NCBI GenBank assembly: GCA_019120515.1
Contig: DWUY01000290.1
Span: 1-34,532, forward strand
Origin: Candidatus Blautia avicola
GTDB lineage: Bacteria > Bacillota > Clostridia > Lachnospirales > Lachnospiraceae
DNA: 34,532 nucleotides
Reading direction: 5' to 3'
Position numbers and translations under genes: made by a program. The first letter of the stretch is position 1; each line of letters opens with the position of its first letter. The notes beneath the pieces are model-generated. The model searched no databases and had not been told where the DNA came from. It was given only the letters and a program-made list of their open reading frames with translations. Below, one piece after another: positions 1-34,532 of this stretch.

Positions 1-578
1 GAAATAGAATTAATAGTCACTTCAAAAGTCACGGGCTTTCCGGATAAGTCAGGATTATTCCGATAATTTTCAGGGAAGGACAGGTCCAGGGTCACAGTCT
101 CACCTTTTTTGTGTCCGATAAGCCCATCTTCAAATCCATCAATAAAACTGCCGGAACCAATGATCAGGTCCTGGTCCTGAGCACTTCCACCGTTAAAAGT
201 TTCCCCGTCCATATACCCGGTAAAATCAATATTCACTGTATCATTTTCCTGTACGGCCCGGTCCTGGGTGACTTCTACTGGAGCGTAATTATAGATAAGC
301 TGTCTTTCTACATAATCATCTACATCTTCCTGGGTGACCTCTTCCTTTGGTTCTTCCTCTACCGTAAGGTTCTGATACTGGCCCAGTGTCACATAGTCCT
401 CCAGATTATCAACATCTACGGCAACCACCAGTCCTTCGCTGTTTACCACAGATTCCTCCTCGGTCTCCTGAGCGGTGTTCTGTGTATTTTCCGTATCGGT
501 TTCTTCTTTACCAGAGCATCCCGCCCCGAGGCTAAGGATACTCATGGATAAAAGAAGAACTGCAAGTTTTTTTCTCAT
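1..578 (-). CDS. FKBP-type/trigger-factor-like peptidyl-prolyl isomerase lipoprotein (partial, runs off the window)
   Basis: Minus-strand translation begins MRKKLAVLLLSMSILSLGAGCSGKEE (signal peptide plus lipobox), followed by ...VTQDRAVQENDTVNIDFTGYMDGETFNGGSAQDQDLIIGSGSFIDGFEDGLIGHKKGETVTLDLSFPENYRN, a typical FKBP/trigger factor PPIase core. Not listed in the ORF track because it is open at the window edge. Confidence 0.85.
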   Translation of the reverse strand, partial: MRKKLAVLLLSMSILSLGAGCSGKEETDTENTQNTAQETEEESVVNSEGLVVAVDVDNLEDYVTLGQYQNLTVEEEPKEEVTQEDVDDYVERQLIYNYAPVEVTQDRAVQENDTVNIDFTGYMDGETFNGGSAQDQDLIIGSGSFIDGFEDGLIGHKKGETVTLDLSFPENYRNNPDLSGKPVTFEVTINSI

Positions 579-737
579 ACTTTCATTCCTCTCGTCTAAA
601 TTTAGTCTTATACCTGGTGTTATACCATAGATAAGCCTAAAATGAAAGTCTTTCTCTCCATTTTTAGTTGCCTTTTCCAGGAAAGAATGCTAGAATGATT
701 TAAGTATGACATAGAGATTCTAGGAGGTTTTATACAA

Positions 738-1199
738 ATGAATGGCTGGATAGTATTTTTTATAATCATGGCTATTTTGATCATCGGCCTTGTTGTCCTC
801 TACTTCTTTGGAAAAAAGGCCCAGAAAAAGAGAGATGAACAGCAGGAGCAGATGGAGGCGGCCAAACAGACCATCACCATGCTGGTAATTGATAAGAAAC
901 GGCTCCCTATCAAGCAGTCGGGGCTCCCTCAGATGGTCATCGATCAGACCCCCAAGCTTATGCGCCGCTCTAAACTGCCGATCGTAAAGGCAAAGATCGG
1001 ACCCAGGATCATGTCCCTGGTAGCAGATGAGTCTGTATATGACCTGATCCCGGTTAAGAAGGAGATTAAGGCTGAAGTAAGCGGTATCTACATCATGAGC
1101 GTGAGAGGACTGAGAGGCTCCCTTACACCGCCGGCGAAAAAGCCTGGATTTTTCCAGCGGCTTAAAGCCAAAGCCACAAGTATGGCAGAGAAAAAATAA
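738..1199 (+). CDS. Small membrane-anchored protein of unknown function
   Basis: 153 aa ORF; N-terminal TM helix (WIVFFIIMAILIIGLVVLYFFG) then a basic soluble domain; AGGAGG RBS upstream; ends just before a strong terminator. Confidence 0.8.
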   Translation: MNGWIVFFIIMAILIIGLVVLYFFGKKAQKKRDEQQEQMEAAKQTITMLVIDKKRLPIKQSGLPQMVIDQTPKLMRRSKLPIVKAKIGPRIMSLVADESVYDLIPVKKEIKAEVSGIYIMSVRGLRGSLTPPAKKPGFFQRLKAKATSMAEKK

Positions 1200-1215
1200 T
1201 TTAAGAACGAATACG

Positions 1216-1259
1216 TTAAGAAGGGGGACTTCCAGTTGATCGGAAGTCCCCCTTCTTAA
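1216..1259. terminator. Bidirectional intrinsic terminator between convergent genes
   Basis: Perfect 18-bp inverted repeat TTAAGAAGGGGGACTTCC-N8-GGAAGTCCCCCTTCTTAA. Confidence 0.85.
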
Positions 1260-1304
1260 TATATTTCTATTATAAATCTACCCTCAGTGTACATTATGTC
1301 AGGA

Positions 1305-1760
1305 TCACACCACATCCAGGGAAAGATTTCCCGGCACTTTGGGCTTTACATTGATCTGTATCTGGCAGTCCGCCGCATGCTCCGCATTGATCTCCAGAGC
1401 ATAATCAATAGCCAGATCCAATCCCTGTTCTTCTTCTTTCACAGCAATCTTAGTAGCGGCGATCCCCATCTGGAGATTCCCAAAAGGCGTAGCGTAATAT
1501 GTAAGGTTTTTCTTGTTTTCCTCAAAGATCATCTGAACGTTGGTAACGCCTTTTTTCTTTACTTCAACGCTTTTGTCTGTGATCTTGATAGTATTCTTGG
1601 TAGGCTGGGGAAATCCTTCGGTCATTTCTTCAAAAAAGATGTAGTGATGACCGTTCCTGTAATAGTAGTCTCCCTTTGCCACCAGCTCTACTTCTTCAGG
1701 ATTGTCTATGTTTTCCAGGGTCTGAAGACCCTTGATCGTAACTAATACGTCCTTTTCCAT
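1305..1760 (-). CDS. DUF1934 family beta-barrel protein
   Basis: 151 aa ORF directly downstream of murI; pattern (VTIKGLQTL...Y.RNGHHYIFFEEMTEG...NTIKI) consistent with DUF1934. Confidence 0.75.
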   Translation of the reverse strand: MEKDVLVTIKGLQTLENIDNPEEVELVAKGDYYYRNGHHYIFFEEMTEGFPQPTKNTIKITDKSVEVKKKGVTNVQMIFEENKKNLTYYATPFGNLQMGIAATKIAVKEEEQGLDLAIDYALEINAEHAADCQIQINVKPKVPGNLSLDVV

Positions 1761-1763
1761 CTC

Positions 1764-2585
1764 TTAATACTCCTCGATCTGTATCTGTTTGGTGCTCTTT
1801 ACATCATAGGGCAGTATAGAATTGGCAAATTTCTGAAAATATTCTTCCTCATCACTGACAAAGAACCGGTAAGGAAACTCTTCTTCTTCCTTTCCTTCTC
1901 TCAGAAGCCCCTTATCCTCCAGCATCCTTTTCAAAGCCAGAGCCGTCTCATAGGCCGGGTTTACCAGCGTCACCTGCTCTCCCACCAGTTCTTTCAGCAG
2001 AGAACGGAGAAGGGGATAATGGGTGCAGCCCAGGATCAGAGTGTCGATCTCCTGCTCCAGGAGAGGTTCCAGATACCGTCTGGCTACTGCCACTGTGATC
2101 TCATCTTTCAGCCAGCCTTCTTCCACCAGAGGCACAAACAGGGGACAGGGCTGCCCGATCACCTGGATTTCCGGGTCGGCCTTCTGGATCACTTTCTGAT
2201 ACAGACCGGACTTAACCGTAGCCCTGGTGCCGATCAGACCGATCTTTTTATTTCTGGTGGTTTGTACTGCCACCTTTGCTCCCGGTTCTACCACGCCGAT
2301 CATCGGCAGGTCCGTCTCGGCGGAGATCGTCTCCAAAGCCAGGGCGCTGGCCGTATTGCAGGCCACCACAATAGCCTTTACATCCTGGGTCTTCAGAAAT
2401 CTGACGATCTGTCTGGAATAACGGATAATGGTTTCTTTGGATTTGCTTCCGTAGGGAACTCTGGCCGTATCGCCGAAATATACGATCTTTTCCTGAGGAA
2501 GATTCCTCATGATCTCTCTGGCCACGGTCAGCCCTCCCACCCCTGAGTCAAACACTCCGATAGGGGCGTCCTTTAACTGCTTCAT
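1764..2585 (-). CDS. murI: Glutamate racemase
   Basis: PIGVFDSGVGGLTVAREI, VACNTASA, LGCTHYPLL motifs. Confidence 0.96.
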   Translation of the reverse strand: MKQLKDAPIGVFDSGVGGLTVAREIMRNLPQEKIVYFGDTARVPYGSKSKETIIRYSRQIVRFLKTQDVKAIVVACNTASALALETISAETDLPMIGVVEPGAKVAVQTTRNKKIGLIGTRATVKSGLYQKVIQKADPEIQVIGQPCPLFVPLVEEGWLKDEITVAVARRYLEPLLEQEIDTLILGCTHYPLLRSLLKELVGEQVTLVNPAYETALALKRMLEDKGLLREGKEEEEFPYRFFVSDEEEYFQKFANSILPYDVKSTKQIQIEEY

Positions 2586-2653
2586 AAAATAACCTCTTTA
2601 TCTGTTAATATCACTGTGTCTCATTGTACCCTTAACAGATAAAGATTTCAAGC

Positions 2654-3331
2654 CTAAAACCATTTAAATCCAATCCTTATCTTTTTCTTTTCCTCCGGAT
2701 CCCCCAGGATCTTCTGAAATTCTTCTTCTGTAAGAACTTCTTTCAGCTCTTCTTTTTTCTCCTCTGTAACGATCCCCCAGGTATCGTCTATAAAGCAGAG
2801 GCTGGGGTAAAGGACACACCACCAGTTTTTCCCTTGTCCCCGGCCGATCCTCACATTCAGCGCTTCATATTCACCTGCGGGAAAAGTACAATCCCCATAG
2901 GTTTTATCAGGAAAGTAAGTATTTTCCACACTGGCGGACACCGGATATGTTTCGCCTGTGTCCTCCACTGTTCTTGCCGCCGCCTCTTCTATACCCGGAA
3001 GATTTTCCAAGACCCATCTTCTGGTTTCTTCAAGACCTGCCTCCTCCCCCAGATTTTCCTGCAGATATTCTACAACTGTTTTTTTCACTGCCATCTTCAG
3101 CTCCTGGTCCTCTTTGCTGTTACTGTTCGCGATAACATGGAGGCGGAAGATCTCCCCGGCGATCCCCTCCTGGATCTCCCGGTCCAGCCGTTCCTGAAGT
3201 TTGCCCTTTTCCTTCCCCAGAACAGCGTTCTGCCAGGAAGTGACCAGAAGGGCTCCTGTCAGTCCTATAAGCAAAGACCATGTCAGGATCCTCCTTCCTT
3301 TCCTTCCTTTTTCTCCATCCATCCTTCTCAT
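2654..3331 (-). CDS. spoIIR: Stage II sporulation protein R
   Basis: FRLHVIANSNSKEDQELKMAVKKTVVEYL...WWCVLYPSLCFID are SpoIIR signatures; N-terminal TM. Confidence 0.93.
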   Translation of the reverse strand: MRRMDGEKGRKGRRILTWSLLIGLTGALLVTSWQNAVLGKEKGKLQERLDREIQEGIAGEIFRLHVIANSNSKEDQELKMAVKKTVVEYLQENLGEEAGLEETRRWVLENLPGIEEAAARTVEDTGETYPVSASVENTYFPDKTYGDCTFPAGEYEALNVRIGRGQGKNWWCVLYPSLCFIDDTWGIVTEEKKEELKEVLTEEEFQKILGDPEEKKKIRIGFKWF

Positions 3332-3354
3332 CCATCCAGCACCTCCTGCTCCTT

Positions 3355-5016
3355 CTATCCGGAGTGTTGACAGATACTGGGCTTCTTATTCACTATGGTT
3401 ACCTCAGGAAGCTTGGGGAACTCCTCCTCTCTGTGCCAGGCTCCGTAAAGATCCTGGAGGATCACCGCCTTTTCTTTCTTTTGATCCATAGTATTTTCCA
3501 GGATCCCGGTCAGATAGTCCCCCACAGAATCCACTCCCTGTCCGTCCAGGCGCATCAGTTCTTCCATATCTTCTGTGACAAACACATAGATATTTCCTGC
3601 TACCGCAGGATTATCTTCCAGAAATCCCAAAAATCCCGTCAGAGCATCTCTGTTTTCCATAATGTGTTCTCCCAGGATAATCGCTTTCATATGCCCCATG
3701 TCCAGATAATTTTCCTGATTTTCATTAAAGCGCTCCAGGGCGTCCTGAGGCGTCAGCCCTTCATAGACCAGAGCCTGTTCCTCCCCGGACTGGGTCTCTT
3801 CTTTATCCTGTCCTGTGACCTTTGACAGTTGAGGGATCCCGTAAACGATCCGGTAATGTCCGTTTTCATAGTCCGCTCCCATGGACATGGGAAATACCCG
3901 ATCCTCTAAAGAAACTCCACAGCCGGACAACCCCAGCAATGCCATCGTCAGGAGACCCGTCTTTATGATCTTTCCCTTTTTCCCTGTAAGTCCTGCCAGG
4001 ATCAAAAGTAAAAACAGCAGGGGGCCGTAAATCTCCATAGTGATCTCGATAAAAAATTCCGGAGCGATCCCGGCCTTCTCACAGGCCAGAGCTCCCAGCA
4101 CCACAGCCCCGCCTGCCGCAAGAGCCGTTTTCTCCAGACGGATCCTTGCCAGCAGTTCATGGCTGTAGAAAAACACGCTGCCAAGGCTAAAAAGGATCCC
4201 GAAGACCAGAGCGGCCACCCAGAAAAGATCCACTCTTTCCAGAAAGTCCCCTGGCAGGCGTATGCCGCTCATAAGCCGGATAGCAGGATATTCCTCATGT
4301 TCATAACCGCCCAGGCCGAAGCTTCCCTGAAGCAGGATCAGGGTCAGGATCAGAAGTCCGGTGAGTACTGCCAGAGCGGAACGCATAACTTTTCCCGTAT
4401 CCGCCGGCCTCTTTACATTTCCCAGAGCAGCGGGCAGAAAAGCGAATGGGAGAAACACACACAGTACCTGCCAGCTTCCCCTTGCCCAGCCTGAAAAGGT
4501 CAGTTCTCCCATTTCTTCCAGATACTCCGGCCGTACCTGGATAGCGGCCAGAAAGAGCATCCCGGCCAGGATCAGAAGCAGTATGGGAAAAGAAACCTCC
4601 GCCATTCTCCCCCTCCTTTCCAGTCCCTGATGACTGCCCAGGTAGGCGGCAAAGGCAGCCAGAAGGATCACTGCCCAGGAAGGGCTCCCTTCTATAAGGT
4701 ATTTTCCAGTGATCCTGGCGGTCATGAGCAGAAGATACACTCCCATAAGCCACAACCAAGAAGTATACAGGAGGATAAAAACCTTACCCCATATTTTTCC
4801 CATATAGCGCTGAGGATCCTGAAAGAAATACCGGATCCGGATAAAATAAATACCTAGAAATCCATAGACCCCCGCCCCGGTAAGAAGGCAGAGGACCCCC
4901 TGGCGTCCCCTCATACCCGGCAGCACAGGGACCACCAGAAAGTAGATTCCCAGAAGCCCTGTAAGGATCTGCCGGAAAAGCTGTCGGTGAGAAATCCTGG
5001 CATTATCGGTATACAT
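3355..5016 (-). CDS. Spore germination protein: GerAB-type permease fused to a GerAC N-terminal-like domain
   Basis: About 350 aa polytopic N-terminal region, then KTGLLTMALLGLSGCGVSLEDRVFPMSMGADYENGHYRIVYGIPQLS, a lipobox-like segment followed by GerAC-N-like sequence; start overlaps the gerA 3' end. Confidence 0.82.
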   Translation of the reverse strand: MYTDNARISHRQLFRQILTGLLGIYFLVVPVLPGMRGRQGVLCLLTGAGVYGFLGIYFIRIRYFFQDPQRYMGKIWGKVFILLYTSWLWLMGVYLLLMTARITGKYLIEGSPSWAVILLAAFAAYLGSHQGLERRGRMAEVSFPILLLILAGMLFLAAIQVRPEYLEEMGELTFSGWARGSWQVLCVFLPFAFLPAALGNVKRPADTGKVMRSALAVLTGLLILTLILLQGSFGLGGYEHEEYPAIRLMSGIRLPGDFLERVDLFWVAALVFGILFSLGSVFFYSHELLARIRLEKTALAAGGAVVLGALACEKAGIAPEFFIEITMEIYGPLLFLLLILAGLTGKKGKIIKTGLLTMALLGLSGCGVSLEDRVFPMSMGADYENGHYRIVYGIPQLSKVTGQDKEETQSGEEQALVYEGLTPQDALERFNENQENYLDMGHMKAIILGEHIMENRDALTGFLGFLEDNPAVAGNIYVFVTEDMEELMRLDGQGVDSVGDYLTGILENTMDQKKEKAVILQDLYGAWHREEEFPKLPEVTIVNKKPSICQHSG

Positions 5017-6517
5017 GGCCCTCCTCCTTTTCCATCTTTCTATTCCGAAGTTTTATCTGTTCCTCTTTTCTGGCATATATAGGCCGCCTGTTAAGAAAGG
5101 GCAGCGGAAAACGGATAAAACTGTCTCTTTCTCCCACATACCCCTCCCGGTTCTGGGCCGCAAAAGGAGAAAGATAAGGAATCCCGAAGCTTTTCAGTCC
5201 TGCCAGATGGCTCACCACCAGATACAGTCCCAGAACCATGCCAAAGACCCCCATAGTCCCTCCCAGTATGACAAATCCGAATTTCAAAAGGCGGAAAGGG
5301 GCGGAAAACTCATCGGTAGGAATAGCCAGCGAACTGAGGGCCGACACAGCCACTACCACCACCACAATAGGGCTTACCAGATTGGCGGTCACTGCCGCCT
5401 GGCCGATGATCAGACCTCCAACGATCCCGATGGTCCCTCCCAAAGGTCCGGGCATCCGCACCCCTGCCTCCCGGATCATTTCAAACGCCAGTTCCATTAA
5501 CAGGACCTCCAGGATCCCCGGAAAGGGAACTCCCTGACGGGCCTCTGAAAAGGAAAGGATCAGGTTAGTAGGAAGCACCTGGGTGTGAAAATTCGTCACC
5601 GCCAGATAAGTGCCGGAAAACAGCATGGTCATAAGAACTGCTCCGTACCGGATCAAACGCTGAAGAGATACGATGGCAAAACGGTTATAATAATCTTCGC
5701 TGACCTGAAGAAAATCATTAAATACCGCCGGCAGCAGCAGCCCCACAGGGGAATGGTCTGTCAGGACCAGGATCCTGCCGTTTAAGATCTCCGCGGCGCA
5801 TTTATCCGGACGCTCTGTGGTCTGAAACTGGGGAAATGGAGACAGCCAGCTGCTCTCTGTCATCTGCTCCAGGACCCCGGAATCCAGAACTCCGTCTATA
5901 ACAAAAGAATCCAGCCGTTTCTCGATCTCTTCCACCAGCCCCGGGCGGACCAGATCTTCCATATACAGGATCTGGACCACCGTCTGGCTTCTTTCCCCCA
6001 GAGTCTTCTGTTTCACCTTCAGCCGGGTATCCCGGATCCTTTTCCGGACCAGAGCTGAGTTCGTCTTTACTGCATCGGTAAATCCTTCTTTTGAACCGCG
6101 AAGGACCTTTTCTCTGGTAGACTCAGACACGCTCAGATTAGGATATCCCTTACTGGAAACTTTAATGGCTTTACTATATCCGTCCAGGAAAAACACTGCA
6201 TTGCCCGCCAGCATAGAAGCAAAAACCGCCTCCATAGTGTCCAGAGGCTGGACGTCGGAGATCCCCATGCCGTTGTCTCTTACAAATTCCAGGATCTTAT
6301 CCGAAGGCATCTCCCACATATGGTTGACCAGCTTGCCGATCACAGAATCCTCCAGCACCATATTGCTTACGGCTACCTCAATATAGACTACCAGACACCG
6401 GACCTTTTTCTCCTCTCCCAGAAGCATAGGGCGGATAATAAAATCATCACAGTTTTCCAGCCGTTTTCTTACGTAAGCTTCATTTTCTTCTATCTTACAG
6501 GAAATTTTCTGATCCAT
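5003..6517 (-). CDS. Spore germination protein GerA/GerKA family
   Basis: MDQKISCKIEENEAYVRKRLENCDDFIIRPM..., FLDGYSKAIKV, GVLDSGVLEQ, PFPQFQTTERPDKCAAEILNGRILVLTDHSP. True start placed at 6517 (GAAGGAGATGTGAA RBS) rather than the ORF-track start 6565, which lies in the intergenic element. Confidence 0.93.
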   Translation of the reverse strand: MDQKISCKIEENEAYVRKRLENCDDFIIRPMLLGEEKKVRCLVVYIEVAVSNMVLEDSVIGKLVNHMWEMPSDKILEFVRDNGMGISDVQPLDTMEAVFASMLAGNAVFFLDGYSKAIKVSSKGYPNLSVSESTREKVLRGSKEGFTDAVKTNSALVRKRIRDTRLKVKQKTLGERSQTVVQILYMEDLVRPGLVEEIEKRLDSFVIDGVLDSGVLEQMTESSWLSPFPQFQTTERPDKCAAEILNGRILVLTDHSPVGLLLPAVFNDFLQVSEDYYNRFAIVSLQRLIRYGAVLMTMLFSGTYLAVTNFHTQVLPTNLILSFSEARQGVPFPGILEVLLMELAFEMIREAGVRMPGPLGGTIGIVGGLIIGQAAVTANLVSPIVVVVVAVSALSSLAIPTDEFSAPFRLLKFGFVILGGTMGVFGMVLGLYLVVSHLAGLKSFGIPYLSPFAAQNREGYVGERDSFIRFPLPFLNRRPIYARKEEQIKLRNRKMEKEEGHVYR

Positions 6518-6527
6518 TTCACATCTC

Positions 6528-6716
6528 CTTCCCGGGCTTATCCAATCGTTTCGGCTTCGCCTCACGATTGCTGCGATAACGCACAGCTCGCTGCTTCGCT
6601 GCTCGCTGTACTTGCCCGGTAAATGGTGCTGCGTGCCAGTGGCACGCGTTCAGCACGGACCGTAGCGGAGCGAAGACCTGCTCGTGCAAGCACGGCAGCC
6701 GCTTCCCGGGCTTATC
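6528..6716. repeat. GC-rich structured intergenic element, family 1 copy 1
   Basis: Bounded by 15-bp direct repeats CTTCCCGGGCTTATC (6528-6542, 6702-6716); hairpins CAATCGT/ACGATTG (6543-6570) and GTGCTGCGTGCC/GGCACG..CAGCAC (6626-6656); shares CAGCTC-N13-TCGCTGT, TTGCCCGGYAAATG and CGTGCAAGCACGGCAG with 17320-17421. Confidence 0.7.
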
Positions 6717-6721
6717 GCACA

Positions 6722-6754
6722 AAAAGAGCGCCGCCAGTGTTGGTGCGCTCTTTT
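6722..6754 (-). terminator. Intrinsic terminator downstream of the GntR-family gene
   Basis: AAAAGAGCGC...GCGCTCTTTT; on the minus strand it is followed by a T tract. Confidence 0.75.
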
Positions 6755-6776
6755 ATTATGTGTCTTTTCTGTTTTT

Positions 6777-7448
6777 TTATTCGTTGTCCTGGTTCAGGCC
6801 CCGGATGATGGCTTTTTGCTGGTTATCGATATGGACCCGTATATAATCCAGCGCCTTTGTCTCGTCTCCTGCCCGGAGGGCTTCGCAGATGGAACGGTGT
6901 TCTTCTGCCAGAGTCCGGCGGACCGCGATGTCTTTCAGATATTCTACACGGTAGCGGTACATCTGTTCCCGGAGATTATTTAAAAGCTGTACCAGTCTCT
7001 GGTTATTTGTAGCTTTATAGATGGTATCATGAAATTCTACATCCAGTTCGGCCAGTTCGGTGAGATTTCCAGCCTCGATCTGAGCCTGAAATTTTCCTTC
7101 TATCTCTTCCAGCCTGTCCAGTTCTTCTTTTGTGATCCGCTGGCAGGCCAGAGAAACCGCCAGTACTTCCATGCCCTTACGCACTTCCAGCACATCATTC
7201 AGGTCCCGCTCTGTAATAGAAGCCACCTTGGCTCCCTTCCTGGGGGCCATGACTACCAGACCTTCCAGTTCCAGCTTCCGGATCGCTTCTCTGATAGGAG
7301 TCCTGCTGACCCCCAGCTTGTCTGCCAGGGCGATCTCCATCAGCCGCTCTCCCGGTTTCAGCTCTCCTTTTAAAATTGCCGCCCGAAGGGTGTTAAAGAC
7401 CACATCCCTTAAGGGCAGATATTCATCCATATGCATTTCCAGCTCCAT
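6777..7448 (-). CDS. GntR-family transcriptional regulator (FadR/FCD type)
   Basis: LRAAILKGELKPGERLMEIALADKLGVSRTPIREAIRKLELEGLV winged HTH plus FCD-like helical C-terminus. Confidence 0.94.
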   Translation of the reverse strand: MELEMHMDEYLPLRDVVFNTLRAAILKGELKPGERLMEIALADKLGVSRTPIREAIRKLELEGLVVMAPRKGAKVASITERDLNDVLEVRKGMEVLAVSLACQRITKEELDRLEEIEGKFQAQIEAGNLTELAELDVEFHDTIYKATNNQRLVQLLNNLREQMYRYRVEYLKDIAVRRTLAEEHRSICEALRAGDETKALDYIRVHIDNQQKAIIRGLNQDNE

Positions 7449-7450
7449 GT

Positions 7451-8323
7451 TTATTTCCTCCTTCCTCCGTTGTTAAAAACTGTAGTCAAGAAAACCGTCT
7501 TTGCCAGATGGCTGGCGCGAAGGGCTTCACAGGCCTGCTGGGCAGTATGCTTATCGTCAAAAAGCCCGAATACCGTAGGGCCGCTGCCGCTCATAAGAGC
7601 GTTCAGGGCTCCATGGTCTTTCATATGATCTTTAATCTCCTGGATCACCGGATATTTTGGAATGGTCACTGTCTCCAGAACGTTTTCCATCAGATCCGCG
7701 ATCTTATACAGATTATGCCATTGTATAGCCTCCAGCATCCCGTCAATATTTGGATGCTCTTTCAGTTCATCCGCATGAAGATTTTCATAGACAAATTTTG
7801 TGGAAACACTGATCCCCGGCTTGCCGATCAGCACATAACAGCCGGGACATGCGGGAAGAGAACGGAGTTTATCACCGATTCCCTCAGCCAGAGCGGTCCC
7901 CCGCAGAAGGCAGTAAGGGACGTCTGCCCCTACCTTTACCCCTCTCTCCATCAGTTCTTTTACGGAAAGTCCCAGGCCGAAAAGGCGGTTAACGCCGATC
8001 ATCGCCGCAGCCGCATCCGAACTTCCCCCTGCCATGCCTGCGGCAACAGGAATAAATTTCTGCAGCTCTACCCGGATCCCCTGGGCGATCTGGAATTCAT
8101 CCATTAAAAGCTTTGCAGCTTTATGCACCAGATTATTTTCATTTGTGGGAATAAAAGGAAGATTGGTGGAAATATGGATTCCCGGTTCCTGGCAGATCTC
8201 TATCTCCAGCTGATCGTACATATTGATGGTCTGCATGATCATCCGCAGCTCATGATATCCATCTTCTCTCTTTCCCAAAACATCCAGTCCCAGATTGATC
8301 TTGGCCAGCGCTCTTAATCTCAT
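7451..8323 (-). CDS. ispE: 4-diphosphocytidyl-2-C-methyl-D-erythritol kinase
   Basis: AKINLGLDVLGKREDGYHEL, PVAAGMAGGSSDAAA, SGSGPTVFGLF motifs. Confidence 0.95.
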   Translation of the reverse strand: MRLRALAKINLGLDVLGKREDGYHELRMIMQTINMYDQLEIEICQEPGIHISTNLPFIPTNENNLVHKAAKLLMDEFQIAQGIRVELQKFIPVAAGMAGGSSDAAAAMIGVNRLFGLGLSVKELMERGVKVGADVPYCLLRGTALAEGIGDKLRSLPACPGCYVLIGKPGISVSTKFVYENLHADELKEHPNIDGMLEAIQWHNLYKIADLMENVLETVTIPKYPVIQEIKDHMKDHGALNALMSGSGPTVFGLFDDKHTAQQACEALRASHLAKTVFLTTVFNNGGRRK

Positions 8324-8417
8324 GATAGTTCCTCCCTCTTATCTCCTGTATATTGTATCCTTTCTAATACATTCCATTCTAGCTGAAATAAAAGTATTTT
8401 TCAACAGAAAAAAAGAG

Positions 8418-8470
8418 GAGAGTATCCCCAAAAGCCCCGGCAAAAAGCCCAAAGCTTACGGAATACTCTC
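8418..8470 (-). terminator. Intrinsic terminator downstream of the SPOCS-LysM gene
   Basis: GAGAGTAT...ATACTCTC stem; minus-strand reading continues into CTCTTTTTTTC. Confidence 0.7.
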
Positions 8471-8518
8471 ACTGTCTATTTCAGAGATCAAAAAATCTGC
8501 CGCAACGGCTGCTTTTTC

Positions 8519-10078
8519 TCAGCCTTCTACCTTTTTCATAAGGATCAGAGTATCATAGGGCCTGATATTCTGATCTTCCAGATGATTCAGCTGCACAATA
8601 GTCTCTATGGTAGTATAAAATTTCTTTGCAATATCCCAGAGGGTATCTCCCGGCTGGACCTGGTAGCCTACGATCCCCGGCATACTGCTTAACTTTTCCC
8701 GGTCCAGTTCTTTCTCTTCGATCCCCCGGATGATCCCGGTTTTTATGCCTTTCAGCACCAGGGCATTGAGATTGATAATAATCTTTACTTCAATCTCATC
8801 ACTGTCGATCATAGTGGTGGAAAGCTGTTCCAGATCGGTGCGCAGATGATAGGTACAATCCTGGGAGATACCAGGGGCTTCGATAAGATGGGAAAAGGGG
8901 ATCATAGTTTCCATAGAATAAAAGGGCATATCATCATCACTGATAATATACAGGATACGCACCTGAACGATCCCCTCTACCAGTATCCCCCTGTCGGTAA
9001 TGCTGGTGTCATCGATCTTTACATTGCCGTCGCTGTGGCAGATCTGAAGGATCTTTCCCTGGCCATTCTCTGTTTTTACCCGGTCGCTGACTTTACATTT
9101 GGAAAAATTCTTCACCAGAAGGCTTTCCAGTCTTTTCTCCTCCCGAAGAGCCTGGCAGTCTCTGGCAGGAGTGTAAACATCCAGGAGAAGAGAGAGCTCT
9201 TCCTCCTCGTAAATATTCATTTCCAGTTCCAGGACCACATCCACTCCGATCATCCGTTCCTCTCCATCTTCATCCTGCTTCACCTTCAGATCGCTGTGAG
9301 ACATGGAAACTTCCACATTGGGGATCATATCACTGCTGCACCCCGGACACTCCAGTTCCTGATAAAAAGGCAGGGAGTGTTCCAGCCACTGAAGGGAATT
9401 ATTATCATCATTGCCTCTATACAGGACAAAAACAAAGAGTTCTCCCTTTACAGCTACCTTATCCTGCTCTGTCCGGATATCCAGTCCCCGGGTCTCTACG
9501 GTATCCCAGAGAAGCTGGTAAATATCCGGCTTATTGGAAGCCAGGCTGATATCCTCCTTCACCCGCATAGTATCTTTTTTATGTACTGCTGTTCCCATAA
9601 TGGAAAGCTCTTCTTTTTTCTGTGAAATATCCTGGTCCTCCACCCCGATGGGCAGCTCTGTTTCCCCTACCTCCTCCGCATAAGCAGTAAAAGTTACCAG
9701 GGCTTTAATATTCAGCTTCCTGGAATTGATAAAGTGTACCGTAAGATCCTCGATCTCCCATTTCAACTGAACTTTATCGCCGTTTTCCAGGCCTTCCAGA
9801 TTGAGATTTTCCCCCAGGGGAAGATTTCCCATAAGGCTTTCTATATTCCGCTCTTCACTGTCGCTTACATACAGAAGAAACACCTGCAGGGCCCCGGTAA
9901 TATAAGCCTTGCCTTCTGTGATCTGGATATCTTCGATCTGGATATTTCCTTTTTTCTGGATCATCCGTCCCATATCCGGCTTCACATCCGGTACATTCAT
10001 ATCTTCGTCAAAGGTGATCTGGCTCACTGCCTGACATTTTCTCTCCAGCATATGCATTTTTTTCGTTATCAGTTCCAC
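8519..10078 (-). CDS. DUF3794 (SPOCS) repeat protein with C-terminal LysM domain
   Basis: Repeated SPOCS-like segments (VLLYVSDSEERNIESL..., VFVLYRGNDDNNSLQWLEHSLPF, RILYIISDDDMPFYSMETMIPF) and a terminal LysM YQVQPGDTLWDIAKKFYTTIETIVQLNHLEDQNIRPYDTLILMK. Confidence 0.92.
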   Translation of the reverse strand: MELITKKMHMLERKCQAVSQITFDEDMNVPDVKPDMGRMIQKKGNIQIEDIQITEGKAYITGALQVFLLYVSDSEERNIESLMGNLPLGENLNLEGLENGDKVQLKWEIEDLTVHFINSRKLNIKALVTFTAYAEEVGETELPIGVEDQDISQKKEELSIMGTAVHKKDTMRVKEDISLASNKPDIYQLLWDTVETRGLDIRTEQDKVAVKGELFVFVLYRGNDDNNSLQWLEHSLPFYQELECPGCSSDMIPNVEVSMSHSDLKVKQDEDGEERMIGVDVVLELEMNIYEEEELSLLLDVYTPARDCQALREEKRLESLLVKNFSKCKVSDRVKTENGQGKILQICHSDGNVKIDDTSITDRGILVEGIVQVRILYIISDDDMPFYSMETMIPFSHLIEAPGISQDCTYHLRTDLEQLSTTMIDSDEIEVKIIINLNALVLKGIKTGIIRGIEEKELDREKLSSMPGIVGYQVQPGDTLWDIAKKFYTTIETIVQLNHLEDQNIRPYDTLILMKKVEG

Positions 10079-10093
10079 ACGATTACCCCTTTT

Positions 10094-10522
10094 CTATTCA
10101 AAAATCACCGGCTCTTCCCGGTATTTCATCTTTACTACCAGACAGGGGTAGGAAGGCTCGTCTGTCAGCTCTTCCCGGTTCTCAGGTCCCATCAATACGG
10201 TCTTAAGATGGATAGCGTTTTCCCAAAGAGACAGATCTTCGATCTGAATACTATAGCCTCCGGTTTCCTGTTTCCCGTATCCCTTCAGCAGATAAAGATA
10301 GCCCTGGTCCTGATAAGTCATCTGAAACTCTTCTTCCCTGTTTTCACTGATCAGTTCTTTTACCTTTTCCGGGTAGTCTTCTTCCTTTATCACCGTATAC
10401 TCCGGTTTTACTCCGTCCCCTGCCCGGACCTTCTCAATACTGCATCCTCCCAGGAGACAGCAAAGGACCAAAAAAAGCAGAATTCCTGCTCCGAATCTTT
10501 TCAATTTTCCTGCCGCCCTCAC
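10094..10522 (-). CDS. PrcB-C-like lipoprotein
   Basis: Lipobox LLGGCS; ...GYGKQETGGYSIQIEDL...EPSYPCLVVKMKYREEPVIFE resembles the PrcB C-terminal domain. Confidence 0.7.
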   Translation of the reverse strand: MRAAGKLKRFGAGILLFLVLCCLLGGCSIEKVRAGDGVKPEYTVIKEEDYPEKVKELISENREEEFQMTYQDQGYLYLLKGYGKQETGGYSIQIEDLSLWENAIHLKTVLMGPENREELTDEPSYPCLVVKMKYREEPVIFE

Positions 10523-10579
10523 TTTATCAACCTTATCCCTAATTTATGCGGTGTTCACAAAAAATATACCTGTTTTTCC

Positions 10580-10643
10580 TTGCGGATTTTACATAGACTC
10601 ATTATAATAGAATGATATCAGGGTCCTATACCATTTGGTATAG
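10580..10643 (+). promoter_or_regulatory. Putative plsC promoter and palindromic operator
   Basis: TTGCGG-N17-TATAAT (10580-10608) followed by the perfect palindrome CTATACC-ATTT-GGTATAG (10626-10643). Confidence 0.5.
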
Positions 10644-10663
10644 AAAATATATTTTGTAAAGGA

Positions 10664-11416
10664 TTGAATAGTATGTTTCGTTTTATCATTATCTGTATCA
10701 TTGTGATCGGGTATCTGATCTTATCCATCCCCATACTTTTCGGCGAATGGATCCTGGGGAAATTTGATATGAGAAAAAAGGATATCAGCTCTCTGCGGAT
10801 CATCCAGGCAGTATTCCGGCTGATCCTGAAAGTTACCGGCGCGGACATCACCATCATCGGCCATGAAAAAGTTCCAACAGACCAGGCGGTTTTATATATC
10901 GGCAACCACAGAAGCTTTTTTGATATCCTTCTGACTTATGTCCTCTGTCCGGACACCACAGGCTATGTTGCCAAAAAAGAAATGGAGCCTATCCCTCTTC
11001 TTTCCCACTGGATGCGGTATCTCCACTGTCTCTTTCTGAACCGGAAAGATATCAAAGAAGGTCTGAAGACCATACTCACCGCTATAGAAGAAGTGAAAAA
11101 CGGCATATCCATCTGCATCTTTCCGGAAGGCACCAGAAACAAAGGAGACAGCGAACTGGAACTTCTGCCCTTCCACGAAGGAAGCTTTAAGATCGCTACC
11201 AAAACCGGATGTCCGGTAATCCCTATGGCCATCCACAATTCTGCGGAGATCTTTGAAGCACACTTTCCAAAGATCCGCCCCTGCAAGGTGGTAGTAGAAT
11301 ACGGAGATCCCATCTATCCCGATCAGCTCTCAAAAGAGGACAAAAAACATTTAGGCCAGTATACCCGGAACGTGATCCTGCAAATGCTGGAAAAACACCA
11401 GACAGCAGCAGCATAA
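10664..11416 (+). CDS. plsC: 1-acyl-sn-glycerol-3-phosphate acyltransferase
   Basis: IGNHRSFFDIL (HX4D) and FPEGTRNKGD motifs; start may be the ATG at 10673. Confidence 0.92.
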   Translation: MNSMFRFIIICIIVIGYLILSIPILFGEWILGKFDMRKKDISSLRIIQAVFRLILKVTGADITIIGHEKVPTDQAVLYIGNHRSFFDILLTYVLCPDTTGYVAKKEMEPIPLLSHWMRYLHCLFLNRKDIKEGLKTILTAIEEVKNGISICIFPEGTRNKGDSELELLPFHEGSFKIATKTGCPVIPMAIHNSAEIFEAHFPKIRPCKVVVEYGDPIYPDQLSKEDKKHLGQYTRNVILQMLEKHQTAAA

Positions 11417-11584
11417 AAAAGAAGGGAGCTGTCCCATTTATCATATTTCAGGAATATTTATACATTTTATGCCAATTTACCGGGCATCGCTTTAAGACCA
11501 CAGGCGCAAAGCAGCGCAGACTGAACAGCAAAATATATAAATCTTCTTGATTTTGATTAATGGGACAGTTCCCTTCCTTTTCTT
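11417..11584. repeat. Structured palindromic intergenic element, family 2 copy A (minus orientation relative to copy B)
   Basis: Outer arms GAAGGGAGCTGTCCCATTTATCA (11421-11443) and TGATTAATGGGACAGTTCCCTTC (11554-11576); reverse complement of 11435-11561 aligns without gaps to 28315-28441. Confidence 0.85.
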
Positions 11585-12322
11585 TTATATTCTTCCAAAG
11601 GAAACCTGCCTTTTGTGTTTTTTATGTCTCTTTCTCTTTACATCTCTGTTCTCCATGCAGGAGACAAATTCCACATGCCGGTCCATCCAGTCTCCGATCC
11701 ACCCTATGACTTTTCCCATAGTAAAGGCAGCCAGGACCGTTCCGATCCCCAGCCCTTTAATATGCCCAAGGAAGGTCCAGGTCATAAAGACGGTCAACGC
11801 CAGACAGGACACGTCAAAACAGATCTTCACCCTGGAATAGGCAAATCCCGTGATCTGAGAAAATTCCCGGGGAAAAAGATCCGTAGGCGCAATAGGCATC
11901 TTACATCGGTTAGCCAGAGCGATCCCAAAGCAGATCAGCAGATAACTGATGCAGAAATACAGGATCTGAAAGAAGATCCCCTTGGGCAGAAGTCCGATCC
12001 ATGCTTCATGGAGATCCACCGCTATACCGAAGAAAAATCCCACCACAAAACTGAGCAGATAGGGCAGATGTATCTTTCCCCGGAGAACAAACAGGGCTCC
12101 CACCAAGAGGGCCTGGAATATATAAGTCCAGGTTCCCAGGGAAACCTGAGGAAGCACCTGGTTAAAGGCATAGGGAACACTGGAAATGGCAGAAATCCCC
12201 GACCCGGAATACAGCATCAGCACGACTGCAAAACTGTTTACAAAGATCAAGGGGATCAGCGCCAGTTCCCCTCTGACCTGTACTTTTTTCTCTTTCATAA
12301 AACATAGAGCTGTTCCCTGCAT
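11585..12322 (-). CDS. YitT/YczE-like multi-pass membrane protein
   Basis: Multiple TM segments; NSFAVVLMLYSGSGISAISSVPYAFN...PIAPTDLFPREFSQITG resembles the YczE/YyaS/YitT group. Start uncertain. Confidence 0.7.
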   Translation of the reverse strand: MQGTALCFMKEKKVQVRGELALIPLIFVNSFAVVLMLYSGSGISAISSVPYAFNQVLPQVSLGTWTYIFQALLVGALFVLRGKIHLPYLLSFVVGFFFGIAVDLHEAWIGLLPKGIFFQILYFCISYLLICFGIALANRCKMPIAPTDLFPREFSQITGFAYSRVKICFDVSCLALTVFMTWTFLGHIKGLGIGTVLAAFTMGKVIGWIGDWMDRHVEFVSCMENRDVKRKRHKKHKRQVSFGRI

Positions 12323-12440
12323 AGTTTTGTTTCACAGGGCAGCTCTCCTCCTTTCTTGTCTGAAAATCTTTTTTGTCTCTTTCTTCAGATATCATAGATT
12401 TCTTTTTGCCTAAAATCCAATGAATAATTTTTATTAAATA

Positions 12441-12455
12441 ATAGATTTTATCTAT
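12441..12455. promoter_or_regulatory. Putative LysR-type operator (T-N11-A) in the divergent intergenic region
   Basis: Perfect palindrome ATAGAT-TTT-ATCTAT. Confidence 0.45.
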
Positions 12456-12492
12456 GATTTATAGTAGGATAGAAAAAAAAGGAGGTTGTCTT

Positions 12493-13389
12493 ATGAATCT
12501 TTTTCATCTCCGGTATTTCGTAGAACTGGCCCATACCAGACATTATACCAAAGCCGCGGAACATCTCTGCATTGCCCAGCCCAGTCTCAGCCATGCTATC
12601 AGCCAGCTGGAAGCAGAACTGGGTGTTCCTCTATTTGAAAGATCCGGCAGAAATACCACCCTTACCTGTTTCGGGGAGCAGTTTCTGGATTGTGCGGAAA
12701 ATGCTTTAAAAACTCTGGATTCCGGAGTAGAAATGCTCAGGCAGAGCGCCCAGGGGGCCGGGACCATACGGCTGGGTTTCCTCCGGGTGCTGGGAGTCAG
12801 CTGGCTTCCGGCTCTGGCAGAAAAATTTCTGAAAGCCCATACAGATGTGCCAGTCCGCTTTACTTTTCACACAGGGGTCACCAGTGAACTTCTGGAAGGA
12901 CTGAAAGCCCGGCATTTTGATCTGGTCTTTTCCTCTTATCCGGCAAAGGAAAAGGATCTTAGCTGTGTTCCCGTGGCAGGCCAGCAGTTAGTGCTGATTG
13001 TTTCCAAAGATCATCCTCTGGCCCGGTACGAGGAAGCAGATCTGGAACAGACCCTTCCCTATCCCTACATTTATTTTTCCCCGGGTTCCGGCGTACGCTA
13101 TGATGTGGACCTGCTCTTTGAAAAGATTGGCAAAAGACCCCTAATCGCCTACGAAACCGAAGAAGATCAGGTTATCGCCGGCCTGACCGCGAAAAATTTC
13201 GGAATTTCCATTGTACCGGAAATGGACCTGCTGGATCACCTGGATATAAAAAAAATAAAGATAAAAAATTCCACTGCCCAAAGGAATATCTATATGGTCA
13301 GCAACGACCAGATCTATATTCCTCCGGCAGTGGAAAACTTCCGAAGATTTATTATTGAAGAGCTTCCAGGATCTTTCCAAACTCCATGA
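12493..13389 (+). CDS. LysR-family transcriptional regulator
   Basis: MNLFHLRYFVELAHTRHYTKAAEHLCIAQPSLSHAISQLEAELGVPLFERSGR; AAAGGAGGTTGTCTT RBS supports start 12493 rather than 12454. Confidence 0.95.
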   Translation: MNLFHLRYFVELAHTRHYTKAAEHLCIAQPSLSHAISQLEAELGVPLFERSGRNTTLTCFGEQFLDCAENALKTLDSGVEMLRQSAQGAGTIRLGFLRVLGVSWLPALAEKFLKAHTDVPVRFTFHTGVTSELLEGLKARHFDLVFSSYPAKEKDLSCVPVAGQQLVLIVSKDHPLARYEEADLEQTLPYPYIYFSPGSGVRYDVDLLFEKIGKRPLIAYETEEDQVIAGLTAKNFGISIVPEMDLLDHLDIKKIKIKNSTAQRNIYMVSNDQIYIPPAVENFRRFIIEELPGSFQTP

Positions 13390-14716
13390 AGTGGGAAGCC
13401 TTCACTAAAACATTATCTCCCTGTTCCAGGATATGAGGAAGGTCTTCCAGCAGCTCCTCCTTGGAAGCAAAATGCCGGATTTCCTTTGCAGGAGCTGTAA
13501 GATGGGCAGCCTCTGCCATATAGGCGGACAGCTCTCCCACACAAAGGAGCACGTCAATATTTCTGGAAGCGGCGTATACTCCCACTTCCCGGTGCATATC
13601 CACCTGATCCTCTCCCAGTTCTCCCATATCTCCCAGGATGGCTACCTTCCGGCCAAGGGCGTCGGAAAGAACGTCCAGAGAAGCTTTCATAGAAACAGGA
13701 TTTGCATTGTAGCAGTCGTCGATAATGGTATACCTGTCGGTATGGATAATATGGAATCTGCCGCTTACCGGCTGAAGGCTCTGGATCCCTTCTTTGATCT
13801 CCTCTTTTGAAAGACCGTAGATCTGTCCCACCGCCGCGGCTGCCAGGGCATTATATACCATATGCCGTCCCGGCACGGGAATCAGGACCTTAAAAGAGTC
13901 TCCTCCCATATGTATCCGGCAGGAGATCCCCCGAAGGCCTTCCGGCTGCACCTGGTCTGCCCAGATCCCCTGATGGTTCTCCAGTCCGAAAAATACAGGA
14001 CGGATCCCTTTTACTTCTTTTACTGTCACCAGCTTGTCGTCATCACCGTTTAAAACGATGTGTCCATCCTCTCTGAGGAAGTCAAAAATTTCTGTCTTGG
14101 CCTTTAAGATCCCGTCCCTGGATTTGAGAAATTCCAGATGACACAGACCGATGTTGGTGATCACACAGGTATCCGGCCGTGCGATCTTGGCCAGTCTGTG
14201 CATCTCTCCGAAATCACTGATTCCCATTTCCAGCACTGCCATCTCATGTTCATCCCGCAGGTTGAACACCGTAAGAGGCAGGCCCAGCTCATTATTGAAA
14301 TTCCCCTGGGTCTTCAGCACCTTATATTTCTGAGAAAGTACCGAGGCGATCATTTCCTTGGTGCTGGTCTTTCCCACGCTGCCTGTGATCCCCACAACAG
14401 GGATTTTCAGCTGCTTCAGATAATATTCCGCAATATCCTTTACCGCCTGAAGAGAAGAGTCCACCTGGATATAGGGATAAGGCTTTTCTCCCAGATCTTT
14501 CTCGGAAAGAGTGGCCAGAGCCCCCTTCTCTATAACTCCTTCTATAAAATCATGGCCGTCCGCCCTCGCTCCTTTAATAGGCACGAAAAGACTTCCTTCC
14601 TGGACTTTTCTGCTGTCTGTGTAGATTCCTGTGACTTCCCTGGTCTTATCTGCTTCAGAGCCTTTATAAATTCCTTTACATGCCTGGGCAATATGCTCTA
14701 ACGTCAGATTCTTCAT
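13352..14716 (-). CDS. murF: UDP-N-acetylmuramoyl-tripeptide--D-alanyl-D-alanine ligase
   Basis: VVGITGSVGKTSTKEMIASVL, DDCYNANPVSMKASLDVL, VAILGDMGELG motifs. Confidence 0.95.
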   Translation of the reverse strand: MKNLTLEHIAQACKGIYKGSEADKTREVTGIYTDSRKVQEGSLFVPIKGARADGHDFIEGVIEKGALATLSEKDLGEKPYPYIQVDSSLQAVKDIAEYYLKQLKIPVVGITGSVGKTSTKEMIASVLSQKYKVLKTQGNFNNELGLPLTVFNLRDEHEMAVLEMGISDFGEMHRLAKIARPDTCVITNIGLCHLEFLKSRDGILKAKTEIFDFLREDGHIVLNGDDDKLVTVKEVKGIRPVFFGLENHQGIWADQVQPEGLRGISCRIHMGGDSFKVLIPVPGRHMVYNALAAAAVGQIYGLSKEEIKEGIQSLQPVSGRFHIIHTDRYTIIDDCYNANPVSMKASLDVLSDALGRKVAILGDMGELGEDQVDMHREVGVYAASRNIDVLLCVGELSAYMAEAAHLTAPAKEIRHFASKEELLEDLPHILEQGDNVLVKASHFMEFGKILEALQ

Positions 14717-14729
14717 TGCCTGTTTCCCC

Positions 14730-15761
14730 CTAATGATACTTATTTAATGAAACCTCTATAAGCTTTTCGCAAAGCCGGGGATAACTGATCCCGATGACCT
14801 TTGCTTCCTGAGGGATCAGACTGGTAGGCGTCATTCCCGGCAGGGTATTCGCCTCAAGACAGTACATATTTCCCTCTTCGTCCATGATAAAGTCCAGTCT
14901 GGCATAGGCCTGAAGATGGAGAGCCCTGTATCCTAGTTCCGCATAGTTCTGCATTTCCTTGGTGAGCATTACAGAGATGTCTGCAGGACAGGTCTCTACA
15001 CAGGAGCCTTCCTGGTATTTATTCTTATAATCATAGAATCCTTCCAGAGGAGCGATCTCAATGACAGGATAGGCTTTTCCGTCTACTACTGCCACGGAAA
15101 ATTCCCGGCCCTGGATAAACTGCTCTACCACAACTTCATCTTCATAGGAAAAAGCTTCTGCCAGAGCCATTTCATATTCTTTCTGATCTTTAGCGATACA
15201 AACTCCCACGCTGGAACCTCCGCAGCAGGGCTTTACGATCACCGGGAAATCCATGCCGTAGTCCGCCAGTCTGGAAGTGCAGGTTTTCTTATCCAGAGTA
15301 ACCCCCTTTGGAGTAGGGACTCCCGCCGCCTCAAAGATCACTTTTGTGATCCCTTTATCCATAGCCATGGCGCTGCTTAAAGGATCTGAACCGGTATAGG
15401 GGATTCCCATAAGATCCAGTACAGACTGGACCTTTCCGTCCTCTCCATTAGCTCCGTGGAGAGCCAGGAATACGATATCTGCCTGTCTGCAGATATCCAG
15501 CACATAAGGTCCGAAGAACTCTCTCCGCTCTTTCATGGTTTTTTCCAGATCCCGGCTTTTTTCCTCCATCCATGCGGCTTCTTTTTCCACATCATATTCT
15601 GCGGGAAAAAGGTCTTCTTCCAGCTTTTCCCGTCCGAAATAAGCGTCTAAGAGGACTGCCCTGTGGTTTCTCTCCCGAAGAGCCGTGCAGACTCCTTTTC
15701 CGGAAACAATGGAAACTGCTCTCTCTGTACTGTTTCCTCCGGCTAAAACTACTATATTCAT
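14730..15761 (-). CDS. ddl: D-alanine--D-alanine ligase
   Basis: VVLAGGNSTERAVSIVSG, LHGANGEDGKVQSVLDLMGIPYTGSD, EANTLPGMTPTSLIPQ. Confidence 0.94.
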   Translation of the reverse strand: MNIVVLAGGNSTERAVSIVSGKGVCTALRERNHRAVLLDAYFGREKLEEDLFPAEYDVEKEAAWMEEKSRDLEKTMKERREFFGPYVLDICRQADIVFLALHGANGEDGKVQSVLDLMGIPYTGSDPLSSAMAMDKGITKVIFEAAGVPTPKGVTLDKKTCTSRLADYGMDFPVIVKPCCGGSSVGVCIAKDQKEYEMALAEAFSYEDEVVVEQFIQGREFSVAVVDGKAYPVIEIAPLEGFYDYKNKYQEGSCVETCPADISVMLTKEMQNYAELGYRALHLQAYARLDFIMDEEGNMYCLEANTLPGMTPTSLIPQEAKVIGISYPRLCEKLIEVSLNKYH

Positions 15762-15788
15762 ATCTTAACTCCTTTTGACCCTGGTATT

Positions 15789-17192
15789 TTAATATACTAC
15801 TACAGGAACTCCCTTTTCGATATTATTGTAAATGGTTGCGGCATTCTCCGTAGGCGTATTCACACAGCCATGAGAACCGTTGTTAAGGTAGATAGAACCT
15901 CCGAAGCTGGATCTCCAGCTTGCGTCATGGATACCCACATTGGCATAGAAAGGCATCCAGTAGGACACTGAAGAATTATATCCTTCCCCTACCAGTGTGG
16001 CGTCACGCTCCTTATACATGATCGCGTAAACTCCGGTATGGGTATCCCAGCCTTTGTTGTGGCAGCCGGTAACTACATCTGTATCCACGATCAGCTGTCC
16101 GTCTTTATAAAACCACATATGCTGCTGATCCAGGCTGATCTCTACATAAGTATTTCCTATATCGTTGGTACCCCGGCAGTATCCGGTATAAGTGTACTCC
16201 GGCTCAATAGTCTGGGACTGTCCGCTCTTGATAGTATCTATGATCTTTGTCGTAGTATCGTTGGGCGCGATCAGCCAGCCGTAATCTCCTCCGCTTACAG
16301 TGATAGTCTGCCCGGAAGAGGCTTTAAACTGCCTGGAACTGCCAAAGGTATCATATTTGTACTGGAGCTGCTGGACATACGCCCGCACCTTGTCCCGGTC
16401 AAGATCCACATTACCCGCTTCATCAGTGGTCAGCCAGTCCTTCATCACATCTCCATTGATCACTTCCTGCCTGTCCGAAAAGCTGATGGTAACTGTCACG
16501 GTAAGGAACTTATTTCCCTCGTCTCTCTGTTTTGCCAGATTCTCATCTGTGCTGAGGATTGTTGGTTCTATGTAGCACCCCGCCTGATCCAGATCTAAAA
16601 GAGTCTCTCCGCTGTCAATGGCGTTTTTCACAGCTTCTTTTACCTTATCGCTGTCAAGGGCGGTTCCCTGGGTCTCTTCCACGATCACATACTGGCCGTT
16701 CTGCACCTCCAGATGAGCGTCCACCGGCTGTACTATATTTTCTTCCTTAAAGCAGTCCAGAGCGTCCACTGCCTCGTTTAATGCATTTTCGTCATAAGAA
16801 GTAGTGGCAGACAGTGTGTAATCCTGCTGTCTGGCAAAGGACAAAAACCATGTAAAAGGATTCTGCTGCTCTTTTAACTCCTGTATTTTCCCGTCGCTTA
16901 TGTATTGCATACTGATCTGGGACGCGCTGATGGTCTCGCTTTTATCTCCCCGTTCTTTCAGGACCAGCTGATAGGAAGCGATCTGGCTTTCCATATTGTT
17001 TTCCACTTCTTCCACTGTTTTTCCTGAACAGTTCATGCCGTTGATCTCTGTGCCTGACAAAAAGCGGCTGGAATAGTAAAACACTCCAATGCCATAGGCA
17101 ATGACCAGCAGGGCCACATACCCAATGAGAACGCCCAGCATGATCTTCTTCGCTTTTTTGTATTTTCCTTTCTTGGTTTTCTTTTTTGCCAT
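15789..17192 (-). CDS. L,D-transpeptidase (YkuD) with peptidoglycan-binding-4-like domains
   Basis: N-terminal TM; INGMNCSGKTVEEVENNME repeat domain; catalytic motif IHDASWRSSFGGSIYLNNGSHGCVNTP. Confidence 0.93.
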   Translation of the reverse strand: MAKKKTKKGKYKKAKKIMLGVLIGYVALLVIAYGIGVFYYSSRFLSGTEINGMNCSGKTVEEVENNMESQIASYQLVLKERGDKSETISASQISMQYISDGKIQELKEQQNPFTWFLSFARQQDYTLSATTSYDENALNEAVDALDCFKEENIVQPVDAHLEVQNGQYVIVEETQGTALDSDKVKEAVKNAIDSGETLLDLDQAGCYIEPTILSTDENLAKQRDEGNKFLTVTVTISFSDRQEVINGDVMKDWLTTDEAGNVDLDRDKVRAYVQQLQYKYDTFGSSRQFKASSGQTITVSGGDYGWLIAPNDTTTKIIDTIKSGQSQTIEPEYTYTGYCRGTNDIGNTYVEISLDQQHMWFYKDGQLIVDTDVVTGCHNKGWDTHTGVYAIMYKERDATLVGEGYNSSVSYWMPFYANVGIHDASWRSSFGGSIYLNNGSHGCVNTPTENAATIYNNIEKGVPVVVY

Positions 17193-17293
17193 ATTTCTTA
17201 CCCCTTTTCAACTCTCACTGTTTCGTTTCAGTATAGCACAAATTTTCTTCCATACCAACCCCGTATCCGGGAGAATTCTCATGTTTCTTTCCC

Positions 17294-17421
17294 AGGGATC
17301 GGCCCCGTCCGATCCCCGGGATACTCGGTCAGCTCACGGCACAGCCGTTCGCTGTCCGTTGCCCGGCAAATGCCTGCCCGTGCAAGCACGGCAGGCGCTT
17401 TCCGGGCGTATCGCATAAAAA
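17294..17421. repeat. GC-rich structured intergenic element, family 1 copy 2
   Basis: GGGATCGG/CCGATCCC hairpin (17295-17316), CAGCTC-N13-TCGCTGT (17330-17355), TTGCCCGGCAAATG, CTGCCCGTGCAAGCACGGCAG hairpin; shares blocks with 6580-6725. Confidence 0.7.
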
Positions 17422-17447
17422 GCGGCGCCGTGAGTCTTCACAGCGCC
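17416..17447 (-). terminator. Intrinsic terminator downstream of the aminotransferase gene
   Basis: Minus strand GGCGCTGTGAagacTCACGGCGCCGCTTTTT; a second 11-bp stem (17462-17492) lies just before it. Confidence 0.75.
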
Positions 17448-17494
17448 TTAACATTCCTGACAACAGGCGTTTTTAAGGGCCAAACGTCTGTTGC

Positions 17495-18781
17495 TTAATT
17501 TTCTTCCAGTAACTTATCAATACTTACCAGCTTTACGCTGAGAACAAAGATTTCTGTTGCCAGCTGCAGTTCTTCCAGTGACGGGAAGCTTGGAGCAATA
17601 CGGATATTACTGTCTTTTGGATCGATGCCATATGGATAGGTAGCGCCGGCTTCTGTCATCTTCAGTCCTGCCTCAGCCGCCTTTGCAACGATCTTCTTCG
17701 CACAGCCTTCCAGTGCGTCAAAGGAAATGAAATAACCGCCCATTGGTTTGGTCCAGGTTCCGATCTCAGTTCCTCCCAGTTCCTGCTCCAGTGTATTTTC
17801 TACTGCCTCAAATTTCGGACGGAGGATCTCCGCGTGTTTCTTCATATGCTTATGCATACCTACAATGCCGCCGAAGAAACGCACGTGACGAAGCTGATTG
17901 ATCTTATCATGGCCAATGGTCTGTACGGTCATATGCTCCTTGATATCCGCCAGGTTTCTCGGTGAAGCCGCGATAGCCGCAATACCGGATCCCGGGAAGG
18001 TAACTTTTGAAGTAGAAACATATTTATAAACCATATCCGGATTTCCTGCCTTCTCACATTCATCCAGGATCTCCAGCAGAAAGTCCTGATGTTCATCATA
18101 GAGATGGTGGATACAGTAAGCGTTATCCCAGAAAATACGGAAATCTTCTGCCGCCGGTTTCAGTCTGGCAAATCTCTTTACCGTCTCGGCGGAATAGGTG
18201 ATACCCTGAGGATTGGAATATTTCGGTACACACCAGATACCCTTAATGGCAGGGTCGGAACTTACCAGTTCCTCTACCATATCCATATCCGGCCCTGTAG
18301 GAGTCATAGGTACATTGATCATCTCAATGCCAAAATACTCTGTGATCCGGAAATGACGGTCATATCCGGGAACAGGGCATAAGAATTTTACTTTATCCAG
18401 CTTGCACCATGGAGTGCTGCCGCAGACACCGTGGGTCATGGAACGGGAAACTGTATCAAACATCACGTTCAGACTGGAATTTCCGAAGATGATGATATGC
18501 TCAGGAGAAATCTCCATCATTTCTCCCAGAAGTCTCCTGGCCTCGGGAATACCTTCCAGAAGTCCGTAGTTACGGCAGTCAATGCCGGTTTCGCATTTCA
18601 GCTTATCGGTGCTTTTTAACTCTTCCAGCATGCCCATAGACAGGTTTAACTGTTCTTTACATGGTTTTCCTCTGGACATATCAAGGTTTAATCCCTTGGC
18701 TTTCACTTCTTCAAACTGCTTCTCTAAATCGCCTTTCATGGCCTGTAACTGTTCTTTGCTAAGTTCTCTGTACGGTGTCAT
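17495..18781 (-). CDS. PLP-dependent aminotransferase (Aminotran_MocR/PF12897-like)
   Basis: LNLDMSRGKPCKEQLNLS, YSNPQGITYSAETVKR, STSKVTFPGSGIAAIA; AGGAGGAAAACC RBS supports start 18781. Confidence 0.9.
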   Translation of the reverse strand: MTPYRELSKEQLQAMKGDLEKQFEEVKAKGLNLDMSRGKPCKEQLNLSMGMLEELKSTDKLKCETGIDCRNYGLLEGIPEARRLLGEMMEISPEHIIIFGNSSLNVMFDTVSRSMTHGVCGSTPWCKLDKVKFLCPVPGYDRHFRITEYFGIEMINVPMTPTGPDMDMVEELVSSDPAIKGIWCVPKYSNPQGITYSAETVKRFARLKPAAEDFRIFWDNAYCIHHLYDEHQDFLLEILDECEKAGNPDMVYKYVSTSKVTFPGSGIAAIAASPRNLADIKEHMTVQTIGHDKINQLRHVRFFGGIVGMHKHMKKHAEILRPKFEAVENTLEQELGGTEIGTWTKPMGGYFISFDALEGCAKKIVAKAAEAGLKMTEAGATYPYGIDPKDSNIRIAPSFPSLEELQLATEIFVLSVKLVSIDKLLEEN

Positions 18782-18936
18782 GGTTTTCCTCCTGGTCTTT
18801 TTTGATTTCACTGCTTCCTATTGTATCCGGCGCATGATATGGTGTCAAGCATTTCTTGCATTTTTGTGTTTTTTTACCGGAAAAATACCGGTTTTTTTAT
18901 TTTTATATGCAACTTCACGTCACCTCTCCTGCAAAA

Positions 18937-21522
18937 TCACTGATTTTTATGAACTCCCAGCAGCTTTCCCGGAAGAAGGAGCAGTTCATGAAATACCAGC
19001 GGCAGGACAGAAATCCCCAGAAGAAGCTGCCACTCTCCAAAGGATAACTGCTTGGTGCCGAAAGCATCTACCAGCCAGGGTACCTCTGTGACCAGCACCT
19101 GTAAAAAGATCCCCAGGAAAAAAGCCAGGATCATAAAGGGATTTTCCAGATGGTTCATCCGGAATATGGAACGCTCCCTGTCCCGCATCCCCCAGGCATG
19201 GAAAAGCTGAGAAACCCCCAGGACTGTAAAAGCGTAGGTCTGGCCGCCCAGATAGAAGGCGTAAAGAGTAATGCCTCCTATTAATATCCCGTAGAAGATC
19301 GTAAAGAGCCAGCCTCCATGGGCGAAGATCCCCTCTTTGGGATCTCTGGGATTCTTGCTCATCAGAGCTTTGGCGTCATTTTTATCCACTCCCAGCGCCA
19401 GTGCAGGAAGGGAATCTGTGATCAGGTTCACCCACAGGATATGACTTGCCTTTAACGGCGCCGGCAGCCCCAGAAGAACCGCCACAAACATTGTCAGGAT
19501 CTCTCCGAAGTTGGAAGAAAGGAGGAAAAGGATCGCCTTCTTAATATTTACATAAATACTCCTTCCCTCTTCCATGGCTTTTTCTATGGTAGAAAAATTA
19601 TCGTCTGTAAGGATCATATCCGCTGCATTTTTCGCCACATCTGTACCATTTTTTCCCATAGCAATGCCAATATCCGCTGCCCGCAGAGAAGGGGCGTCGT
19701 TTACCCCGTCCCCGGTCATGGCAACGATCTGTCCTGCCTCCTGGAAACCTCTGACAATCTTTACCTTATGAGCCGGTGTGACCCTGGCAAAAACCCGGAT
19801 ATGAGGGATCTTCCGGCGAAAGGCTTCCGGACTCAGGCTGTCTATTTCACTGCCTGTCATACACTGGTCTATGGAATCTGCAATACCGATCTTTCTGGCA
19901 ATAGCAAAAGCAGTCTCCTTATAGTCTCCTGTGATCATAGCCACCTTGACTCCTGCTCTTTTCAGGATCTTGACAGAGGAGGCGGCTTCCTTTCTGGGCG
20001 GATCGATCATTCCTGCCATTCCCGCAAAGACCAGCCCTCGCATAAGACCGGACTCTGTCTTTTCCTCTACCCTTTCCCGGTAAGCCAGAGCCAGGATCCT
20101 CAGGCCTTCTTTTGCCATCTGTTCCATGGCCAGGCGGATCTTCATCTTTCTGGCCTGGGTCATAAGCTCCTGCCGGTCGCCGATCTGGACATAACTGCAT
20201 TTTTCCAGAAGATAGTCGCAGGCCCCTTTTACATAGACGGTTTCATGGCCGCTGTCTCTATGTACACTGATCATATATTTCTTTTCTGAATCAAAGGGTA
20301 CCTCAAAAGTCCGGGGATACTGTTCCAGCAGTCTTTCCCGGTCGTATCCCATATCTTTGCCCATATGAAGGAGCGCCAGTTCTGTAGCGTCGCCGATCTC
20401 CTGTTTTCCCAGAATGCTGTTATTACAGAGGAGAAACCCTTCTGTCAGCCTGGGAAATTCCCTTTTTCTCACTTTGGAAACCGGAAGGATCATGTCGTTG
20501 GCATAAATCTGAGCTACCCTCATGTGGTTTTCCGTAAGGGTGCCTGTTTTATCGGAACACACAACCCCGACAGATCCCAGAGTTTCCACAGCAGGCAGTT
20601 TCCGGATAATGGTGTTCACCTTCACCATACGCCCTACTCCCAGGGCCAGCACTATGGTCACCACAGCAGGCAGGCCCTCCGGTATGGCCGCCACAGCCAG
20701 AGAGATCGCCAGAAGGAGCATCTGGAGCATATCCCTGTGCTGGAAAAGCCCCAGCACAAATAAGGCCAGACAGAATCCCACAGCAGTAATGCTCAGGATT
20801 TTTCCAAGATCCCCAAGCCTCTTCTGAAGAGGTGTATGCTCCCCGGTGACCTGGTTGATCATATGGGCGATCTTCCCCAGTTCCGTATCCATTCCTGTTG
20901 CGGTAACGATCCCTTCGCCGCTGCCTTTCATGATCTGGGAAGACATAAAAAGCATATTTCGCTTTTCCGGGGCAGGCAGGCCCGGACCTAAAGGCAGGCA
21001 GGTTTTCTGTACAGGGAGAGATTCTCCTGTAAGGGCAGACTCATCTGCCGACAGCCCCCTTACCCTTAAAAGCCGGATATCCGCCGGCACCTGGTCTCCT
21101 GCTTCTACCTTCACCAGATCCCCCTTTACCAGATGAGCGGCAGGGATCTTCCGGTATTCCTCTCCTCTCTTTACAAGGGCTTCCGGGGCAGTGATCTTCT
21201 TCAGAGCCTCCATGGCCTTTACTGCCTTCCCCTCCTGAAATACACCTACGGCTGTATTCAGAAGTATCACCGCCAGGATGATCCCTGTATCGCTGAATTC
21301 CCGCAGGAGCATGGAAATCGCCGCCGCCACAAAAAGAATGAAGATCATAGGATCATTGATCTGTTCCTGTACCATATCCCAGAAGTTTTTCTCTTTTCCT
21401 TTTTTCAGAACGTTTTCTCCCTGGCTTTCAAGACGCCGGCCGGCTTCCTCCTGTGTCAGTCCTTTTTTCGGATCCGTATCCAGGATCCGGCAAATTTCTT
21501 TCTCTTTTAAAGTCTCATACAT
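18937..21522 (-). CDS. Calcium-translocating P-type ATPase (cation-transporting ATPase)
   Basis: [56 protein letters not shown]. Confidence 0.95.
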
Positions 21523-21787
21523 GGCACACCTCCCAGATCAGGGACAGAGATTGTCTGCTAACTCAATGTATGCGCAGAAAATAAAGAAAAGACGTTTATT
21601 TCTCCCCTCTGATAAATCTGATCCATAACGATACCGCCGGGGAACCGAATCCATTATATAAATTCTACTGCCGGGTTGCCTGTATTTTTTCCTTCTGTTA
21701 TACTATCCATGTCAGAAAATTAATCGCACAGGGGCAGAATATTTCTTGCCCCGATCTCAGAAAACAAAGAAAAAGAAAGGATTCTAT

Positions 21788-22648
21788 ATGTGGATCGCAG
21801 ATAAATGGAAAGACTATGAAGTAATTGATACTTCCGGCGGTGAAAAGCTGGAAAGATGGGGAAAATACCTGCTGGTCCGTCCGGACCCCCAGGTCATCTG
21901 GAACACCCCCAGGAACCATGCCGGATGGAAACATCCTAACGGACATTACCACAGGAGCAAAAAAGGCGGCGGCGAGTGGGAATTTTTCGATCTTCCCGAG
22001 CAGTGGAAGATCCGCTACAAAGACCTTACCTTTAACCTGAAGCCTTTCAGCTTCAAGCATACCGGGCTCTTCCCGGAACAGGCGGTAAACTGGGACTGGT
22101 TCTCGGAAAAGATCCGAAACGCAGGAAGGCCGGTAAAGGTGCTGAACCTTTTTGCCTATACCGGAGGAGCCACCCTGGCGGCCGCTGCCGCAGGGGCCAG
22201 CGTCACCCATGTAGACGCTTCCAAAGGTATGGTCACCTGGGCAAAGGAAAACGCGGTTTCTTCAGGGCTGAAGGACGCTCCTATCCGCTGGCTGGTAGAC
22301 GACTGTGTAAAATTTGTAGAGCGGGAGATCCGCCGGGGAAATACTTATGACGGGATCATCATGGATCCGCCTTCCTACGGAAGAGGCCCCAAAGGAGAGA
22401 TCTGGAAAATTGAAGACAACATCCACCATCTGATACAGCTATGTGTCCGGATCCTCTCAGAAAAGCCTCTGTTCTTCCTGCTGAATTCCTATACCACCGG
22501 ACTGGCTCCGGCAGTGCTCACCTACATGCTCTCCGTGGAACTGAAAAAATTCCACGGCAGGGTAGAGTCTCAGGAGATCGGCCTTCCGGTAACCCAGACC
22601 GGACTGGTCCTGCCCTGCGGCGCCTCCGGACGCTGGGAGGCAGAATGA
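21788..22648 (+). CDS. Class I SAM-dependent rRNA methyltransferase (RlmI/RlmK-like)
   Basis: VLNLFAYTGGATLAAAAAGASVTHVDASKGMVTWAKEN, IIMDPPSYGRGPKGE; start placed at MWIADKW rather than 21746. Confidence 0.88.
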   Translation: MWIADKWKDYEVIDTSGGEKLERWGKYLLVRPDPQVIWNTPRNHAGWKHPNGHYHRSKKGGGEWEFFDLPEQWKIRYKDLTFNLKPFSFKHTGLFPEQAVNWDWFSEKIRNAGRPVKVLNLFAYTGGATLAAAAAGASVTHVDASKGMVTWAKENAVSSGLKDAPIRWLVDDCVKFVEREIRRGNTYDGIIMDPPSYGRGPKGEIWKIEDNIHHLIQLCVRILSEKPLFFLLNSYTTGLAPAVLTYMLSVELKKFHGRVESQEIGLPVTQTGLVLPCGASGRWEAE

Positions 22649-22658
22649 GAGGCATATC

Positions 22659-23671
22659 ATGAAGAAAAAACTATTGATCATCACTACCGGAGGGACCCTG
22701 GCATGTATCCAGGATGAAAAAGGACTTGTGCCAGGTCTCTCCGGCCAGGATATCCTGGCTTATATATCCGACATTACAGACCTGTACCAAGTAGATTTTC
22801 TGGAGCTGTTCCAACTGGACAGCGCCAATATCCAGCCGGAAAACTGGCAGAAACTGGCAGAAACCATCTATGAAAAACACCGGGACTATGACGGCATTGT
22901 AATCTTTCACGGCACAGATACTATGGCTTACACCTCTTGTGTGCTGTCCTTTATGCTGCCTAACATTCCCATACCCGTGGTACTTACCGGAAGCCAGCTC
23001 TCCATCCTGAATCCACTGGCCGACGCTGTGGAAAACTGCCGCTGTGCCATCCATATGGCGGCCAGTTCTATTCCCGGTATCTTTCTGGCCTTTAACCGGA
23101 AAGTGATCCTGGGCACCCGGGCTTCTAAAGTCCGCACCACCAGTTTTCATGCCTTTGAAAGCATTAATTATCCCTATATCGGAGAGATCAACTCCCGGGG
23201 ACTGGATCTTCAGGCTTCTTTCGTACCAAGGCTTACAGGTCCCTGCAGGCTGAAGGCGGCGCTGGAAAAAAAGTATTTCTCATCAAGCTTGTTCCCGGCT
23301 TTGACGGCAGTATTTTCCAGCTTCTTTTTGCCCAGGGCTACCGGGGACTGGTCATCGAGGCCTTCGGTCTGGGCGGTATCCCCTCCCTTTCCTCGGAAGT
23401 CATGGAGGACCTGGAAAAGGTGATCCGTCAAGGTATGGTAGTGGCGGTAAAAAGCCAGTGTCCCTACGAGGGCAGCGACCTTTCTGTCTACGAAACCGGC
23501 CATGCCGCCCTGAAAGCAGGAGTGTTCCAGGCATATGACATGAGTACGGAGGCAGTAGTGACCAAGATCATGTGGCTGCTGGGAAATTTCCAGAAACGGG
23601 AAGAAATTGAAAAATACTTTTATAAAAATCTGGCAGGAGAACTCCGGATCCCGGAAACTATCCTGCTGTAA
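22659..23671 (+). CDS. Type I-like L-asparaginase, coding sequence split by a -1 frame change at 23267-23273
   Basis: ITTGGTLACIQ and FHGTDTMAYT motifs in frame 1; the C-terminal half (ORF 23402-23671) is in the -1 frame. A -1 shift at A_AAA_AAG gives ...ALEKKVFLIKLVPGFDGSIFQLLFAQGYRGLVIEAFGLGGIPSLSSEVMEDLEKV... with no stop. Confidence 0.85.
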
Positions 23672-23696
23672 CAGAAAATACAAAGGAGCGTCTGTT

Positions 23697-23969
23697 TTGA
23701 TCTTAAAAAATATTTTTATGTACTTTGCATTTATAAATGTCCTGGCTTTTGTCTGTTTTGGTATTGATAAACAAAAGGCAAAGACCCACCAGTGGAGAAT
23801 CTCAGAAAAGACCCTGATGGCCATCGCTATCTGCGGCGGATCCATAGGGGCCATCCTGGGCATGCGTTTCTTTCACCATAAGACCCAGCATGCCAAATTT
23901 GCCCTGGGCCTTCCGGCGATCCTGATCCTGCAGGGTATCGCCGCCATTCTTATATACAGTCTTATCTAA
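23697..23969 (+). CDS. DUF1294 family small membrane protein
   Basis: MILKNIFMYFAFINVLAFVCFGIDKQKAKTHQWRISEKTLMAIAICGGSIGAILGMRFFHHKTQHAKF; TTG start after AAAGGAG. Confidence 0.88.
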   Translation: MILKNIFMYFAFINVLAFVCFGIDKQKAKTHQWRISEKTLMAIAICGGSIGAILGMRFFHHKTQHAKFALGLPAILILQGIAAILIYSLI

Positions 23970-23982
23970 AGGAGGAAATATT

Positions 23983-25089
23983 ATGAACGGATCTACATTC
24001 GGCAATATTTTTAAAATCACTACCTGGGGGGAATCTCACGGGAAAGCTATCGGCGTGGTCATAGACGGCTGCCCGGCAGGTCTGCCTCTTACAGAAGAAG
24101 ACATCCAGAAATTTCTTAACCGGAGGAAACCCGGCCAGTCCCGGTTTACTACCAAACGCCAGGAGGCTGATCAGGTACAGATCCTTTCCGGAGTATTTGA
24201 AGGAAAGACCACAGGCACTCCGATTTCCCTTATGGTGCCCAACACTGACCAGCGTTCCAGAGACTACAGCGAGATCGCCAATTATTACCGTCCCGGACAC
24301 GCAGATCTGAACTATGACCGGAAATACGGGTTCCGTGACTATCGGGGAGGCGGGCGTTCCTCAGGAAGAGAGACCATTGGAAGAGTTGCCGCAGGAGCCA
24401 TAGCCTCAAAGATCTTAAAAGAACTGGGGATCTCCCTGTGCGCTTACACCTGTGCTATAGGCCCTGTAACGATCGACAGGACGCGCTTCGACCAAGAAGA
24501 GATCTTCCGCAATCCCCTGTATATGCCAGACGCCCAGGCAGCTCTGAAGGCCCAGGAATGTCTGGAGCAGGCCATGAAAGAGACCAATTCCCTGGGGGGC
24601 ATGGTAGAGTGCGTCATCACCGGCGTTCCCGCAGGCCTGGGAGAACCGGTCTTTGATAAACTGGACGCTGCCCTGGCAAAAGGGATCCTTTCCATCGGCG
24701 CAGTAAAAGGTTTTGAGATCGGCTCCGGTATGGCTGCCGCCAGATCAAACGGCCTGGAAAACAACGACGCCTACGGAGTAGACGAACAGGGAAATCTTAT
24801 TAAGAAAACCAATCATTCCGGCGGCATCACCGGAGGACTCAGCGACGGAGCTCCCATCATCTTCCGGGCAGCCTTTAAGCCTACCCCGTCTATAGCCTCT
24901 GTCCAGGAAACAGTAAACCGCCAGGGAGAACCTATCGAAGTCCGCATAAAAGGCCGCCACGACCCCATCATTGTTCCCCGGGCTGTGGTAGTGGTAGAAT
25001 CTATGGCCGCCCTTGTGATCCTGGACGCTCTTCTGGCTTCCATGACTACAAGAATGGACCGGATCAAAAGTTTTTTCCTGGACAGATAA
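23983..25089 (+). CDS. aroC: Chorismate synthase
   Basis: GNIFKITTWGESHGKAIGVVIDGCPAG, DYRGGGRSSGRETIGRVAAGA, SGGITGGLSDG. Confidence 0.97.
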   Translation: MNGSTFGNIFKITTWGESHGKAIGVVIDGCPAGLPLTEEDIQKFLNRRKPGQSRFTTKRQEADQVQILSGVFEGKTTGTPISLMVPNTDQRSRDYSEIANYYRPGHADLNYDRKYGFRDYRGGGRSSGRETIGRVAAGAIASKILKELGISLCAYTCAIGPVTIDRTRFDQEEIFRNPLYMPDAQAALKAQECLEQAMKETNSLGGMVECVITGVPAGLGEPVFDKLDAALAKGILSIGAVKGFEIGSGMAAARSNGLENNDAYGVDEQGNLIKKTNHSGGITGGLSDGAPIIFRAAFKPTPSIASVQETVNRQGEPIEVRIKGRHDPIIVPRAVVVVESMAALVILDALLASMTTRMDRIKSFFLDR

Positions 25090-25208
25090 AAGGAAACCAG
25101 CCCCTGAAAGTTTTTATCCATAATTATTAAGAAAATCTTTCGTTTTTACACACGTCACTTTTTAATATTGTAATTTATATTTACATCATAAAACAGGAGA
25201 GTAACATC

Positions 25209-25922
25209 ATGGAAATGAATCACATTTTAATCGTGGAGGATGACAAAGATATCAGAGAAGGAGTGGGGATCTACCTGAAAAGCCAGGGATACCAGGTTTT
25301 CATGGCTGCTGACGGCGTGGAAGGTCTGGAAGTTCTGGACCAGGAAGAGATCCATCTGGCTATCGTGGACATTATGATGCCCCGTATGGACGGTATCACC
25401 ATGACCATGAAACTGAGAGAAAAACACGACTTCCCTGTGATCATGCTTTCCGCAAAGTCCGAGGAAGTAGATAAGGTCATGGGCCTGAACATCGGTGCAG
25501 ACGACTATGTGACAAAGCCTTTCACTCCCATGGAACTGATGGCAAGAGTGAATTCCCAGATGCGCCGCTACCGGAGATTCATGGAAAAACTCCAGGAAAA
25601 GGAAGCCCAGAATTCAGATACGGTTTATACCATCGGCGGTCTGGAAGTCAATGAAAGCACCTTTGAAGTCCGGGTAGACGGCGCTCCCGTTAAAATGACT
25701 CCCATGGAGTTTAAGATCCTCCTGTTGCTGATCAAAAATCCTGGCAGGGTTTTCTCGGCTGACGAAATTTACGAGCGGGTATGGAATGAACGGGCAGTAA
25801 ACACGGAAACCGTCATGGTCCATGTCCGTAACATTCGTGAAAAGATCGAGATCAACCCTAAGGAGCCAAAATATTTAAAGGTGGTGTGGGGAGTTGGATA
25901 CAAAATCGAAAAACAATCATAA
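25209..25922 (+). CDS. OmpR-family response regulator
   Basis: ILIVEDDKDIREGV, DIMMPRMDG, GADDYVTKPF receiver motifs and winged-helix C-terminus. Confidence 0.95.
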   Translation: MEMNHILIVEDDKDIREGVGIYLKSQGYQVFMAADGVEGLEVLDQEEIHLAIVDIMMPRMDGITMTMKLREKHDFPVIMLSAKSEEVDKVMGLNIGADDYVTKPFTPMELMARVNSQMRRYRRFMEKLQEKEAQNSDTVYTIGGLEVNESTFEVRVDGAPVKMTPMEFKILLLLIKNPGRVFSADEIYERVWNERAVNTETVMVHVRNIREKIEINPKEPKYLKVVWGVGYKIEKQS

Positions 25923-28299
25923 ACTGGCAGTGCTGATCATCGCTCTGGTGATCCTCCTGCCTTCTCTGGCCATGATGTTTATCAGGCCGCATTATATCAG
26001 CCGTCAGAAAGAAGACGGACAGATTTCCTACTCAAATACAGACTTAATGGACCAGCTTGTAAAAGATACTTATGTCCTCTACGCGGAGGAATATCAGAGA
26101 GAACATGGAAGCGACGTGACGCCCTTTGAGATCTTTTTCCAGAGAGATACCTCCGTAGAGGAAAACACCCCAGAGGAAGATACCTCGGATAAAGAAGCCT
26201 CCGGCGACTCTGCTTCCGACAGCCCTTCCCCGGAAAACAGCCAGACCCAGGATCCGGCATCTGGAGAAAACGCCTCCGATGCTGCATCTTCAGAAGAATC
26301 TACCAGTGATCCATCTGAGGAGACGGCCTCTTTAGAAGAAACCTCCGAAGAGACTTATGAAGATGATATAAGCAGCGTTGCCTATGCTTTCCAGGACAAT
26401 ATGTACAGCGAATGGAGAGATGATTTCTCTGATATCCGCTCTTTTATTGAATATGAGGTGCTGGACGGAAAGGGGACTACTCTGGACACCAACCAGTCTT
26501 TGGCAGATTCCCAGGAATCTCTCTATAATTCCCTGAGCAATATCCAGACCAATTCCGTATTGCACGCAGACAGCGGATACGCCTTTGTGGCTGTGATCAA
26601 ATATGGAAAAAAGGGAAATATTGAATCCACGACTTTTCTTACCCATGAAAGAGATAACGCCTCTCAGGCTTTAAACGAGCTGGCCCGGTCAGATCCCGGA
26701 GAATATCTCCGTGACTACTATTATTATTCCGGCGCTTTCCAGCCTCCTCAGGACAGGATCTACTGCTTCGCCATGACCCAGACGGCTCTGGAATCTTATT
26801 CTTCCGATTATGATCCTTCCATTTTGTATGCCGACGGCTACAGCACAGGGGCTGATCTGGTGGTCCTTTTTATGACATTTGTGGGATTTGTATGTGCCGC
26901 CGCTCTTCTCCTTCCTTTTATAAAGGCCTTAGAGACCGGAAATGAAAAAATTTTTTCCTACCCCTTTGAGCCGGTATGCCTGATCGCTCTTTGTGTGATC
27001 AGTGTTGCAACCAGCATAACAGCCAATCCCGGCACTCTGGATCATCAGTCTATCCGAAGTGTGCTCATAAGCATAGGTCTCTATGAAAAAGCGGCTACAG
27101 TGATCCAATACCTGTGGGGACTTTTAGGCTGGGTACTGATCTTTGCCGTATGTTACTGGGCGGCAGCCTGTTTCCGGCATATTTTCACCATGGGGCCGAA
27201 AGAATATCTCCATAAGCGAGTCCTGACCTACCGTTTCTGGCCCTGGATCACCAAATGGTGCCGCCGGATCTATCAGGGACTCCTTCATGTAGATCTCCGG
27301 GACAATGCTTCCCGGATACTGTTAAAACTGGTCCTTATCAACTTTATCATACTGGGCTTTATCAGCCTTCTATGGTTCTGGGGACTGGCGGCTCTGATCG
27401 TTTACTCCGTGATCCTCTTCTTCCTTCTGCGAAAATATGTGCGGAAGGTCCAGGATCAGTATCAGCTTCTCCTTCAGGCCACCAATGAATTGGCCCAGGG
27501 AAATCTAAACGGAACCATACCGGAAGACCTGGGCGTCTTTGAACCTTTCCGGGAAGAGATCGATAAGATCCGCGCCGGTTTCCGCAAGGCGGTAGACGAG
27601 GAAGTAAAAAGTACCAGGATGAAGACCGACCTGATCACCAATGTGTCTCATGACCTGAAAACTCCCCTTACTGCCATTATTACTTATGTGGATCTGTTAA
27701 AAGAGCCTGATCTTCCCAGGGAAACCCAGGAGAAATATATCCGGATCCTGGATCAGAAAGCCAACCGTCTGAAGCTGCTCATCGAAGACCTCTTCGAGAT
27801 CAGCAAGGCTACCAGCAAAACTGTACAGCTTCATATCGTAGATGTGGACATTGTCAGTCTTCTCCGCCAGGTAAAGCTGGAACTTCAGGACAAGATCGAT
27901 GCCACAGACCTGTCCTTCCGCTGGCAGTTTCCGGAAGAAAAAGTAATCCTTCCTCTGGATTCCCAGCGCACTTACCGGGTATTTGAAAATCTGCTGGTCA
28001 ACATTACAAAATATGCTATGCCTCATACAAGGGTGTACATCAACATGGAAGATACGGAAAATCATGTGAAGATCTCTATGAAGAATATCTCAGCTACAGA
28101 GCTGACTTTTAACCCCAGCGAGATCACCGAACGTTTTGTAAGAGGAGACGTCTCCAGAAATACCGAGGGAAGCGGTCTGGGCCTGGCTATTGCCAAAAGC
28201 TTTACCGAACTTCAGGGCGGCAGGCTGGAAGTTTTCACAGACGCGGATCTTTTCACAGTGGAGATCACCTTTTTAAAGACCTCCAAAAAGACGGATTAA
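25894..28299 (+). CDS. Membrane sensor histidine kinase
   Basis: Overlaps the response regulator by 29 nt (TTG start); TMs, HAMP-like region, H-box NVSHDLKTPLTAIITYVDLL, G-box EGSGLGLAIAKSF. Confidence 0.94.
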   Translation: MDTKSKNNHKLAVLIIALVILLPSLAMMFIRPHYISRQKEDGQISYSNTDLMDQLVKDTYVLYAEEYQREHGSDVTPFEIFFQRDTSVEENTPEEDTSDKEASGDSASDSPSPENSQTQDPASGENASDAASSEESTSDPSEETASLEETSEETYEDDISSVAYAFQDNMYSEWRDDFSDIRSFIEYEVLDGKGTTLDTNQSLADSQESLYNSLSNIQTNSVLHADSGYAFVAVIKYGKKGNIESTTFLTHERDNASQALNELARSDPGEYLRDYYYYSGAFQPPQDRIYCFAMTQTALESYSSDYDPSILYADGYSTGADLVVLFMTFVGFVCAAALLLPFIKALETGNEKIFSYPFEPVCLIALCVISVATSITANPGTLDHQSIRSVLISIGLYEKAATVIQYLWGLLGWVLIFAVCYWAAACFRHIFTMGPKEYLHKRVLTYRFWPWITKWCRRIYQGLLHVDLRDNASRILLKLVLINFIILGFISLLWFWGLAALIVYSVILFFLLRKYVRKVQDQYQLLLQATNELAQGNLNGTIPEDLGVFEPFREEIDKIRAGFRKAVDEEVKSTRMKTDLITNVSHDLKTPLTAIITYVDLLKEPDLPRETQEKYIRILDQKANRLKLLIEDLFEISKATSKTVQLHIVDVDIVSLLRQVKLELQDKIDATDLSFRWQFPEEKVILPLDSQRTYRVFENLLVNITKYAMPHTRVYINMEDTENHVKISMKNISATELTFNPSEITERFVRGDVSRNTEGSGLGLAIAKSFTELQGGRLEVFTDADLFTVEITFLKTSKKTD

Positions 28300-28458
28300 C
28301 AAAGAAGCTGCCGCATTATTCAAAGTTAAGAACATTTATACATTTTACTGCTCAGTCTGCGCAGCTTTGAGCCTATGGTCTCAAAGCTATGCTCGACAAA
28401 TCCGAATAAAATCTGTAAATATTCTTGAACTATGAGTAATGCGGCAGCTTCTATATTT
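28300..28458. repeat. Structured palindromic intergenic element, family 2 copy B
   Basis: Perfect 16-bp outer arms AGAAGCTGCCGCATTA (28303-28318) / TAATGCGGCAGCTTCT (28437-28452); internal perfect 9-bp hairpin AGCTTTGAG/CTCAAAGCT (28363-28388); homologous to copy A. Confidence 0.85.
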
Positions 28459-28986
28459 TTATTTTCCTTCTTCGGTCTCTATCTGGCAAGCCTTCATGGC
28501 TTTCAGAGCATTGTTGTGGCTCTCGGGAGTCACCCCTGCGCAGCAGGCAGGATCTACCCGTACCACCGCCTCAGGCAGGGCAGCTTTCAGGATCATGGCG
28601 TTGGAGATCACGCAGATATCCGTGCACAGCCCGATCAGCTCAATCTCCTCATATTCTTTTTCTCTGGCGATCCCGGCCAGTTCCATACTGCCAAAAGTGG
28701 GCTTTTCCAGAATCCTGCAGCCCTTCGCCAGTTCTTTCAAGCTGCCGTCAAGTTCCCATCCTTCCGTTCCCTTTACACAGTGAGGCACCGGAAGCTTTCG
28801 TCCCTCCTGGGTCATCAGATAATCTTTGTGATGGGTATCCTTTGTAAAGACAACGTCTGCTCCCTGTTCTTTGGCTTTCCGTATTTTCTCAGCCGCCGGC
28901 CCTACGATCTTCACTGCTTCTTCTGTTCCCAGGGCGCCGTCAATAAAGTCTTTCTGCATATCCACCACTACTAATAATTTCTTCAT
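28459..28986 (-). CDS. Isochorismatase-family cysteine hydrolase (nicotinamidase-like)
   Basis: LLVVVDMQKDFIDGALG, LIGLCTDICVISNAM. Confidence 0.9.
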   Translation of the reverse strand: MKKLLVVVDMQKDFIDGALGTEEAVKIVGPAAEKIRKAKEQGADVVFTKDTHHKDYLMTQEGRKLPVPHCVKGTEGWELDGSLKELAKGCRILEKPTFGSMELAGIAREKEYEEIELIGLCTDICVISNAMILKAALPEAVVRVDPACCAGVTPESHNNALKAMKACQIETEEGK

Positions 28987-29034
28987 ACAGCTCTCTCCTT
29001 CTCAATAGCTTTTCAGCACATGTTCCTCTTCTCC

Positions 29035-30384
29035 TTATTTCAGCTCGTTCATTTTTTCCCATGTTCCATCTGCTGCCTGTACTTTTGCGTTGGGATAAAC
29101 CTTTTCCATCCTCTGATCGTCAAAATGCTGATCCAGAAAGGCTTCCAGGGCGTTATCCGGTTCCGGATGAGTCAGCCTGTCGTTGTACCGGTAAAGGGCA
29201 AGGGCCGACATGATCATGTCCACTGTAAGGAACACCACTGCGCACCAGGTAATGATCTTTCCCGGTTTCATAGGGATCTTTTCGATCCAGCGGGAAAATC
29301 TGGGATACAGGATCTTGATCCAGACCACTGCGGCGATCCCCCAGAAAAAGCAGTAAAGAAGATTGATCCTTCCTCCCAGATTAAAGGGGATCTCGCTGTA
29401 ATCCCAGAATACCGTCCCGAAGATCCGTTCGGAAAGCACGCTGCAGGCATATTCATAAAAGCCGCCCAGCACTGTTCCATAAAGGAAAATATACCGGTCG
29501 CTCTTATCTCTGTAACGGTATAAAAGAGCCGTCAGAAAACTGCAGCCAAAGCCCCAGACAATACTGAAAGGCCCCCAGACAAAACTGCTGCGGCTCATCC
29601 ATTCGCCCATGGTAAACCGGCAGAAAACCGTTTCCACCGCCACGCCCACGACCGCGCCGATGATAAACATCCACACCAGCTTATAAAAACTGCAGCCCTG
29701 GGCAAAGACCGTGGCCTTTTCCTTTGGTTTCAGTACCTCCAGGATCTTTCCCAGCTGGATATTGGGATAGGCCTTTGTCATACGTCTCTGTACTCTTCTT
29801 GTAAGGGCGTTGCCGAAATCCTCGGTAAAATTCTGCACATAGTCAAAAAAAGCCGCCTGGACTGCCGAACGGTGCATCTGCATAACCGTAGCCACACAGA
29901 AGACCACATCTGTCAGGACCAGCAGCCCCAGACAGATCTCCAGGACTGTCTCCACCTTATCCGGCAGCATATGTATCAGATTCAGGATCAGCGGATTTAT
30001 AAACCAGATGCTGGCAACCGCCGCCACGCCGAAAAACAGCAGATGCACGAAATTCAGATACCCCTGGAACTGGAATCTGGCCTGACTGTAATCCCACCAT
30101 TTTCTGTTAAACACTTTCTCCAGGATCACGCCGGTAATAACGATCACCAGAAAGGCCACCACTGCTCCTCCCAGGAACAGGAAGAAGATCCTGTGCTTCA
30201 ATTCCGGAAGAAAGATACAATAGGCCGCCCCGATCACCCCGTACACAGGACAGAGGGGCAGATTCAGAAAACCTGTGTTGATAAATCTTTTTCTCCTCAT
30301 AGCATTGGCGACGACCCCTGCGCACCAGCCCGCAAAAGAATAAACAATAAAAATCCAGAACAAATCAATTCTCGTATATTCCAC
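29035..30384 (-). CDS. Putative ABC-transporter-permease-like (CmpB/PF06541-type) membrane protein with tandem domains
   Basis: Two similar membrane modules, each ending in a WDYS-containing segment (NRKWWDYSQARFQFQGYLNFVH and FGTVFWDYSEIPFNLGGRINLLY). Confidence 0.8.
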   Translation of the reverse strand: MEYTRIDLFWIFIVYSFAGWCAGVVANAMRRKRFINTGFLNLPLCPVYGVIGAAYCIFLPELKHRIFFLFLGGAVVAFLVIVITGVILEKVFNRKWWDYSQARFQFQGYLNFVHLLFFGVAAVASIWFINPLILNLIHMLPDKVETVLEICLGLLVLTDVVFCVATVMQMHRSAVQAAFFDYVQNFTEDFGNALTRRVQRRMTKAYPNIQLGKILEVLKPKEKATVFAQGCSFYKLVWMFIIGAVVGVAVETVFCRFTMGEWMSRSSFVWGPFSIVWGFGCSFLTALLYRYRDKSDRYIFLYGTVLGGFYEYACSVLSERIFGTVFWDYSEIPFNLGGRINLLYCFFWGIAAVVWIKILYPRFSRWIEKIPMKPGKIITWCAVVFLTVDMIMSALALYRYNDRLTHPEPDNALEAFLDQHFDDQRMEKVYPNAKVQAADGTWEKMNELK

Positions 30385-30487
30385 AATGTCTCTCCTGATC
30401 TTTTTTTACATTTTTTTCGTATCTTTTATCATAGCAGAGAAATACGGTAAAAGAAACCCTTTTCCAATTATTTAATATATTTTTATG

Positions 30488-30521
30488 TGGATTTATTGTC
30501 TTGACCAAAGCTATAAATCCA
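30488..30521. promoter_or_regulatory. Inverted repeat TGGATTTAT-N16-ATAAATCCA (copy 1)
   Basis: Perfect 9-bp arms enclosing TTGACC; possible TTGACC-N18-TAAAAT promoter. Confidence 0.5.
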
Positions 30522-30656
30522 AGTAAAATTATTTTCTAACAGACAGAATCTGCGTTTTTCTAAAAAAATTTAAATTTTTTTCCTGTTATGTGTCATAAAT
30601 GGCCTGTTTCCCTCGTATATTAATCAGTAATACAATTTTCTATCATCAGTTTAATA

Positions 30657-30692
30657 TGGATTTACGAGTATATTGGCTATATAATAAATCCA
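30657..30692. promoter_or_regulatory. Inverted repeat TGGATTTA-N20-TAAATCCA (copy 2) enclosing a TATAAT
   Basis: Perfect 8-bp arms; TATAAT at 30680-30685, about 30 nt upstream of the 30717 ORF. Confidence 0.5.
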
Positions 30693-30716
30693 GAACATTT
30701 TAACGGGAGAACATTT

Positions 30717-31154
30717 ATGAAAAAAAAATTAAGTACTTTTGAAAGACAATTAATGCTGGACGAGATTTTATTCTACAGCATCTGCAGCGATCAGGACAGA
30801 CAGAAGATACTTGATCAGCAGCCCATGACATTCCAGGATTTCCGCAGGCTTTCCCTGCTGACCGATTACCTGGAACTGGAATATCTCCACAGGTTTATCT
30901 GGGATCTGCATGGATACAAATTTATGGACGAAATGGACCGTCTATACAGTCAATGTAAAGAAGGCAATGAAGACCTGCCGGAAATGCTCATGGAAACAGG
31001 CCGCTGGCTGGACGATTTCTGGAAACAGGCTCCTAATATCACTGTTTCCTTCCTGCTCCGCCAGATCTTTGCAGACGGCTTAAAAAGCCGACGGAAAAAT
31101 AATATCACTCTCTATCCCGGTCCTGACAAAGGCAAAGGAAAATCTTCATCCTGA
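30717..31154 (+). CDS. Hypothetical protein, 145 aa
   Basis: Intact ORF, GGGAGA near start, acidic/aromatic helical composition; no family recognised. Confidence 0.75.
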   Translation: MKKKLSTFERQLMLDEILFYSICSDQDRQKILDQQPMTFQDFRRLSLLTDYLELEYLHRFIWDLHGYKFMDEMDRLYSQCKEGNEDLPEMLMETGRWLDDFWKQAPNITVSFLLRQIFADGLKSRRKNNITLYPGPDKGKGKSSS

Positions 31155-31200
31155 TCCGGCACGCCTTCAGACAGGATGAGCAGCAGAAAGGAAATCATAT

Positions 31201-32649
31201 ATGAACACACAGCTTCCCCAGGCATTTCTCGAAAGGATGGAAGAAATGCTGAAAGAGGAGTTTCCGGCTTTTCTAGAAAGCTATCAGGCGCCCCGTCAGT
31301 TCGGACTCCGGATAAACACAAAAAAAATAAGCACTGAAAAGTTCCTGGAGATCTCGCCTTTTCATCTTACGCCGATCCCGTGGATAGAGAACGGCTTTTT
31401 CTACGGAAGTGAGGACAGGCCTTCCCGGCATCCCTACTATCAGGCAGGTCTCTACTACCTTCAGGAGCCCAGCGCCATGACCCCTGCCAGCCGTCTCCCG
31501 GTTGTCCCGGGAGAAAGGGTTCTGGATCTGTGCGCTGCCCCCGGAGGAAAAGCGACCGAGCTTGGCAGCCGTCTGAAAGGCCGGGGACTGCTGGTAGCCA
31601 ATGATATCAGCAGTTCCAGGGCTAAAGCCCTTATGCGGAATCTGGAACTATGGGGGATTGAAAATTCTCTTGTGACCACGGAGACTCCCAAGCGCCTGTC
31701 TCAGGTCTTTCCTGAATATTTCCACAAGATCCTTATTGATGCTCCCTGTTCCGGCGAAGGGATGTTCCGCAAGGACCCGGATGTTGCCAAAACCTGGGAC
31801 TCCTCCCGGCCTGCCTATTTCAGCAGTCAGCAAAAGGAGATCGTTGCCAGAGGTATTTCCATGCTCCGTCCGGGAGGTATGCTGCTCTACTCTACCTGTA
31901 CCTTCTCTCCCCAGGAAAATGAAGGAGTGATCTCTTTCATCCTAGAAAACTTTCCTCAGATGGAGCTTCTGGACATTCCCGGATACCGGGGATTTTCCAA
32001 AGGCTGTCCACAATGGGGAAACGGAGATCCCCGTCTGGAAAAATGTGTCCGGATCTTTCCTCATCATATGGAGGGAGAAGGTCATTTTCTTGCGCTTCTT
32101 ACGAAAAAGGAAGAAGGAAACCCCGGGCTAACCTTGGAAAATACCCGGGATATCTTCCAGTCTCCCGCCCCCTCCCGGAGCAGGAAAGAAAAAGGCGCCC
32201 CACAGAAGACTTCCGGGCTGGATAAGGCTTCCCGGATTCTTCTGGAGGAATTCTTCCGTGAAGTATCGCTCCCCCTGGACACTTCCAGGCTGGAAGTACG
32301 GAACGCACATGTATATGCCCTTCCCGGGGCAGGGCCGGAATCTGTCAAAGGCCTGAAGTTCCTTCGCTGGGGGCTGTATCTGGGAGAATTAAAGAAAAAC
32401 CGTTTTGAGCCCGGTCAGCCTCTGGCCATGGCTCTGTCCGCCGGGGATTATCCCCGGGTTCTGAACCTGTCTTCTTCAGACCAGCGGATCCTCCGTTATC
32501 TGGGAGGAGAAACGCTTCTCCTGGAGCCTCCTGAGACAGCCAAAGGCCCCGGATGGTATCTGGTCTGCGCAGACGGCTATTCCCTGGGCTGGGGAAAAGT
32601 ATCAGGAAATCTCCTGAAAAACAAATATCCCGCCGGATGGCGCTGTTAA
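31201..32649 (+). CDS. RsmB/NOP (RsmF-like) rRNA cytosine-C5 methyltransferase with C-terminal PUA-like domain
   Basis: VLDLCAAPGGKATELGSRL, LIDAPCSGEGMFRKDP, LLYSTCTFSPQENEGVI. Confidence 0.93.
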   Translation: MNTQLPQAFLERMEEMLKEEFPAFLESYQAPRQFGLRINTKKISTEKFLEISPFHLTPIPWIENGFFYGSEDRPSRHPYYQAGLYYLQEPSAMTPASRLPVVPGERVLDLCAAPGGKATELGSRLKGRGLLVANDISSSRAKALMRNLELWGIENSLVTTETPKRLSQVFPEYFHKILIDAPCSGEGMFRKDPDVAKTWDSSRPAYFSSQQKEIVARGISMLRPGGMLLYSTCTFSPQENEGVISFILENFPQMELLDIPGYRGFSKGCPQWGNGDPRLEKCVRIFPHHMEGEGHFLALLTKKEEGNPGLTLENTRDIFQSPAPSRSRKEKGAPQKTSGLDKASRILLEEFFREVSLPLDTSRLEVRNAHVYALPGAGPESVKGLKFLRWGLYLGELKKNRFEPGQPLAMALSAGDYPRVLNLSSSDQRILRYLGGETLLLEPPETAKGPGWYLVCADGYSLGWGKVSGNLLKNKYPAGWRC

Positions 32650-32693
32650 CGGACAATGCCTCTACCAGATACTTCAAAGGAGTCTCCTATAAA

Positions 32694-32750
32694 AAAAGAC
32701 TGCCTTACCCGGAGCCTTTCAAAAAGCTTCCGGATAAGGCAGTCTTCTTT
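32694..32750. terminator. Bidirectional intrinsic terminator between convergent genes
   Basis: AAGACTGCCTTA-C-CCGG...CCGG-A-TAAGGCAGTCTT with A/T-rich flanks. Confidence 0.8.
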
Positions 32751-32763
32751 CTTTTTCATACGC

Positions 32764-33048
32764 CTACTGGGCAGATTCCTCCAGAGGTTCCTCTGCCAGC
32801 ACCTGCTCGTATTTTTCCAGGATGATATTCTGTATCCTCTCACGGGTTGCAGAATTGATGGGATGGGCAATATCTCTGTATTCCCCGTCCGTGGCCTTAC
32901 GGCTGGGCATTGCGATAAATAATCCTTTTTCGCCCTCGATGACCTTAATGTCATGCACTACAAATTCTTCGTCAATGGTAATGGAAACCACTGCTTTCAT
33001 TTTGCCTTCTTTCGCCACTCTTCTTACTCTTACATCTGTGATGTTCAT
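32764..33048 (-). CDS. spoVG: Septation regulator SpoVG
   Basis: [51 protein letters not shown]...[17 protein letters not shown]. Confidence 0.97.
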
Positions 33049-33101
33049 ACAACCTTCCCCTTTCATCGCCGCCTTGTTCAGTCGTGCTTTCTGTCTTTTT
33101 T

Positions 33102-33152
33102 GGAATTTTATATTCCGGCAGGTTTTCCCGCCTACAAAGCGGTTTTACCGCT
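33102..33152 (-). promoter_or_regulatory. Cluster of three small hairpins upstream of spoVG
   Basis: GGAAT/ATTCC (33102-33116), GGCAGG/CCCGCC (33117-33132), AGCGG/CCGCT (33138-33152), consecutive, each with a short A/T-rich loop. Confidence 0.5.
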
Positions 33153-33242
33153 CTGTTCCTTAGTAGATTTATAAAAGCCTAGAACCGCCCGGCATCTCCG
33201 CGGCCGGTCCGTCTCCCTTTTGAGACCGGCTTTCATGATAAA

Positions 33243-34358
33243 TTACAGAACGTACCTTTCGTTCTTTTCGATCACTACCTTAATGCTGTCTTCTCCGCAA
33301 TAATAAGAGTTTGCCCGGATGGTATCACGGCTCTCCACAATGCAGTTCTCAATATGAGTATTATCGCCTAAATATACATCATTTAAGATGATCGAATTTT
33401 TGATCACACAGTTATTGCCTACAAAAACCTTCTTGAACAGAATAGAATTTTCCACCTGTCCGTTTATGATACAGCCGCTGGAGATCAGGCTGTTTCTCAC
33501 ATCTGAACCCGGATTATATTTTGCCGGAGGCAGGTCGTCGATCTTGGACTGGATACCCGGATACTGCCGGAAGAAATAATCTCGGATCTCCGGTTTCAGG
33601 AAGTCCATGTTTGTCTTATAATAAGACTCCACTGTGGAGATATTGCTCCAGTAAGTATCGATCTTATATCCATAGATCCGTTTCAGGTTCTTATAACGGA
33701 TAAGGATGTCCTTTACAAAATCATGCCGGTCTTCCTGTCCGCATTTTTCTATCAGCTCTATCAGCTGTCTTCTTCTGATCACATAAATACCTGTAGAGAT
33801 CGTCGTAGACTGAGTCACCATAGGCTTCTCATCAAACTCTACGATCCTGCAGTCTTCGTTCATCTTAACACAGCCGAATCTGGTAGCGTCCTCTCCGCTG
33901 ACCTCTGTACACACAACGGTAATATCCGCTCTCTTTGCGATATGATATTCCAGCACCTTATTATAATCCAGTTTATATACGCAGTCTCCTGAGGCAATGA
34001 CCACATAAGGCTCATGGCTGTTTTTCAGAAAACTGAGATTCTGATAGATAGCGTCCGCCGTTCCCTGATACCAGAAACTGTTATCCGGGGTAATGGTGGG
34101 GGTAAATGTATACAGGCCGCCCTGCTTTCTTCCGAAATCCCACCACTTGGAAGAACTTAAATGTTCATTCAGGGATCTGGCATTGTACTGGGTCAGCACA
34201 GCTACCTTCTGGATATGGGAATTTGACATATTACTGAGAGCAAAATCTATGCTGCGGTAACTGCCTGCAATGGGCATTGCCGCAATGGCTCTCTTCTGGG
34301 ATAATTCTCTCATTCTGTGATTATTGCCGCCGGCAAGGATAATACCTATTGCTCTCAT
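33243..34358 (-). CDS. glgD: Glucose-1-phosphate adenylyltransferase subunit GlgD
   Basis: IGIILAGGNNHRMRELSQKRAIAAMPIAGSYRSIDFALSNMSNSHI; divergent GlgD-type active site. Confidence 0.94.
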   Translation of the reverse strand: MRAIGIILAGGNNHRMRELSQKRAIAAMPIAGSYRSIDFALSNMSNSHIQKVAVLTQYNARSLNEHLSSSKWWDFGRKQGGLYTFTPTITPDNSFWYQGTADAIYQNLSFLKNSHEPYVVIASGDCVYKLDYNKVLEYHIAKRADITVVCTEVSGEDATRFGCVKMNEDCRIVEFDEKPMVTQSTTISTGIYVIRRRQLIELIEKCGQEDRHDFVKDILIRYKNLKRIYGYKIDTYWSNISTVESYYKTNMDFLKPEIRDYFFRQYPGIQSKIDDLPPAKYNPGSDVRNSLISSGCIINGQVENSILFKKVFVGNNCVIKNSIILNDVYLGDNTHIENCIVESRDTIRANSYYCGEDSIKVVIEKNERYVL

Positions 34359-34532
34359 TCTGTCTCACCTTCCTTATTCAATGTTTCTCCGCTTTCCAAT
34401 ACGCCTCCCGGATAGTCCTCTGGTGTGGTCTCTCCTACGATAGCCGTATTCTTTCCGATCTTGACATCGGAAGGGATCACGGTATTCTCCCCTACTGTTA
34501 CCAGTCCGAAAGAATACACATTAGGCTTCAGC
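34355..34532 (-). CDS. glgC: Glucose-1-phosphate adenylyltransferase GlgC, C-terminal part (runs off the window)
   Basis: Minus-strand translation LKPNVYSFGLVTVGENTVIPSDVKIGKNTAIVGETTPEDYPGGVLESGETLNKEGETE*; stop overlaps the glgD start (ATGA). Confidence 0.85.
   Translation of the reverse strand, partial: LKPNVYSFGLVTVGENTVIPSDVKIGKNTAIVGETTPEDYPGGVLESGETLNKEGETE

Follow-up and report, generated by a model that had tools for sequence, protein, structure and literature searches.

What kind of element fills the narrow gap between two convergent genes at about 28.4 kb, and recurs in the opposite orientation between a second convergent pair, is the question raised by this locus of Candidatus Blautia avicola, here analysed as a 34,532-nt window (contig DWUY01000290.1, positions 1 to 34,532; assembly GCA_019120515.1). 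A first-pass annotation of the sequence had offered either a folded element, acting as a noncoding RNA or as a bidirectional 3'-end element, or a palindromic mobile (MITE/REP-like) element. Judged by sequence comparison, it is very probably a terminator-replacing MITE with IS1182-type ends that occurs in part of the genus Blautia, its terminal stem now serving as a putative terminator, bidirectional at copy B. The direct observations on which we build concern the repeat family and its distribution, the similarity of its ends, filled and unfilled sites, gene context, covariation, and internal deletion and inversion. The relevant features of the window are as follows.

10664 to 11416, plus strand: 1-acylglycerol-3-phosphate acyltransferase family gene, upstream of copy A
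11425 to 11572, minus strand: MITE copy A, 148 nt, in the orientation opposite to copy B, flanked by A-rich and T-rich tracts
11585 to 12322, minus strand: gene for a DUF6198 membrane protein, convergent on copy A
25894 to 28299, plus strand: sensor histidine kinase gene (HisKA and HATPase_c), upstream of copy B, its stop codon 4 nt before the copy
28303 to 28318, plus strand: left arm of the outer stem of copy B, AGAAGCTGCCGCATTA, in perfect 16-bp pairing; the family consensus end is GGGGCTGTCGCATTA
28304 to 28451, plus strand: MITE copy B, 148 nt, quasi-palindromic, occupying the gap between two convergent genes
28363 to 28388, plus strand: inner hairpin of copy B, AGCTTTGAG-CCTATGGT-CTCAAAGCT (N8 loop), present in most family members
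28437 to 28452, minus strand: right arm of the outer stem of copy B
28453 to 28466, plus strand: T-rich tract ATATTTTTATTTTC 3' of the copy B stem, read directly
28459 to 28986, minus strand: isochorismatase-domain hydrolase gene, convergent on copy B and ending 7 nt after it

The 148-nt limits of both copies were set by alignment to the family consensus. The homology that the first-pass annotation had counted by hand was reproduced, 28315-28441 being identical to the reverse complement of 11435-11561 at 103 of 127 positions without gaps, while the best ungapped match of the same 127-mer elsewhere in the window reaches 62. The 16-bp arms and the 9-bp inner hairpin of copy B are perfect, as had been described, and the paired stem differences are real, with CTGCCGC/GCGGCAG in B as against CTGTCCC/GGGACAG in A. 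Copy B does fill a convergent gap, between gene ends at 28299 and 28459, and copy A fills another. Folded as RNA, copy B reaches -63.6 kcal/mol (z -10.0) and copy A a z of about -7 on either strand.

Both copies belong to a larger repeat family. The own genome yielded 69 BLAST matches (both strands counted), which places the repeat in roughly 40 places, and 45-68 matches were obtained in each of six related Blautia genomes and fewer in six more. Thirteen of the 20 genomes of the genus searched carry the repeat, with 1 to 68 matches, and seven lack it; outside Blautia, none was found among about 296 other genera of the family (sample of 298 genomes from 297 genera). Among named records, almost all of those sharing an exact 30-nt core belong to Blautia, mostly from the chicken gut judging by species names (Candidatus B. 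pullistercoris, stercorigallinarum, merdipullorum, stercoripullorum and stercoravium; Blautia sp. An81), together with a single uncultured Firmicutes genome and a draft carrying the label Mediterraneibacter; no viral contig contained an exact 29-mer of the core. The family consensus is quasi-palindromic, and its ends read GGGGCTGTCGCATTARTCA. Non-coding, 148 nt long, with arms pairing end to end and a presence in roughly 40 places at home and dozens in several Blautia, the repeat has the properties of a MITE, and its copy number, patchy distribution, terminal inverted repeats and filled and unfilled sites bear out the palindromic mobile element among the options first proposed. The family is real and high-copy and, as far as a literature search of limited reach can tell, apparently unreported. 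It resembles RUP, BOX and other bacterial MITEs (PMC10969869, PMC3049150) in being non-coding, intergenic and, like most of them, under 200 nt, and in having terminal inverted repeats and transcripts that fold into hairpins; it differs in that RUP and BOX make target duplications and that terminator replacement is not reported in these two papers for any of them.

The ends of the MITE are of IS1182 type, because they are similar to those of IS1182-family insertion sequences of the same genus, with which the consensus end GGGGCTGTCGCATTA has 10-16 bases in common. IS1182 elements of Blautia end in GGGGCTATCGG and GGGGCTGTCGG, and one element in genome G007 carries GGGGCTGTCGCA at one end and GGGGCTGTCGCTTTAA at the other, matching the MITE at 12/12 and 15/16 positions. 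The two transposases checked, at loci L058 and L066, exceed the NCBIfam IS1182 cut-off. The Blautia IS1182 sequences (L058, L061, L062, L066) have ends GGGGCTRTCG and several of their copies are bordered by A-rich and T-rich flanks, as the MITE is, whereas they are about 2 kb long, contain a transposase gene and have interiors that do not match. We infer that an IS1182 transposase moved the MITE. A pattern search for full-end copies returned only MITEs and short derivatives among the examined loci, with no autonomous element bearing the full 15-nt consensus end, and no PF13751 transposase was seen in three MITE-rich genomes (G001, G014, G018), all of which are drafts. The IS1182 element of the own genome was rejected as the direct parent, its ends sharing only about 10 nt with the MITE and its interior nothing. 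As a separate observation, IS1182 copies L062, L078 and L081 in G008 are flanked by A-rich/T-rich tracts, for instance AAAAGTAA before and TTACTTTT after the insertion sequence, as if insertion had hit palindromic or terminator-like sites.

Orthologous places that are filled in one genome and unfilled in another were then compared. At six to seven independent sites, a related genome has an ordinary intrinsic terminator where the MITE sits. In the closest informative pair, G000 L004 (filled) and G014 L312 (unfilled), whose flanks are 98/95% identical, the unfilled site reads GAAAAGG-GAGACAGTATATAAGCTGTCT-CCTTTTC and its middle is swapped for the MITE in G000. There, the terminator hairpin GAAAAGGGAGACAGTATATAAGCTGTCTCCTTTTC of G014 corresponds to GAAAAGGAGCTGTCG...GCGGCAGCCCCTTTC in G000, so that the MITE has taken the place of the upper stem and loop and the stem base is retained together with its A and T tracts. 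Further replacement pairs are L274/L293, L230/L278, L276/L322 and L257/L305, as well as site B compared with G018 and G002. The replaced segments are strong hairpins (z -8 to -10, mononucleotide shuffles); weaker pairs are L009/L161 (z -4.9) and L221/L310 (z -0.5). Beyond the MITE, the two flanks pair with each other at a higher frequency than shuffled ones do, which is what survival of the base of the target stem would produce. Inspection by eye showed no consistent direct repeats in the flanks, the flank similarity being inverted rather than direct. In L004/L312 and the other pairs, as in IS1272, the target stem-loop is gone and the MITE is in its place, with no target duplication.

Replacement of terminator stem-loops without target duplication is established for IS1272 and TnSha1 of staphylococci (PMC5678879, PMC4923244), and stem-loop-replacing transposition is known for a few IS1182-family elements. 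These two likewise target terminator hairpins, remove the hairpin in part, and may hit one terminator repeatedly and in both orientations. They differ from the MITE in being autonomous or composite and in encoding transposase, whereas the MITE is gene-free, only 148 nt long, almost wholly palindromic and present in several dozen copies per genome. Copies A and B represent a 148-nt non-autonomous MITE confined to part of Blautia; by this analogy, its insertion would swap out a stem-loop, in most cases an intrinsic terminator's hairpin. The foot of the former stem and its A/T tracts would be kept and no target duplication left, after which the paired ends of the MITE and the inherited T tract would take on the terminator role. 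A convergent gap such as 28299-28459 would then be served by termination in both directions. Later, the outer stem would stay paired while the interior decays, is deleted or inverts.

Gene context is in keeping with such a role. Among the 122 MITE copies with both neighbours called, 54 lie in convergent, 64 in codirectional and four in divergent gaps, none lies inside a gene, and the median distance to a gene end is about 27 nt. The remaining gaps of 60-600 nt in these loci number about 59 convergent, 184 codirectional and 67 divergent (Fisher P 2e-7 for convergent and 5e-7 for divergent gaps; both approximate, because the gene calls come from our own codon-usage model and the background from the same loci). 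Many copies combine a GC-rich outer stem with a T-rich 3' flank; in codirectional copies, a run of at least four T is found in 56% of 3' flanks as against 31% for A on the 5' side, the means of the two tracts not differing significantly. The minus-strand tail at copy B, TTGTTAATCC, is a poor T tract. A terminator scanner returned no canonical short-loop terminator at copy A or B, because the loop of the MITE is far longer than the scanner allows. The proposal that the MITE stem may act as a terminator draws on position, structure and replacement. The SPRITE repeat (PMC3049150) is comparable: it too is small and interspersed, has a long terminator-like stem, lies near gene 3' ends with enrichment between convergent genes, and has been proposed as a co-opted terminator. 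Its sole inverted end is AAAA/TTTT, however, and its authors found neither an insertion-sequence relative nor unfilled sites, whereas the ends of the MITE match IS1182 and unfilled sites with terminators were observed.

The same location could alternatively reflect tolerance, the MITE being found at 3' ends since insertion there is harmless, and its arms being matched by replication template switching within the palindrome instead of by selected pairing. Pneumococcal repeats, similarly enriched between convergent genes, have been interpreted in this way (PMC3049150). Among 42 copies, 13 of the 15 pairs of the outer stem show changes on both sides, and the whole structure has 52 double-change cells compared with 15 in shuffles and at most 15 with the partner slid, a value reached in 0 of 500 shuffles. 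When copies were collapsed by flank similarity to 63 independent sites, 23 matched double departures were counted at positions 5-15, as against 5.9 +- 2.0 with the arms shuffled (maximum 14 in 2000 shuffles); positions 1-4 were excluded because the outermost pairs may derive from the target stem. In favour of selection, G-U pairs outnumber A-C mismatches by 55:23 on the transcribed strand (permutation P 0.0004) and convergent gaps show no preference, but the excess weakens once the interior is used to control for mutational strand bias (Fisher P 0.06 to 0.16). This polarity is therefore not taken as decisive, part of the bias being present in the interior as well, and mutational strand bias accounts for it in part under tolerance.

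Two processes could thus keep the arms matched, namely selection for a paired transcript or arm-to-arm copying in the palindrome. Several pairs of orthologous sites carry the MITE in opposite orientations with distinctive arms matching, which suggests inversion in place; in L247:2632-2783 versus L183:1316-1462 the flanks of the inverted MITE are 97.7% identical, and this case demonstrates that arm-to-arm exchange happens. The outermost 27 nt on each side (consensus positions 1-27 and their mirror) diverge 4-5 times more than the interior, largely independently of interior divergence and even in copies with a consensus interior, and the ends of orthologous MITEs saturate quickly. Such arms, about four times more diverged whatever the interior, would fit a mutational hot spot. 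Internally deleted forms in which both arms are kept as a short hairpin occur at about ten orthologous sites and some fifteen other places, and at one site most of the MITE has been lost, apparently between GTGAC repeats. Under tolerance alone there is no reason to expect a terminator hairpin at the corresponding position of the unfilled site, and the short GC-rich stem, flanked by T tracts, that internally deleted copies retain fits it poorly; we consider tolerance possible, if rather unlikely. Selection rather than templated mutation probably keeps the stem paired; the selection for folding put forward in the first-pass annotation is supported by the covariation, a signal not fully separable from palindrome-templated mutation.

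Returning to terminator replacement, we lean slightly towards a broader reading, in which a terminator-specific MITE has rewritten dozens of 3' ends per genome in part of Blautia, with stems that evolve fast yet stay paired, by RNA-level selection or templated correction, and end as ordinary-looking terminators. If true, this would represent an ongoing mobile-element origin of bacterial terminators. A recent review called a terminator function of MITEs 'conceivable' (PMC10969869); here a target mechanism of published type is seen in a non-autonomous form, with unusually complete sequence-level evidence for terminator takeover. Since comparative genomics captures the target, the product and its subsequent decay locus by locus, terminator turnover by a mobile element becomes traceable site by site. 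Dozens of natural hairpins become available as well, with the flanking genes as reference for dating compensatory change, in-situ inversion and internal deletion. A high copy number at low cost would also be explained if insertion spares the host termination signal.

A structured noncoding RNA family with its own function, as a regulatory small RNA or a 3'-UTR stability element, would account for the strong folding, the conserved interior hairpin and the strong covariation, and is nevertheless very improbable. The dozens of copies lie beside unrelated genes, seven genomes of the genus have none, both orientations occur at orthologous sites, and the interior is often lost, the deleted copies persisting. 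No promoter-like site above chance was detected at the MITE, and Rfam gave no match in the window at the gathering threshold and, at E <= 1, only irrelevant sub-threshold matches to long-hairpin plant microRNA models. The element had indeed been described at the outset as no named Rfam family; of the options offered then, the mobile-element and 3'-end ideas hold together, and a dedicated noncoding RNA gene is unsupported. A REP/BIME or REPIN-type repeat mobilised by a RAYT (TnpA-REP) transposase instead of an IS1182-type enzyme would share the short palindromic intergenic form and high copy number, and is highly unlikely given the 148-nt length, IS1182-type ends and hairpin replacement, which to our knowledge fall outside the REP pattern.

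Other repeats were noted in passing. At 6660-6726 and 17356-17422 (82% identical) the window holds a different intergenic repeat, about 67 nt long, GC-rich and with an AAAAAG end, and similar text follows a terminator in L322 (G014:C27). Yet another repeat, roughly 170-180 nt long and with ATGATACC/GGTATCAT as its ends, contains a GGGGGC...GCCCCC hairpin; it is inserted to the right of site B in G014 (L298 / L117, G014:C6) and in L257 (G019), and is absent from the window. Finally, a near-perfect 28-bp inverted repeat at 32692-32750, with a 3-nt spacer, an A tract before it and a T-rich stretch after it, lies outside the MITE family and resembles an ordinary strong terminator.
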